A stretch of DNA of 64,000 bases, taken from the NCBI GenBank assembly GCA_020853525.1, contig JADYYS010000059.1:55960-119959 (forward strand). Direction: 5' to 3'. The stretch is from Ardenticatenales bacterium (GTDB lineage: Bacteria; Chloroflexota; Anaerolineae; Epilineales; Epilineaceae). A model generated the notes under the pieces. It saw only the letters and a list, made by a program, of their open reading frames with translations. It had not been told where the DNA came from and did not search any database. This document shows positions 1-64,000 of this stretch, one piece after another. Both the position numbers and the translations under genes were made by a program. Position 1 is the stretch's first letter. The number at the start of each line of letters is the position of its first letter.

Positions 1-2600
1 TTCGTCGGTGCCGGCGGCGGGCCGCCCGGGGTGGGCGGGTTCGGGCCGGGCGGAATCGCGGTCGGATTGTAGGGATAGGGTGTCGGGACGGCCGGGCCGC
101 CGGGCTGCCACGGGCCGTGGCTCGGGACGCCCGGGCAGCCGATGACCGGGCCGGCGAAGGCGAACGGTCCGATGATCGGGAATCCGGGACTGGCCGCCGA
201 TTCGTCGCCCGGGATGTCGACGCCGAACTGCGTCGCCGTCCGCTCGATCTTCACGACGGCCAGGCCGACGACGTTGCGGGCGATCCGATTCGCCTCGTCG
301 TACGTCAGATGCTCCCAGTAGACGGCGCTGATGACGGCCGAGCCCTTGAATCCCTCGGGCAGGATGCCCAGGTCGCCCGCCACGTCCAGGTACTCCACTT
401 GCTTCTCGTTCAGCTTCTCGCACAGGCTGTTGATCAGGCCGTTCTGGTCGTAGATGTAGATGATGAAGTCCGTGAACCCCGGCACCGGCACGACGTTGTT
501 GATCGCCAGCTCCGTGGACAGGCCGGTCCCGCGAACGTCCTTGAAAAAGCTCGGGATGCCGACCCGACCGACACCGGAGTAGAGACCGCCGTAGCCGCTG
601 CCGGTCTGCCAGTCGTACGCCCGCTGTTCGGGGAACATGGCATAGCTCATCGCCTCCAGCGCCGCCGTCCGCGTTGCGTCGCCGTACTTGGTGAGCGTCA
701 CGACGCCCGTCACGTTCGGCGCCTGGATGCCGGGCTGGCCGGGCATGAACCAGTCCTGGCTCTCGACGCGCACCGCACCCACCCAATTGCCGGGGAGCGC
801 GCTGATGATCGGCAGGAAGAAGCCGGCGCTGCCGCCCGGGCAGATCCAGTCCACGAGCGTGTTGATGATCCCGCCGGAGCGGTCGAGGAAGTAGACCTTC
901 ACCTTGGCGTTGTGGATCTGGCTGAGGTTCTGAACCTGGACGAGCGCGTCCCAGCCCTGGTACTCCGAGTACGTCAGCGGTCCGTAGGCCACCTGGCTGC
1001 CGGTCGTGAAGTACGGCGCGCCCTCATAGCTGTACTTCAGCTCGGACGGGTTGCCGGTATAGCTCATCAGGACGTCCTGGCCGATGTTGTCCACGACGAT
1101 GGACACCGGTTGGCTGGCCCGGACGTAGGCGCTGCCGACGAAGTTCGGGCCGACGCAGCTTGCCGCATCGAACTGGTGCGTCTCGCCCGGCGCCAGCGTC
1201 GCCACGTCGCAGACGCGCGGGCGGTTGCAGTCGTCCTGCGCCTTGAACCAGATCTCGAGCGACGTGCACTCGTAGCCGCCGTTCTGGATGTAGAGCCAGC
1301 TCGTGAAGCCGCCCTCGTCCGCATAGATGAGCGGAGCGAAGAACGCGAAGCCGTTGTACACGGGGTCGTACGTGCCGAGCTGCTCGTCGGCGATGCCGGC
1401 GTAGCCGCCGGTCACGTTCACGAGCGGGTTCTGGTCGCCCGGGCACTTGCGCACGACCTCGACCGCCAGGCTGGCGCCTGCATAGCGGCGGAAGTCGAAG
1501 CTGTAGGTGGTCGTCTGCCAGACGCCGTACGTGTTGAACGCCTGCTTGAAGCGCCGGTAGTTGTCGCAGTTCCCGACGACGTCATGGAAGAGCGCCTCGC
1601 ACAAGAGGTCGGCAAACACGTCGCCGCTCGGGCCGCCGGACGGGTAGGTCCCGATCGCCGGCGCGCTGAACACCATGCCGCTCTTCGATCGTCCCGGCAG
1701 CTGCGCGCCGATGAAGTTCCACGTGCTGCCCGGCGCGAGAAGCCCCGAGCACTCGACCTTGAGCGGCCCCGTGCACTGCGGCGGGCAGAAGCCCGGCGCG
1801 CCCCAGACCATGAGCAGCGCCTTCGACGGCCACGCCCCGACGTTCTGGGCTTCGATGATCGTGTTGCAGACGTTGTCGTTGGCTTCGTAGTTCAGGATCG
1901 GGAGGTGGATCTGGCGGCCGGTCGGGATCTCACAGCACGGCGGCGGCGGCACCGGCCCGCCCGGCACGACCGGCGGCGGCGGCGGCACGACCGGCCCGCC
2001 CCGCGGCCCGGTCGGCTGGTAGAACCCGAAGTCGGCGCGGCCGCTGCAGCACCACAGGAGCGAGAAGTCCCGCAGCTCGAGGTCACGCGAAGTCGGCGTC
2101 GTCGGAACGTACTTCTCGTCGACGGCCACGACCTCGACATGATAGACGGGGCCGAGCGGCAGGAGCGGGAAGCGATAGTACCCATCCTGATTGGTGACGG
2201 TCTCGCCGATCACCTGCCCGGTCTGGGCATCCGACAGCCGCACGACGACGTTCGGCAGCCGCCAGTCGCCGCTGTTCGACTCGTAACGCCCGTTGCGGTT
2301 GTTGTCCACGTAGCTGTTGCCGACGACCTTCAACGCCGTGCAGCGCGTGAAGTCGTCGTTCGGCGTGTCGCCCTCCGCCGGCCGGACGCCGGGCGGCATC
2401 TCGGCGCCGCTCGGCCCGCTCGGGCAGTTCGGCGTCGCCTCGGCTTGCGGCGCCGCGGCCCGTGGATCACTCACCTGTGCATCGTCGGCTGCGCGGACGG
2501 CGACGCCGCCACTGCTGTTCGCCCCGAACATGAATGCGCCGAATGTGAACGCCGCGATTCCCCACGCTGCCGGAGCAACGCGCCCCAGTCGCTTGACCAT
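1..2600 (-). CDS. Secreted/surface protein with SdrD-B-like (Cna-B-type) domain, partial (runs off left edge)
   Basis: Reverse-strand reading from ATG at 2600 stays open to position 1: MVKRLGRVAPAAWGIAAFTFGAFMFG...VVGNSYVDNNRNGRYESNSGDWRLPNVVVRLSDAQTGQVIGETVTNQDGYYRFPLLPLG. Signal/anchor N-terminus and SD-repeat-like segment. The track shows only antisense or partial ORFs here. Confidence 0.8.
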   Translation of the reverse strand, partial: MVKRLGRVAPAAWGIAAFTFGAFMFGANSSGGVAVRAADDAQVSDPRAAAPQAEATPNCPSGPSGAEMPPGVRPAEGDTPNDDFTRCTALKVVGNSYVDNNRNGRYESNSGDWRLPNVVVRLSDAQTGQVIGETVTNQDGYYRFPLLPLGPVYHVEVVAVDEKYVPTTPTSRDLELRDFSLLWCCSGRADFGFYQPTGPRGGPVVPPPPPVVPGGPVPPPPCCEIPTGRQIHLPILNYEANDNVCNTIIEAQNVGAWPSKALLMVWGAPGFCPPQCTGPLKVECSGLLAPGSTWNFIGAQLPGRSKSGMVFSAPAIGTYPSGGPSGDVFADLLCEALFHDVVGNCDNYRRFKQAFNTYGVWQTTTYSFDFRRYAGASLAVEVVRKCPGDQNPLVNVTGGYAGIADEQLGTYDPVYNGFAFFAPLIYADEGGFTSWLYIQNGGYECTSLEIWFKAQDDCNRPRVCDVATLAPGETHQFDAASCVGPNFVGSAYVRASQPVSIVVDNIGQDVLMSYTGNPSELKYSYEGAPYFTTGSQVAYGPLTYSEYQGWDALVQVQNLSQIHNAKVKVYFLDRSGGIINTLVDWICPGGSAGFFLPIISALPGNWVGAVRVESQDWFMPGQPGIQAPNVTGVVTLTKYGDATRTAALEAMSYAMFPEQRAYDWQTGSGYGGLYSGVGRVGIPSFFKDVRGTGLSTELAINNVVPVPGFTDFIIYIYDQNGLINSLCEKLNEKQVEYLDVAGDLGILPEGFKGSAVISAVYWEHLTYDEANRIARNVVGLAVVKIERTATQFGVDIPGDESAASPGFPIIGPFAFAGPVIGCPGVPSHGPWQPGGPAVPTPYPYNPTAIPPGPNPPTPGGPPPAPT

Positions 2601-2748
2601 TGCCCACTCCTGATGATGCCAAGTACATCGGGTCGACGGTTGATGCGTCGACAGCGGCGGGCAGGCGCGCGACTTCGGGGGGGATAACGGCGGCCGGACA
2701 ATCCGTGTTACGCCCGGCTAACCAGGCACGCACGTGATGCGACAACCA

Positions 2749-3035
2749 CCGATCCCCGCCCCCCCGTATTCGCCGACCACCATCCCCGGCCCACACGCAT
2801 TCGCCGACCACCATCCCCGGCCCACACCCGCCCCACCGGCCCACACGAACCCGGGCACGATCGTCTCGTTGGGTGGCGGGGAGAGGATGGCCCGGGGCCT
2901 ACGGGGCAGGCACGGGGACCTGCCCCTACCGGGCGTCGATTGCGTGTGGGCCGGGGATGGTGGTCGGCGATTGCGTGTGGGCCGGGGATGGGTGGGTCGG
3001 CGAATACGGGGGGGCCGTTGTAGGTGGGGATCGGC
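2749..3035. repeat. Long inverted repeat of ~31-bp units (attcgccgaccaccatccccggcccacacgc) flanking a REP-like palindrome
   Basis: Left arm ~2749-2829 and right arm ~2941-3035 are near reverse complements; each arm holds about two units. Confidence 0.8.
2897..2934 (-). repeat. REP-like palindrome GCCCGGTAGGGGCAGGTCCCCGTGCCTGCCCCGTAGGC (copy 1)
   Basis: 38 bp identical to 42132-42169 and 42273-42310. Confidence 0.85.
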
Positions 3036-3113
3036 GCTTGCGACGACATCGTGTCGCGAGCGTGTCCGAATCGCCGTTGTCGGTGAGATCGGAGTGCGGG
3101 TAGGCTCGGAGCC

Positions 3114-3614
3114 ATGAAGGATGGCGAGCGATGGCGCCGGCGGTCGATCCGGTTGCTGTGTTACGACTACGCGGCGGCGGGTGCGTACTTCGTTACGATC
3201 GTCACACAGGACAGGGCGCCAATCCTCGGGACGGTCGTCAACGGGCGGGCGAAGTGCACGGTGGCGGGCCGGATGGTATGGGAAGTCTGGAGTGCGCTGC
3301 CGTCGGTCTATCCGTGCGTACAGGTCGACACGTTCGTCGTCATGCCCGACCACGTGCATGGAATACTCGTTCTTGCGCCCAGGGTGATGTCGGATGATGA
3401 GGCGCTCGAGGTGATATCGTTGCCAACGATCGTCGGTTTGTTCAAGTCGATGACAACGAAACATTACATCGATGGCGTCAATACGCACGGATGGCCATCA
3501 TTTCGCGTACGGCTGTGGCAGCGAAACTACTACGAACGCATCGTCCGCGATGACGACGCGCTCGATCGCATCCGCCGCTACATCCTCGCGAACCCGGCTC
3601 AATGGCGTCGTTGA
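3114..3614 (+). CDS. REP-associated tyrosine transposase (RAYT / Y1_Tnp family)
   Basis: MKDGERWRRRSIRLLCYDYAAAGAYFVTIVTQDRAPILG...DTFVVMPDHVHGILVL...LWQRNYYERIVRDDDALDRIRRYILANPAQWRR: HUH motif (HVH) and catalytic-Tyr region typical of RAYTs. Confidence 0.9.
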   Translation: MKDGERWRRRSIRLLCYDYAAAGAYFVTIVTQDRAPILGTVVNGRAKCTVAGRMVWEVWSALPSVYPCVQVDTFVVMPDHVHGILVLAPRVMSDDEALEVISLPTIVGLFKSMTTKHYIDGVNTHGWPSFRVRLWQRNYYERIVRDDDALDRIRRYILANPAQWRR

Positions 3615-3793
3615 TCGCGCGACGGACCGTGGGTGATCGGCGCCGGAACCATCCACGGTTCGGACCGGAACCTTCTACGGTTTCGGGCAAGATCATGGAC
3701 GATCCGGTGACGAACGACCTGTGGAACGCGCCGCTCGCCCGATCCGTCGATCCGGCCGACACGGGCGGATGCCGCCGGTGAGACGCACGAAAA

Positions 3794-3821
3794 GGCGGGG
3801 GCTGCCGAAGCAACCCCCGCC
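3794..3821 (-). terminator. Rho-independent terminator (minus strand)
   Basis: Minus strand reads GGCGGGGGTTGCTTCGGCAGCCCCCGCC followed by TTTT: GC-rich stem with TTCG tetraloop, downstream of the 3969-4862 gene. Confidence 0.7.
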
Positions 3822-3893
3822 CTTCACGATCCGATCATCGACCAGCCCTGCGCCCTGCCGCACCCATGCGGTCAAGCGGCCGACGCAAGAGGG

Positions 3894-3972
3894 CTAGTAC
3901 ACCACCACTGAACATGCCTTGGGCGGCGACCAGATTGGGGAGTCCCAAGAATCTACAGTGGTGCTGTACTAG
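3894..3972. repeat. 79-bp hairpin element with 17-bp terminal inverted repeats
   Basis: CTAGTACACCACCACTG (3894-3910) and CAGTGGTGCTGTACTAG (3956-3972) pair with one mismatch; inner CTTGGG/CCCAAG stem. Confidence 0.75.
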
Positions 3973-4862
3973 TACCGCATCCAGTACCCCTGCCACTGCC
4001 ACTGCGACTGGTAGCACCGGCAGTTGTTGTTGTAGGCGTACCGGCTCTGCCACAGGTAGCCCGGCCGGTAGCCGACGGTCGATCCGTAGCACTGGTTCGT
4101 GTACGAGCGGAGCGTCGGCACCCACTGCTGGCACCCCTGCTGGTAGGGCAGGTAGTACCACATGCCCTGGCTCTGGTAGCAGCTGTTGTTCAGCTGGTTG
4201 CCGTTGTAGCCGTAGAAGTAGGCCAGGTTGGAGCTGATCCACGGCTGGCGGATGTAGGCCGCCATGCTGTTGCAGAGGTTGTAGTAGTTGTTGGAGTACT
4301 GGCGGTAGACGTTGTAGCTGTTGTAGAACATCGCGCCGGTGTTGTAGCCGTAGGCGCTCCAGTTGTCCGGCGAGGCGCCCGACAGCATCGATGCGCCCCC
4401 GAGCGCGGCGTCGCTCGCCGCGCCGTCGCCTTCGGTCACGGCGCCGCCCGGACCGGGCAGGCCGATGACCGGGTTGACCGCGCCGTCGGGCAGCGCTGCC
4501 ATCGTCACCTCGAAGTCGGGCGACAGCGTGACCTCGCCGCGCTCGATGAGCGTGTTCGAGTCCGCCATGGCCGCACGGTAGTCGTCCAGGTACGCCTGGC
4601 TCACGCCGAGCGTCTCGGCCGTCGCGTCGTCACGGAGCTGCATCGTGCCGTCTTCGGCGACGTACAGGTACGGCTCCATCCGCTGGACGAGGTCGAGTAC
4701 GTCGGCCATTTCGGCCGCGTCGACGATGTGGGCGGCGTCCATGCGCTCGGTCTGCGCCGGGACACCGGCGGGCGCCATCTGCGCCTGGGCGGTGCCGGCC
4801 GCGAATCCAGCCGTGCCAAGCACGGCGGCCGCGGCGACAAACAGCAAGTGGGTCCGGTTCAT
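3969..4862 (-). CDS. Secreted protein with Tyr/Asn/Gln-rich low-complexity C-terminus
   Basis: MNRTHLLFVAAAAVLGTAGFAAGTAQAQM signal peptide; C-terminal YNTGAMFYNSYNVYRQYSNNYYNLCNS...YAYNNNCRCYQSQWQWQGYWMRY. Confidence 0.75.
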   Translation of the reverse strand: MNRTHLLFVAAAAVLGTAGFAAGTAQAQMAPAGVPAQTERMDAAHIVDAAEMADVLDLVQRMEPYLYVAEDGTMQLRDDATAETLGVSQAYLDDYRAAMADSNTLIERGEVTLSPDFEVTMAALPDGAVNPVIGLPGPGGAVTEGDGAASDAALGGASMLSGASPDNWSAYGYNTGAMFYNSYNVYRQYSNNYYNLCNSMAAYIRQPWISSNLAYFYGYNGNQLNNSCYQSQGMWYYLPYQQGCQQWVPTLRSYTNQCYGSTVGYRPGYLWQSRYAYNNNCRCYQSQWQWQGYWMRY

Positions 4863-5077
4863 CAGGTCATACCTCCATCGGGAAACCAGGGTGCCTTGGC
4901 GGCGGACGGACGGATGGGCAGGAGCTCGACCGATGGTCGATGCCGCCCGTTGAGGCGGCAGACCCGACGCCGGATAGGATAGCAGGATTCGTGCGATCCC
5001 TGAAGGGCGAACGCGATACCGACGATCATGGGCGGACGCGCCTCCAGGCAACCCATGCCCGGCCGTCATGCCCTCAG

Positions 5078-6430
5078 CTAACGGCGGCGCGCCGACCCCG
5101 TTACGCGGTCCGGCCGCTGCCGAAACCGTTCGAACACCTCCGACGCCTCGGCCGGGTCATGGTCCACCTGGAGGAAGCCGTCGGCGTCCAGGCGCGCGCC
5201 CGCCGCGACGAGCGCGCCGCCGACGACGTTGGCTGCCCGCAACACCAGGCCGTCCGGACCGGCAGCCGCCGTCACCCCCGGCAGCGGAAGCCCGACGCCG
5301 CCGAGCCCACGCCAGCCGTTCACCGGATGGCACGCCACGAAGCCCGCCGCGCCGCGCGGTGCCCAGCCGACGCACAGCTCGACGCCCGTGGTCTCGACGA
5401 ACGCGCGCGCCAGCATCGGCGGCACGGGCCCGCCGACCAGCCAGCCACGGACGGACCGCAGCTCGGCTTGCGGGAGCTCGGGCGCCGCCACCAGCCGTGC
5501 CACGGCGGCGACGTCGGACACGACCCAGGCGGGCCGAAAGTAGCGGAGCGCATCCACGGCATCCGCCGGCTGCCACGATCCGGGCAGTGCCACGCGCGCC
5601 CGCAGCGCCGGTGCCGCGCCGAGCGCGGCGACGACGCCGAGCGGTGACGCCAGCGGCGCGAGGACGAGCCACGTGTCGTCACCCGGGCTGGTGTCCGTGA
5701 GCCAGGCCGTCATCATCTGCGCCCCGGCCGCGAGCTCGGGCGCGCCGTAGCGCACACCGTCGACCTCGATCGCCCCCGCCCGCACGGCCTCGTCGGCGGT
5801 AGGCGACGCCGGACCGTCGCCGGCGACCCAGCGCTGCCATGGGACGGCGTTCGGGAAGGCGGCAACGGGACGGTGCATCCGATTGCCGTCCCCAAGGCGG
5901 GCCAGCAACCGCAGCCCGAAGCGCAGCTCGCGCAGCGGGTCGACGGTGACGATCCGGGGAAGCGGCCCCCCCGACCGTTGCATCGCCTGTGCGAACGGCA
6001 GCGCCTCCCGGTCGAGGATGATCGCCAGCGGTGCGCCGAGCCGAACGCTCAGCTCCGCAGCGGCGGACACGTCGGCGCCGTCGACCGGCGCCACGACGCG
6101 GCCCGCCCTGAGCCCGCCGACGACGACGGCGAGCAGCGTCGGCCCGGGCGGAAGCGCCACGAGGATCGGCCGCCCGTCCGCCGCGGGCTCACGGCCCAGC
6201 GCCGCGGCCACGGCGTCGGCCAACGCGTTCAGCGCAGCGTAGTGCAGTGCCCGCCGCCCATCCGTGACGGCCGGGAACGTCGGCGCGACGGCGGCAGCGT
6301 CGGCGAGGATGCCTGCGAAGTCCCCCGCGGCGGCGTCAAGGGCGTACGGCACGCCGGGCTCGTAGTGCGCGAGCCAGGGCGTCTGGGGCGGCCCTGTGCG
6401 TTCGCGATTGTCGGGATTGGACTTCGACAT
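5078..6430 (-). CDS. Degenerate AMP-dependent synthetase (acyl-CoA synthetase-like)
   Basis: N-terminus WLAHYEPGVPYALD and later GGVGLPLPGV resemble long-chain acyl-CoA ligases; the SGTTGxPKG P-loop and the C-terminal domain are not recognisable. Confidence 0.6.
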   Translation of the reverse strand: MSKSNPDNRERTGPPQTPWLAHYEPGVPYALDAAAGDFAGILADAAAVAPTFPAVTDGRRALHYAALNALADAVAAALGREPAADGRPILVALPPGPTLLAVVVGGLRAGRVVAPVDGADVSAAAELSVRLGAPLAIILDREALPFAQAMQRSGGPLPRIVTVDPLRELRFGLRLLARLGDGNRMHRPVAAFPNAVPWQRWVAGDGPASPTADEAVRAGAIEVDGVRYGAPELAAGAQMMTAWLTDTSPGDDTWLVLAPLASPLGVVAALGAAPALRARVALPGSWQPADAVDALRYFRPAWVVSDVAAVARLVAAPELPQAELRSVRGWLVGGPVPPMLARAFVETTGVELCVGWAPRGAAGFVACHPVNGWRGLGGVGLPLPGVTAAAGPDGLVLRAANVVGGALVAAGARLDADGFLQVDHDPAEASEVFERFRQRPDRVTGSARRR

Positions 6431-6584
6431 GGGAAACCGATCCTGCGAGCAGGGGGCGATTCGTTCCGGCAGGGGGACGATCACAGGCGTCGATCGTCGA
6501 GGCCGCCCGCGGCCGACTTTGGCCGGCGACGCACGGCACGCGAGCCGGCGCACGCTAACGCTACCACGACCGAAGGCGACTGTG

Positions 6585-6590
6585 TATAAT
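6585..6590 (+). promoter_or_regulatory. TATAAT -10-like element upstream of rpsB
   Basis: ctgtgTATAATgcccg in otherwise GC-rich sequence ~130 bp before rpsB; no clear -35. Confidence 0.4.
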
Positions 6591-6720
6591 GCCCGATCGG
6601 CCTGCCGGATGCGTCCGCGGCCGAGCGCATCCGCGCGCCATCTCACACGCCTCCCACCCTTCGTGACCGGCCGAGCGCCGGCCCTGGGCGGCGGACGACG
6701 AACGAAAGGGACCGAATTCG

Positions 6721-7509
6721 ATGAGCCTGGCCACGATGAAAGAGCTGTTGGAAGCGGGTGTCCACTTCGGACACTACACGCGCCGTTGGAACCCGAAGAT
6801 GCGCCCGTTCATCTTCACCGAGCGCAACGGGATCCACATTCTCGACCTCGCGCAGACCGTCGAGAAGCTGACGGAGGCGACCGATGCGGTGCGCGCCGTG
6901 GCGGCGAGGGGCGGCACCGTGCTGTTCGTCGGCACGAAGAAGCAGGCGGCGAGCAGCTTGCAGGAAGCGGCTGATCGCTGCGGTTCGCCGTACGTCATCG
7001 ACCGCTGGCTCGGCGGGATGCTGACGAACTGGCAGACGATGCGCGCACGCGTCGGCACGCTCCTCGACCTCGAGAACCGGCGCGACCGCGGCGAGTTCGC
7101 GATGCTCTCCAAGCGCGAGCAGCTGACGATCGAGCGCAAGATCGAGAAGCTGAACAAGCGTCTCGGCGGCATCAAGCACATGCACGACCTGCCCGACATC
7201 ATGTATGTGGTCGACACCCGGCGCGAGCATCTCGCCGTCGGCGAGGCGAACAAGCTCAAGGTGCCGATCGCCGCGATCGTCGACACGAACTGCGACCCGG
7301 ACCCGATCACGTACGTGATCCCGTCCAACGACGACGCGATCCGCGCGCTCAAGTTGATCACGGACAAGATCGCCGACGCGATCATCGAGGGCCGGACGGA
7401 GCGCGAGAGCACCGCCGGAGACGGCGGGCCGAGCGACGACGTCGACACGACGAAGCGGGTGTACGACCCGTTCGACGACGAGGCGGTCGAGGACGACGAC
7501 GAGGACTAG
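6721..7509 (+). CDS. rpsB: 30S ribosomal protein S2
   Basis: [41 protein letters not shown]. Confidence 0.98.
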
Positions 7510-7631
7510 CCGTCCGGCCGTCCGCCGGTTGTCGTCGTTTGGACAGATGAACCCCCTGATTTCACGAGAGACGACCGTCCGGCATGCCGGGCGGCCGTGA
7601 CACGGCACGCCAGACAAGGAGCACAGATACG

Positions 7632-8231
7632 ATGGTCACCACAGACATGATCCGCCAGCTGCGTGAGCGCACCGGCGCGGGCATCCTGGATGCCAAGAAG
7701 GCCCTCGACGCGAACGACGGCGACATCGAGAAGGCGATCCAGCAGCTGCGGGAGCAGGGCTTGGCCAAGGCGGCCAAGAAGGCGATGCGCGAGGCGGCCG
7801 AGGGCCGGGTCTACAGCTACATCCACGGGGATCCGGGCCGCGTCGGCGTCCTCGTCGAGGTGAACTGCGAGACGGATTTCGTCGCCCGCACGCCGACGTT
7901 CCAGGCGCTGTGTCACAGCATCGCGCTGCAGATCGCGGCGGCGAATCCGAGCTTCGTCTCGCCGGACGAGATTCCGGCCGAGGTGCTGGAGAACGAGCGC
8001 TACACGCTCCTCAAGCAGCTCGAGGGCGAGAACAAGCCGGCCGAGATCAAGGACAAGATCGTCGCGGGCAAGATTGAGAAGTGGTTCACGGAGGCCGCGC
8101 TGCTGCGCCAGCCGTTCATCAAGGACGACAGCCAGACCGTGCAGGACATCGTCATGGCCGCCATCGCCGAGCTCGGTGAGAACATCGTCATCCGCCGATT
8201 CAGCCGCTTCGTGCTCGGCGAGCAGGCATAG
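7632..8231 (+). CDS. tsf: Elongation factor Ts
   Basis: TTDMIRQLRERTGAGILDAKKALDANDGDIEKAIQQLREQGLAKAAKK; follows rpsB. Confidence 0.97.
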   Translation: MVTTDMIRQLRERTGAGILDAKKALDANDGDIEKAIQQLREQGLAKAAKKAMREAAEGRVYSYIHGDPGRVGVLVEVNCETDFVARTPTFQALCHSIALQIAAANPSFVSPDEIPAEVLENERYTLLKQLEGENKPAEIKDKIVAGKIEKWFTEAALLRQPFIKDDSQTVQDIVMAAIAELGENIVIRRFSRFVLGEQA

Positions 8232-8284
8232 CCCGGCGGTGGCGTAACGTTCGGACGTCAGCCATCGACGGCACGGAGGAAGCA

Positions 8285-9091
8285 GTGGCAGAAGGTGCGG
8301 CGGCGGAGGGTTCGGCCAATCACCGCTCGTTCGGACAAGGCGGCCTGCGCTATCACCGGGTGCTCCTGAAGCTCTCGGGCGAGGCGCTGGCCGGCCCGTC
8401 GGGCTTCGGTATCGACCCGGACGCCGTCGCGTTCGTGGCGGGCAAGGTGAACGAGCTCGCCGCGCTCGATGTCCAGGTGGCGGTCGTGCTGGGCGCCGGC
8501 AACATCTGGCGCGGTGCGCACGCCCATTCCATCGACCGCTCGACGGCCGACCAGATGGGCATGCTGGCCACGGTGATGAACTGCCTCGCGCTCCAGAACG
8601 CGCTCGAGCACCTCGGTCAGACCGTGCGCGTCCAGACGGCGATCGAGATGGCGGCGGTGGCGGAGGCCTACATCCGCCGCCGCGCGATCCATCAGATGGA
8701 AAAGGGCTACATCGTCGTCCTCGGCGCCGGCACCGGCAACCCGTACTTCACGACGGACACCGCCGCGGCGCTGCGGGCGATGGAGCTCGAGTGCGACGTC
8801 CTGATCAAGGCCACCAAGGTGGACGGGATCTACTCCGCCGACCCGGCGAAGGATCCGACGGCGGTGCGGTACGACCACCTCTCCTACCGCCAAGCGCTGG
8901 ACGCGGACCTGCGGGTGATGGACCTGACGGCGTTCACGCTGTGTCAGGAGAACGACATGCCGATCATCGTCGTCGACCTCTGGTCGGCGGCCGGCATTAC
9001 GGATGCGGTACGCGGCGCGGCTGTCGGCACGCGCGTCGACGCCGTCGACAATCCGTCGTTGGGCGCGGTGCCGGCGCTCGCGGTGCCGTAG
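8285..9091 (+). CDS. pyrH: UMP kinase
   Basis: RVLLKLSGEALAG...VVLGAGNIWRG...DQMGMLATVMN; GTG start with upstream GGAGG. Confidence 0.96.
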   Translation: MAEGAAAEGSANHRSFGQGGLRYHRVLLKLSGEALAGPSGFGIDPDAVAFVAGKVNELAALDVQVAVVLGAGNIWRGAHAHSIDRSTADQMGMLATVMNCLALQNALEHLGQTVRVQTAIEMAAVAEAYIRRRAIHQMEKGYIVVLGAGTGNPYFTTDTAAALRAMELECDVLIKATKVDGIYSADPAKDPTAVRYDHLSYRQALDADLRVMDLTAFTLCQENDMPIIVVDLWSAAGITDAVRGAAVGTRVDAVDNPSLGAVPALAVP

Positions 9092-9130
9092 CGACGGGCG
9101 GCTTCGGCCCGCATCGAACAGGAGGATCGG

Positions 9131-9691
9131 ATGCACGGTGAGACGAGCGAAGAGATCCTGATGGACGCCGAGATGCGCATGGATGGCGCCGTGTCGTCGC
9201 TGGACCACGATCTGGCCGGCTTCCGCTCCGGGCGCGCCTCGACCGGGCTCGTCGACCGCATCCTCGTCGACTACTACGGCACCCCGACGCCGATCTCGCA
9301 GTGCGCCACCGTCGGGACGCCCGAAGCGAACATGATCACGATCCGGCCGTGGGACGCATCGACGCTGCCCAAGATCGAGAAGGCGATCCGGACATCGGAT
9401 GCCGGGCTGAACCCGTCCAGCGACGGACAGATCGTCCGGATCAACGTCCCGCCGCTGAGCGAGGAGCGGCGCGCCGAGCTGACGAAGCTCGTCTTGCGCC
9501 GCACCGAGGAGGCGCGCGTCGCGATCCGCAACGTCCGCCGCGACGCGGTGCATGCGCTCGACAAGCTGGATCACATCTCCGAGGACACGTTGCACGACGC
9601 CAAAGACGACCTGCAGAAGCTGACCGACAAGCACGTGCACACCGTCGACCAGCTGGGCGAACGCAAGACGACCGAGCTGCGCGAAGTCTGA
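9131..9691 (+). CDS. frr: Ribosome recycling factor
   Basis: [31 protein letters not shown]...[13 protein letters not shown]; gene order. Confidence 0.96.
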
Positions 9692-9695
9692 TCCC

Positions 9696-10505
9696 GTGGC
9701 CGCCCGCCCCCCCGCCGCCGTGAGTCCCGCCGACGCCGCGCCGCCCGAGCGCGCCCGGCCGGCGCGTCCGCAGCACATCGCCGTCATCATGGACGGCAAC
9801 GGCCGCTGGGCGCGCCGCCGCGGCCTGCCGCGCCTGGCGGGGCACCGCGCGGGCACGGAGGCGCTGCGACGGGTCATCGAGGCGTGCGTCGAGTTCGAGG
9901 TCCCGATCCTGACGATCTACGCCTTTTCGACCGAGAACTGGAAGCGCCCGCCGCACGAGGTGCGCGGTCTCATGTTCCTGCTCGAGGAGGTCATCGAGCG
10001 CCAGCTCGACGCGCTGGACCAGAACGGCGTCCAGATCCGCCACATCGGCTGGCTGGACCACGTGCCCGACAACCTGCGCCGCGCGATCGCCCGCGCGATC
10101 GAGCGCACGGCCAAGAACGAGCGCCTGGTCCTGAACGTCGCCTTCAACTACGGCAGCCGCCACGAGATCGTGCGCGCCGTGCGCCGCATCGTGGCCGACG
10201 CGGTGCCGCCCGAGGAGATCGACGAGGCGCTGATCGAGCGCTACCTCGAGACCGCCGGCCTGCCCGACCCCGACCTGATCATCCGCACCTCCGGCGAGAT
10301 GCGCCTTTCCAACTTCCTGCTGTGGCAGGCCGCGTATGCCGAGATCTACGCCACGCCGACGCTCTGGCCGGACTTCGGCCGCGACGAGCTGCGGCGGGCG
10401 CTGGACAGCTACGCGGAGCGCGAGCGGCGGTACGGGGGGCGGTTGGACGAGGCGGGCGGCGATGTGGGCGAGGGGACGGCGGTCGGTGTTGGGCAATCCG
10501 GATGA
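9696..10505 (+). CDS. uppS: Isoprenyl transferase (undecaprenyl diphosphate synthase family)
   Basis: [34 protein letters not shown]...[15 protein letters not shown]. Confidence 0.95.
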
Positions 10506-10542
10506 TGCGCCGCACAGGCTGCCGCCGCGTCCCGATGCGACG

Positions 10543-11415
10543 ATGAGCAACCTGACCGTTCGCATTCTTAGTGCGGCAGTGTTGATTCCTTTGGTGCTGG
10601 CATCTGTAGTCTGGGCATCACCGATCCAGTGGCGCATCGGAATGTCGCTCGTGGCCCTTGTCGCGGCGGGCGAGATCCTCACGCTAGCGCACCGCGCCGG
10701 GACGGACGTCGAGCGCGCCGTGGGCGCAGTTGGGACGTATGCCTTGGTGTGGGGAGCCACCCAGCGGACCTACGCGCCGTTCACCCACGAGTACTCCGAG
10801 TCGGTACTCGCGGTCCTCGGCATCCTGACAGTCCTCATTGGCGGCGCATTTTTCGATCAACTCCGCCGCGGACCTGACCGGCGATCCGTCGCCGCTTGGT
10901 CGTTGACGTTGGCCGTGCCGATCTACATCGGCACATTCGCGACGTTCCTCGTTGTCTTGCGAGGGTTGACGGACGGTGTGGCCTGGACCGCGACACTGCT
11001 GGCCTTGGTCTGGGCGAACGATACGGCCGCCTACTTCGGCGGCCGCACGTTTGGGCGACACCCGATGGCACCGGCGCTCAGCCCAAAGAAGACATGGGAG
11101 GGCCTGGCGGTCGGCACCGCGATCACCGTGGTCGTTGCCCTCGGCCTGGCATGGTATGCCGCGACGAATGCGCTGTCCCATTGGGTGCCGAGCGATCTCA
11201 CGACGGCACCGATGTGGGTCGTTGCCGCTCTCGGCCTAGCCGTGTCCATCGCCGGCCCGCTGGGCGACCTCTCCCACTCGTTCATCAAGCGCCAGTTCGG
11301 CGCCAAGGACTCCTCGAACGTGATCCCCGGCCACGGCGGCGTGTGGGACCGGATCGACAGCCTGCTCTTCGCCGCCCCGGTCGTGTACCTCTTCGCCCGC
11401 CTGCTGGGCGCATAG
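10543..11415 (+). CDS. cdsA: Phosphatidate cytidylyltransferase
   Basis: ANDTAAYFGGRTFGRHPMAPALSPKKTWEG...KDSSNVIPGHGGVWDRIDSLLFAAPV. Start taken at ATG 10543 rather than track start 10336. Confidence 0.93.
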   Translation: MSNLTVRILSAAVLIPLVLASVVWASPIQWRIGMSLVALVAAGEILTLAHRAGTDVERAVGAVGTYALVWGATQRTYAPFTHEYSESVLAVLGILTVLIGGAFFDQLRRGPDRRSVAAWSLTLAVPIYIGTFATFLVVLRGLTDGVAWTATLLALVWANDTAAYFGGRTFGRHPMAPALSPKKTWEGLAVGTAITVVVALGLAWYAATNALSHWVPSDLTTAPMWVVAALGLAVSIAGPLGDLSHSFIKRQFGAKDSSNVIPGHGGVWDRIDSLLFAAPVVYLFARLLGA

Positions 11416-11419
11416 CGTT

Positions 11420-13384
11420 GTGATGGCCATGAGCCCGCTGCTGGTCGAAATCCTCCGCCGCTTGAACCTCGTCCTGGCCAGCACGACGGTCCTGTTCGCG
11501 TTCAGCCTGCTGGCCTACCTGTTCGTGTACAACGTCCGCAACGCCGTCGCCCGCGCCTTCGTGCGCGTCCTGGCGCTCGTCACGATCGTCTACGTCGGCG
11601 ACGTGTTCCTGGCGGCGGCGCGGCTGGACGCGGCGAACCCGGCGACGCGATTCTGGCTGCACTTCGAGTGGATCGGCGTCGCGCTCGTGGCGCCGGCGTT
11701 CTACCACATGGGCAGCGCGCTGCTGGCGACGACCGGTCGCGCGCCGGCGCGCAACGGATTCTACGTCCTCCTGGCTTGGGCGATGGGCCTCGTTGCGCTG
11801 GCCGATGCGCTGTTCACGCAGCAGATCGTCGGGGCGCCGTTCGGGCCGGCCGGCGCGGTGCGCCTCGCACCCGGACCGCTGTTCGGGGTGTTCGCGCTCG
11901 GCTTCGCGTTGTGGACGGCCGGCGGGACGTGGCACGTCTGGCGCGCCCGGGTGCGCGCGCTGACGCCCCGATCGCGGCGGCGGAACGCATCGCTCCTCGT
12001 CGCCGTCGTCGCGCCGCTGTCCGTGTTCCCGTACCTCGCCGTCGGCGGCGCGTCGATCGCCGCCAGCCCGGCCATCTGGCACGCCGTGAACATCGCGGCC
12101 AACGCCGCGCTGGCGACGATGCTCGTCCTCGTGACGTACGGCGTCGCGTTCAACGGCACGCTGATGCCCGAGCGCGCGGTGCGGCGCGACTTCGTGAAGT
12201 ACCTCGTCCACGGCCCGGCGCTCGGCGCGTTCGCGCTCCTCATGCTGCAGTCCGTGCCGCGGCGCCTCGAGCTGAGCCTCGGGCTGCCGCGCGACGCCGT
12301 TCTCAGCCTCGCGGTCGTGCTCGGGATCGTCGGCTATCAGTTCATGGTGCGCGCGGCCAAGCCGTACGTCGACCGGATCATCTTCGGTGGCGAGGGTCCC
12401 GATGTGATGTGGCTGCGCCGCCTCGACGAGCGGCTGCTGACCGCGCACGACCTCGAACAGCTCTTCGAGAACATCATCGCCATCCTCTGCGACCGGCTGC
12501 GCGTCACGACGGGCTGCATCATCGGCCTCGGCGAGGGGCGGCCGGCCGTGGACGCCTGGACGGGCGAGCGGGCGCGGACGCTGGCGCTGCTGGCGGGGAT
12601 CGACCTGACCGAGTTGGCGCGGCAGGCGGATGCCGACGGGTACGCCGGCACGCACCAGGACTTCCGGATCTACGCCCTGCGCGCCAGGGGTGGCGGCGCA
12701 TTCCTCGGCCTGCTGGCCGTCGAAGACCCGGCCCGCACGCTCCTGCCCGACGAGGCGGCCACGGTCGCGTCGTTGGTGGCGGCGGCGCAGGAGGCGCTCG
12801 AGGAGCGCGTCATCCAGCAGCGGGTGCTGGCAAGCCTGCGCGCGCTCGAACCCGAGCTCGAGGGCGTGCAGCGCCTGCGCGGTGCGCTCGAACCGGTCGC
12901 CGGCGGAACGGCCCTGCTGCCTGACGCCGCGGCCCCGGACGATGCAACCACGCCCGCGAGCGACGCGGCGTTCACCGGCTGGGTGCGGGACGCGCTGGCC
13001 CACTACTGGGGCGGGCCGAAGCTGTCCGAGAGCCCGCTCCTCGGCCTCGGCGTCGTGCGGCGGGCGCTGGCCGAGCACGACGGCAACCCGGGCCGCGCGA
13101 TCCGGTCGGTGCTCGAGCAGGCCCTCGAGCAGCTGAAGCCGGACGACGGCGAGCGGAGCCCGACGGCCAGCCAGTGGCTGCTCTACAACATCCTCGAGCT
13201 CAAGTTCGTCCGCGGCCACACCGTGCGCGAGATCGCCGAGCGCCTGGCATTGTCCGAGAGCGACCTCTACCGCAAGCAGCGCGTGGCGATCGAGGCGTTG
13301 GCGCAACAGCTGGCCGTGATGGAAGCGGGCGCGAGCACAGGATTGCGCACGTCAGGCCGGACGTCTACCATCCCGGCAGAGTGA
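11420..13384 (+). CDS. Multi-TM sensor protein with GAF-like segment and C-terminal helix-turn-helix
   Basis: N-terminal hydrophobic helices; middle segment AHDLEQLFENIIAILCDRLRVTTGCIIGLGEG; C-terminal LKFVRGHTVREIAERLALSESDLYRKQRVAIEALA. Confidence 0.6.
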   Translation: MMAMSPLLVEILRRLNLVLASTTVLFAFSLLAYLFVYNVRNAVARAFVRVLALVTIVYVGDVFLAAARLDAANPATRFWLHFEWIGVALVAPAFYHMGSALLATTGRAPARNGFYVLLAWAMGLVALADALFTQQIVGAPFGPAGAVRLAPGPLFGVFALGFALWTAGGTWHVWRARVRALTPRSRRRNASLLVAVVAPLSVFPYLAVGGASIAASPAIWHAVNIAANAALATMLVLVTYGVAFNGTLMPERAVRRDFVKYLVHGPALGAFALLMLQSVPRRLELSLGLPRDAVLSLAVVLGIVGYQFMVRAAKPYVDRIIFGGEGPDVMWLRRLDERLLTAHDLEQLFENIIAILCDRLRVTTGCIIGLGEGRPAVDAWTGERARTLALLAGIDLTELARQADADGYAGTHQDFRIYALRARGGGAFLGLLAVEDPARTLLPDEAATVASLVAAAQEALEERVIQQRVLASLRALEPELEGVQRLRGALEPVAGGTALLPDAAAPDDATTPASDAAFTGWVRDALAHYWGGPKLSESPLLGLGVVRRALAEHDGNPGRAIRSVLEQALEQLKPDDGERSPTASQWLLYNILELKFVRGHTVREIAERLALSESDLYRKQRVAIEALAQQLAVMEAGASTGLRTSGRTSTIPAE

Positions 13385-13417
13385 AGTTGGGCTCGTGACA
13401 AGAGGAGCGGACGGACG

Positions 13418-14284
13418 ATGAAGTGGCGTGAACTGCGGCGAAGCGAGAACGTGGAGGACCGTCGGCGGATATCCGGGCCGGCCGTGGCAGGCGGCGTGGG
13501 CGGCATCGGACTGCTCATCGTCCTCGCCTTCAGCCTCCTGACCGGCGCCGACCCGCAGGATCTCATCGAGGTCATCGAGCAGTCGGGCGGCGCGCAGGTG
13601 CCGGCGTCCGAGGCGAACCTGAGCGCGGAGGACAAGGAGCGGGCGGACTTCGTGGCGGCCGTGCTCGGCAGCACCGAGGACGTTTGGGGGCAGGAGTTCG
13701 CCGAGAACAACGCGGAGTACCAGGCGCCGTCGCTCGTCCTGTTCACCGAAGCGGTGGCGTCGGCCTGCGGCAACGCCAGCGCGGCGGTCGGGCCGTTCTA
13801 CTGCCCGGCCGACCAGAAGGTCTACATCGATCTGAGCTTCTACCAGATGCTCCAGGAGCGCTTCGGCGCGCCGGGCGACTTCGCCCAGGCGTACGTGATC
13901 GCCCATGAGATCGGCCACCACGTCCAGAACCTCGTCGGCACGTCCGGCCAGGTGGAGGCGGCGCGTCGCAGATCGTCGCCGGCCGAGGGAAACGAGCTCT
14001 CCGTGCGCCTCGAGCTGCAGGCCGACTGCTACGCCGGCATCTGGGCCCGCAACGGCGAGGAGATGGCCGGCATACTGGAGGAAGGCGACGTCGAGGAGGC
14101 CATCAACGCCGCACAGGCGATCGGTGACGACCGGCTCCAGAAGCAATCACAGGGCTACGTCGTCCCCGACGCGTTCACGCACGGCACGTCGGAGCAGCGC
14201 GCGGCGTGGTTTGCGCGCGGTCTGAACGAAGGATCCCTCGAGCGTTGCGACACGTTCGGGGGGTCGATCGACATCGCGCGATGA
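13418..14284 (+). CDS. Neutral zinc metallopeptidase (YpfJ family)
   Basis: MKWRELRRSENVEDRRR...VYIDLSFYQMLQERFGAPGDFAQAYVIAHEIGHHVQNL (HExxH). Confidence 0.92.
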   Translation: MKWRELRRSENVEDRRRISGPAVAGGVGGIGLLIVLAFSLLTGADPQDLIEVIEQSGGAQVPASEANLSAEDKERADFVAAVLGSTEDVWGQEFAENNAEYQAPSLVLFTEAVASACGNASAAVGPFYCPADQKVYIDLSFYQMLQERFGAPGDFAQAYVIAHEIGHHVQNLVGTSGQVEAARRRSSPAEGNELSVRLELQADCYAGIWARNGEEMAGILEEGDVEEAINAAQAIGDDRLQKQSQGYVVPDAFTHGTSEQRAAWFARGLNEGSLERCDTFGGSIDIAR

Positions 14285-15453
14285 CGACCGATCGCCTCGT
14301 CTACCTCGATCACTCCGCCACGACGCCCGTCGCATCCGAGGTCGTCGAGGCGATGCTGCCGTACCTCACAACGTGCTTCGGCAACGCCTCGGGCGCGCAT
14401 AGCTTGGCCCGCAAGTCGCGCGGCGGACTCGAGCGGGCGCGGACGACGGTGGCGGATCTTATCGGCGCCCGGAGCCACGAGATCGTATTCACCTCCGGCG
14501 GTTCGGAGAGCGACAACCTGGCGATCCGCGGCGTCGCCCACGCCTGGCGGGCAGCCGGGAACGCGGGCGGCCACGTGATCACCAGCGCCGTGGAGCACGA
14601 GGCCGTCCTGGCGACGGCGCACTGTCTCGAGCACGAGGGATTCGACGTCACGGTCGTGGGCGTCGACGAGATGGGGCGCGTGCGTGTCGACGAAGTGCTC
14701 GGCGCCGTGCGGTCCGACACCTGTCTCGTCAGCCTGATGCTGGCAAACAACGAAGTCGGCACGCTCCAGCCGGTGGCCGAGGTCGGCGCGGCGCTCCGGC
14801 CGCGGGACATCCGCGTCCACACGGACGCCGTCCAGGCCGGGGCGTGGCTCGATATCGATGTGGATGCGCTGAACGTCGACATCCTCAGCCTGTCGGCCCA
14901 CAAGTTCTACGGCCCGAAGGGCGTCGGCATCCTCTACGTCCGCGACGGGACGATGCTCGAGCCGACGCAGACCGGCGGCGGCCAGGAGCGACACCGCCGG
15001 GCCGGAACGGAGAACGTGGCCGGCGCGGTCGGGCTGGCGGTCGCACTCGACTGTGCGGCCGCCGACCGGGCGGCGACGGTGCCGCGGCTGACGGGCCTGC
15101 GCGACCGCTTGATCGACGCCCTGACGGCCGATCCGTCCATCCGGCTCACCGGTCACCGCACGGAGCGCATGCCGAACCACGCCTCGTTCTGCATTGCCGA
15201 CGTCCGCGCGGACGTGCTCCTGCTCGGCCTCGACATGCACGGCATCTGTGCCTCCAGCGGCTCCGCGTGCTCCAGCGGCAAGGTCGAGCCGTCGCACGTC
15301 CTGTCGGCGATGGGCGTGCCGGCCGAGCTGGCGAGCGGGGCGCTGCGGTTCAGCCTCGGGCGAAGCACGACGGACGAGGACATCGACGCCGTGCTCGACG
15401 TGCTGCCCGATCTGGTGGCGCGACTGCGGGGGGTTGGGGCGGTGCGACCCTGA
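14281..15453 (+). CDS. Cysteine desulfurase (NifS/IscS type)
   Basis: VYLDHSATTPV...FTSGGSESDNLAIRG...LSAHKFYGPKGVGILYV...ASSGSACSSGKVEPSHVL; ATGA overlap with preceding gene. Confidence 0.95.
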   Translation: MTTDRLVYLDHSATTPVASEVVEAMLPYLTTCFGNASGAHSLARKSRGGLERARTTVADLIGARSHEIVFTSGGSESDNLAIRGVAHAWRAAGNAGGHVITSAVEHEAVLATAHCLEHEGFDVTVVGVDEMGRVRVDEVLGAVRSDTCLVSLMLANNEVGTLQPVAEVGAALRPRDIRVHTDAVQAGAWLDIDVDALNVDILSLSAHKFYGPKGVGILYVRDGTMLEPTQTGGGQERHRRAGTENVAGAVGLAVALDCAAADRAATVPRLTGLRDRLIDALTADPSIRLTGHRTERMPNHASFCIADVRADVLLLGLDMHGICASSGSACSSGKVEPSHVLSAMGVPAELASGALRFSLGRSTTDEDIDAVLDVLPDLVARLRGVGAVRP

Positions 15454-15477
15454 GGCGCCCCGTCGTCGTTCGTGCCT

Positions 15478-15507
15478 TTGACCCCCTCCGCCCGCCCCCC
15501 GTATAAT
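15478..15507 (+). promoter_or_regulatory. Sigma70-like promoter upstream of nuoB1
   Basis: TTGACC (15478-15483), 18-bp spacer, TATAAT (15502-15507), ~50 bp before the nuoB1 ATG. Confidence 0.55.
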
Positions 15508-15555
15508 CGCCCGCGCCCGTACCTTGCGACGCAAGGCTCCCGCCGAGGAACCGCG

Positions 15556-16431
15556 ATGGCAGACGATCCGACCCCCGTTCTTGCGCCGAGCCCCGCGTCG
15601 GCCCCGACCCGCTTCGTCACCCCCACGATCGATCCCGACGTCCTCGAGTCGTGGACGTCGTACGTGCAGCGGTTCGAGAACGACGAAGCGTTCATCCAAG
15701 GCCAGATCGAACAGAGCGTCATGGTGACGACGTTCGATCGCCTGATCAAGATGGTGGACGGCGTCTACAACTGGGGGCGCAGGTCCTCGATCTGGCCCCT
15801 TCAGTTCGGGCTCGCGTGCTGCGCGATCGAGATGATCTCGACCGCCGCCAGCCGCTTCGACATCGACCGCTTCGGCGCCGGGCTATTCCGTCCGAGCCCG
15901 CGGCAGGCGGACCTGATGATCGTCAGCGGCACCGTCACCAAGAAGATGGTCCCGCAGATCGTCCGCCTCTGGAATCAGATGCCCGAGCCGCGCTACTGCC
16001 TTTCGATGGGCGCCTGCGCCACCGGCGGCGGGCCGTTCAAGGAAGGCTACAACGTCGTCAGCGGGATCGACCAGTTCATCCCGGTCGACATCTACGTGCC
16101 GGGCTGCCCGCCGACGCCGCAGGCGCTGCTGCACGGCCTGATCGCCCTGCAGCGGAAGATCGACGGCCAGAGCATCAAGAACGTCAGCTGGTACGGGCGC
16201 GATCCGCTGCCCGAGGTGCCGGTGCCGGTCCTCGGTCCGGATCTCGTCGACCTGCGGCAGCTGCCCGACATCCAGGCACGCGCGGCCGAGCTCGGCGCGC
16301 TTTCGCCCGAGGAGCTGGCGGCGATGCAGGCGGGAGCCGGCGGCGCGGCGGCCGGAACCGAGGGCGGGATCAGTGCGGTCATGGCCGAGCGGCTGGCGAT
16401 CTGGCGCGAGCGCGTGGCCTCGAAGGGCTGA
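15556..16431 (+). CDS. nuoB: NADH-quinone oxidoreductase subunit B (set 1, with N- and C-terminal extensions)
   Basis: [52 protein letters not shown]...[12 protein letters not shown]...[12 protein letters not shown]; all four cluster-N2 Cys present. Confidence 0.95.
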
Positions 16432-16466
16432 GGAACACACCTTGGAACACACCCTGGAACACGCGA
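16431..16466 (+). repeat. 12-bp tandem repeat x3 between nuoB1 and nuoCD1
   Basis: aggaacacacct / tggaacacaccc / tggaacacgcga. Confidence 0.8.
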
Positions 16467-18217
16467 TGACGAAGCAAACGGACGTCGTGGCGGCACCGGC
16501 GCCGGCCGACGTGGTCGCAGCAGTGCACAAGCAGCTGGGCGAGCGCGTAACCGTCGACGACGGCGGCGCACTGGTCGTCGGCCCATCGAACTTGATCGAC
16601 GTCGTCCGTGCGCTGCGGGACGACCACGGCCTTGACTACCTGGCGAACCTCACCGCCGTGGACTGGCTCGACCGGTTCGAGGTGGTCTACCACCTCTGCA
16701 GCTCGGCGGGCGGCGCGCCGATCGTGCTGAAGACAACGACGGACCGCGCGAACCCGCGCGTCCCGAGCTTGTTCGGGATCTACCCCGGCGCGGACTTCCA
16801 GGAGCGCGAGGTTTACGACATGTTCGGGATCCGCTTCGCGGGCCACCCGAACTTGAAGCGGATCCTGATGTGGGAGGGGTTTGCCGGGTGGCCGCTGCGC
16901 AAGGACTGGCGCGAAGCCTACTTCGAGCAGGAGCACAAGCCGCTCACCAGCCGCTGGCCGGACGGGCAGTTCTTCTTCGGCGAGGACAAGCTGACGGATT
17001 GGGGCTCGAACACGAAGCTCCCGCCTGCCTACACCGGCGCCGAGATCGGTCGGCCGAAGCCGCAGGAAGGGCAGTACGTCGTCGACATCGACGCACTGCG
17101 CCGCGGCACGTCGTTCGGCAGCGACCGCCTCGTCGTGAACATGGGGCCGCAGCACCCGAGCACGCACGGCGTCTTCCAGATGCGCCTCGTCCTGGACGGC
17201 GAGACCGTCGTGGACCTCGAGCCCGTGATGGGCTACATGCACCGCAACCACGAGAAGATCGGCGAGCGGAACCTCTGGCTGGGCAACATGCCCTTCACGG
17301 ACCGCCTGGACTATATCGCCCAGCTGGGCAGCGAGTGGGGCTACGCGCTGTGCGTCGAGCGGATGATGGGCCTCGAGGTACCGGAGCGCGCCGAGTACAT
17401 CCGCGTGATCATGGCCGAGCTGAACCGGATCCAGAGCCACTTCTGGTCGATCGGCTTCCTGCTGAACGACCTCGGCGCGTTCTTCACCCCCAGCCTGTAC
17501 GCGATCGAGGAGCGCGAGATCGTCCTCGACCTGTTCGAGATGGCAACCGGCTCGCGGCTCATGTGCAACTACATGCGCTTCGGCGGCGTGGCCTACGACC
17601 TGCCGGACGCCTTCATGCCGCTGGTGAACGTCCTCGTGAACGAGCGCATGGAGCGGGCGATCGACGAGATCGACGCCTACCTGACGAACAACGAGATCGT
17701 CATGGAGCGGATGAAGGGCGTCGGCGTCCTGACGCCCGAGCTGGCGATCGCGTACTCGACCTCGGGGCCGGTGCTCCGCGGCTCGGGCGTGGCGTACGAC
17801 GTGCGCCGGGCCGACCCGTACGGGATCTACGACCGCTTCGACTGGAACGTCGTCACCGCCAACGAAGGTGACGTCTATGCGCGCTACGCCGTCCGGATCG
17901 GCGAGATGCGCGAGAGCCTGAAGATCCTGCGGCAGGCGCTGCCGCAGATGCCGGCCGGCGAGATCCTGGGCGGCAAGAAGGCCTGGCAGGTGCGCGTGCC
18001 GGCCGGCGAGCACTATGCAAGGGTGGAGAATCCCCGTGGCGAGCTTGGGTACTACTGCGTCTCCGACGGCAAAGCCAACCCGTACCGCTACCACGTCCGC
18101 TCGCCCTGTTTCGTGAACCTGACGTCGTTGGCCGAGATGTGCAAGGGCTACAAAGTGGCCGACGTGGTGGCGATCCTGGGGTCGATCGATATTGTGTTGG
18201 GTGAAGTCGACAGGTAG
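16466..18217 (+). CDS. nuoCD: NADH-quinone oxidoreductase subunit C/D fusion (set 1)
   Basis: C part ...FQEREVYDMFGIRFAGHPNLKRILMWEGF...PLRKDW; D part VVNMGPQHPSTHGVFQMRLVLDGE...LDYIAQLGSEWGYALCVERMMG. Confidence 0.94.
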   Translation: MTKQTDVVAAPAPADVVAAVHKQLGERVTVDDGGALVVGPSNLIDVVRALRDDHGLDYLANLTAVDWLDRFEVVYHLCSSAGGAPIVLKTTTDRANPRVPSLFGIYPGADFQEREVYDMFGIRFAGHPNLKRILMWEGFAGWPLRKDWREAYFEQEHKPLTSRWPDGQFFFGEDKLTDWGSNTKLPPAYTGAEIGRPKPQEGQYVVDIDALRRGTSFGSDRLVVNMGPQHPSTHGVFQMRLVLDGETVVDLEPVMGYMHRNHEKIGERNLWLGNMPFTDRLDYIAQLGSEWGYALCVERMMGLEVPERAEYIRVIMAELNRIQSHFWSIGFLLNDLGAFFTPSLYAIEEREIVLDLFEMATGSRLMCNYMRFGGVAYDLPDAFMPLVNVLVNERMERAIDEIDAYLTNNEIVMERMKGVGVLTPELAIAYSTSGPVLRGSGVAYDVRRADPYGIYDRFDWNVVTANEGDVYARYAVRIGEMRESLKILRQALPQMPAGEILGGKKAWQVRVPAGEHYARVENPRGELGYYCVSDGKANPYRYHVRSPCFVNLTSLAEMCKGYKVADVVAILGSIDIVLGEVDR

Positions 18218-18231
18218 TTGAGGAGCGGTCG

Positions 18232-18993
18232 ATGGGTTACGGCATGGGCGTGCTGAAGGGGATGGGCATCACCTTCCGGCACATGATCGAAACGTATACG
18301 ATCGGCTTCAAGCTGCAGCCGTCCGCGGCGGGCGATCTGCCCGCTCCGACCGGCGTGGCGGGCGGCATGCCGACGGTCACCGGCGGCATGCAGACGATCC
18401 AGTATCCCGAAGAGAAGCTGCCCGTACCGGAGCGCTTCCGCTACCTCCCGTTCCTGCTCTACGACGAAGAGCAGGGCCACGAGCGCGCCCACTTCGACGG
18501 CGTGCGCTGCACGGCGTGCGGTATCTGCGCCAAGGTCTGCCCGCCGCAGTGCATCTGGATCGTCCAGGGCAAGGGCGACGACGGCAAGCCGCGGCCGGTG
18601 TGCACGGAGTTCTACATCGACAGCAGCATCTGCATGAGCTGCGGCTTCTGCGCCGAGTACTGCCCGTTCGACGCGATCAAGATGGACCACGAGTTCGAGC
18701 TCTCGAGCTACGAGCGCCACGAGAGCTGGGTCTACGACCTCCAGGAGCTCCTCCACCCGGTCGCCTACCATGCCGCGATCCATCCGACGGACTACGCCCG
18801 CGAGGTCGAGGAGACGCGCGCCAAGGACGAGGCGAAGCGCACGCGCGACGCAGCCAAGGCAGCGGCGGCCGTTGCGGCCGGCGGCGACCCCGTGGCGGAC
18901 GCGGCGGCGGCCGAAGAGGCGAAGCGGCTGAAGATGGAGGCGCGCGAACGGATGCTGGCGGCCAAGAAGGCCAAGGAGCAGGGCGGGGGGTGA
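18232..18993 (+). CDS. nuoI: NADH-quinone oxidoreductase subunit I (set 1) with long charged C-terminal tail
   Basis: CTACGICAKVCPPQCIWIV and CMSCGFCAEYCPFDAIKMDHEFELSSYER: two 4Fe-4S motifs. Confidence 0.93.
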   Translation: MGYGMGVLKGMGITFRHMIETYTIGFKLQPSAAGDLPAPTGVAGGMPTVTGGMQTIQYPEEKLPVPERFRYLPFLLYDEEQGHERAHFDGVRCTACGICAKVCPPQCIWIVQGKGDDGKPRPVCTEFYIDSSICMSCGFCAEYCPFDAIKMDHEFELSSYERHESWVYDLQELLHPVAYHAAIHPTDYAREVEETRAKDEAKRTRDAAKAAAAVAAGGDPVADAAAAEEAKRLKMEARERMLAAKKAKEQGGG

Positions 18994-19036
18994 TGGGGTC
19001 GCTGGTTCTGTCAGCCCTCGGTGACGGCTTCGGCCG

Positions 19037-19426
19037 TTGTTCACGCAGGAAAGCCTCGTGCTAGCCGACTACGCCCCCCTCGTCGTCCTCCTCGCCTTCG
19101 CCGTCGGCCTCGGCGTGATCGTCATGGGCCTGGCGCACTTCATCGGTCCGCGCAGCCCGTCGCCCGTCAAGGACCAGACGTACGAGAGCGGGATGACGGC
19201 GATCGGCGGGGCACAGCGGCGGGTGCCGGTGCGCTACTACCTGATCGCGACGCTGTTCATCCTGTTCGACATCGAGGTGATCTACCTCTACCCGTGGGCG
19301 GCCGATTTCCGCAATCTCGTGGCCAAGCAAGGGTTCGGAGCGCTCGGCGGGATGGCGGTGTTCCTCGGCATTCTGCTGGTGGGCTATGTTTACGTCTGGC
19401 GCGAGGGCGCGCTGGAGTGGGACTGA
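19037..19426 (+). CDS. nuoA: NADH-quinone oxidoreductase subunit A
   Basis: DQTYESGMTAIGGAQRRVPVRYYLIATLFILFDIEVIYLYPWA. TTG start at 19037 or GTG at 19058. Confidence 0.94.
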   Translation: MFTQESLVLADYAPLVVLLAFAVGLGVIVMGLAHFIGPRSPSPVKDQTYESGMTAIGGAQRRVPVRYYLIATLFILFDIEVIYLYPWAADFRNLVAKQGFGALGGMAVFLGILLVGYVYVWREGALEWD

Positions 19427-19465
19427 TCCGCTCGTTGTCCACGAGCGCTCCGACCGAGGTGATCG

Positions 19466-20029
19466 ATGTCCGTCACGATCCTCAGCCCCGATGACATCCT
19501 GACCCCCGACCAGCTCGCCGACGGCAAGACCGGCGAGATGGGCTTCGTCACGACGACGCTGGCCAAGGGCGTGAACTGGGCCCGCGCGAACTCGGTCTGG
19601 CCGGCATTGTTCGGACTGGCCTGCTGCGCGATCGAGATGATGCACAGCCAGATGGCCCGCAACGACATGAGCCGCTTCGGCATGGAGCTCATGCGCGCCT
19701 CGCCCCGCCAATCCGACCTGATCATCGTCGCCGGTCGCCTGTCACGGAAGATGGCGCCCGTTATCCGCCGTATCTACGACCAGATGCCGGAGCCCAAGTG
19801 GGTGATCAGCATGGGCGACTGCGCCAGCTGCGGCGGCATCTTCAACAACTACGCGCTCGTGCAGGGTGTGGACGAGGTGATCCCGGTGGACGTCTACGTG
19901 GCGGGTTGCCCGCCGCGGCCGGAGGCGCTGATGTACGGGATCATGAAACTGCACGAGAAGATCCAGGCGGAGGGGATGGACAGTTGGCGGGATCGAAAGG
20001 GTGGGCTCGGCATCCAGGTGGGATCGTGA
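19466..20029 (+). CDS. nuoB: NADH-quinone oxidoreductase subunit B (set 2)
   Basis: [80 protein letters not shown]...[11 protein letters not shown]. Confidence 0.96.
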
Positions 20030-20051
20030 TGCAGGCACCGGCTGGTCGTCG

Positions 20052-20609
20052 ATGAAATCGGAACAGGCCGACCTCGACGCGCTCATCGGCCGCTTCGCCG
20101 ACAAGATCCTCGCCGCCGCCTCCCCCCTCGGCGAGCCCACCGCCCTCGTCGCCCGCGAGGCCTACCGCGACGTCGTGCGCTTCCTGCGCGACGAACGGGG
20201 CTACAACCTGCTGCGCGACGTGACGGCCGTCGACTACCACACCGTCGAGCCACGCTACCACGTCGTCGCGCACCTCGCCGCCCTGCCGGCGAGCATGCTG
20301 GCGGGCAACGCGACGCCGTCGCCGGACGATCCGCTCCGCGCGCTGCGGATCAAGGTGCCGGTGCCCGCCGACGACACCGTCGTCGACTCGCTCGTACCGC
20401 TGTTTCCGACGGCCAACTTCCACGAGCGCGAGACCTGGGACTTGATGGGCATCGAGTTCGCCGGCCACCCCGACCTCCGCCGCATCCTCATGCCCGAGGA
20501 CTACGAGGGCTTCCCGCTGCGCAAGGATCACCCGCTGGTGTACGAGGAGATCGCGTTCTCGTTCAACCAGGAAGAGATCTACGCCAAGAAGCCGTTCGCC
20601 AGGAAGTAG
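20052..20609 (+). CDS. nuoC: NADH-quinone oxidoreductase subunit C (set 2)
   Basis: LFPTANFHERETWDLMGIEFAGHPDLRRILMPEDYEGFPLRKDHPL. Confidence 0.94.
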   Translation: MKSEQADLDALIGRFADKILAAASPLGEPTALVAREAYRDVVRFLRDERGYNLLRDVTAVDYHTVEPRYHVVAHLAALPASMLAGNATPSPDDPLRALRIKVPVPADDTVVDSLVPLFPTANFHERETWDLMGIEFAGHPDLRRILMPEDYEGFPLRKDHPLVYEEIAFSFNQEEIYAKKPFARK

Positions 20610-20617
20610 CGCCGCCC

Positions 20618-21859
20618 ATGACGCCCATCGATCTGCTCACGCCCCCGGCACCACCAACGACGACGCGGCCGGCACCGCCGTCCCGCCCTGTCGTCGACGA
20701 GCCGATGGTCCTGAACATCGGGCCGCACCACCCGAGCACGCACGGCGTGCTGCGCGTCGTCGTGCGGCTGGACGGCGAGCTCGTCGTGTCGGCCGATCCG
20801 GACGTCGGATTCCTGCACACCGGGATCGAGAAGACGTTCGAGGCCAAGACATACGTCAAGGGGATGACGCTGGCTCCGCGGATGGGCTACCTCTCGCCGA
20901 TCCACAACAGCCTGGCGTATGTGCTGGCCGTCGAGAAGCTGCTCGGCGTCGACGTCCCCGAGCGGGCGACGGTGATCCGCGTGATCCTGGCCGAGCTGGA
21001 CCGGATCGCCAGCCACCTCGTCTTCGTCGGCATCCACGGCCTCGACCTCGGCGCGTCGAGCGCCGTCATGTACACCTTCCGCGAGCGCGAGGCGATCCTG
21101 GACATCATGGAGCTCGTCGGCGGGGCGCGGATGTTCCCGATCTACATCCGCCCCGGCGGCCTGTCGTCCGATCTGCCGCCCGAGTTCGAGGCGGCCGTGA
21201 CCGACATCCTCGACCGGCTGCCGGCGGCCATCGACGGGTACGAGCGGCTGCTGACGAACAACGTCTTCTGGAAGGACCGCACCGTCGGCGTGGCCGTCAT
21301 CTCGGCCGAAGAGGCGCTCGCCCTCGGCACCGGCGCGCACATCCTGCGGGCCACCGGCGTGGCATACGACCTGCGCAAGTGCGCGCCGTACTGCGGCTAC
21401 GAGGACTACGAATTCGACGTACCCGTACGCACGGAGGGCGATGCGTATGCGCGTTACCTGCTGCGGATCGCTGAGATGCGCGAGAGCGTGAAGATCGCCC
21501 GCCAGGCGCTATCGAGGCTGCCGAGCGGCCCCTACGTCACCGCCGACCGCAAGGTGGCGCCGCCGCCGAAGCACGAGCTGGCCACCAGCATGGAAGCCGT
21601 GATCCATCACTTCAAGCTCTGGACGGAAGGCTTCCGCCCCCCGGCCGGCGAGGCCTACGCCGCCGTCGAGGCGCCGCGCGGCGAGATGGGGATGTACGTC
21701 GTCAGCGACGGCACGGCCAAGCCGTGGCGGGTCCACATGCGATCCCCCAGCTTCGTGAACCTGCAGGCGCTGGAGACGATGGTCCTCGGGCGTCAGGTGG
21801 CGGATCTGGTGACGGCGGTGGCGAGCCTTGACCCGGTGATGGGCGAGGTCGACCGGTAG
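20618..21859 (+). CDS. nuoD: NADH-quinone oxidoreductase subunit D (set 2)
   Basis: MVLNIGPHHPSTHGVLRVVVRLDGELV...GYLSPIHNSLAYVLAVEKLLG...RVHMRSPSFVNLQAL...GEVDR. Confidence 0.95.
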   Translation: MTPIDLLTPPAPPTTTRPAPPSRPVVDEPMVLNIGPHHPSTHGVLRVVVRLDGELVVSADPDVGFLHTGIEKTFEAKTYVKGMTLAPRMGYLSPIHNSLAYVLAVEKLLGVDVPERATVIRVILAELDRIASHLVFVGIHGLDLGASSAVMYTFREREAILDIMELVGGARMFPIYIRPGGLSSDLPPEFEAAVTDILDRLPAAIDGYERLLTNNVFWKDRTVGVAVISAEEALALGTGAHILRATGVAYDLRKCAPYCGYEDYEFDVPVRTEGDAYARYLLRIAEMRESVKIARQALSRLPSGPYVTADRKVAPPPKHELATSMEAVIHHFKLWTEGFRPPAGEAYAAVEAPRGEMGMYVVSDGTAKPWRVHMRSPSFVNLQALETMVLGRQVADLVTAVASLDPVMGEVDR

Positions 21860-22053
21860 GGGCGATGCATGCATCGCCCATAACACATTGGGACCACGAC
21901 CGCGCGGGCGATGCATGCATCGCCCACGGTGATGGGACCAGCGCGGGCGATGCATGCATCGCCCATGGTGATGGGACCAGCGCGGGCGATGCATGCATCG
22001 CCCACGGTGATGGGACCAGGCGGCGGCCTGCGCGATGCATGCATCGCCCCTAC
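21856..22053. repeat. REP-like array: five (G)GGCGATGCATGCATCGCC(C) palindromes bounded by outer GTAG/CTAC
   Basis: Palindromes at 21860-21879, 21906-21925, 21945-21964, 21984-22003 and 22032-22047; central copies at exact 39-bp period. Confidence 0.9.
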
Positions 22054-22961
22054 ACCCGCCGCCCCGCCAACGCCGTGAACACATCCTCCAACGTCACCTC
22101 CGCCTCCCGCACGACGACGTCGCCGAATCCGACGCCGGCGAGCGCCGCCCGCAGCGACGCCGCGTCGTGCGTCCCGACGTTGGTCACGGCGTGCGCATGG
22201 TCGCCCAGCAGGCTGACGTTGGCCACGCCCTCGACCCGGCCGAGCGCTTCGAGCAGCGGCAGGAGCGGCTCGGCGCTCACGTCCCACGCCGGCCCGGCGA
22301 CCCTTGTCGCCTTCAGGACGTGCGGCGCGTCGAGCGCCAGCAGCCGGCCGGCGTTCATGATCCCCAGGCGGTGGCAGTGCTCGGCCTCGTCCATATAGTG
22401 CGTGCTGACGAAGACCGTCGTGCCCTCCGCTGCCAGGTCGTAGATGATGTCCCAGAACGCGCGCCGCGCTTCGGGATCGACGCCTGACGTCGGCTCGTCC
22501 AGGAAGAGGAGCGGGGGGTTGTGGACCAGCGCGATGCCGAGCGCCAGCCGCTGCCGCCAGCCGCCGGAAAGCGCGCCGGCTCGCATGTCGAGTCGATCCG
22601 CCACCCCGACCCGCTCGGCCACGTCGTGCCGCTCCCGCCCATACAACCCGGCATAGAAGGCCAGGTTTTCCGCAACGGTCAGCTCTTCGTAGAGCGCGAA
22701 GCGCTGGCTCATGTAGCCCACGTTCGGCCGGATCCGCTCGGCGTCGCGCTGGACGTCGAACCCCAGCACCGACGCGGAACCGGCGGTCGGACGCAGCAGG
22801 CCGAGGAGGATCCGGATCGTGGTCGTCTTGCCGCAGCCGTTCGGGCCGAGGTACCCCACGACCTCGCCGCGGCCGACCGTGAACGAGACGCCGTCGACCG
22901 CCGTGAACGCACTGAAGCGCTTGACGAGCCCTTCGACGGCGATCACCGTCTCGGCCGTCAC
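22050..22961 (-). CDS. ABC transporter ATP-binding protein
   Basis: YLGPNGCGKTTTIRILLGLL (Walker A), LSGGWRQRLALG signature, PLLFLDEPTSGVDP (Walker B). Confidence 0.95.
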   Translation of the reverse strand: MTAETVIAVEGLVKRFSAFTAVDGVSFTVGRGEVVGYLGPNGCGKTTTIRILLGLLRPTAGSASVLGFDVQRDAERIRPNVGYMSQRFALYEELTVAENLAFYAGLYGRERHDVAERVGVADRLDMRAGALSGGWRQRLALGIALVHNPPLLFLDEPTSGVDPEARRAFWDIIYDLAAEGTTVFVSTHYMDEAEHCHRLGIMNAGRLLALDAPHVLKATRVAGPAWDVSAEPLLPLLEALGRVEGVANVSLLGDHAHAVTNVGTHDAASLRAALAGVGFGDVVVREAEVTLEDVFTALAGRRV

Positions 22962-23926
22962 AGTTCGATCCCGTGTCGTCGATCCGACCTGCCTTCCGCC
23001 AGCAGCGCGATGAACGCGTCCTCGAGCGCCGGGGCGATGGTACGCAGCGCGGTGAAGGACGCACCCGCTGCGGCAAGGGCGCGCGGCAGGCGCTCCAGCG
23101 GGCCGGCGGCTGCGCGCACCCGGACGTGGTAGCGCTCGCCGAAGGCCGCGACGTCCTCGACGTCCGGGTCCGCCCGAACGACCGCCTGCACCGTCCGCCG
23201 CGGCGCCGCCACGAGCTCGAGGATGCGACCGTCCAGCGGCTCCGTCAGCTCGCGCGGCGCGCCCTCGCGCAGGACCGTGCCCTCGTGCAGGAAGCCGAGC
23301 CGGGTGCAGCGGACCGCCTCGTCCATGTACGGCGTGCTGACGAGGACCGCCACGCCGTCAGCCAGCAGGCGGATGATCAGCTGCCAGAAGTCCTGCCGCG
23401 TCAGCGGGTCGAGTCCGCCCGTCGGCTCGTCGAGCAGCACGACGTGCGGCTGGTGGAGCAGCGCGCACGCCAGACCGAGCTTCTGCTTCATGCCTCCCGA
23501 AAGCACGCCTGCCAGGCGGTCTTCGACGCCCGCGAGGCCGACGAATTGGAGGAGGTACGCGCTCCGGCGCGCCAGCTCGTCGCCCGACACACCGCGCGAT
23601 GCGCCGAAGAAGCGCACGTTCTCGGCCACGGTCAGATCGCCGTACATGCTGAAACGCTGGGCCAGGTAGCCCAGCCGGCTCCGCGCGCGCTCCGTGTCCG
23701 TAACCACGTCGTGGCCGTCGATGCGGGCATGGCCGGCGTCCATGCGGAGCGCGCCGACCAGGAGGCGCATGAGCGTGGTCTTGCCGGCGCCGTCCGCACC
23801 GACGAGCCCGTACGCCTCGCCGGGACGGACGGTCAGGCTCACGCCGCGGACGGCCGCGGTGTCGCCGAACGACTTGTACAGGCCGTCGGCTTCGATGAGC
23901 GGTGCCGTGGCCGCGATCACGGTCAA
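22958..23926 (-). CDS. ABC transporter ATP-binding protein
   Basis: LVGADGAGKTTLMRLLVG, LSGGMKQKLGLACAL, VVLLDEPTGGLDP; 4-bp overlap with next gene. Confidence 0.95.
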   Translation of the reverse strand: MTVIAATAPLIEADGLYKSFGDTAAVRGVSLTVRPGEAYGLVGADGAGKTTLMRLLVGALRMDAGHARIDGHDVVTDTERARSRLGYLAQRFSMYGDLTVAENVRFFGASRGVSGDELARRSAYLLQFVGLAGVEDRLAGVLSGGMKQKLGLACALLHQPHVVLLDEPTGGLDPLTRQDFWQLIIRLLADGVAVLVSTPYMDEAVRCTRLGFLHEGTVLREGAPRELTEPLDGRILELVAAPRRTVQAVVRADPDVEDVAAFGERYHVRVRAAAGPLERLPRALAAAGASFTALRTIAPALEDAFIALLAEGRSDRRHGIEL

Positions 23927-23933
23927 CGGCGGG

Positions 23934-24794
23934 TCACTCGGACGATTCGTCGAACGTGACGTCGGCCGGCATGCCCGGCTTGAGCCGGTCGCGCTTGTTG
24001 TCCACGCGCAGCCGGACGCCGTAGACCGTGCTGCGCCTTCCGGCTGCGGTCTGTACGTTGCGCGGCGTGAACTGCGCGGTCTCGTCGATGTGGACGACGC
24101 GCGCGTCGAACGTCTGGGTCGGGAAGGCGTCGACTCGCAGCTCGGCCTTCTCCCCGAGGTCGATCCGGCCGTAGCGGTCCTCGGCGACGTACACCGTGAT
24201 CGTCAGGTCGTCCGTCCGGCCGATGACGAGGAGCGGTGCCCCGGGCAGCGCGACCTCGCCGGGCTGGATCGCGCGGGCGAGGACGACGCCGGTGATCGGT
24301 GCGCGGAGCGTGAGCTTGTCGAGCTGGACATCAAGGATCGCGAGCGCGGCCTCGGCGGCGGCAGCCTGGCGGGCGGTCGACCCTGTCGGCGACGCCGCCG
24401 GCGCCGGCGCGTTGATCGAGCCGGCGCCGGCGCGCGCCTGCGCCGCGGTAGCCGCGACGGCGTCCTTGGCGACATCGACCGCCAGCTGCGCCTGCGCGCG
24501 CTGCGCGTCGAGCAGCGCGGTGTCGAGGCGAACGACGACATCGCCCGCCGCGACCTCGTCGCCCTCCTCGACCTCGACCGCCACGACGCGGCCGCCGATC
24601 TCGGCCGCCACGTCGACCTCCATCGCCTCGATCGTGCCGGACGCTTCGAGCACCGCCTCCTCGCCCGCCCCATCGCGCCCGATCGCCCACCACACCGCGC
24701 CCGCGATCACCGCGACCACGAGCATCGCTGTTCCTGTCTTCGCGCTCGATTGCATATCTCTTTCGCCTCCCATCCAACGTGCCTTGTGTCTCAT
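23934..24794 (-). CDS. HlyD-family periplasmic adaptor protein
   Basis: EASGTIEAMEVDVAAEIGGRVVAVEVEEGDEVAAGDVVVRLDTALLDAQRAQAQ...LRAPITGVVLARAIQPGEVALPGAPLLVIG. Confidence 0.9.
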   Translation of the reverse strand: MRHKARWMGGERDMQSSAKTGTAMLVVAVIAGAVWWAIGRDGAGEEAVLEASGTIEAMEVDVAAEIGGRVVAVEVEEGDEVAAGDVVVRLDTALLDAQRAQAQLAVDVAKDAVAATAAQARAGAGSINAPAPAASPTGSTARQAAAAEAALAILDVQLDKLTLRAPITGVVLARAIQPGEVALPGAPLLVIGRTDDLTITVYVAEDRYGRIDLGEKAELRVDAFPTQTFDARVVHIDETAQFTPRNVQTAAGRRSTVYGVRLRVDNKRDRLKPGMPADVTFDESSE

Positions 24795-24812
24795 CCGCCC
24801 CCCGCAGGGGTG

Positions 24813-25952
24813 TCAGTCGAGCCGCTTGTGGAACCGGAGCGCCGCCGCGCCCATGATGACGACGGCGAAAACGGTCAGCGCAACGATCTCGGGCCAGAGC
24901 GCCGCCGCGCCGACGCCCTTCAGGACGATGCCGCGGACGATGATCAGGAAGTAGCGCAGCGGGATCGCGTAGCTCAGGAGTTGGAGGAAGGGCGGCATCG
25001 CGGCCAGCGGGAAGAAGAAGCCGGACAGGAAGATGCTCGGCAGGTTGAAAAAGATCGCCGTGATCGTCGCTTCCTGCTGGGTCGAGCTGATCGTGCTGAT
25101 GAACAGCCCGATGCCGAGCGTCGTCACGAGGAAGAGGCCCGCCAGGACGAGCAGGAGCGGCAGGCTGCCGTTGATCGGCACGCCGAACAGCAGGACGCCG
25201 GCGACGAGGATCTCGACCATGTCGATGAACGCGATCACGACGTACGGCGTGAGCTTGCCGACGACGAGCTCCCACGGACGGATCGGGGTGACGATCAGCT
25301 GCTCGATCGTCCCGCGCTCGCGCTCGCGGACGATGGCCGTGGCGGTCAGGATGATCGTGAGGAACTGCAGGATCAGGCCGATGAGCGCCGGCACCATGTA
25401 GTAGGCGCTGACGAGATCGGGGTTGTACCAGACCTGGGTGCGGACGTCGATCGCCGGCCCGGCCATCGCGGCGGCCGCGGCGCCGCGCCGGGCAAGGCGC
25501 TCGACGGTCAGCTCCGTCGCCTCGGCCTGCCCGGTCAGCTGCGCGGCGGCCAGCGCCGTGCTGGCCACCGTCGGGTCGCTGCCGTCGATGACGAACACCA
25601 CGCCGGCGGTCTCGCCGGCGACGATCCGCCGACCGTAGCCCGGCGGGATGATCAGGCCGGCGCGCGCCCTTCCGCGGTCGACGAGGTCGCGCAGCTCGGC
25701 CTCGGAGTCGGCGTCGAAGCGCACGCGGAAGTAGTCCGCGGCTTGGTACGACGCCACGAGCGCCCGCGACTGTGCCGTCCGGTCCCGATCGACGACGGCG
25801 AGGTCGATGTTCCGGACGTCGTTGGTGGCCGCATAGCCCAGCAGAAAGAGCTGGACGACGGGCATGGCGAACGTCAGGACGAGCGTCCGCGGGTCGCGGA
25901 CGATCTGGATGAACTCTTTGCGGATGACGGCGCGCAAACGAGGGTTGAACAT
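24813..25952 (-). CDS. ABC-2 type transporter permease
   Basis: MFNPRLRAVIRKEFIQIVRDPRTLVLTFAMPVVQLFLLGYAATNDVRNIDLAVVDRD...IVRERERGTIEQLIVTPIRPWELVVGKLTPY. Confidence 0.93.
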   Translation of the reverse strand: MFNPRLRAVIRKEFIQIVRDPRTLVLTFAMPVVQLFLLGYAATNDVRNIDLAVVDRDRTAQSRALVASYQAADYFRVRFDADSEAELRDLVDRGRARAGLIIPPGYGRRIVAGETAGVVFVIDGSDPTVASTALAAAQLTGQAEATELTVERLARRGAAAAAMAGPAIDVRTQVWYNPDLVSAYYMVPALIGLILQFLTIILTATAIVRERERGTIEQLIVTPIRPWELVVGKLTPYVVIAFIDMVEILVAGVLLFGVPINGSLPLLLVLAGLFLVTTLGIGLFISTISSTQQEATITAIFFNLPSIFLSGFFFPLAAMPPFLQLLSYAIPLRYFLIIVRGIVLKGVGAAALWPEIVALTVFAVVIMGAAALRFHKRLD

Positions 25953-26098
25953 GCGGCTTGGCCCGGCGCTCGGGAACACGCGATTCGGTTCTGGCGCGGG
26001 GTGGGGTACCGGCGGGGGTATTGTACAGCAGATGGGATGGTATCATCGCGCCATCCGCCGCGCCGCGTTGCCGCAGCGCCGTGTCATGGAGCCGTCCG

Positions 26099-26713
26099 AT
26101 GCCCGATCCCGCCGCCGTGCCGCCCGCCCTGCCGCCCGCCGACCGCCTCCAGCGCGCCTTCGCCGCCGAGATCGCGGCCGCCGTCGCCAAGTACCCCGCC
26201 GGCCGACAGGCCTCGGCCGTGCTCGACCTCCTGTACCTGGCGCAGGCCGCGTACGGCCGGATCACGACCGAAGCGATCGAGGAGGTCGCCGCGGTCCTCG
26301 AGATGGACCCCACCCAGGTGCGCGGCGTCGTGGGCTTCTATTCGTTGTTCAAGGAAGAGCCGCACGGCCGGTTCGTCATTCACTACTGCACGGACCTGCC
26401 GTGCGCGCTGCGCGGCGCGGATGCGTTCCTGCCGCGCGTCTGCCGGGCGTTCGGCGTCCCCGGTCCGGGCGAGACGAGCCCGGACGGCCTATTCTCCGTC
26501 GAGGAGGCGATGTGCCTGGCGGCGTGCGACCGGGCGCCGATGATGCAGGTGAACCTGTCGTACTTTCACGACCTGACGGACGAGCGGCTGGACGGGATCG
26601 TCGCGGCGCTGAAGGCCAAGGCGGCGGCGGGCGAGGCGGTTGGGCCGCCGTTCGGGTTCGGCAGCGTTCGTGGGGTTGCGGAGGGCGTGCCCTCGGTCGA
26701 AGCACCGTCGTGA
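26099..26713 (+). CDS. nuoE: NADH-quinone oxidoreductase subunit E
   Basis: VAAVLEMDPTQVRGVVGFYSLFKEEPHGRFVIHYCTDLPCALRGAD...MCLAACDRAPMMQVN; 2Fe-2S Cys pattern present. Confidence 0.93.
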   Translation: MPDPAAVPPALPPADRLQRAFAAEIAAAVAKYPAGRQASAVLDLLYLAQAAYGRITTEAIEEVAAVLEMDPTQVRGVVGFYSLFKEEPHGRFVIHYCTDLPCALRGADAFLPRVCRAFGVPGPGETSPDGLFSVEEAMCLAACDRAPMMQVNLSYFHDLTDERLDGIVAALKAKAAAGEAVGPPFGFGSVRGVAEGVPSVEAPS

Positions 26714-26951
26714 CGCCGATCCGATGACTCGCTGAGGCGCCTTCTGGCCCGCGAACTACGGCGGTCCGATCGGTGCATACGCCGACGACGTGTCTCCTTT
26801 GTGGCCCCTCTTGCCCATCAGAGCCACCCGTACGTGGCTACACTCCTCTTCATCAGCACACATGGCTGCGACCGATTCCCCGCCGCGTCCGTCGCGAAAC
26901 CGTGGGCTCGCCCGCCGCGGCCGTTGACCACATCGACAGATGGAGGGCACG

Positions 26952-29378
26952 ATGCATGCCGTGTCGACAGGCATTCTCTTCTGGATCGTGATCGGAATGA
27001 GCGCGGTTGCCGCGCTTGTGTCCGCGCTGCCTGGCCCTGCACTGGCGGACAAAGTCCGCATGTTGTTCCACGTGCGGTTTTCGCTTGTGCTGGCGACGAT
27101 GCTCGTCGCATTGCCGGCGGCCGTAATGGCGGAGGTCGGCAACGTCGTACTTCGCAGTGTGTTCGTGACTGTCGATTGGGAGCTGGCGGTCGTCGGCATG
27201 ATGGCGATCGTCGCCGCATCGGCGATTGTCGCGTCGCTGGACCTCACGGCAACCTATGCGCCAGAGAGGTTCGCCGTCGCACCATGGTCGCTGCGCCGAA
27301 CGCTGGCAAGTTCGCCACGGAGCATAGCGCGGTTGATCGGACACCATGCACCGTGGATCGCGGTCGCGGTGCTGAGCGCGCCCATGATCGCGGCGGCGAT
27401 CCTCGTAACGCGACAGGAGCAGCAGTACGAGAGCGGGGCGACCCTGGGACTGTTCGGGTTTGCGTTCCTGGGGATCGTCGGTGGCGTCGCCACAGGCGCC
27501 GTGGCGGCGTGGGCCCAGCGTCGGGTGCCGCCCACGACAAGGCGCGCATTGGCCACGTTCGCTTCACGCCTCGGCCCCGGCTTCGAGAATGAGAGGTCAG
27601 GGCTGTATGGCCGACACGTTGCCGCCGGCGTTTCGTTCCTCAGCGTCGCCGTCATCTATGCCGCTGGGGCGACGTTGCTGCGCCCATCGTGCCACGAGAC
27701 AACATTCAAGTGGATCCGACTGCTGCCGTGCCTCAAGGTCTACGTGCCGGCGCTCGGTTACGCCCTGCTCGCCATCACGCTGTTCGCCTTTGCGTTGCCA
27801 TTCTGCGCGTTCTACTTCGACCGCTACCGCATGCCGACAACGATCGTCCTCATCGTCGCCGGCGTGATCCAGGCCGTGATGTGGCCCGTGGATCACTTCT
27901 TCTGGGTGCCTCAGCGGGCACCGGCAGCTACGCTGACCTCAGAGCGGTCGCCAACGGTCGAAGAGTCGATCTGGCGGATGATGGAAGCGCAGGCGCGTGA
28001 ACTGCCGCCGTTCGACGTCTGTCCGCCTGCGCCTCCCTGCAATGTGCCCCATCCTAAGTCACCGCGCCTCGTGGCGATTGCCGCCAATGGGGGCGGCATC
28101 ACGGCCGCCGCTTGGACGGCAACCGTGCTGGACGGCCTCGAAACGCACGTGCGGGAGTGCGGGGGCACGGGACCGTCATTCCGCAACGCGCTTGGCGTCA
28201 TCAGCAGCGTTTCCGGGGGGAGCATCGGCTCGATGTTCTACATGGCCTCACTGGCCGACGCGCGAGATCCAGCAGCGCTGCAACATGCCGCGGTGGAGGC
28301 CGCCGAAGAACCGGCGCTTCGTGAGGTGGCATGGGGGTTCGCTTATCCGGACCTGGTTCGCATCCTTGCGCCCATCGTGCTTCGCGCGCGACGCGGGCTC
28401 GAGTACACGGATCGTGGCTGGGCGCTCGAACAAGCTTGGCGGGACAGTTGGCTCGAACACTTCCCATCCACGCAACAGCGTGGATGGGTCGGCGAACGCG
28501 ACAGTTCTGCCTTGACGCTGAACGATCTTCGCGCGGAGATGCTGACGTCGCATGTTCCCACCCCGATATTCGGGGCGATGAACGTGGAAGAGGGCAGGCT
28601 GCTCCTCCTCACGCCCGCGGTCATGCGGTTCAAATCAAGCGCGAACCGTTCAAGGGTGGAGGAGTCTGAACAGTCGTTCGATACGTGGTGGAACATCGGC
28701 CAAGGCAACGACTTGAAGTTGCTGACCGCCGCGCGGCTATCTGCCACATTCCCTTGGGTCAGTCCGCAATCGACCCCGCTGTTGGATCCCACCGTCAAAG
28801 ACCGCCCGTGGGCGGAGCGCCATGTCAACGGTGGCCTGCACATCGCCGACGGGGGCTACTTCGACAATGCGGGCGTCGCGGCGCTGGCCGAGTGGCTGGA
28901 GGAGGGTCTGCCCGCGTTCCAGCGTTGCGGAGGACGGCAGGCGATGGTCGTGCGGATCCAGAACCTCCGTCCGCGCGCAGAACGGTCAGGGCACCAGAGC
29001 GGTTGGCTGTCGAACATGATCGAACCGGTCCGGGCGATGATATCGGCCCGCGGTGCTTCCCAGAGTGCTCGCAACCGCCAAGTGGTGTCCTTGCTGGATG
29101 CCAAGTGGGCGCGCGCCGATCCGCTGTCCGGCGCTGTCATGGACGTGGACGTCATCGACTTCGTGTTGAACGACGAGCACGGCCGGTTGCCGCTGGGCTG
29201 GCTCCTGTCGCACGATGACCGCGCCGTCATCGACCGGGCGTGGGATTTGGCGAGCATCAAAGCAGACCGGGCGAAGGTCGGGCACTATCTGCGCGGCCCC
29301 TCCTGCGAGGTCGGCGCCGGAGTTGATGCGGCTATCGACGCTCGCGCGATTCGCGACGACCGGGAGAAAGATCCGTAG
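26952..29378 (+). CDS. Membrane-anchored patatin-like phospholipase
   Basis: Several N-terminal TM segments, then AIAANGGGITAAAWTATVLDGLE...ISSVSGGSIGSMFYM (nucleophile-elbow-like)...LHIADGGYFDNAGVAAL (catalytic-Asp-like). ATG at 26952 has GGAGGG upstream. Confidence 0.8.
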   Translation: MHAVSTGILFWIVIGMSAVAALVSALPGPALADKVRMLFHVRFSLVLATMLVALPAAVMAEVGNVVLRSVFVTVDWELAVVGMMAIVAASAIVASLDLTATYAPERFAVAPWSLRRTLASSPRSIARLIGHHAPWIAVAVLSAPMIAAAILVTRQEQQYESGATLGLFGFAFLGIVGGVATGAVAAWAQRRVPPTTRRALATFASRLGPGFENERSGLYGRHVAAGVSFLSVAVIYAAGATLLRPSCHETTFKWIRLLPCLKVYVPALGYALLAITLFAFALPFCAFYFDRYRMPTTIVLIVAGVIQAVMWPVDHFFWVPQRAPAATLTSERSPTVEESIWRMMEAQARELPPFDVCPPAPPCNVPHPKSPRLVAIAANGGGITAAAWTATVLDGLETHVRECGGTGPSFRNALGVISSVSGGSIGSMFYMASLADARDPAALQHAAVEAAEEPALREVAWGFAYPDLVRILAPIVLRARRGLEYTDRGWALEQAWRDSWLEHFPSTQQRGWVGERDSSALTLNDLRAEMLTSHVPTPIFGAMNVEEGRLLLLTPAVMRFKSSANRSRVEESEQSFDTWWNIGQGNDLKLLTAARLSATFPWVSPQSTPLLDPTVKDRPWAERHVNGGLHIADGGYFDNAGVAALAEWLEEGLPAFQRCGGRQAMVVRIQNLRPRAERSGHQSGWLSNMIEPVRAMISARGASQSARNRQVVSLLDAKWARADPLSGAVMDVDVIDFVLNDEHGRLPLGWLLSHDDRAVIDRAWDLASIKADRAKVGHYLRGPSCEVGAGVDAAIDARAIRDDREKDP

Positions 29379-29473
29379 CCGCTCTCGAGCGCAGAACTGC
29401 TGGTCCCTGCGGCGAACTTGATGCACCATCAGGTCGATGCTCCGAACCAAACGGTGATCCGAGGCACGCACTC

Positions 29474-30733
29474 ATGCCCGAACAGCACATCGTCCTGCGC
29501 CACCGCGCCATCCCCCACCTGGACCGCCTCGACGTCTACGTCGCGAACGGCGGCTACGTCCAGCTGAAGCGCGCCGTCACGTCGATGACGCCGGCCGAGG
29601 TGATCGACCTCGTGAAGCAGAGCGGGCTGCGCGGCCGCGGCGGCGCGGGCTTTCCGACCGGCCTCAAGTGGTCGTTCGTGCCGGCCGGCATCGACAAGCC
29701 TCGTTATGTCGTGGTGAACAACGACGAGAGCGAGCCGGGGACGTTCAAGGACCACGAGATCACGCTGTCCAACCCGCATCAGTTCATCGAGGGCGCCGCC
29801 ATCGCCGCCTACGCGATCGGGGCGCGGGACGTCTACATCTACAGCCGCGGCGAGTTCTGGGACGAGATGGTCCACCTGAAGGCGTGCATCGCCGAGGCGC
29901 GCGCGGCGGGCCATCTGGGACAGAATCTGTTCGGCACGGACTATGGCGTCGAGGTCCACGTCACGCCCGGCGCGGGCGCCTACATCTGCGGCGAGGAGAC
30001 GGCGCTCCTGAACTCGCTCGAGGGCGAGCTCGGCCAGCCGCGCCTGAAGCCCCCGTTCCCGGCCGTCGCCGGCCTGTACGCCTGCCCGACCGTCGTGAAC
30101 AACACCGAGACGCTGGCGAACGTGCCGCAGATCATGGAGCGCGGTCCGGAGTGGTACAAGGCGATCGGCACAGAGAAGAGCCCCGGCACGAAGATCATCA
30201 GCGTCTCGGGCCACGTGGCGCGCCCCGGCAACTACGAGGTCCCGCTCGGCACGCCGTTCGCCGAGGTGCTGGCGCTGGCGGGCGGCGTGTGGCAGGGGCG
30301 GGCGATGAAGGCGCTGCTCCCGGCAGGCGCGTCGGCGCCCGTCATCCCGGCCGAGACGGCGATGGGGATGAACTGCGACTGGGAAAGCGTCGCCGCCACG
30401 GGCTCGATCCTCGGCTCGGCCAGCTTCATCGTCCTGGACGAGACGACGGACATGGCGTGGGTGGCCTACAAGACCGTCCGCTTCTTCCAACACGAGTCGT
30501 GCGGCAAGTGCTCGCCCTGCCGCGAGGGGACGTTCTGGATGAAGAAGATCCTCACCCGCGTCGTCCACGGTGAGGCGACGGCCGCCGACATCCCGCTGCT
30601 GGGCGATGTCGTGCGCCAGATCGACTCGAAGTGCTTCTGCCCGCTGGGGGAGTTCGCGCTGTCCGCGCCGCGGAGCACGTTGGCGCAGTTCGAGGGGGAC
30701 TACCTCGGGCATGTCGGGGCACCGCGGCCGTAG
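29474..30733 (+). CDS. nuoF: NADH-quinone oxidoreductase subunit F
   Basis: SGLRGRGGAGFPTGLKWSFV...ICGEETALLNSLEGELGQPRLKPPFPA...HESCGKCSPCREGT. Confidence 0.97.
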   Translation: MPEQHIVLRHRAIPHLDRLDVYVANGGYVQLKRAVTSMTPAEVIDLVKQSGLRGRGGAGFPTGLKWSFVPAGIDKPRYVVVNNDESEPGTFKDHEITLSNPHQFIEGAAIAAYAIGARDVYIYSRGEFWDEMVHLKACIAEARAAGHLGQNLFGTDYGVEVHVTPGAGAYICGEETALLNSLEGELGQPRLKPPFPAVAGLYACPTVVNNTETLANVPQIMERGPEWYKAIGTEKSPGTKIISVSGHVARPGNYEVPLGTPFAEVLALAGGVWQGRAMKALLPAGASAPVIPAETAMGMNCDWESVAATGSILGSASFIVLDETTDMAWVAYKTVRFFQHESCGKCSPCREGTFWMKKILTRVVHGEATAADIPLLGDVVRQIDSKCFCPLGEFALSAPRSTLAQFEGDYLGHVGAPRP

Positions 30734-30761
30734 CGACGGCGGTGCTTGGTGAGAGGCGCCG

Positions 30762-30890
30762 CTGATCTGCGTTAGACAACGGGCCGATCTGCGTTAGACT
30801 GCGACGCGATCTGCGTCAGATCGCGAGTCGATCAGCATTAGACTGCGAGACGATCTGTCTTGGATCTCGGTCGATCTCGGTTGGATCACG
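30762..30890 (+). repeat. Degenerate ~22-bp tandem repeat (cgatctgcgttagactgcgacg-like), about 5-6 units
   Basis: gatctgcgttagac / cgatctgcgttagactgcgacg / cgatctgcgtcagatcgcgagt / cgatcagcattagactgcgagac / gatctgtcttggatctcggt / cgatctcggttggatcacgg. Confidence 0.75.
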
Positions 30891-31450
30891 GCGCAGGCTC
30901 ACCCAGACCGGCAAAGGGCGCCGCGACGGCGTTCTGGAGGCGTGTGCTTCGCTGGACCGCCCGGGCGATGGCCGCGGCGGTCGGGATTCTGGTCGTCCTC
31001 TCGCTTGCCGGCGCGTACTACGAATCGGCGGCCGAGGCCGCTGACCTGAAGGCCTATCCCCCGCCCGGCCGGATGATCGACGTCGGCGGGCACCGTCTCC
31101 ACATCCATTGCATGGGCACGGGCAGTCTGACCGTCGTGATCGACGCCGGGTGGGGCGGCTGGTCTGCGTCCTGGAGCAGTTGGGTCCAGCCGGATGCGGC
31201 CAAGACGACGCGGGAATGCACCTATGATCGCGCCGGCATGGGCTGGAGCGAGCCGGGTCCGTTGCCGCGAACGGCGGAGTCCGTCGCCCGCGAGCTGCAC
31301 ATCCTGCGGCAGCGCGCCGGTGTGGCCGGTCCGTACGTACTCGTCGGGCACTCGATGGGCGGCCTGACGATGCGAACGTTTGCCCATGCGTATCCGGCGG
31401 ACGTCGCCGGGGTGGTGTTGGTCGACTCGATGAGCCCGAGCCAAGCCAAG
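30860..31450 (+). pseudogene. Alpha/beta hydrolase, 3'-truncated
   Basis: MIDVGGHRLHIHCMGTGSLTVVIDAGWGGWSASWSSW...TYDRAGMGWSEPG...YVLVGHSMGGLTMRTFAHAYPADVAGVVLVDSMSP, then low-complexity out-of-frame sequence to the stop at 31573. Confidence 0.7.
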
Positions 31451-31461
31451 CCGGCGGATCC

Positions 31462-31650
31462 GGCGGCGCCGCCTTCGCCCGCTTCATCGTCGAGCCGGGC
31501 GAGTTCATCATCGTGCCGCGCGGCGTCGAACACTGCCCGGCCGCGCTCTCCGAGGTGTGCGAGATCGTGCTGATCGAGCGGAACACGATGCTCAATACGG
31601 GCAACTTCGAAGGCGAGCGGACCGTGCGAGCGCCGGAACGGCTAACATGA
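31462..31650 (+). pseudogene. 3' remnant of a cupin-domain protein
   Basis: Frame differing from the hydrolase reads ...FIVEPGEFIIVPRGVEHCPAALSEVCEIVLIERNTMLNTGNFEGERTVRAPERLT*. Confidence 0.65.
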
Positions 31651-31703
31651 ACGGCGCTCTGTCGGCCGGCGCGCCGAATCCTCGCCAGACCAAGGAGTCG
31701 AAC

Positions 31704-32276
31704 ATGACCACGCTGCGAGACCGTCCCGACACCGCCCTGCTGGTGGTGGACGTCCAGAACGACGTCGTGGCCAACGCCCATCGCCGTGACGAGGTGATCA
31801 TGAACATCCGCACCCTGGTCGAACGAGCCCGCGGCCTGCGTGTGCCGGTGATCTGGGTGCAGCACGCGGACGACAACCTGCCGGAGGGCAGCGACGGCTG
31901 GCAGTACGTGCCGGAGCTTCAGCGCCAGGGTTCCGAGCCGCTGGTTCGCAAGCAGTACGGCGACGCCTTCGAAGACACGGCGCTGGAGTCCGAGCTGCAC
32001 CGGCTGCGCGTCGGGCGGCTCGTCGTCGCCGGCGCACAGACGGATGCCTGCATTCGGGCGACGCTTCACGGGGCGTTCGCACGCGGCTACGACACGCTCC
32101 TGGTTGCCGACGCGCATACCACGGAGGACCTGTCGGTGTACGGGATGCCCCCGCCCGACAAGGTCATCGCCCACACGAACATGTACTGGACGTGGCAGGA
32201 CGGTCCCGGGCGAACGGCGTCCGTGGTCGATGCGGCCGACGTGGACTTTCGCGCGGGCGATCCGGCGTCGTCGTAA
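31704..32276 (+). CDS. Isochorismatase-family cysteine hydrolase
   Basis: TALLVVDVQNDVVANAHRRDEVIMNIRTLVERARGLRVPVIWVQHAD...RLVVAGAQTDACIRATLHGAFARGYDTLLVADAHTTED. Confidence 0.92.
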   Translation: MTTLRDRPDTALLVVDVQNDVVANAHRRDEVIMNIRTLVERARGLRVPVIWVQHADDNLPEGSDGWQYVPELQRQGSEPLVRKQYGDAFEDTALESELHRLRVGRLVVAGAQTDACIRATLHGAFARGYDTLLVADAHTTEDLSVYGMPPPDKVIAHTNMYWTWQDGPGRTASVVDAADVDFRAGDPASS

Positions 32277-32495
32277 CGCCTCCGCGGAGCACGGCGACAT
32301 CTGATGCGGGCTCGCAGTCCCGCCGGCCGGGGCGGGGGCGTACGCCGCCGGGCACACGACCCAGAACGGGACAACCCGCCCCCAACGTGCCTCCCCCCCC
32401 GATCCGTATACAATAGCCCCCGCCTGCCCGCCCGCTCCCCGGGCCACGCCCCACGACCGCGCCGGCACCCGCGTCCCGGCCACGCATAAGCGGCC

Positions 32496-35432
32496 ATGGC
32501 CACGAACGGTTCAGCCCCCAAGCTCGTCAACGTCATGATCGACGGCCGTCCGGCCGCCGTCGGCGCCGGCACCAACGTCGTCGACGCGGCGCACGCGGCC
32601 GGCGTCGAGATCCCGATCTTCTGCCACCATCCCAAGCTCGTGCCGGTGGGCATGTGCCGGATGTGCCTGGTCGAGGTCGGCACGCCGGGCGTCGATCCGG
32701 CCACGAAGGCGCCCATCCTCGACGACGAGGGTGCTCCGGTCATCAAGTACTTCCCCAAGCTCATGGCCGGCTGCACGACCGTCGTCAGCGAGGGCATGCA
32801 CGTCCGGACCGGGACGCCCGCCGTGGCCGAGGCGCGCGAGGCCGTCCTCGAGTTCCTGCTGACGAGCCACCCGCTGGACTGCCCGGTGTGCGACAAGGGC
32901 GGTGAGTGCCCGCTCCAGAACCTGACGATGCGCTACGGCCCCGGCCGGAGCCGCTTCGTCTGGGGCGAGAAGTTCCACTACCCCAAGCCCGTGCCCGTCG
33001 GCCCGCTGATCGCCCTCGACCGCGAGCGCTGCGTGCTGTGCGCCCGCTGCATCCGCTTCGAGGACGAGATCGCCGACGACCAGGTCCTCGGCTTCGAGAA
33101 CCGCGGCCGCGGAATGGAGATCGTCAGCTTCTCCGACCCGCCGCTGGACTCCGTCTTCAGCGGCAACACGACGGACGTCTGCCCCGTCGGCGCGCTGACG
33201 ACGGCCGACTTCCGCTTCGAGTCCCGCGTCTGGGAGCTCGAGAGCCGCCCGGCCGTATGCCCGCACTGCGCCGTCGGCTGCAACATCGGCTACGACACCC
33301 GCCACGGCCGGGTCCTGCGCGTCATGCCCCGCGAGCACGACGCCGTCAATGAGATCTGGCTGTGCGACAAGGGCCGCTTCGGCCACGGCTTCACCACCGC
33401 CGAGGGCCGCCTGACGCACCCGCTCGTGCGCGACATCTCCGGCGCGCTCGTCGCGACGACGTGGGACGATGCGTTGACCCGCGTCGCCGAAGCTCTCAAG
33501 CGCACCGTCGCCGAAGGCGGCCCGGCGGCCGTCGGCGGCGTCGCCGGCGCCACGCTCACGAACGAGGACGCCTACGCCTTCGGCCGCTTCCTGCGCGCCG
33601 TCGTCGGCACGAACAACGTGGACCATCGCCCCAAGGTGATCGCCGACGACAGCGTCCACCGCTTCGGCGCCGGCGCCGACACGATCGTCCACGCGCTGGG
33701 CGCCGGCCACGCGATCGTCGTCGTCGGCCTGGACGCCGAGGCCGAGGCGCCGGTGTTGTTCCTCAGCTTGAACAAGGCCCGCCGCCAGGGCGCGGCGCTG
33801 ATCACGCTGTCGACCGCGCCGCAGAAGCTCGACCGCCACGCGTCCCACCTGCGCGCCGTGCCGGGCAGCGAGGCGACGCTGCTGGCCGCTCTCGTCCGTG
33901 CCGCCCTCGAAGCGGAATACGAGCCCGTCGACGGGGCCTCGGTGCCGAGCGGCGCATTGCCGAACGCCGCAGTGCCGAACGCCGCAGTGCCGAGCGCGGC
34001 GGCCAGAGTACTCGCCGATCGCTTGGCTGATCACGGCCCTGCCGCCGTGCACGGCGTCCACCCCGTCGATCCCGACGCCGTGGCACAGGCCGGTAAAGCA
34101 CTCGCCTCGGCCGGCGGCGTCTTGTGGATCTACGGCCGGTCGGCCGTCGATGCCGGCCTCGTGCCGCTCATGGCCGCGTACGCCGCCGCCACCGGCCAGC
34201 ACGGCCGGGCAGGCACCGGCCTCGTCGCGGTCGGGCGGCACGCGAACGCCCAGGGCGTGGCAGACATGGGCCTCACGCCCGACCGCCTGCCCGGCCACGC
34301 GCGCGTCGACGACGCGGCGGCACGCGAGCGGCTGGCCGATGTATGGCCGTCGCTGCCGTCGTCGGAGCCCGGGCTGGACGCAGGCGCGATGCTGGCCGGC
34401 GGCGTCCAGGCGCTGTACGTGCTCGGCACGGATCCCGTCGGCGACGACCCGGCGCTCGACCTGCGCGCCAACGGCGTCCGAACGCTGATCGTCCAGGACC
34501 TCTACCTGACCCCGACGGCCGCGCAGGCCGACATCGTCCTGCCCGCCCAGTCGGCGGCCGAGCGCGACGGCACGTTCACGTCCCTCCTGCGCCGCGTCCA
34601 GCGCACGTACGCTGCCGTCGACCCGGTCGGGCATGCCCGCGCGGACTGGAAGGTGCTGCGCGATCTGGCCGCGCGCTACGGCGACGCCGAGTCGTTCGCT
34701 GCGCCGTCCGACGTGTTCGACGAGATCGCACGCGCCGTGCCCGCCTACGCCGGGCTCAGCTACGCCGCCCTGGGTCCGGCGATCCGTACGGCCCCCACGG
34801 ACATCTTCCTGCCGTTCGCCCCGCTGACCGAGGCCCGCAGCGTGAGCTACATCGGAACCCGCTACGAGAACCGCCACGGCATCGGCGCGGCCTGGCTCAC
34901 GCCGGCCGAGGCGACGTACGCCGCGGGCGACACCGCGGCCCACGAGGCCGTTGCCGCGGACGGCGGAGAAGACGCGTTCGCCGGCTACGCGGTCGCGGCC
35001 GACGACGCGTTGCACGCCGCGGCGGGCGACGACCTCGTCCTGATCCCGACCGCGATCCTGTTCGACGCCGGCCGCCTCGTCGCCTCGTCCACCGTCCTCC
35101 ACCCGCTCGTCCCGCGCCCGTTCGTCGCGTTCAGCCCGTTCGACGCCCTGCAGCGCGGCCTTGTCGAGGGCGGGCGCGTGCGGGTGACGGGCGCGGGCGG
35201 GACGTTCGAGGCCGAGGTCGTCGTGCAGGACGGTGTGACGCCGGGCACGGCGCTGGCCCCGGAGAGCCTCGGCATCGCGGTCCGGGCGGCCGTCGGCGGC
35301 GAGCGGGCGGGACGGGTGCGCGTAGAAGTGGTCGCGGCCGGCCCGATCGAACGTGGTGCGTCGCCCACACCCGCTCCCCGGCCATCGTCGTCGCCCTCGA
35401 CGACGGCGACCGTGACCCCCGGACAGATCTGA
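32496..35432 (+). CDS. nuoG: NADH-quinone oxidoreductase subunit G
   Basis: VEIPIFCHHPKLVPVGMCRMCLVEV...HPLDCPVCDKGGECPLQNLTMRYGPGRSRF...CVLCARCIRFEDEI...CPHCAVGCNIGYD. Confidence 0.96.
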   Translation: MATNGSAPKLVNVMIDGRPAAVGAGTNVVDAAHAAGVEIPIFCHHPKLVPVGMCRMCLVEVGTPGVDPATKAPILDDEGAPVIKYFPKLMAGCTTVVSEGMHVRTGTPAVAEAREAVLEFLLTSHPLDCPVCDKGGECPLQNLTMRYGPGRSRFVWGEKFHYPKPVPVGPLIALDRERCVLCARCIRFEDEIADDQVLGFENRGRGMEIVSFSDPPLDSVFSGNTTDVCPVGALTTADFRFESRVWELESRPAVCPHCAVGCNIGYDTRHGRVLRVMPREHDAVNEIWLCDKGRFGHGFTTAEGRLTHPLVRDISGALVATTWDDALTRVAEALKRTVAEGGPAAVGGVAGATLTNEDAYAFGRFLRAVVGTNNVDHRPKVIADDSVHRFGAGADTIVHALGAGHAIVVVGLDAEAEAPVLFLSLNKARRQGAALITLSTAPQKLDRHASHLRAVPGSEATLLAALVRAALEAEYEPVDGASVPSGALPNAAVPNAAVPSAAARVLADRLADHGPAAVHGVHPVDPDAVAQAGKALASAGGVLWIYGRSAVDAGLVPLMAAYAAATGQHGRAGTGLVAVGRHANAQGVADMGLTPDRLPGHARVDDAAARERLADVWPSLPSSEPGLDAGAMLAGGVQALYVLGTDPVGDDPALDLRANGVRTLIVQDLYLTPTAAQADIVLPAQSAAERDGTFTSLLRRVQRTYAAVDPVGHARADWKVLRDLAARYGDAESFAAPSDVFDEIARAVPAYAGLSYAALGPAIRTAPTDIFLPFAPLTEARSVSYIGTRYENRHGIGAAWLTPAEATYAAGDTAAHEAVAADGGEDAFAGYAVAADDALHAAAGDDLVLIPTAILFDAGRLVASSTVLHPLVPRPFVAFSPFDALQRGLVEGGRVRVTGAGGTFEAEVVVQDGVTPGTALAPESLGIAVRAAVGGERAGRVRVEVVAAGPIERGASPTPAPRPSSSPSTTATVTPGQI

Positions 35433-36469
35433 TGGACGCCATCGAGCTCGGGATCGTCGCTCTCAAGTGCCTGGTGATCGTCGCCGTGCTGCTCACCGGC
35501 TTCGCCTACACGACGTTCCTCGAGCGCAAGGTCATCGCCCGGATGCAGCAGCGCCTGGGCCCGAACCGCGCCGGGCCGTTCGGGCTGCTCCAGCCGGCGG
35601 CGGACGGGGTGAAGCTGATCTTCAAGGAGAACATCACGCCGGTCGGCGTCGACCGCTTCGTCTACTTCCTGGCGCCCATCGTCAGCATGGTCGTGGCGAT
35701 CATGGCCTTCGCCGTGATGCCCGTCGCCGATCCCATCACGGTCACGATCGGCGGGCAGGTGCGCGAGATCCGCTTCCAGCTGGCGGACTTCAACGTCGCG
35801 CTGCTCTACGTCCTCGGGATCACGAGCCTGGCGGTGTACGGCCTCGTGCTGGCCGGCTGGGCGTCGAACAACAAGTTCGCGCTGATCGGCGGCCTGCGGA
35901 GCGCAGCCCAGATGGTCAGCTACGAGCTGGCGATGGGCGTGGCGCTCGTCAGCGTCGTCCTCGTCGTCGGCTCGCTGTCGATGAACGACATCGTCGACTG
36001 GCAGGTGGCCAAGGGCCTGCCGCTGATCGTCCTCCAGCCCGTCGCGTTCGGCATCTATGCGATCACCGCCATCGCCGAGACGAACCGCGCGCCGTTCGAT
36101 TTCCCGGAGGCCGAGCAGGAGCTCGTGGCCGGCTACCACACCGAGTACACCGGCATGCGCTTTGCGCTCTTCTTCATGGCCGAGTACATCAACATGATCA
36201 CGGTCAGCGGTCTGGCCGCGACGCTCTTCCTCGGCGGCCACCACCTGCCGTTCGTCGAGCGCTTCACCGGCAACCTGCCGTGGTTCGTCGACATCGGCGT
36301 CTTCCTGGCCAAGGTGATCCTGGCCCTCTTCCTCTTCATCTGGATCCGCGCCACGATCCCCCGCCTGCGCTACGACCGCCTGATGGCGTTCGGCTGGAAG
36401 GTCCTGTTGCCCATCTCGCTGGCAAACCTGGCCCTCACCGCCGTCGTCATCGCGTTCCTGGCGCGATAG
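35432..36469 (+). CDS. nuoH: NADH-quinone oxidoreductase subunit H
   Basis: TTFLERKVIARMQQRLGPNRAGPFGLLQPAADGVKLIFKE...ETNRAPFDFPEAEQELVAGYHTEYTGMRFALFFMAEY. Confidence 0.97.
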   Translation: MDAIELGIVALKCLVIVAVLLTGFAYTTFLERKVIARMQQRLGPNRAGPFGLLQPAADGVKLIFKENITPVGVDRFVYFLAPIVSMVVAIMAFAVMPVADPITVTIGGQVREIRFQLADFNVALLYVLGITSLAVYGLVLAGWASNNKFALIGGLRSAAQMVSYELAMGVALVSVVLVVGSLSMNDIVDWQVAKGLPLIVLQPVAFGIYAITAIAETNRAPFDFPEAEQELVAGYHTEYTGMRFALFFMAEYINMITVSGLAATLFLGGHHLPFVERFTGNLPWFVDIGVFLAKVILALFLFIWIRATIPRLRYDRLMAFGWKVLLPISLANLALTAVVIAFLAR

Positions 36470-36478
36470 GAGGCGACG

Positions 36479-37048
36479 ATGCTCGACGACCTGATGCACC
36501 TCGTCCGCGGCATGGGCGTCACGTTCGGGACGATGTTCAAGAAGCCCGTCACGATCGCCTACCCCGAGGTGAAGCGCCCGGTCTCGGACCGCTTCCGCGG
36601 CCGCCACGAGCTGAAGCGCTACGACAACGGCCTCGAGCGCTGCATCGGCTGCAGCCTGTGCTCGGCGGCCTGCCCGGCGGACGCGATCCTTGTCGTGCCG
36701 GCCGAGAACCGGGACGAGGAGCGCTACTCGCCGGGCGAGCGCTACGCCGCGGTCTACGAGATCAACATGCTGCGCTGTATCTTCTGCGGCTTCTGCGAGG
36801 AGGCCTGCCCGGTGGACGCGATCGTCCTCGAGCACGAATACGAGCTGGCGGCCTACGACCGGCGCGAGATGCTCTACACGAAATCGATGCTCCTCGTCCC
36901 GACGGCCGCCGGCGTCGGAGGCACGCCGCAGGACACGCGCGGCCGCGACGTCCCGTTCCGGATGGGCGGGATGGACTATTTCAAGACGCCGCTGGAAGTG
37001 AAGCGGGCGCTGCCGGCTGGGCCGTCGTCCGTGGGAGCGGGCGAATGA
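36479..37048 (+). CDS. nuoI: NADH-quinone oxidoreductase subunit I (set 2)
   Basis: [19 protein letters not shown] and [30 protein letters not shown]. Confidence 0.96.
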
Positions 37049-37626
37049 GCGGCCTCGATCCGGCCTTCCTCATCGTCGGCGCGCTGGCCATCGTCACCGC
37101 CGTCGGGATGATCCTGGCGAAGAACGTCGTCCACAGCGCCTTGTTCATGGTCGCGCACTTCGGCCTGACCGCCGTGCTCTACCTCCTGCTGAGCGCCCCC
37201 TTCCTCGCCGCCGCTCAGCTCATCGTCTACGCGGGTGCGATCATGGTCCTCGTCCTGTTCGTCGTCATGCTCCTCGGCCGCCAGGAAGCGCTCCTCGACG
37301 AGCCGATCGTCGGCCAGCGCTGGCTCGCCCTCGCTGCACTGGGCGTGCTCGGCGCCGCGCTCGTCCGCGTCGCCGCCCTCGGCGTTCCGGCCGCGCCGGA
37401 AGGCGGCACCGCCGTCGTTCCGCCCGCGTTCGGCAGCCCGGCGGCGATGGGCGACGCGCTCTACACGCAGTGGGTCCTGCCGTTCGAGGTCGTCAGCCTC
37501 GTGCTCCTGGTCGCGATGATCGGCGCGGTCGTCATCGCCCACTTCCAGCGGCGCCCGCGGAACGAGAAGGCAGGCAATCCCGCCATCGCTGCCGACGCCA
37601 CCGAAATCCCGAGCCCCCGCGCATGA
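37045..37626 (+). CDS. nuoJ: NADH-quinone oxidoreductase subunit J
   Basis: [56 protein letters not shown] overlap. Confidence 0.94.
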
Positions 37627-37943
37627 TCCCGCTCGCCGCCGTCCTCCCCCCTGCCCAGCCCCTCATGCTGGCCGCCCTGCTGTTCACGATCGGCGCTGCG
37701 GGCGTGCTGCTCCGCCGCAACATCATCATCGTCCTGATGTCCGTCGAGCTCATGCTGAACGCCGTCAACATCACCCTCGTGGCCGTCTCGCGCGCCATGC
37801 TCCAGCTGGACGGCCAGGTCTTCGTCTTCTTCAGCCTGACCATCGCCGCCGCCGAGGTCGCCGTCGGCCTGGCGCTCGTCGTCGCCCTCCACCGCTCGCT
37901 CGGCAGCAGCGACGTCGACGACGTCAGCAGCCTGCGCGGGTAG
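37623..37943 (+). CDS. nuoK: NADH-quinone oxidoreductase subunit K
   Basis: [39 protein letters not shown]...[26 protein letters not shown]. Confidence 0.95.
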
Positions 37944-37981
37944 CGCGCGAACGCCCAGCTCGTCCCACACGAGGCGAATCC

Positions 37982-40405
37982 ATGTCGATCGAAACGCTCC
38001 TCCCATGGGTCCCGGCGCTGCCGCTGATCGGCTTCGTCACGCTCGTCTTCTTCGGGCGGCGGCTGGGCGGACGGTGGTCGGGGATCGTGGCGACGGTGGC
38101 GATGGGGGCGGCATTCGCGGTGGCGGCGTGGCTCGCTCTGGGGTCAGCACTCCTTCGGCCGGGTTGGTCACCTCCAAGGGTGATGGGCATCGACGAAAAG
38201 CACGTCGTACCGGCCGACTACCTCGACCATCCCCAAGAGGCCGTCTACCACTCCACTCTCTGGACCTGGATGACCGTCGCCCCCCAATACGACCTCACCG
38301 TCGTCACCCGCCCCGTCCGCGCCGGCGAGCCCGTTCCGGCGGACGCCGTGACGACGATCCGCCTGCCGCAGGCCCGCATCACGCACGATCTCGAGCTGTT
38401 CGCCACCTCGCACCGGATGTTCACGCCGGAGCAGGCGATCGGCCGGATCGCGCGCCTCGACCTCCTGCCGATCGGCCCGGACGCGCCGCTGAACGGCGAC
38501 CGCCTGCTCGCCGAAACGACCCTCTTGCCGGACGCGGAGCGGGCGATCCCCGCCGCCGGCCTGCCCGAACGCCCCCTCGGCTACGTCGTCGACGTCGCCC
38601 TCCAGCTCGACGCGCTCAGCCTGCTCATGATCCTCATCGTCACCGGCGTCGGCTTCCTCATCCACCTCTACTCCATCGGCTACATGGCCCACGATGCGGA
38701 TCGCCCGCGCTACTTCGCCTACCTGAACCTGTTCGCCTTCAGCATGCTCACGCTCGTCCTCGGAGCGAACTTCCTCGTCCTGTTCGTCGGCTGGGAGCTC
38801 GTGGGTGCGTGCAGCTACCTCCTCATCGGCTTCTGGCACAAGGATCCGGCGAATGCCTCGGCCGGCCGCAAGGCCTTCATCGTCAACCGGATCGGCGACG
38901 TCGCGTTCCTGATCGCCATGATGCTCATCTTCACGACGTTCGGCTCGCTCGCCTTCGCAGACGTCCTGCCGCAGGCCGCCGACCCGCTCGTCCTCTCCGG
39001 CGGCGTCGCGACGCTCATCGCCGCCCTCCTGCTCGTCGGCGCCACCGGCAAGAGCGCCCAGATCCCGCTCTACGTCTGGCTCCCGGACGCCATGGCCGGC
39101 CCGACGCCGGTCTCCGCGCTCATCCACGCCGCCACGATGGTCACAGCCGGCATCTACATGATGGCCCGCGCGCACGTGATCTTCGACCACGCGCCGTCCG
39201 TCCTCGTCGCCGTCGCCGTCGTCGGCGCCGTGACCGCGTTCGGTGCGGCGCTCATCGCCCTTGTCCAGTCCGACATCAAGCGTGTATTGGCATATTCGAC
39301 CGTCAGCCAGCTGGGCTACATGTTCCTCGGCGTCGGCGCCGGCGCATACGCCTCGGGCGTGTTCCACCTGATGACGCACGCCTTCTTCAAGGCGCTCCTG
39401 TTCCTCGGAGCAGGCAGCTTGATGCACGCGATGGAGCACGGGTTCCATCATGGGAAGGGCAGCGGTCACGGCGCGGCGTCGTCCAGCGAAGACCACGACG
39501 ACGACGCGTTCCCGCCTGGGCCGCCCCCCGCCCTGGACGGCATCCCCCCCGAACAAGACCTTCGCCACATGGGCGGCCTGCTCCGCAAAGCCCCCGTCAC
39601 CGGCTGGACGTTCGTCGTCGGCGGCCTCGCGCTGGCCGGCGTCTTCCCGCTGGCCGGCTTCTGGAGCAAGGACGAGATCCTGCACCACGTCATCGGACGC
39701 GCCGGCGAAGGAGGAGCGATCTGGCTCGCGCTCTTCGCCCTCGGCCTCGTCACCGCCGGGCTGACCGCGTTCTACACCGGCCGCCTGCTCCTCCTCGCAT
39801 TGTTCGGCGCCCCACGCTCGTCCGGCGCCGCCCACGCTGCCGACTCGCCGCGCACGATGACCGCGCCGCTCGTCGTCCTGGCCGCCCTCAGCATCGTCGG
39901 CGGCCTGCCTTGGCTCAGCGGACCGCTCGCCGAGGCGCTCGATCCCGTACTGCGCGTCGCCGGCCACGTCGCCACGAACGTCGCCGGTTCAGCCCACGCG
40001 GCCGAGTCGGGGCCGAGCGCCCTCACGCTCGCCCTCATCGCATCGGCCGTCGCCCTCGGCGGCCTCGCCCTGGCCTGGGCGATGTACCGCCCCGGCACAC
40101 CGCTCGTCGATCCGGCGCGGCTGGCGACGGCGATGGGCGGCGCGTACCGCACGCTGCGCGGCAAGTTCTACGTCGACGAGCTCTACGCCTGGGGACTCGT
40201 CCGCCCGTTCACGCGCATCGCCGATTTCCTGTGGCACCGCGTGGACGACGGCGTCGTAGACGCGGCGGTGAACGCCGTCGGGCGCGGGGCGGTGGCGCTG
40301 GGGCAGGGGTCGCGGCGCTGGCAGACGGGCTACGTGCGGACGTACGGGCTCGGGATCGTCATCGGGGCGGCGGCGCTGGCCGCGTGGCTCCTCTGGCTCG
40401 TGTGA
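37982..40405 (+). CDS. nuoL: NADH-quinone oxidoreductase subunit L (with unusual insertions)
   Basis: LDALSLLMILIVTGVGFLIHLYSIGYMAHD...FLVLFVGWELVGACSYLLIGFWHKDPANASAGRKAFIVNRIGD...KSAQIPLYVWLPDAMAGPTPVSALIHAATMVTAGIYM. Confidence 0.96.
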   Translation: MSIETLLPWVPALPLIGFVTLVFFGRRLGGRWSGIVATVAMGAAFAVAAWLALGSALLRPGWSPPRVMGIDEKHVVPADYLDHPQEAVYHSTLWTWMTVAPQYDLTVVTRPVRAGEPVPADAVTTIRLPQARITHDLELFATSHRMFTPEQAIGRIARLDLLPIGPDAPLNGDRLLAETTLLPDAERAIPAAGLPERPLGYVVDVALQLDALSLLMILIVTGVGFLIHLYSIGYMAHDADRPRYFAYLNLFAFSMLTLVLGANFLVLFVGWELVGACSYLLIGFWHKDPANASAGRKAFIVNRIGDVAFLIAMMLIFTTFGSLAFADVLPQAADPLVLSGGVATLIAALLLVGATGKSAQIPLYVWLPDAMAGPTPVSALIHAATMVTAGIYMMARAHVIFDHAPSVLVAVAVVGAVTAFGAALIALVQSDIKRVLAYSTVSQLGYMFLGVGAGAYASGVFHLMTHAFFKALLFLGAGSLMHAMEHGFHHGKGSGHGAASSSEDHDDDAFPPGPPPALDGIPPEQDLRHMGGLLRKAPVTGWTFVVGGLALAGVFPLAGFWSKDEILHHVIGRAGEGGAIWLALFALGLVTAGLTAFYTGRLLLLALFGAPRSSGAAHAADSPRTMTAPLVVLAALSIVGGLPWLSGPLAEALDPVLRVAGHVATNVAGSAHAAESGPSALTLALIASAVALGGLALAWAMYRPGTPLVDPARLATAMGGAYRTLRGKFYVDELYAWGLVRPFTRIADFLWHRVDDGVVDAAVNAVGRGAVALGQGSRRWQTGYVRTYGLGIVIGAAALAAWLLWLV

Positions 40406-40414
40406 GGTCGACGC

Positions 40415-42091
40415 ATGCTGTTCAACACGTCCAACGCGCTCGGCTTCCCCGTCCTCAGCCTGACGCTGTTCCTGCCGCTCGTCGGCGCCCTCGGCCTCCT
40501 GCTGCTGCCACGCCGGCACGATGCGCTGTACGTGGCATGGGGCACGTTCGTCGCCGGGACGACGACCGTGCTGGCCGGCATCCTCTGGCTGGGCTACGAG
40601 GTCGACTGGCCCTTCACGACGACGCTCGCGAACTTCCAGTTCGCGGATCCGGCGCGCGGACCACTGCCGTGGCTCCCGGGCGGCGTGACGTACCAGGTGG
40701 CCGTCGACGGGATCGCCGTCGTCCTCGTCTTCCTGACCGCCCTGCTCACTACGCTCGCGCTCGCCTTCAGCCTCGGCAGCGTCCGAACACGGGTGCGTGA
40801 GTACGTCGCGCTGCTGCTCGTCATGGAGACCGGCGTCATCGGCGTCTTCGTCGCGATGGACCTCTTCCTGTTCTACGTCTTCTGGGAAGCCGCCCTTATC
40901 CCGATGATGCTCCTCATCGGCATCTGGGGCGGCAAGGAGCGGCTGTACGCGGCCTACAAGTTCGTCGTCTACACGATCGCCGGCTCGGCGCTCATGCTCG
41001 TCGCCATCGTCGCCGCCAAGGAACTGTCCCACGCCGCATCGTTCCACTACTTCGATCTCATGCACGCCCTCGCGCCCCTGCCCGGCGTCGGCAGCGCGCC
41101 CGGCATCCCCGTGCCGACGTCCGGCGCCGGGGCGTCGATCATCGCGCTCTTCGGCCTCGACCTCCCACACGCCGCCCTGGCGATCCGGATCGCGATCTTC
41201 CTCGCCTTCGCTCTCGCGTTCGCCGTCAAGGTGCCGATGTTCCCATTCCACACCTGGCTGCCCGACGCCCACGTCCAGGCGCCGACGGCCGGTTCCGTCC
41301 TCCTCGCCGGCGTGCTGCTCAAGATGGGGACGTTCGGCTTCATCCGCTGGGCGATGCCGCTCTTCCCGGACGCCGCGATGACCGTCGCGCCGTGGCTCGT
41401 CGCGCTCGCCTTGGTGGGCATCTGGTACGGCGCCTGGGTTGCCTTCGCCCAGACGGACATGAAGAGCCTCGTGGCGTACTCGTCCGTGAGCCACATGGGC
41501 CTCGTGATGATCGGCATCCTGGCGATCCAGCCCGTCGGTATGGCCGGCGGCGCCCTCCAGATGATCAACCACGGCCTCTCGACGGGCGCCCTGTTCCTGC
41601 TCGTCGGCATGCTGTACGACCGCGCCCACACCCGTGACATCGCCGCTTTCGGCGGCCTGTGGTCGTCCATGCCGCGCTTCAGCGCCGTCTTCCTCGTCGT
41701 CACGTTCAGCTCGATCGGCCTGCCCGGCACGAACGGCTTCGTCGGCGAGTGGCTGAGCCTGCTCGGCGCCTTCCAGACCCGCCCGCTGTGGGGCATCCTG
41801 GCCGCGTTCGGCGTCGTGTTCGGCGCCGCCTATATGCTCCGCCTCGTTCAACGGGTCTTCTTCGGCCCTCCGAGCGAGCTGTCGCGCTCCATGCCCGACC
41901 TCACGGGGCGCGAGATGGTCGTCCTGGCGCCGCTCGTCATCCTCATCTTCTGGATCGGCCTCTATCCGCGGCCCTTCCTCGCCCCGATCGAGGCCAGCGG
42001 CACGTCCATCGTCGAGACGATGCGGCAAGGGGTGGCGGAGGCGGTAGCGCCGGCCGACGTCGGCGCACGGATCCACCCTCCGACACCCTAA
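40415..42091 (+). CDS. nuoM: NADH-quinone oxidoreductase subunit M
   Basis: WEAALIPMMLLIGIWGGKERLYAAYKFVVYTIAGSALML...KVPMFPFHTWLPDAHVQAPTAGSVLLAGVLLKMGTFGFIR. Confidence 0.96.
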   Translation: MLFNTSNALGFPVLSLTLFLPLVGALGLLLLPRRHDALYVAWGTFVAGTTTVLAGILWLGYEVDWPFTTTLANFQFADPARGPLPWLPGGVTYQVAVDGIAVVLVFLTALLTTLALAFSLGSVRTRVREYVALLLVMETGVIGVFVAMDLFLFYVFWEAALIPMMLLIGIWGGKERLYAAYKFVVYTIAGSALMLVAIVAAKELSHAASFHYFDLMHALAPLPGVGSAPGIPVPTSGAGASIIALFGLDLPHAALAIRIAIFLAFALAFAVKVPMFPFHTWLPDAHVQAPTAGSVLLAGVLLKMGTFGFIRWAMPLFPDAAMTVAPWLVALALVGIWYGAWVAFAQTDMKSLVAYSSVSHMGLVMIGILAIQPVGMAGGALQMINHGLSTGALFLLVGMLYDRAHTRDIAAFGGLWSSMPRFSAVFLVVTFSSIGLPGTNGFVGEWLSLLGAFQTRPLWGILAAFGVVFGAAYMLRLVQRVFFGPPSELSRSMPDLTGREMVVLAPLVILIFWIGLYPRPFLAPIEASGTSIVETMRQGVAEAVAPADVGARIHPPTP

Positions 42092-42097
42092 TCCCCC

Positions 42098-42347
42098 CGT
42101 CAACCCGGCACATCGCCAATACGACAGCGATGCCCGGTAGGGGCAGGTCCCCGTGCCTGCCCCGTAGGCCCCCAAACCACCATTCCCCTCGGCCAACACG
42201 ATCGGCCAACACGATCGGCCAACACGATTTCAGGCCACCGTTGGGATGGCCGATGCGATGTGTGGGGGTTTGGCCTACGGGGCAGGCACGGGGACCTGCC
42301 CCTACCGGGCATCGCTGTCGTATTGGCGGTGTGCTGGGTTGACGGGG
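42098..42347. repeat. BIME-like element: two inverted REP-like palindromes with a 13-bp x3 tandem repeat between them
   Basis: Arms ~42098-42181 and ~42258-42347 are near reverse complements; REP cores 42132-42169 and 42273-42310; cggccaacacgat x3 at 42190-42228. Confidence 0.9.
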
Positions 42348-42354
42348 GGGGCAA

Positions 42355-44253
42355 TCACGGCGTCGGCTTGCACTTACCCCCCAGCCCCGCCGCCGCAATC
42401 CCCGCCACCTCGTCGTCCCCCAACACCCGCTGGTACAACGTCACCTCGTCGAGATCGCCCGAGAACGGCAGGTAGGGGCTCAGGTTCGAGCTGCCGATCC
42501 GCACCGGCACGCTGTTCGACAGCGAGCCGGCGACGATCGCCGAGCCGGACGACACCGGGACGCCGTCGACGAACAGCCGCGCGCTGACGGCCGCTTGGTG
42601 CCGGTCGAGCACGACGGCGACGTGCCGCCAGACGCCGTCGAGGGCGAGCGTGACGCCGAACGGCGTCGGGACGGTCTGCCCGGCCGACGACAGATAGAGG
42701 ATCGGCCGCCCGTCGACGAGCATCAAGCTGTAGCCCTGATCGCGCGTCAGCTTGTCGAACACGGCCTGCAGCGCGCCGCCCCGCTCCCGCCGCCGCAGCC
42801 AGAGCTCGATCGAGAAGTCGCCCTGCGGCGCCGGCGCGGCGGCGGACGGCACATCCAGCCCGGCAGCGTCCGGCACCTCGACGAGCGCCGTCAGCCCGTC
42901 CAACGTCAGCGCGCCGGCCACCGCCCCGGCCGGCCGCCACGCCGCCGCGCCGAGCAGCGTCCCATCGTGCCCGTTGCCCGTGACATCCCCGGCGGTCGAC
43001 CCGCTCCCTTCGTCGAGCGGCCACCACGCAGCAGCGAACGCCGGTGGCGCCGTGCAGACCGGCGTGGCGGTCGGCGTCGCCGACGGCGCAGGCGTGAGCG
43101 TGGGCGTTGCCGTCATCGTTGGGACGGCCGTGCTCGTCGCAGTGACGGTGGCGGTCGCCGTCGCCGTCGCCGTTGCCGTCGCTGGGGCGGTCGCGGTGAG
43201 CGTGACGGTCGCCGTCGCAGGAGCGGTCGCACTGAGCGTGACGGTCGCGGTCGCGGTCGCGGTCAAAGTCGCAGTCGCGGTCGGCGCCGCCGTCGCGGTC
43301 AGCGTCGGCGTGAACGTGTCCGTGGGCGGCGCGGTCGCGGACGGCGTCGTGGTCGCGGCGGCCGGTGCGCACTTGCCGAGAAGGCGGATCGCCTCGAGCT
43401 CGGTGGAGCCGAGGGCACGGGTGAACACTTCGACGTCGTCGAAGATCACCGAGCTGCCGCCGCTGCCCGAGCCGGCCATCCGCCGCCCGAAGCGGAACGG
43501 ACTGTCGTTGGCCAGCGATCCGGAAGGCACCGCAGGTGCGCGCCCGCCGTACGCATCGCCGGCATTCGCCGCGACGCCGTCCAGGACGAACTGTACGCCG
43601 GTGTTCGGGCCGCTGCGGCGCACCGTTACCGCCACGAAGTGCCATGCGGCATCGGCCGGCAGCAGTCGGCCGTTCGTGCCGACGCCCGAGCCGTTGCGGT
43701 TCGTGTAGATCGCCGATCGGCCGGCGGCATCGACGATCTGAAGCCCCAGGAAGCCGCTGTCGAAGTAGAACGCATAGCCCGCTCCCCCGGCGCCGCTGCG
43801 CTTCTCCGCCAGCGCGATCTTGCCCGTCCGCGCGATGGCCACCCGCGAGGTCCCGAGCGGCAGTCGGATGAAGGCATCGATCGTCCAGTCCGATGTACCG
43901 ATGTCCAACGCCGCCGCCGGCGCGTTCACCTCGCTCCACTGCGCGTTCTTGCCGAACGCCCGACCCAAACCGCGGTTGCCCGGCGCCACGCCCGGCAGGC
44001 CGACATGCCGCGCCGTGTTGCCTCGCACGACATCCGCCGCCGCATCGGACGGCGCATCCTCGTCGAGCGGCCACCAGCCCTTCAGTTCGCTGAAGTCCCC
44101 ATAACACGCACTCTGCGCGCCGGCGAAGGGCGCGCGCCCCCGCAACGCGCCGGCCGAGCCGACGACGACGGCGCCGAGGAAGAGCACGCACGCGACGGCC
44201 CAACGGCCGTGCGCGAGCGAAGTCGAAGAGGGGGGCAGCGACGAGCGTTCCAT
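42355..44253 (-). CDS. Secreted protein with two LamG/concanavalin-like domains and Thr/Ala/Pro linker
   Basis: Two similar modules (GWWPLDEDAPSDAAADVVRGNTARH... and AWWPLDEGSGSTAGDVTGNGHDGTLLG...) separated by TATATVTLSATAPATATVT linker. Confidence 0.85.
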   Translation of the reverse strand: MERSSLPPSSTSLAHGRWAVACVLFLGAVVVGSAGALRGRAPFAGAQSACYGDFSELKGWWPLDEDAPSDAAADVVRGNTARHVGLPGVAPGNRGLGRAFGKNAQWSEVNAPAAALDIGTSDWTIDAFIRLPLGTSRVAIARTGKIALAEKRSGAGGAGYAFYFDSGFLGLQIVDAAGRSAIYTNRNGSGVGTNGRLLPADAAWHFVAVTVRRSGPNTGVQFVLDGVAANAGDAYGGRAPAVPSGSLANDSPFRFGRRMAGSGSGGSSVIFDDVEVFTRALGSTELEAIRLLGKCAPAAATTTPSATAPPTDTFTPTLTATAAPTATATLTATATATVTLSATAPATATVTLTATAPATATATATATATVTATSTAVPTMTATPTLTPAPSATPTATPVCTAPPAFAAAWWPLDEGSGSTAGDVTGNGHDGTLLGAAAWRPAGAVAGALTLDGLTALVEVPDAAGLDVPSAAAPAPQGDFSIELWLRRRERGGALQAVFDKLTRDQGYSLMLVDGRPILYLSSAGQTVPTPFGVTLALDGVWRHVAVVLDRHQAAVSARLFVDGVPVSSGSAIVAGSLSNSVPVRIGSSNLSPYLPFSGDLDEVTLYQRVLGDDEVAGIAAAGLGGKCKPTP

Positions 44254-44420
44254 GGCGCGTTCCTTGTTGCACGGACCGCCCTTGCCGGAGGAACCGCGTC
44301 GTGGCGGCAGACAGTCCGGTGCAGAAGGTAGCGGACAACGGCGCGGCAGGGTCTTAACATCCGATTAACCACATGGACCGACCGCACGGACGCGGATCAC
44401 CTCGGCTATCATCCCCGCCG

Positions 44421-45053
44421 ATGTCCCCACCCCCCTACCTCATCGGCCTCACCGGCGACGTCGGCGCCGGTAAGTCCACCGTCCGCCGTTGGCTCGAGGC
44501 CAAGGGCGCCGCGGCGCTCGACGCGGACGCGGTGGTCCACGCGCTGCTCGGCGCCGGCGGAGAGGCGCGCCGGGCGGTCATGGACCGCTTCGGCGATGCG
44601 GTCGGCGCGCCGGATGGAGGGATCGACCGCGCGGCGCTGGCGCGCGTCGTGTTCGGCGATGCGGCGGCCCTGGTCGACCTCGAGACGATCCTCCACCCCC
44701 TCGTCGGCGCGCGCACGCGGGCTTGGCTGGCGTCATGCGGCGCTGCGGTGGCGGTCGTCGAGGCCGTGAAGCTGATCGAGGGGGGACTGGCGGCGGATTG
44801 CGACGCCGTGTGGCTTGTCCTCGCCGCGTCGCGTCGACGGGCCGAGCGCGTCCGCGTGCGCGGCTGGGACGCGGCCGAGACGGCGCGTCGGATGGCGGCA
44901 GCCACCCCACTCGCGCCGCGCCTTGCGATGGCGACGGAAGTTATCGACAATACGGGCACGCCCGAGGCGACGGCGGCGCAGCTCGAGGCGGCTTGGCGGC
45001 GACTCGAGCGGCGCCGGGCGGCGGTCGGGAAGCGCCCGACCGCCGATGCGTGA
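44421..45053 (+). CDS. coaE: Dephospho-CoA kinase
   Basis: YLIGLTGDVGAGKSTVRRWLEAKGAAALDADAVVHALL...VVEAVKLIEGGLAADCDAVWLV. Confidence 0.93.
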   Translation: MSPPPYLIGLTGDVGAGKSTVRRWLEAKGAAALDADAVVHALLGAGGEARRAVMDRFGDAVGAPDGGIDRAALARVVFGDAAALVDLETILHPLVGARTRAWLASCGAAVAVVEAVKLIEGGLAADCDAVWLVLAASRRRAERVRVRGWDAAETARRMAAATPLAPRLAMATEVIDNTGTPEATAAQLEAAWRRLERRRAAVGKRPTADA

Positions 45054-45115
45054 CTTCGGTCGCGCTTGCGGCGTTTGCGATGATGGTGGGATCGAGCACG
45101 GAGCGGGGGCACCGA

Positions 45116-45364
45116 ATGGCATGGATCAACCGACATCCGAACCTGGTCACGTGGGCCGTGCTCTCGATCGGGATGGTTGCGATCGTCGGCTACTCGGCCC
45201 GAGGTGTGGACACGCTCGCCGGCCGCCAATGGTTCTGGCTGGCGTTCGCGACGGTCCTCGTGGCCGGACTGTGCGCCTGGATCATCTCGTGGGAGGCGGA
45301 TGAACCCGACGACGAGGACGACATGCCCGGGGCCGATGCGTCCGAGCGCGGAGGCGACGCGTGA
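45116..45364 (+). CDS. Small membrane protein (two TM helices, acidic tail)
   Basis: MAWINRHPNLVTWAVLSIGMVAIVGYSARGVDTLAGRQWFWLAFATVLVAGLCAWIISWEADEPDDEDDM; overlaps next start. Confidence 0.6.
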   Translation: MAWINRHPNLVTWAVLSIGMVAIVGYSARGVDTLAGRQWFWLAFATVLVAGLCAWIISWEADEPDDEDDMPGADASERGGDA

Positions 45365-45615
45365 GCGCGCGCGCCAAGCTGCCCGTGCCCGCCGCCTGGC
45401 AGTCGGCCGTCGAGCAGGCCATGGCCCACCTCGCCGTTCGCCTCGACGTACCGCGCACGGCTGTAGCGGTCACGCGTGCCGACGACCACGGAGCGGGCTC
45501 GCCGGGAGCGCTCGACGTCTGGCTGATGGCGGGCGGCCGCAGCTATCGCTACGTCGTCGGACCGTCCGGGGCGTTGCCGGTGGCTGCTGAACGGTCCGGC
45601 ACGCCCCAGTCATGA
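45361..45615 (+). CDS. Small conserved-looking hypothetical protein
   Basis: ATGA-overlap start and end with neighbours; MSARAKLPVPAAWQSAVEQAMAHLAVRLDVPRTAVAVTRADD. Confidence 0.55.
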   Translation: MSARAKLPVPAAWQSAVEQAMAHLAVRLDVPRTAVAVTRADDHGAGSPGALDVWLMAGGRSYRYVVGPSGALPVAAERSGTPQS

Positions 45616-46652
45616 CCAGCGTTGGCGCCGCGGACCACATGCAGCGCGCGCCGGACGGACTGCTTCGATTCGACGTGCGGCGTGACTTGGCGGCCGTGAT
45701 CGAGCTGCTCGAGCTCGGGTTCGGCGACGACCTCGAGGCCCGCGACCGGCGCTGGTTGAAGGACCTTGCCGCGCTGTCCGCCGCCGGCCCGCTGATGAAC
45801 ATGCTCCTCCACGTCATCCCCGGCGCGGTCGACGGCCTCGGCGGCTTCGTGTGGTATGACGCAGGGCGCCTGATCGCCAACGCCAGCCTGCTGCGGGCCG
45901 GGCCGGACACCTGGGTCATCGCCAACGTCGTGACGCATCCGAGCTACCGCCGTCAAGGCATCGCCGGCCGACTGATGGACAGCGCGCTCGACGCGGCGCG
46001 CGCTCGGGGCGCCCGCCGCATCCAGCTCCAGGTACGCGACACGAACGACGCCGCCAAGACGCTGTACACCGGCCTCGGCTTCGGACCCGTCGGGTCGTCG
46101 ACGCTCTACCGTCTGCCGTCGTCCGCCGTCCTCGCGCCGACGCCCGAGGAAGGGCGCGCGCGCGCCGGCTCCGGAGCCGCGGAGGCGGCCCCGATCCTCG
46201 CCGTCCGGCCGTGGCGCTCGCCGGGCGACGCGCGCACGACGCGCCTGCTTGCGCGCGCCGGCGAGATCGGCCGAGCCGGACCGCCGTCGCTCGTCCGCGG
46301 GACGGCGCGCCGCGGACGGTTCAAGGGACGGATGGACGATTGGCTGCACAGCCGCACGCGCCACCGCTTGGCCGTGAGCACGAACGGCGAACACCGTGCG
46401 ATTGCCGTCGTCGACGCATACGACCACGGCGGCCCGCACAGGCTCGACATCGTCATCGACCCCGCTTGGCGCGGCCGCGTCGAGCTGCAGATCGTCCGCG
46501 CCTGCCTCGAGCGCCTCATCGGCGTGCCGCCGGCCGCCGTCGAGACCGACGCCACGGGCCAGGAAGGTCCGCTTCGCGCGGCGCTGGAAGCGGCGGGCTT
46601 CGAGCCGGTGCGGACGCTGGAGCGGTTGGAGCTGTGGTTGGGCGGACGGTGA
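45612..46652 (+). CDS. GNAT-family N-acetyltransferase
   Basis: NVVTHPSYRRQGIAGRLMDSALDAARARGARRIQLQVRDTNDAAKTLYTGLGFGPVG. Confidence 0.88.
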   Translation: MTSVGAADHMQRAPDGLLRFDVRRDLAAVIELLELGFGDDLEARDRRWLKDLAALSAAGPLMNMLLHVIPGAVDGLGGFVWYDAGRLIANASLLRAGPDTWVIANVVTHPSYRRQGIAGRLMDSALDAARARGARRIQLQVRDTNDAAKTLYTGLGFGPVGSSTLYRLPSSAVLAPTPEEGRARAGSGAAEAAPILAVRPWRSPGDARTTRLLARAGEIGRAGPPSLVRGTARRGRFKGRMDDWLHSRTRHRLAVSTNGEHRAIAVVDAYDHGGPHRLDIVIDPAWRGRVELQIVRACLERLIGVPPAAVETDATGQEGPLRAALEAAGFEPVRTLERLELWLGGR

Positions 46653-46685
46653 TCTCTTGGCGGCGTGCCACGCGATGCGAATGAT

Positions 46686-46709
46686 GGGCACGGCATGCAG
46701 TGCCCCTAC
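46686..46709 (-). repeat. REP-like palindrome GTAGGGGCACTGCATGCCGTGCCC
   Basis: Reverse complement of gggcacggcatgcagtgcccctac; same GTAGGGGC start as the other palindrome families here. Confidence 0.65.
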
Positions 46710-46722
46710 CGTCCGTTAACCG

Positions 46723-46779
46723 GACGTTGGTCTAACCCGACGTTGGTCTAACCCGACGTTGGTCTAACCCGACGTTGGG
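46723..46779 (-). repeat. 16-bp tandem repeat (gacgttggtctaaccc) ~3.5 copies overlapping the HMG-CoA reductase stop
   Basis: Units 46723-46738, 46739-46754, 46755-46770, partial from 46771. Confidence 0.85.
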
Positions 46780-48212
46780 CGCCCGCTGATTCCCCCCCGC
46801 AGTTCGCCCAGCACCTCGGCCGCCCGCCCGGCGCGGATCGCGCCCTCCGCCACGAGCACCATCGCGACGGCCTCGGCCTCGTGCGTTTCGGCGCCGGCCG
46901 ACAGGGCGAGCTGGCGTGCGTGCAGCGCCATGTGGCCGTCCTGGATGCCCTCGCACACGAGCGCTCGCAGTGCCGACAGGTTCTGGGCCAGGCCGACGGC
47001 GGCGATGACCCGCGCCAAGCCTTGCGCGGATTCGGCGCCGATGATCTTCAGGCCGAGCGCCGCCTGCGGATGCGCCCGCGTACCGCCGCCCACGATCCCC
47101 ACGGCCAAGGGCAGCTCGAGCGAACCCTCCAGATCGCCGCTCGCGTCGAGGTGCCAGTCCGTCAGGCTGCCGTAGCGGCCGTCGCGCGCGGCAAAGGCAT
47201 GCGCGCCCGCTTCGACGCCGCGCCAGTCGTTGCCCGTGGCGATGACGACCGGATCGATGCCGTTCAGGATACCCTTGTTGTGCGTTGCCGCACGCCACGG
47301 GTCGACGACCGCCAGCGCGTTCGCCTCGACGATCCGCTGTGCCACCTCGTGCCCATCGCGTCCGTCGCGCGCCAGCGCCGCGGCCGGGATCCGGCAGCGA
47401 GCGGTGGCGCGGCGCTCGGTGGCCAGGTTGGAGAGGATGCGCAGCAGAACGCGCCCGCCGGTGACCTCGGCCAGCAGCGGAGCGACGGCCTCGCACGCGG
47501 TGTTGACGGCGTTGGCGCCCATCGCGTCGCGCGTGTCGTAATGGATGTGCACGACGAGCATCGGCCCGACCGGCGTGTCTCGGAACGGCCGGACGACGAG
47601 GTCCTTCGCGCCGCCGCCGAGCCGCGGCAGCGTCTCGCTCTGGCGATGGGCGACATCGAGGATCCCGTCGCGAGCGGCCAGAATCCGCGCCGCGGCTCGA
47701 TCGAGGTCGTCGTCCGGCAGGTCCAGCAACTGAACCTGGCCGATCATCACCGGAGCGTCGGCGGATGTCGTGAAGCCGCCGCCGGCGCGGGCGAGAAGCG
47801 CCCCAAAGCTGGCGGCCGCCACGACGGACGGTTCCTCGACGGCCATCGGCACGAGCACATCGCGCCCATCGATGCGGAAGTTCGTCGCGATGCCGAGCGG
47901 CAGGCCGAACACGCCGGCGGCGTTCTCGATCATCGCGTCGGCCCGCTCCAGCGTGAGCGCGCCCGTGCCCCCGAGCAGCGCCGTCTCGGCCTCGTCCAAG
48001 CCGGCCCAGCGCACCAGTACCGCCTGACGGGCCCGCGCCGAAAGCCGATGGAAGCCGGGCAGGCGGCTGGAGCGATCCTCGATGGCCCGCTCGAGGCTGG
48101 CGGTCGTCGGATTGGGCGGCGTGGACAGCGTCGCGGCCGGCGCGCGCGTCGACACGGTCGTGGTCGTCATCGTTCGGCGTTGGGCGGTCGGTCGAGCCAA
48201 ATGCAGCGTCAT
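46764..48212 (-). CDS. mvaA: Hydroxymethylglutaryl-CoA reductase (class II type)
   Basis: SRLPGFHRLSARARQAVLVRWAGL...MIENAAGVFGLPLGIATNFRIDGRDVLVPMAVEEPSVVAAAS...DAMGANAVNTACEAVAPLL...THNKGILNGIDPVVIATGNDWRGVEAGAHAFA. Confidence 0.94.
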   Translation of the reverse strand: MTLHLARPTAQRRTMTTTTVSTRAPAATLSTPPNPTTASLERAIEDRSSRLPGFHRLSARARQAVLVRWAGLDEAETALLGGTGALTLERADAMIENAAGVFGLPLGIATNFRIDGRDVLVPMAVEEPSVVAAASFGALLARAGGGFTTSADAPVMIGQVQLLDLPDDDLDRAAARILAARDGILDVAHRQSETLPRLGGGAKDLVVRPFRDTPVGPMLVVHIHYDTRDAMGANAVNTACEAVAPLLAEVTGGRVLLRILSNLATERRATARCRIPAAALARDGRDGHEVAQRIVEANALAVVDPWRAATHNKGILNGIDPVVIATGNDWRGVEAGAHAFAARDGRYGSLTDWHLDASGDLEGSLELPLAVGIVGGGTRAHPQAALGLKIIGAESAQGLARVIAAVGLAQNLSALRALVCEGIQDGHMALHARQLALSAGAETHEAEAVAMVLVAEGAIRAGRAAEVLGELRGGISGRPTSG

Positions 48213-48346
48213 CGTGCGGATCCCCTTCGTGCACCGTCCGCCGGCCCACTCGGGTGGCCGACGAGGCGGGTCGCACGACATTGTCGCTGCATCGCCCTGC
48301 CAAAACCTGTCAACCGCTCTCCGACGCCCGCCAGCCTGCGGCTCCC

Positions 48347-49426
48347 CTACTCCTTGACGATCGGGATCTCGTTGCCGCGCTGGTACCGGACGTTGGCCGT
48401 GCGGATGGCATAGAGGTCCAGGTTGCCCGAGCGGTCATCGCTGTAGAGCAGCAGGCCGTTCACCAGGATCGGCCACGACTGGTTGGCCGGCGGGACGCGG
48501 ATGCCGAACGACGGGCCGCGCGTGCGGTTGTTGTCGTACACCTGCAGGCCGACGATATCGTTGGCCGTGGCCGGGTCGTACACGTTCCAGACCAGGCCGC
48601 CCGAGCCGTAGTTCGGGTTGAAGTCATCGTCCTCGGTGCCGGCCAGCCGCTCGTCCGTTCCGTTCGGCAACCCGTTGCGCAGTCGGATCGTGTAGATCTC
48701 GGTCGTCTCGCCGCGGTCGTCCACCCAGGCGACGGCGGCGCCGTTCGTCGTCGGGTCGGTGGCGTTCCATGTCTCGCCGGCGAACACCTGGAACGGCTTG
48801 CCGTTCGGGATCGCGTTGAACCGGATCTTGCGGGCCATGATGCGGTCGAGGTCCCGCTGGTTGTCGTCGTACACCAGGATATAGCCGACCGTGTCGTGCT
48901 CCGACGCCTGTATCGCGATATCCGGATGCTGCTGATCGCCGGGCCCGCTGACGAGCACTTTGGGCGCGCCGACCGAGTAGCCGGCCGGGCTGACGCGGAC
49001 CCCGAAGATGTCCCAGCCGTTCTCGTCGCCGGTAAACTCCGACCAGACGAGCAGCAACTCGAGCTGCGGGCCGTTCCAGACCAGGTCGGGGTCGACCCGC
49101 TCGCCATGCGGTTCGCTGTTGCGGCCCGGCCCCTGCACCTCGCGCACGACGGCGATGCCCTGGCGATCCGGTCCGCCGTTCGGCAGACCGTTGCCGAACA
49201 ACCGCTTGCCGTACAACTCGCCGCCGCTGCCGCGGTCCTCGATCCAGACGGCAAAGTAGTCGTCGAGTTCGGCCGCCGCGTCCGTCATGTAGGCCAGCGT
49301 CGGCATCTTCTGGTCGCGCGGCGGTGACGCCGCACGGACTGCAGGCTGCGTGCCGCCGACGATGAGCGTGCTGCAAAGCACGACGGCGGCGGTAGCGGCC
49401 CGGCGGAACCCGAGCGAGAGGTCCAT
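48347..49426 (-). CDS. Secreted TolB/beta-propeller-like protein
   Basis: MDLSLGFRRAATAAVVLCSTLIVGGTQPAVRA signal peptide; repeats such as DYFAVWIEDRGSGGELYGKRL, NGAAVAWVDDRGETTEIYTIRL, GLLLYSDDRSGNLDLYAIR. Confidence 0.75.
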   Translation of the reverse strand: MDLSLGFRRAATAAVVLCSTLIVGGTQPAVRAASPPRDQKMPTLAYMTDAAAELDDYFAVWIEDRGSGGELYGKRLFGNGLPNGGPDRQGIAVVREVQGPGRNSEPHGERVDPDLVWNGPQLELLLVWSEFTGDENGWDIFGVRVSPAGYSVGAPKVLVSGPGDQQHPDIAIQASEHDTVGYILVYDDNQRDLDRIMARKIRFNAIPNGKPFQVFAGETWNATDPTTNGAAVAWVDDRGETTEIYTIRLRNGLPNGTDERLAGTEDDDFNPNYGSGGLVWNVYDPATANDIVGLQVYDNNRTRGPSFGIRVPPANQSWPILVNGLLLYSDDRSGNLDLYAIRTANVRYQRGNEIPIVKE

Positions 49427-49748
49427 GTTCGACTCCTTGGGCACGCGACGCATCGCGCATCATGGCGTGCGTATTATATCGGCGCACGGCGATGACAGGA
49501 TACGCCCGCGCCATGCGGATCGCGAGGTGGAACGATTCGGTCACCTCGCGGGTCTAGACCTTCAACCGCCGCCGCTCGCCACCGACCCGCACCGCACTTC
49601 CATCATTGTCCGACCTCGGAGCGATCGCCGCCCGGGTCGACGCCGGGCGGCGGCGGTGCTAATCTTGAACCGGGAGCAGTTCGAAAGCCGTTTCATTCGG
49701 AGAGTCTTGCAAGCTGCTCGTCGACGCCGCGCAGATCAGGAGTGCCCG

Positions 49749-50336
49749 ATGACCATCTACATCAATCCTCGCACCGCACCGTCACGTCGAACCCTGTTCC
49801 GGTTCGCCGCTGCCTTTGCCGTGTGCACCGCTCTCGGCTTCGCGGTGCAGAACGCTTCCGCCGCTCGCCAGCCGGCGCCCGTGCCGATCGCGGGCGCGTG
49901 GTGCGGCATCACCGACAGCGGCGGCTCGATCCGCTTCGACGTCTCGGCGGACGGTCGCTACATCGGCGGGATCACCGTCAACCACGGCACCGGCAGCGGC
50001 ATCTCCGGGAACGAGGGCATCTCGAACTCGTCCACCGGCGTCGCCGACGGGATGTGGATCTTCCGGCGCGACCGCGAGGAGGTCCGTTGCGACAACCGCG
50101 GCGACCGCCGCCCGACGGACCCGCCGCACGGCCGCAACCCGATCCGGTGCAACCGTCCGCCCTGCCTGCCGGCCAACTGCGACACCCTCCGCGTGAACGA
50201 GATCATGATCCGCGGCTTCTTCGACGCATCCGACGCGGCACACGGGAACTACACGTTCCTGGCGGGCAGCGGCAATCGGCGCCTCGTCGGGCGGTACACC
50301 GCCTGGCCGATGGCGGTGGCGCCCTGCTTGCGATAG
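49749..50336 (+). CDS. Small secreted Cys-containing protein of unknown function
   Basis: MTIYINPRTAPSRRTLFRFAAAFAVCTALGFAVQNASA signal peptide; followed by a strong hairpin. Confidence 0.65.
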   Translation: MTIYINPRTAPSRRTLFRFAAAFAVCTALGFAVQNASAARQPAPVPIAGAWCGITDSGGSIRFDVSADGRYIGGITVNHGTGSGISGNEGISNSSTGVADGMWIFRRDREEVRCDNRGDRRPTDPPHGRNPIRCNRPPCLPANCDTLRVNEIMIRGFFDASDAAHGNYTFLAGSGNRRLVGRYTAWPMAVAPCLR

Positions 50337-50380
50337 TGGTCGACGGAGTGCACGCTTCCGGCGCAATCGATTGATCTCAC

Positions 50381-50414
50381 GACAGGGGCACGGCCGAGAC
50401 GCCGTGCCCCTGTC
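50381..50414 (+). terminator. Strong hairpin, probable terminator
   Basis: GACAGGGGCACGGC-CGAGAC-GCCGTGCCCCTGTC, perfect 14-bp stem followed by gctttgttg. Confidence 0.55.
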
Positions 50415-50519
50415 GCTTTGTTGGCGCAGCGGATGCACCGATGTGCGTGCGCTGGCTTGCTTGCGTCGCGGTCCGTTGCGTACATTGGACGCCGTCGAAC
50501 CGCGCGAGGAGCACCGCCG

Positions 50520-53500
50520 ATGCCGTCCCCGTTACGTGCCCGCCGCCTTGTGCTCGTCGTATTGGCCGTCGTCACCGCAAGCGCCGCCCCGCAAGGTGCC
50601 TTGCGCGCTCGCGCCCAGGGCCTGACGCCCTACGTCCTCGTCGACCAGTGGCCGCGCGATGTGGGCGCGCCTACGCCCCTCATCGGCGATCCCCAGGGCC
50701 TCGACGTCGACGCCGACGACCGCGTCTTCGTCAGCGACCGGACGGCCGGCGGCGTCGTCACGCTGCTGCCGAACGGCATCCTGCTGCCGCCCTTCGGGGC
50801 GACGGGCAGCGGCCCGGAGCGGCTGGCGTCACCGGGACGGCTGGCGATCGACCAGATGCGCGAGCGCCTGTACGTGCTCGACCGCGGGACGGACCGCGTC
50901 GTCGCGTTCGACCTCGAGGGCGTGTTCCAGACGGCGTGGTCCGCCGCCGCGGTGGCGATCGCCGTCGGGCCGGACGGCACGGTGTACGCTGCGGGCAGCG
51001 CCGCCGACGAGGTCACGGCCTTCGCGGCGGACGGCTCGCTGCGCTGGCGGTTCGGTTCGACCGGCACCGAAAACGGCCGGTTCGTGCACCCGGTGGATGT
51101 CGGCGTGGACGCCGCCGGCAAGGTCGTCGCCGTGAGCGACCTCGACGGCTACCGGGTGCAGCTCTTCGATCTCGAGGCCGGTGGCCTGAAGTTCCGCCGG
51201 TCGATCGACCTCGACCTACAGCGATACAACGAGTATCGGGTACGGACGGCGATGCCGATCTACATGCGCTGCCACGCCGGCGTCGTCCAGCCGCTCGGCG
51301 AGGACGCGGTCTGGGTCGGCGACGGCACCGGCGCGTGCATCATCGAGGCCGACGGCTGGCACTACACGATCGCCGCGATCGCCGCCGCGACGAGCATCTG
51401 CAAGTACTTCGTGCGGCTGCCACGCCTGCGGCCGGCGACGGGCCAGTACGCGGCGCTGGCGACGTACAACCCCAACGTCGGGCCGTGCCGGAAGGGTGGC
51501 AACGTCACGTACACCAAGGATACGCGGCTCGAAGCCTCGCCGGCGGTTGTGTGGTATCGCGATGCCGATCTTCGACAGTTCGAGTCGTACACGCTGGTGA
51601 CCAATGACCTGCCGCCGGACCGCCTCCTCGGGCCGCAGCGCATCGACATTCCGGTGCCGGGCGTGGTGTTCGTGCAGGACGACAGCGCGTACTCGCACGC
51701 GTTCGGCCTGGACGGCTCGTTCAAGGCGGCGACGCCGAAGCGCGACATCTGGCAGAACGGCCGGCCGGCGCGCACCTGGATCGACCTCGCGGCCGGCAGC
51801 CCGGTCGACGGCGAGGCGTTCGGCTACTACCGGCGGGAGATCCGAACCTCATTCGGAGCCGGCCAGCCCTGGTTCTACTCCGAACGCGAGCACGGCATCG
51901 ATCGCTATCGCGGCACGCCGCAGCGAATCCACGAGCGCTCCGTCGACGTGATCGAATCCGTGTGGCCGGACCCCCGGCCGTGGTCGCTGGACTCGCCGGA
52001 GTCCGTCGAGCAGAACAATCCGCAGGGCAACAAGGGGTACCTCACCACGGTGGATCTGGCCTACAACCGGACGATCGACGAGCTCGACATCCTCGTGAGC
52101 GAACAGGCAACCTCCGGCGTCGACGAGGAGCCGCGGATCGCCGCGATGCGCAGCGACGGCACGGGACGGCTGCGCAACTGGACGCTTGCCGGCTTCGCGA
52201 TCGGCTCGGCGCAGATCAACCCGTACGTCGACCTCGACGTCGGCCCGGACGGACGGATCTATGCGCTCGACGATCTGAGCGATCTCGTCGTGACGCTCGA
52301 CCACGACGGCGCGCCGGGCGCGGTCGTGGCCGTGTCGGCCGACGCGAAGGCGGTGGCCGGCGGTCCGGACGGCACCCTTTTCACCCTCGGTGACAGCGGC
52401 TACGTGGAGCGGCGCAACCTGACGGACAGCATGCTGACCGCTCGGTTCGACGGGCGCCCCCTGCCCGGCGCCGATCCGATCACGCTGACCAGCCTGGAGG
52501 TCGATGACGCCGGCCAGGTCTACGTGGCCGATCGCCTGTCGAGCATCGTCTCGGTGTTCGCGCCCGGCGACGCAAGCGATGCCGTGCCGAGCGATGCCTC
52601 GTGCAAGGTGCACGCTGCCAAGACGGCCGCACCGTCACGCATCGTCCTCGGCGGATCCGCCGACGTCGTGTTTACCCTCGGCGGAACGTGCGGCACCGGC
52701 GAGCCGCCGACCGATGTCGTGCTCGTCGTGGCGGGGCTCGGACGCGACATGTCTGAGTCGCGAGAGGCGATCAGGGCGGCTCGCGTCGGGACGATGAAGT
52801 ACCTCCATCACGTGCTCGACCAAGTGGCACGGCTGGATCTCGGCCGGCATCGCGTCGGTCTCGTGAAGATCCTGCCGATTGCCGCGCCAAAGTTGCCGTT
52901 GACCCACGACCGCGACGATCTGATGTCCGCCATCCGGCGACTCGACAGCGACCGTCACGCCGGCTACCCACGCAGCGACATGTTCGCGGCCCTCAAACAG
53001 GCCGGGAAGTTGTTCGACCACGCGGACGGGCGCCGCCACGTGATCCTGTTCGTCGACGGCGGCGGCTGTTACGAAGAGGACGCGGCGAAGTGCGAGGAGG
53101 CCGCCGCCGAGCTGGACGCCGCCGGGGTTCGGCTGGTCATCGCTCCGCCGAGCCGTCGTCCCGACACCTGGGTGGGGGGCTCGTCCAGCGGCTACATGCT
53201 GGCCTCCAGTTCGGACGACATCATCCCGTACGGCCAGAGCGCCTACTCGCGCCTCGTCCAGACGATCATCCCCGCGGCGCTAGGCACAAACCTCGTCCTG
53301 ACCGACACGCTCCCGTCCAACATGGTCCTCGTCCCCGGCAGTCCGCAGCCCGCCGGCGCCGCCGTCGCCGGAGACGACATCGCGTGGTCGCAGCCCGAGC
53401 TGCCCTTCGGCCCGACCGTGTTCCGCCTGCAGGTTCGGCCCCAGCAAGTCGGCCACTGGCCCACAAACGCACGCGCCGTGGCCCGGTTCACGGACGCCTG

Positions 53501-53702
53501 GGGCAAGCCGCAGGAGGTTGTCTTCCCGATCCCCGAAATCGACGTCATCGCCGGCCCGTCGCCGACGCCGCAGCCGACGGCCACAGCGCGCGCGACGGAC
53601 GAGCCGACGCCGGTGGCGCCAACGACCCCGGCGAGCGATGGGACGCCGGGCGGAGTGACGGTGGGGCGCGTCTACCTGCCGATCGCGCGGTGCGAACGGT
53701 GA
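50520..53702 (+). CDS. Secreted NHL/SMP-30-like beta-propeller protein with VWA-like domain and C-terminal VYLPIA tail
   Basis: LIGDPQGLDVDADDRVFVSDRTAGGVVTLLPNG...; DVVLVVAGLGRDMSES...RRHVILFVDGGG; P/T-rich linker then VTVGRVYLPIARCER. Confidence 0.75.
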   Translation: MPSPLRARRLVLVVLAVVTASAAPQGALRARAQGLTPYVLVDQWPRDVGAPTPLIGDPQGLDVDADDRVFVSDRTAGGVVTLLPNGILLPPFGATGSGPERLASPGRLAIDQMRERLYVLDRGTDRVVAFDLEGVFQTAWSAAAVAIAVGPDGTVYAAGSAADEVTAFAADGSLRWRFGSTGTENGRFVHPVDVGVDAAGKVVAVSDLDGYRVQLFDLEAGGLKFRRSIDLDLQRYNEYRVRTAMPIYMRCHAGVVQPLGEDAVWVGDGTGACIIEADGWHYTIAAIAAATSICKYFVRLPRLRPATGQYAALATYNPNVGPCRKGGNVTYTKDTRLEASPAVVWYRDADLRQFESYTLVTNDLPPDRLLGPQRIDIPVPGVVFVQDDSAYSHAFGLDGSFKAATPKRDIWQNGRPARTWIDLAAGSPVDGEAFGYYRREIRTSFGAGQPWFYSEREHGIDRYRGTPQRIHERSVDVIESVWPDPRPWSLDSPESVEQNNPQGNKGYLTTVDLAYNRTIDELDILVSEQATSGVDEEPRIAAMRSDGTGRLRNWTLAGFAIGSAQINPYVDLDVGPDGRIYALDDLSDLVVTLDHDGAPGAVVAVSADAKAVAGGPDGTLFTLGDSGYVERRNLTDSMLTARFDGRPLPGADPITLTSLEVDDAGQVYVADRLSSIVSVFAPGDASDAVPSDASCKVHAAKTAAPSRIVLGGSADVVFTLGGTCGTGEPPTDVVLVVAGLGRDMSESREAIRAARVGTMKYLHHVLDQVARLDLGRHRVGLVKILPIAAPKLPLTHDRDDLMSAIRRLDSDRHAGYPRSDMFAALKQAGKLFDHADGRRHVILFVDGGGCYEEDAAKCEEAAAELDAAGVRLVIAPPSRRPDTWVGGSSSGYMLASSSDDIIPYGQSAYSRLVQTIIPAALGTNLVLTDTLPSNMVLVPGSPQPAGAAVAGDDIAWSQPELPFGPTVFRLQVRPQQVGHWPTNARAVARFTDAWGKPQEVVFPIPEIDVIAGPSPTPQPTATARATDEPTPVAPTTPASDGTPGGVTVGRVYLPIARCER

Positions 53703-53741
53703 CCCTGACGCAGGGCAATCCCGTCCTCCAACCCGTGATTC

Positions 53742-53786
53742 TCCCCCTCCCCCAAATTTGGGGGAGGGGGTCGGGAGGTGAGGGCC
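53742..53786. repeat. Dispersed palindromic repeat (CTCCCCCTCCCCCAAATTTGGGGGAGGGGG...), copy A
   Basis: Perfect palindrome core; flanks match 59844-59958 on the opposite strand. Confidence 0.8.
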
Positions 53787-53823
53787 GCAGGCCGTTCGTC
53801 CCCGCAACGGCCGACCGCCCCAT

Positions 53824-54819
53824 CTAGCGCCGCAGCGCCCCCAGCGACGACCCTGCCCGCATCACCTGCCCCGGCAAGTGCACCCCGATCCGCGGCTCGA
53901 ACGCGCGCGCCGCCACGATCAGCCCTTCCAGGTCGATCCCGGTCGAGATCCCAACGCCGCTGAGCATGTGGACGGTGTCCTCGCTGCAGATGTTGCCCGT
54001 GGCCCCCGGCGCGAAGGGACAGCCGCCGAGGCCGCCGATCGACGCGTCGGCGATCGCCACGCCGGCGTGCAGCGCGGCCATCAGGTTGGCGGCGCCGGAG
54101 CCGCGCGTGTTGTGCAGGTGGACGGCCAGCGGCAGCGCGGGCACGCGCAGGGCGAGCGCGCGGAACAGGCGATAGACCTGCGTCGGCACGGCCATCCCCG
54201 TGGTGTCGCCCAGGCAGATCTCGCCCGCGCCCAGCGCCGCGCAGCGTTCGGCGATGTCCAAAACGCGCTCCGGCGGGACGTAGCCCTCGAACGGGCAGCC
54301 GAAGGCCGTCGAGATCGTCGCCCGCAGCGGCAGGCCCGCGGATCGCGCCAGCGCGGCGGATTCGCCGAGGGCGTCGAGCGACTCGGCGATCGACTGGCGC
54401 AGGTTGCGCTGGTTCTGCGACTCGGTGGCCGACAGGACGAAGTTGAGCGCGTCGATGCCGCCGCACGCGAGCGCGCGCTCGACGCCGCGCACGTTCGGCA
54501 CGAGGCCGACGATCTGCGCCGTGCCCTTGTCGATGCCCGCCATCACGGCTTCCGCATCGGCCATCTGCGGCACGGCGTGCGGGTGGACGAAGCTGACGGC
54601 CTCGATCCGCCGGAAGCCGAGCGTGCACAGCCGGTTGATGAGGTCGATCTTCACCGCCGCCGGCACGACGCTCGCGATGTTCTGCAGCCCGTCCCGCGGG
54701 CCGACCTCGAAGACCTCGACGTGCGTTGGAAGGTCGCAGGGTGCCGGGACGGCCGACAGCGCTGCGCGCTCCGCGGGCGACAGCTGCGCGACCGGTTCGA
54801 TGCTAGACGGCGGCATCAT
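53824..54819 (-). CDS. Hydroxymethylglutaryl-CoA lyase
   Basis: VEVFEVGPRDGLQNIASVVPAAVKIDLINRL...STAFGCPFEGYVPPERVLDIAERCAALGAGEICLGDTTGMAVP...GLGGCPFAPGATGNICSEDTVHML. Confidence 0.93.
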   Translation of the reverse strand: MMPPSSIEPVAQLSPAERAALSAVPAPCDLPTHVEVFEVGPRDGLQNIASVVPAAVKIDLINRLCTLGFRRIEAVSFVHPHAVPQMADAEAVMAGIDKGTAQIVGLVPNVRGVERALACGGIDALNFVLSATESQNQRNLRQSIAESLDALGESAALARSAGLPLRATISTAFGCPFEGYVPPERVLDIAERCAALGAGEICLGDTTGMAVPTQVYRLFRALALRVPALPLAVHLHNTRGSGAANLMAALHAGVAIADASIGGLGGCPFAPGATGNICSEDTVHMLSGVGISTGIDLEGLIVAARAFEPRIGVHLPGQVMRAGSSLGALRR

Positions 54820-55400
54820 ATCGTCGCCGTCGCCGTCGCCGTCGCCGCGGCGATAGGCTCCATCGCGAGCAGCGCCGTGCCCGGCTGCACCGCATCGCCC
54901 TTGTTGCAGTGCACGGCCGTCACGACGCCGGCGAACGGCGCCTGGATGGCCACGACCATCTTCATCGACTCGAGCAGGATCAGCTTCTGCCCGTCGGCCA
55001 CGGTGTCGCCCGGCGCCACGAGGACGTCGAGGACCACCGACGGGATCACCGCCGCAAGCCCCGCCGCGTCCGCCACATGGCGCGCGGCGCCGCCGGCGAC
55101 GACGCGGCGGTAGCGCACCGTCCGTCCGGCCGTCCAGACCTGTCGATCCGTGCCATGCGCCGTCCCGGCCAGCGGGATCCGGCGCGCCTCGTCGGCCGCG
55201 TCGACGAGCGTCCAGGTGCCGTCGCGCTCCGGGCGGACGATGTAGGCGGTGGACGGCGCGTCGTCCGGCACGGCGGGCGGCGCCGTGGTCGTTGCGCCGT
55301 CGCTGGCAATGATCGGCCCGAGCCGGACGACGATCCGCCCGTCGCGGCGCGTGACCTCGGCCGCGCGCTCGGCGCCGCCGATCCGGAGCGTCACCTTCAT
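54816..55400 (-). CDS. Biotin carboxyl carrier-like subunit
   Basis: VLVAPGDTVADGQKLILLESMKMVVAIQAPFAGVVTAVHCNKGDAVQPGTALLAM (MKM biotinylation motif). Confidence 0.9.
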   Translation of the reverse strand: MKVTLRIGGAERAAEVTRRDGRIVVRLGPIIASDGATTTAPPAVPDDAPSTAYIVRPERDGTWTLVDAADEARRIPLAGTAHGTDRQVWTAGRTVRYRRVVAGGAARHVADAAGLAAVIPSVVLDVLVAPGDTVADGQKLILLESMKMVVAIQAPFAGVVTAVHCNKGDAVQPGTALLAMEPIAAATATATATI

Positions 55401-56965
55401 CGGCCCGCCTCCCGGACGTTGCGCCAGCCGCCGAGGCGGGTCCACGGATCGTTCGCTGCGGTCGCGATGCCGTCGCCGGTCGCCGCACCACCGGTCGTTC
55501 CGACGCCGTCCGAGCCCGCGGCTCCGGCCGCGCCGAGCAGCTCGAACGCCGCCGCCGCCAGCCAGGCGTTGTCGTCGTTGGCGATGAGCGCGCCGGGCCA
55601 CGCGGGCAGGTGCTCGTCGAGGAACCGCGTGTGGACGTCGCCCGCGCGGAACGCGGTGTGGCCGACGATCGCCTGCAGATAGTCGATGTTCGTCGCCACG
55701 CCGAGAACGACGGTGTCGCGGAGCGCGCGCTGCAGCCGCGCCAGCGCCTCGGACCGGTCGGCGCCGGACGCGATGACCTTGGCGATCATCGCATCGTAGT
55801 GCGGCGTGATCTCGCTGCCCGCGGCCACGCCGTCGTCAACGCGGATGCCGGGGCCGGATGGAGGTCGGTAGGCCGCCAGGCGGCCGATGGACGGCAGGAA
55901 GCCGGCCGCCGGGTCCTCGGCGTACAGCCGCGCCTCGAACGCATGCCCGCGCAGCGTCACGTCGGCTTGGTCGATGGACAGCGGCTCGCCGCCGGCCAGC
56001 CGGAGCTGCCAGGCCGCCAGGTCGAGGCCGGTCACGAGCTCGCTCACCGGGTGCTCGACCTGGAGGCGGGTGTTCATCTCCAGGAAGTAGAAGCCGCCCG
56101 GCGGCTCGGCCGTCGGGTCGACGAGGAACTCGACCGTGCCGGCGGAGCGGTAGTCGACGGCCATCGCGAGCTTGGCGGCCGCGGCCGTGATCGCCGCGCG
56201 CTGGGCCGGGTCAAGACCAGGGGCCGGCGCTTCCTCGATGATCTTCTGGTAGCGGCGTTGGATCGAGCAGTCGCGCTCGAAGAGGTGGATCACCTTGCCG
56301 CGGCCGTCGCCGAGGACCTGGACCTCGACGTGCCGGGCGAGCGGGAAGTAGCGCTCGAGGAGCACGGTGTCGTCGCCGAACGCCGACAGCGCCTCCGCCT
56401 TGGCCGCGGCCAGCGCGTCGCCGAACGATGCGGCGTCGTCGACGCGCCGCATCCCCCGGCCGCCGCCGCCGGCCGAGGCCTTGATGAGGACCGGGAAGCC
56501 GATCCCGGCGGCCGCCGCGGCGAGGTCGTCGTCGCCGAGCCCGACGCCGCTCACGCCCGGCACCGTCGGCACGCCCACCGACCGCGCCAGCTCGACCGCC
56601 GGCACCTTGCCGCCCATGCGGCGCATCGCATCGGCGGTCGGGCCCACGAAGGCGATCCCGGCGGCCTCGCACGCTTCGGCGAACGACGGCCGCTCGGACA
56701 GAAACCCGTAGCCCGGGTGGATCGCGTCCGCGCCGACACGCCGCGCGGCGTCCAGGATGAGGTCGGCGCGCAGGTACGTCTCGGTGGCGGTCGAACCGGC
56801 GAGCGGCACGACGACGTCGGCAGCCTGGTGCCAGACCGCGTCCCGGTCCGCGTCGGACGCGACGCACGCCGCGCGCAAGCCGAGCTGGTGCGCGGCGTGG
56901 ACGATCCGCCGGGCGATCTCGCCGCGGTTCGCGATCAGGACGGTGCGGAGCGGGCGGTCAGGCAT
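55397..56965 (-). CDS. Acyl-CoA (probably methylcrotonyl-CoA) carboxylase biotin carboxylase subunit
   Basis: VLIANRGEIARRIVHAAHQLGLRAACVASDADRDAVWHQAADVVVPL...HPGYGFLSERPSFAEACEAAGIAFVGPTADAMRRMGGK...EMNTRLQVEHPVSEL. Confidence 0.94.
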   Translation of the reverse strand: MPDRPLRTVLIANRGEIARRIVHAAHQLGLRAACVASDADRDAVWHQAADVVVPLAGSTATETYLRADLILDAARRVGADAIHPGYGFLSERPSFAEACEAAGIAFVGPTADAMRRMGGKVPAVELARSVGVPTVPGVSGVGLGDDDLAAAAAGIGFPVLIKASAGGGGRGMRRVDDAASFGDALAAAKAEALSAFGDDTVLLERYFPLARHVEVQVLGDGRGKVIHLFERDCSIQRRYQKIIEEAPAPGLDPAQRAAITAAAAKLAMAVDYRSAGTVEFLVDPTAEPPGGFYFLEMNTRLQVEHPVSELVTGLDLAAWQLRLAGGEPLSIDQADVTLRGHAFEARLYAEDPAAGFLPSIGRLAAYRPPSGPGIRVDDGVAAGSEITPHYDAMIAKVIASGADRSEALARLQRALRDTVVLGVATNIDYLQAIVGHTAFRAGDVHTRFLDEHLPAWPGALIANDDNAWLAAAAFELLGAAGAAGSDGVGTTGGAATGDGIATAANDPWTRLGGWRNVREAGR

Positions 56966-57758
56966 CGCCGTCCTCGACCCAGCGCGGCGGCCGGCGCTCG
57001 AGGAACGCCGCCATGCCCTCCTGTCCCTCGGCCGAGGCGCGGCGGTCGGCGATGATGTGCGCCGTGCGCTCGCGCGCGCCGGCCGGATCGTTCCAGACCG
57101 CCCAGATCAACCGCTTGACGGTCGCCTGCGCCTCGGGCCCGGCGACGCGCAGCGCGGCGATCCGCTCGGCGACCGCCGCGTCGAGGAGGGCGGCCGGGAC
57201 GACACGGCTGACGAGTCCGATCGCGCAAGCCCGCTCGGCATCGAACACCTCCGCGGTCAGGAACAGCTCGCGCGCCGCAGCCACGCCGATCCGCGGCAGG
57301 ACGAACGGCGAGATGACGGCCGGGACGATGCCGAGCTTGGCCTCGGACAGCGCGAACTTGGCGTCCTCGGCCGCCACCGCGATGTCGCACGCCGCCACGA
57401 GCCCGACGCCGCCGCCCATGCACGCCCCGTGGACGCGGGCGACGACGGGCTTCGGGCAGTCCCGGATGGCGGCCAGCATGTCGGCCAGCGCGTAGGCGCC
57501 GGCGACGTTCGCGTCGCGGCCCTGGTGCGCGATCGCGCGCATGTAGGTCAGGTCGGCGCCGGCTGAAAAGTGCTTGCCGGCACCGCGCAGGACGACGAAC
57601 CGCACCGCAGCATCGGACCCGAGGTGCACGAACGCATGCGTCAGCTCGAAGATCGTCTGGTCGGACAGCGCGTTGTGGACATCGGGGCGGTCGACGACGA
57701 CCGTCGCGACGTCGCCTTCGAGATCGACGCGGATGTGCTGAAAGGGCGCGTCGATCAT
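56958..57758 (-). CDS. Enoyl-CoA hydratase/isomerase (candidate methylglutaconyl-CoA hydratase)
   Basis: VVVDRPDVHNALSDQTIFELTHAF...GAGKHFSAGADLTYMRAIA...VARVHGACMGGGVGLVAACDIAVAAEDAKFALSEAKLGIVPAVISPFV. Confidence 0.92.
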   Translation of the reverse strand: MIDAPFQHIRVDLEGDVATVVVDRPDVHNALSDQTIFELTHAFVHLGSDAAVRFVVLRGAGKHFSAGADLTYMRAIAHQGRDANVAGAYALADMLAAIRDCPKPVVARVHGACMGGGVGLVAACDIAVAAEDAKFALSEAKLGIVPAVISPFVLPRIGVAAARELFLTAEVFDAERACAIGLVSRVVPAALLDAAVAERIAALRVAGPEAQATVKRLIWAVWNDPAGARERTAHIIADRRASAEGQEGMAAFLERRPPRWVEDGDA

Positions 57759-57831
57759 CGCGCCGCCCCGCGCGCATCGATCGTCCGCAGCGTCCGTGCC
57801 TTCGGGGCGGCCCCGCGCGGTCGCACGGCGA

Positions 57832-59430
57832 TCACATCCGGAAGACGCCGTAGCCGCCGTCCGGCCGCGGCGCGTTCAGCGTGGCGGACAGCGCCAGCCC
57901 GAGCACGGCGTGCGTGTCGACGGGGTCGATGATCCCGTCGTCCCAGAGCCGGGCGGTGGCGTAGTACGGACTGCCTTCGACGGCGTACTTGTCGAGGATC
58001 GGCTGCTTGAACGCGGCTTCCTGATCGGGCGGCAGCGGGTCGCGCCCGTCCTGGTTGACCGTCCAGAGCACGGTGGCGGCCTGCTCGCCGCCCATGACGC
58101 TGATCCGGCTGTTCGGCCACGTGAACAGGAAGCGCGGGTCGTAGCCGCGGCCGACCATGGCGTAATTTCCGGCGCCGTGCGAGACGCCGATGAAGACCGT
58201 CAGCCGCGGGACGGGCACGGTGCTGACGGCCGTGACCATCTTGGCGCCGTCCTTGGCGATACCGCCCGTCTCGTACGCCCGCCCGACCATGAAGCCGGCG
58301 ATGTTCTGCAGGAAGACGAGCGGCGTGCCGCGCTGCCCGCACAGTTGGACGAAGTGCGCCACCTTGGTGGCCGCCTCGCTGAACAGCAGCCCGTTGTTGG
58401 CGACGATCCCGACCGGCATCCCCCAGATGTGGGCGAAGCCGCACACGACCGTCGGGCCGTAGCGCGCCTTGAACTCGTCGAACCGCGAGCCGTCGACGAC
58501 GCGCGCGATCACCTCGCGGACGTCGTAGCTGACCCGAGCGTCGGAGGGGACGATGCCGTACAGCTCGGCCGGATCGTACAGCGGCGGCTCGGGCGATTGC
58601 CGCTCCACGGCGTACGGCGGCGGCCGGCGGTTCAGGTTGCCGACGACGCTGCGCACGAGCTCGAGCGCGTGCGGCTCGTCCTCGGCGAAGTGGTCCGCCA
58701 CACCCGACAGGCGCGTGTGGACGTCCGCGCCGCCCAGGTCCTCGGCGCTGACGACCTCGCCGGTGGCGGCCTTCACGAGCGGCGGGCCGCCGAGGAAGAT
58801 CGTGCCGTTGCCCTTGACGATGATCGCCTCGTCGCTCATCGCCGGCACGTAGGCGCCGCCGGCCGTGCAGCTGCCGAGGACGGCGGCGATCTGCGGAATG
58901 CCGAGGGCGCTCATCCGGGCTTGGTTGTAGAAGATCCGACCGAAGTGCTCGCGGTCCGGGAAGACCTCGTCCTGGCGCGGCAGGAACGCCCCGCCCGAGT
59001 CGACGAGATAGATGCACGGCAAATGGTTCTCGCGGGCCACATCCTGCGCCCGGACGTGCTTCTTCACGGTCAGCGGGTAGTACGTCCCCCCCTTGACCGT
59101 CGGGTCGTTGGCCACGATCAGGCACTCCCGCCCGTGCACCCGCCCGACGCCCGTGACGATGCCGGCGCCGGGCGACTCGTCGTCGTACACGCCCCACGCG
59201 GCCAGCGGCGAGAGCTCGAGGAACGGCGTGTCCGGATCGAGCACTGCCTCGATCCGTTCTCGGACGGGCAGCTTGCCGCGCTCGCGGCTGAGCGCCACGA
59301 CCCGCGGGTTGCGGTCCGCGGCGACGCGGGCCTGGCGCGCGTGCAGCTCGGCCGCGAGCGCGCGGTTGTGCGCGTCGTTGGCCTTGAACTCGGGCGACGA
59401 GGGCTGGGCGTGCGAGTGGAGGGCAGGCAT
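57832..59430 (-). CDS. Acyl-CoA carboxylase carboxyltransferase (methylcrotonyl-CoA carboxylase beta-like)
   Basis: [88 protein letters not shown]...[25 protein letters not shown]. Confidence 0.93.
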
Positions 59431-59593
59431 GGGGCGGGATGATAAGGGCGGGGCGGGGGCGGGGCAAGGGAGTCGCGACCCTACCTTCGGTTGGCGCGGG
59501 CTTGCTCGCGGAAGATCACCGTGATTTGCGCGCGGATCCCCAGCCATCGGCGCGCGGATCACGGGGATCTTGCCGACGTCTCGCCCATCGACC

Positions 59594-59788
59594 TCACGGG
59601 GTGTTCGCCGGCCGCTCACCATCCGGCGGCAGGTCGCGCGGCGCAAGCCGGCCGGCCCGCCGCAGCGCATCCCGCAGCACATACTCGATCTGCCCGTTCA
59701 GGCTGCGCAGCTCGTCGTCCGCCCAGCGCTGGAGCGCGGCGAACAGCGCCGGGTCCATGCGCAGCGGGAAGGTCTTTCGTTCAGCCAT
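59594..59788 (-). CDS. Small Arc/ribbon-helix-helix-like protein
   Basis: [54 protein letters not shown]. Confidence 0.75.
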
Positions 59789-59843
59789 CGTCAGCGCCTC
59801 CTGGAGTGTCGGCGTCGCGGGCGACGAGCATCGCACGGTCGTT

Positions 59844-59958
59844 CGGCCTACGGCCCTCACCCCCCGGCCCCCTCCCGAACCCCACCGCGCTTTCGGCGCG
59901 GCGGGGACCCCATCGAACAGTCTGGGGGAGGGGGAGGATCACGGGTTGAAGGGAGGGA
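59844..59958. repeat. Dispersed palindromic repeat, copy B (inverted relative to copy A, with internal GC hairpin insert)
   Basis: Reverse complement reads ttcaacccgtgatcctccccctcccccaga...gggagggggccggggggtgagggccgtaggccg; copy A reads tccaacccgtgattctccccctcccccaaatttgggggagggggtcgggaggtgagggccgcaggccg. Confidence 0.8.
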
Positions 59959-59987
59959 CGATGCGGCGCATCGTTCAGCCCACCCTT

Positions 59988-60857
59988 CTAGTTGTGCAGC
60001 GTCCCCGTGTTCACGACCGGCTGCGCATGCCGGTCGCTGCACAGCACCACCAGGAGATTGCTGACCATCGCCGCCTTGCGCTCGTCGTCCAGCTCGACGA
60101 TCTTGCCCTTGGAGAGCATCTCGAGCGCGTGCTCCACCATCCCGACCGCGCCCTCGACGATCTTGTAGCGCGCGGCCACGATCGCGCTGGCCTGCTGGCG
60201 CTGCAGCATGGCGGCGGCGATCTCCTGTGCGTAGGCCAGGTGGCTGATCCGGGCTTCGATCACCTCGACGCCGGCCTTGCCGAGGCGCTCCTGGATCTCG
60301 TCCTTGAGCTTCTCGGAGACCTCGGCCGTGTTGCCGGACAGCGACTGCTGGCTGGAGTCGTGCGCATCGTACGGGTAGCCCGTGGCCAGGCTGCGCAGCG
60401 CCGACTCGCTCTGCACGCCGACGTAGTTCTTGTAGTCGTCCACCTCGAACATCGCCTCGGCGGTGTCGACGACGCGCCAGACGACGACGGCGGCGATCTC
60501 GATCGGGTTGCTGTGGTTGTCGTTCACCTTGAGCTTGGGGGTCTCGAAGTTCCGAACCCGGACCGAGACCTTGCGCTTGCCGTAGAACGGGTTCGCCCAC
60601 CGCAGGCCGGGCTCGCGGGCCGTGCCGACGTAGCGGCCGAAGAGCTGCAGCACCTGCGCTTCGTTCGGGGCGACCATGAAGAAGCCGCCGAGCATGATGC
60701 ACTCGACGATAACGGCGGCCGTGAGGATCAAACCAACGACGATCTGACCGCCGCTGAACGCCCAGATCATCGCCAATCCCGTCAGGATGATGGCCAAGGG
60801 CAACGCGACGAGCATGGGGATCCCGGCAAGGGGCGTGCGGCGAATCTCGCGGATCAT
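59988..60857 (-). CDS. SPFH/Band 7 domain protein
   Basis: [89 protein letters not shown]. Confidence 0.93.
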
Positions 60858-60906
60858 CGAAGACCTCCTGTGTGCAAGAGCGGGCTATCAACATGATATC
60901 ACTACG

Positions 60907-61905
60907 ATGGCAATTCACGCGGGGTTGCGGGGACGGCGGCGGATCGATGGGCGGGCGTCTGGCCGATCGCTTGCAGGGCGAACGCTTGCCGCGGAGCGGT
61001 GGCGCGGCGATACTCCGCCGGTCGCTTCGTCGACCGTCGTTGCTTCGAATGGGGGTGTGTTCGTGGATCGGTGGTCGCTACTCGAAGCCCGAACCGATAG
61101 GGCCGCCACGATCGCGGCGGTGGCCGTACTTCCGCTGATGGCGATGGAGATCCTGGCGGAAGCGCCCCCCTGGGTCACCGCGACCGTCGTCTTGAACTGG
61201 ACGACTTGGCTAGTGTTCGTAGTTGATGTCGTTGCAAAGTTGGGCGCGTTTCGTACTCGCTGGTTGCGCCGCCCGTCCGCTTGGCTGGCGATCGGCATCG
61301 TAGTAGTCAGCGTGCCCGTGCTGCCAACCGGCTTCGCTGCAGCCCGCCTCGCGCGTACGGCCCGGCTTGGGCGCCTCGCTCGAATCGGCAGGCTGGGACG
61401 TTTCGCAAGGCTCGCGTTCGCGGCCGGTCGAGCGCGGCAAGGCTTTGACCGGCTCGTTCGACTCGAGGCGTTGCCTTTTGTGACGCTAGCCACGATCGGT
61501 GTGGTCACGGTCGGCGGTGCGGCGCTCTACTTGGTGGAGCTGCAGCCCGAGGGCCAGTTCCGACTCGGTGACGCCTTGTGGTGGGCGATAACAACCGTAA
61601 CCACCGTTGGGTACGGCGATATCGTGCCGAGGTCCACTGCCGGCCGCCTCGTCGGTGCGGCGGTCATGGTGCTTGGAATCGCTTACACATCGTTGTTGAC
61701 CGCGGAGCTGGCCGCGTACTTGAGCAAGCGCAGCCAGCGGAGCGAGGAGGACACGGTTCTGGGACGGCTGGATGCGCTCGCGGACGAAGTACGAATGCTT
61801 CGGGAGTCACTGCTGCTGCCGCGGGTTAGCGGTGCCGGTTCCGGCGCACCAAGTGACGATGCCATGGGTCCTGATCTACCCGCTGGACCCGCGGACTCCA
61901 AGTGA
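60907..61905 (+). CDS. Potassium channel family protein
   Basis: Several TM helices plus selectivity filter WWAITTVTTVGYGDIVP; exact start uncertain. Confidence 0.85.
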   Translation: MAIHAGLRGRRRIDGRASGRSLAGRTLAAERWRGDTPPVASSTVVASNGGVFVDRWSLLEARTDRAATIAAVAVLPLMAMEILAEAPPWVTATVVLNWTTWLVFVVDVVAKLGAFRTRWLRRPSAWLAIGIVVVSVPVLPTGFAAARLARTARLGRLARIGRLGRFARLAFAAGRARQGFDRLVRLEALPFVTLATIGVVTVGGAALYLVELQPEGQFRLGDALWWAITTVTTVGYGDIVPRSTAGRLVGAAVMVLGIAYTSLLTAELAAYLSKRSQRSEEDTVLGRLDALADEVRMLRESLLLPRVSGAGSGAPSDDAMGPDLPAGPADSK

Positions 61906-62888
61906 CAAACGCCTCCCCGCCCCCCCTCGCCCACGCCGCCGCCCCCGCCAAGGTCATCCTCCTCGGCGAGCATGCCGTCGTCTATGGTCACCCCGCGCTC
62001 GCCGCGCCGATCACCGCCGTCGGCGTCGAGGCGACGGTGTGGCCGGGCGACGGCGCGGGGCTGTCCATCGCCTCGCGGTGGCCGGACGGGTGGACGGACG
62101 TCGACGTGGCGCTGGCGGGCGATGGCGTGCCGATGGCGGCGGCCGTTCGGGCCACCTTCGCTCGACTGAACGTCGAGGACCTGCCGAGCTGGCGAATCAC
62201 GGTGCAGAGCACGATCCCGCCGGGGCGCGGCATGGGGTCGAGCGCGGCCGTGGCCGTGGCGCTCGTCCGCGCCGTCGCCGCTGCCGCCGGCATCGTGCTG
62301 GACGACGCGGCGGTGTCCGAGCTCGCGATGGAGAGCGAGCGGATCGTCCACGGTCGGCCGAGCGGGATCGACAATGCCTGCGTCGCGATCGGGCGGCCGA
62401 TCTGGTTCGAGGCCGGCGCGATCCGGCGCGCGCCGGTCGGGCGGACGCTCGGGCTCGTCGTGGCCGACAGCGGTCGCTTCAGCAGCACGCGGGCGATGGT
62501 CGAGGCGGTGCGCGCCGCGCGGACGGCCGACCCGGCGGGCATCGACGCAGTGCTGTCGGCGTTGGGCGATCTGACGGTCCGCGGCGCGGCGGCGCTGGCC
62601 GTGGGCGACGGCGCGGCCCTCGGCCGGGCGATGACCGCAGCGCACGACAGCCTCCGGCGGCTGGGCGTCTCGACGCCGGACCTCGACCGACTGGCGGAAG
62701 CGGCAGCTCGGGCCGGGGCGTTCGGCGCGAAGCTGGCGGGCAGCGGAGGCGGTGGTGTGATCGTGGCCGTCTGTCCGCCGCAGGACGCAGCGCGCATCGC
62801 CGCGGCTTGCCGGGCGGCCGGCGCGCCGTGGACGTGTGAGGCGCGGCTTGAGGCGGATGGTCCTGCGGCGACGCTGGGCGGCGGATGA
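61902..62888 (+). CDS. mvk: Mevalonate kinase
   Basis: APAKVILLGEHAVVYGHPALAAPITAVGVEATV...IPPGRGMGSSAAVAVALVRA...GRPSGIDNACVAIG...AKLAGSGGGGVIVAV; GTG start. Confidence 0.94.
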   Translation: MTNASPPPLAHAAAPAKVILLGEHAVVYGHPALAAPITAVGVEATVWPGDGAGLSIASRWPDGWTDVDVALAGDGVPMAAAVRATFARLNVEDLPSWRITVQSTIPPGRGMGSSAAVAVALVRAVAAAAGIVLDDAAVSELAMESERIVHGRPSGIDNACVAIGRPIWFEAGAIRRAPVGRTLGLVVADSGRFSSTRAMVEAVRAARTADPAGIDAVLSALGDLTVRGAAALAVGDGAALGRAMTAAHDSLRRLGVSTPDLDRLAEAAARAGAFGAKLAGSGGGGVIVAVCPPQDAARIAAACRAAGAPWTCEARLEADGPAATLGGG

Positions 62889-63703
62889 GCGACCGTGCGC
62901 CCGTCCTCCTCAAGCTCGGTGGTGCGCTCCTTACGGACAAGGACGGCATCGAGTCGGTGCGTTCCGACGTACTGACGCGCGTCGCGGCCGAGGTGGCGGC
63001 GTGGCGCGCGGGTGATCCCGACGGCGCACCGCTCGTCATCGCCCACGGCAGCGGCAGCTTCGCCCACGTGGCCGCACGGCGAACGCGCTTTCTCGACCTG
63101 CCGGGCGATCCGAATGCGTTTGCCGTGGTGGCGGCGTCCGCGGCCCGGCTGCACCGCCATGTGGTCGATGCGCTGATCGAGGCCGGCCTGCCCGCGGTCG
63201 GTGTGCCCGGCGGGGCGCTGGCGACGCTGGACGCCGGCCGGATCGTCGCCGTGCGCGCGGACCTCGTGGGCGAGCTCCTGGCGCTCGGCGTGGTGCCGGT
63301 GACGTACGGCGACGCCGCGCTCGATCGCTCGCGGGGCGGCGGGATCGTGTCGACCGAGCCGCTCCTGGTGGCCCTTGCCGAGGCGCTCGACGCGGTGCGC
63401 CTGGTGTTCGCGACGGACGTCGACGGCGTGTACGACCGCGACCCGACCGCCGACCCGCACGCACGCCGCTTCGACCGGCTGTCCCCCGGCGACCCGAACC
63501 TGGCCGACCTGTCGCTCGGCGGCGCCCGGGCCGGCGCAACGGACGTCACGGGCGGGATGGCCAGCAAGGTCGGGGCGGCGCTGGCACTTGCGGCGCGGCG
63601 GCCGGGGGTGACGGTGCGGATCGTGTCCGGGCTGCGCGTGGGGGCGGTCGGGGCGGCGTTGAGGGGTGCGGCGGACGCGGGGGGGACGGTGGTTGGGGGA
63701 TAG
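62885..63703 (+). CDS. Isopentenyl phosphate kinase
   Basis: VLLKLGGALLTDKDGIESVR...VIAHGSGSFAHVAARRTRF...GDAALDRSRGGGIVSTEPLLVALAEAL...FATDVDGVYDRDP...DVTGGMASKV; ATGA overlap with mevalonate kinase. Confidence 0.9.
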   Translation: MSDRAPVLLKLGGALLTDKDGIESVRSDVLTRVAAEVAAWRAGDPDGAPLVIAHGSGSFAHVAARRTRFLDLPGDPNAFAVVAASAARLHRHVVDALIEAGLPAVGVPGGALATLDAGRIVAVRADLVGELLALGVVPVTYGDAALDRSRGGGIVSTEPLLVALAEALDAVRLVFATDVDGVYDRDPTADPHARRFDRLSPGDPNLADLSLGGARAGATDVTGGMASKVGAALALAARRPGVTVRIVSGLRVGAVGAALRGAADAGGTVVGG

Positions 63704-63741
63704 CTTGGTTGTGGTGCCGGCGAGCAGTGTGTTGCGCGCGC

Positions 63742-63815
63742 GTGGGGGGCGTTGGCGGGGGGGAGGGAGGTGCTGAGCCGGCGGGCGGGGAGGGTTGGGG
63801 TCGGGTGGGTTTGGG
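63742..63815 (+). other. G-run-rich tract with G-quadruplex potential
   Basis: ggggggcgttggcgggggggagggagg...gggcggggagggttggggtcgggtgggtttggg: many G3+ runs with short loops. Confidence 0.6.
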
Positions 63816-63874
63816 TTCGTGCATTTTGTTCGCAGGGGCCGCTTGGCCCCTGCACCCCGGCCAGGGGGCGCGGC

Positions 63875-64000
63875 TGACGTGCCCCCCAAGAACTGGTCCA
63901 GCGGATAAGAGGGTCTCGGCCTACACTGGGTAGGAAAGGAGACCTCAGATGCGCAGGCGACGATTTACCGAGGAGCAGATCGTGGCGATCCTCCGGCGGG
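63875..64000 (+). mobile_element. IS3-family insertion sequence, left end (partial)
   Basis: Left-end-like sequence TGACGTGCCCCCCAAGAACTGGTCCAGCGG at 63875 followed by an orfA start. Confidence 0.7.
63949..64000 (+). CDS. IS3-family transposase OrfA, partial
   Basis: ATG at 63949: MRRRRFTEEQIVAILRR, preceded by ggaaaggag. Confidence 0.85.
   Translation, partial: MRRRRFTEEQIVAILRR

Follow-up and report, generated by a model that had tools for sequence, protein, structure and literature searches.

A small transposase gene in this stretch of DNA (64 kb, the window) is preceded by a palindrome set within long inverted arms, which raises the question of what kind of element the locus is and whether the arms belong to it. 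The locus is very probably a REPtron, in which a domesticated single-strand DNA transposase, RAYT (REP-associated tyrosine transposase), adjoins one copy, now incomplete, of its REPIN family. The basic biology of such loci is known, as RAYTs, REPINs, and REPs inside RAYT genes have all been published. The locus is laid out as follows:

2746..2854: left outer arm, an inverted copy of the right arm, with about 2.7 copies of a 31-bp unit (2745-2827)
2855..2898: remaining spacer, 44 unrelated nt, at the site where other copies of the family hold an inverted REP
2899..2929, minus strand: REP of the GTAGGGGCAGG family (AGG), with the outer GTAG at 2926-2929 and the inner GTAG at 2899-2902
2930..3035: right outer arm, with about 2.5 copies of the 31-bp unit (2937-3017)
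3114..3614, plus strand: RAYT of 166 aa, an intact ORF with H80-V-H82, W135, Q136, E141, R145, and the catalytic Y156

The identity of the gene as a RAYT, proposed in the initial annotation, was borne out by family models, a profile match, and structure prediction. The product matched NF047646, the NCBIfam model of REP-associated tyrosine transposases, with 65.3 bits (E 5e-18), short of the 80-bit cut-off of that model, while the IS200 family gave only 21.5 bits. Relatives in the same genome and in Chloroflexales likewise fall below 80 bits, which makes the cut-off, an annotation threshold and no biological feature of RAYTs, look strict for this branch. Against Pfam Y1_Tnp (PF01797), the product scored 24.5 bits, above the cut-off of 23. 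No match was found by phmmer with the single sequence against the PDB or by a search of PHROGs. A profile built from 44 homologues of many phyla, in which H80-V-H82 and Y156 are conserved, matched the E. coli TnpA-REP structure 4ER8 at E 2e-7. In this profile alignment, W94/Q95/E100/R104/Y115 of 4ER8 correspond to W135/Q136/E141/R145/Y156 of the window RAYT, and W94, Q95, E100, and R104 have been assigned to the guide-recognition region of TnpA-REP (PMC6006769). The AlphaFold model (pLDDT 90) resembles 4ER8 and the IS200/IS605 Y1 transposases of IS608 and ISDra2 (Foldseek E 4e-7 to 6e-6), placing an HUH motif and a catalytic tyrosine in a Y1 fold. Y156 is followed by 10 residues, without a C-terminal extension, and the loop from HUH to Y, 74 residues long, holds no REP.

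Direct reading of the minus strand from 2929 to 2899 gives GTAGGGGCAGGTCCCCGTGCCTGCCCCGTAG, in which GTAG stands at each end in the same orientation. The order is GTAG-GGGCAGG-TCCCCGTG-CCTGCCCC-GTAG, with a stem of GGGGCAGG/CCTGCCCC and TCCCCGTG as the loop. This palindrome is contained in a 38-bp core (2896-2933), and its end lies 184 bp from the ATG of the 166-aa ORF, close to the 180 bp first estimated for a GTAG-ended palindrome upstream of the gene. The core corresponds to a single REP from an inverted pair that lacks its left partner. That partner was probably lost from 2855-2898 by deletion, because other AGG copies have a left REP at this place.

The palindrome is dispersed over the genome, and the possibility that it occurs only in the window, which the initial annotation had named as a point against its reading, is refuted. 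Pattern searches, on which all genome counts given here are based, found 33 copies of the 27-mer AGG REP with up to 3 mismatches (15 forward and 18 reverse, against 0 for the reversed control) and about 29 exact sites. The 8-mer GTAGGGGC was rejected as a marker by itself, as its reversed control was commoner, and longer patterns were used. Most AGG copies form inward-facing inverted pairs 136-233 bp long, that is, REPINs; the family thus shows both a GTAG palindrome in many copies and inverted pairs of hairpins. Within the window, one complete copy is found elsewhere:

42137..42305: complete AGG REPIN of 169 bp with two inverted REPs and locus-specific outer arms that extend to 42093 and 42349

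When inverted repeats within 400 bp were ranked by length over the 64-kb window, this REPIN with its arms (42093-42349) came before the window locus, which was followed by an GTAGGGGC element at 21903-22006. A REPIN of a sister family is also present:

21856..22053: sister-family (GTAGGGGCGATGC) REPIN enclosing three 39-bp tandem units, between converging ORFs

The outer GTAGs of this REPIN give the TAG stop codons of the two ORFs, at 20618-21859 (plus strand) and 22050-22961 (minus strand), which are nuoD-like and an ABC ATPase.

The host is Chloroflexota-like, as its rpsB is closest to those of Ardenticatenaceae and other Chloroflexota (54-60%). Its genome encodes four RAYTs, each adjoining or containing a different dispersed REP of the GTAGGGGC type. 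The genes on C6 (L033, 1501-2253) and C47 (L034, 1501-2190) each carry an in-frame REPIN just past the HUH motif, with the stems GAAGC (about 23 exact sites) and ACGGC (about 63 exact sites), respectively. The gene on C8 has a REPIN just downstream, with the stem GACGC and about 27 exact dispersed sites. Searches for the GTAGGGGCACG and GTAGGGGCGANGC families returned 63 sites against 6 in the control and 59 against 1, respectively. Copies of the GACGC family carry a motif resembling CGCCCCAGATG about 30-40 nt outside both GTAGs (L032 1291-1454, L193 1501-1647, and L245 441-676). As the other three RAYTs each have a different REP of their own, the AGG REP is left for the window RAYT, to which we assign it by its position next to the gene.

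The palindrome also occurs, with up to 3 mismatches, in three genomes related at the level of order or class, in 11 (G005), 10 (G006), and 6 (G013) copies. Two RAYT queries detected no RAYT in these fragmented assemblies, only IS200-like transposases. An abundance of the palindrome in relatives lacking a RAYT had been named in advance as evidence against the RAYT-REP link; these genomes bear it out in part, with copies that are mostly single and often stand opposite a different REP with an GGTTGCCCCTAC end. They may be remnants, or the corresponding RAYTs may lie in assembly gaps. At L258-L285 in these genomes, the AGG REP is paired in inverted orientation with a different REP (GTAGGGGCAACCCCCCGTGGTTGCCC), with the loop CCCCGTG retained and the stem altered.

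To place the locus among RAYTs at large, we surveyed 84 RAYT genes, made up of the four genes of the window genome plus 80 homologues drawn from a wide range of phyla. The density of GTAG palindromes is 0.77 per kb in and 0.53 per kb beside these genes, against 0.029 per kb further out, a roughly 20-fold difference. In 36 of the 84, including two of the four in the window genome, an GTAGGGGC palindrome lies inside the gene, nearly always directly after the HUH motif. These in-gene REPs occur in codon phase 0 (23) or 1 (13) and never in phase 2, which would place a TAG stop in frame. We do not put them forward as new, since examples are on record for RAYT subclass 2.4 (PMC6006769). In other organisms, a REP next to a RAYT gene usually has a stem equal to that inside the gene.

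The TAG of a REP serves as the RAYT stop codon at 15 of the 84 loci, with differing stems (L071, L075, L079, L086, L087, L090, L095, L099, L101, L116, L119, L121, L133, L134, and L142). Four other REPs start up to 40 nt before a RAYT stop and three up to 40 nt after one. REPs that overlap the 3' end of RAYT genes are on record (PMC3733652); we did not find the exact use of the REP TAG as the RAYT stop codon stated in the literature. A broader reading, in which stop codons across the genome come from REPs, was rejected. A frame of at least 200 codons is closed by 30 of 95 REPs, but TAG occupies that position in every REP by construction, other GTAGGG sites close such frames about as often (14/38), and frames run long in this G+C-rich DNA.

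The outer arms were described in the initial annotation as inverted arms of 31-bp units and as an additional layer beyond the REP. The arms themselves are real. The units were delimited by TRF, and the arms are complementary at 86% between 2754-2809 and 2931-2986 and at 98% between 2780-2827 and 2944-2991; over their full length they are interrupted by one 10-nt indel and some 1-nt indels. The folding energy of single-stranded 2746-3035 is -138 kcal/mol, compared with -80 +/- 4 kcal/mol for 200 dinucleotide shuffles (z = -14.2). A further tandem array in the window, at 46717-46778, has a 16-bp unit in 3.9 copies with 97% matches.

The separate layer did not hold up. The first 9 nt outside GTAG (CGGGCATCG) are found again at several AGG loci, up to about 30 nt of the window arm are common with the family copies L003 and L005 (on C50 and C56), and other copies have complementary arms of their own. 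Beyond about 10-20 nt, the AGG arms vary from locus to locus. We compared flank complementarity outside GTAG within elements with that of permuted partners. For the AGG family, 3 of 20,000 permutations reached the observed score over 10 complete pairs; strong extended arms occur in only 3 of the 10, plus the window locus, and the result therefore leans on few elements. By the identical test, the ACG family has no such arms (8,507 of 20,000), and the GACGC family, with 3 pairs, is too small for it. Similarity of the two REPs within a pair, measured as private variants in common, was reached in 1 of 20,000 permutations for AGG against 16,188 of 20,000 in the other family, in pairs that were chosen by similarity in their first 13 nt, a choice that touches this test. 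The 31-bp unit is no independent repeat layer, and the arms are best taken as the outer portion of the AGG REP family, apparently duplicated in tandem at the window locus. Self-complementary arms beyond GTAG are the sole part of this picture that we did not find described. We tentatively suggest, with more doubt than conviction, that the AGG REPIN mobile unit reaches well past GTAG, with long arms that are homogenised in each copy and divergent between copies, giving each locus a private hairpin.

Other origins can be proposed for the arms. If the REPIN insertion had hit a pre-existing long palindrome, the arms would be older host sequence, in keeping with their lack of likeness between loci past the first 10-20 nt. 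The segments common to several AGG loci and the armless state of the second REP family of the genome argue against such an insertion, which we consider unlikely. It is scarcely credible that the arms are terminal inverted repeats of the RAYT gene (a TIRtron) into which the REP was inserted by chance. Although RAYTs flanked by TIRs, and TIRs linked to degenerate REPs, have been described (PMC3733652), a TIRtron has inverted repeats on both sides of its RAYT gene. Here, the two arms sit on either side of the REP, upstream of the gene, there is none downstream in 3615-3900, and segments of the arms reappear beside other AGG REPs that have no RAYT.

The link between the family and the gene can be questioned as well. 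The AGG family might be mobilised, now or formerly, by another enzyme, either one of the other three RAYTs or one since lost, with the window copy being incidental. Its association with the window RAYT is one of proximity to a single REP, and three relatives without a detected RAYT have near-identical palindromes, but each remaining RAYT of the genome has its own REP, which leaves AGG for the window gene, and elsewhere the stem beside a gene usually matches the one within it. We regard a different enzyme as improbable. The structure is very unlikely to be a transcription terminator or an mRNA-stabilising hairpin with no mobile repeat. The hairpin is very stable, and REPs act as RNA elements elsewhere (PMC3733652), also near stop codons (PMC12306157); against this stand the many near-identical paired copies, with none in the control, and the REPs inserted in frame within RAYT coding sequences. 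A role in RNA could also add to mobility without replacing it.

The reading as a REPtron agrees with several described systems. By the criteria of PMC6006769 and not by tree placement, the window RAYT best fits Quentin subclass 2.4 (Bertels group 4), which is marked by a glutamate at the E100 position, the lack of a C-terminal extension, a long REP, and three G-C foot pairs. The window locus has E141, no C-terminal extension, and a stem foot of GGG/CCC. It further shares with the subclass the HUH and Y motifs, the W/Q/E/R guide-contact residues, a long GTAG REP with a G-C stem foot, and relatives that carry REPs in frame between HUH and Y. It differs in that its own loop has no REP, a feature that is frequent in the subclass and not obligatory for each member. 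The REPINs of PMC3116915, REP doublets that form hairpins, likewise consist of two inverted GTAG REPs and a spacer, with compensating changes, dispersal, and a link to a RAYT; the family described here is 136-233 bp long, some of its copies have complementary arms outside GTAG, and the window copy has lost one REP. GTAG-tagged palindromes, and REPs, TIRs, or mixtures of them beside RAYT genes, are also shared with the REPtrons and TIRtrons of PMC3733652, which records such palindromes for Chloroflexi too. Unlike in those systems, it is a REP upstream of the gene that lies between the arms here, and not the gene itself.

RAYT cleaves single-stranded GTAG REPs (PMC8266576), and published RAYT biochemistry suggests how the locus could have arisen. 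During a single-stranded stage, such as the lagging-strand template, RAYT would recognise the 5'-GTAG and hairpin, nick nearby through Y156, and then move or copy the REPIN. In the AGG family, the copied hairpin would extend at least 9 nt, and in some copies about 30 nt, past GTAG. After insertion, the arms would diverge between loci and stay complementary by template switching within the hairpin, a process documented in yeast as homogenising the arms of inverted repeats (PMC8604942). At the window locus, a REPIN would have inserted, a 31-bp stretch of arm would have been duplicated in both arms, and the left REP would have been deleted.

Several parallel RAYT-REPIN systems thus sit in one Chloroflexota-like genome. 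The presence of an armed and an armless REP family side by side provides a natural contrast for studying the extent of the DNA that a RAYT copies and how long palindromes survive.
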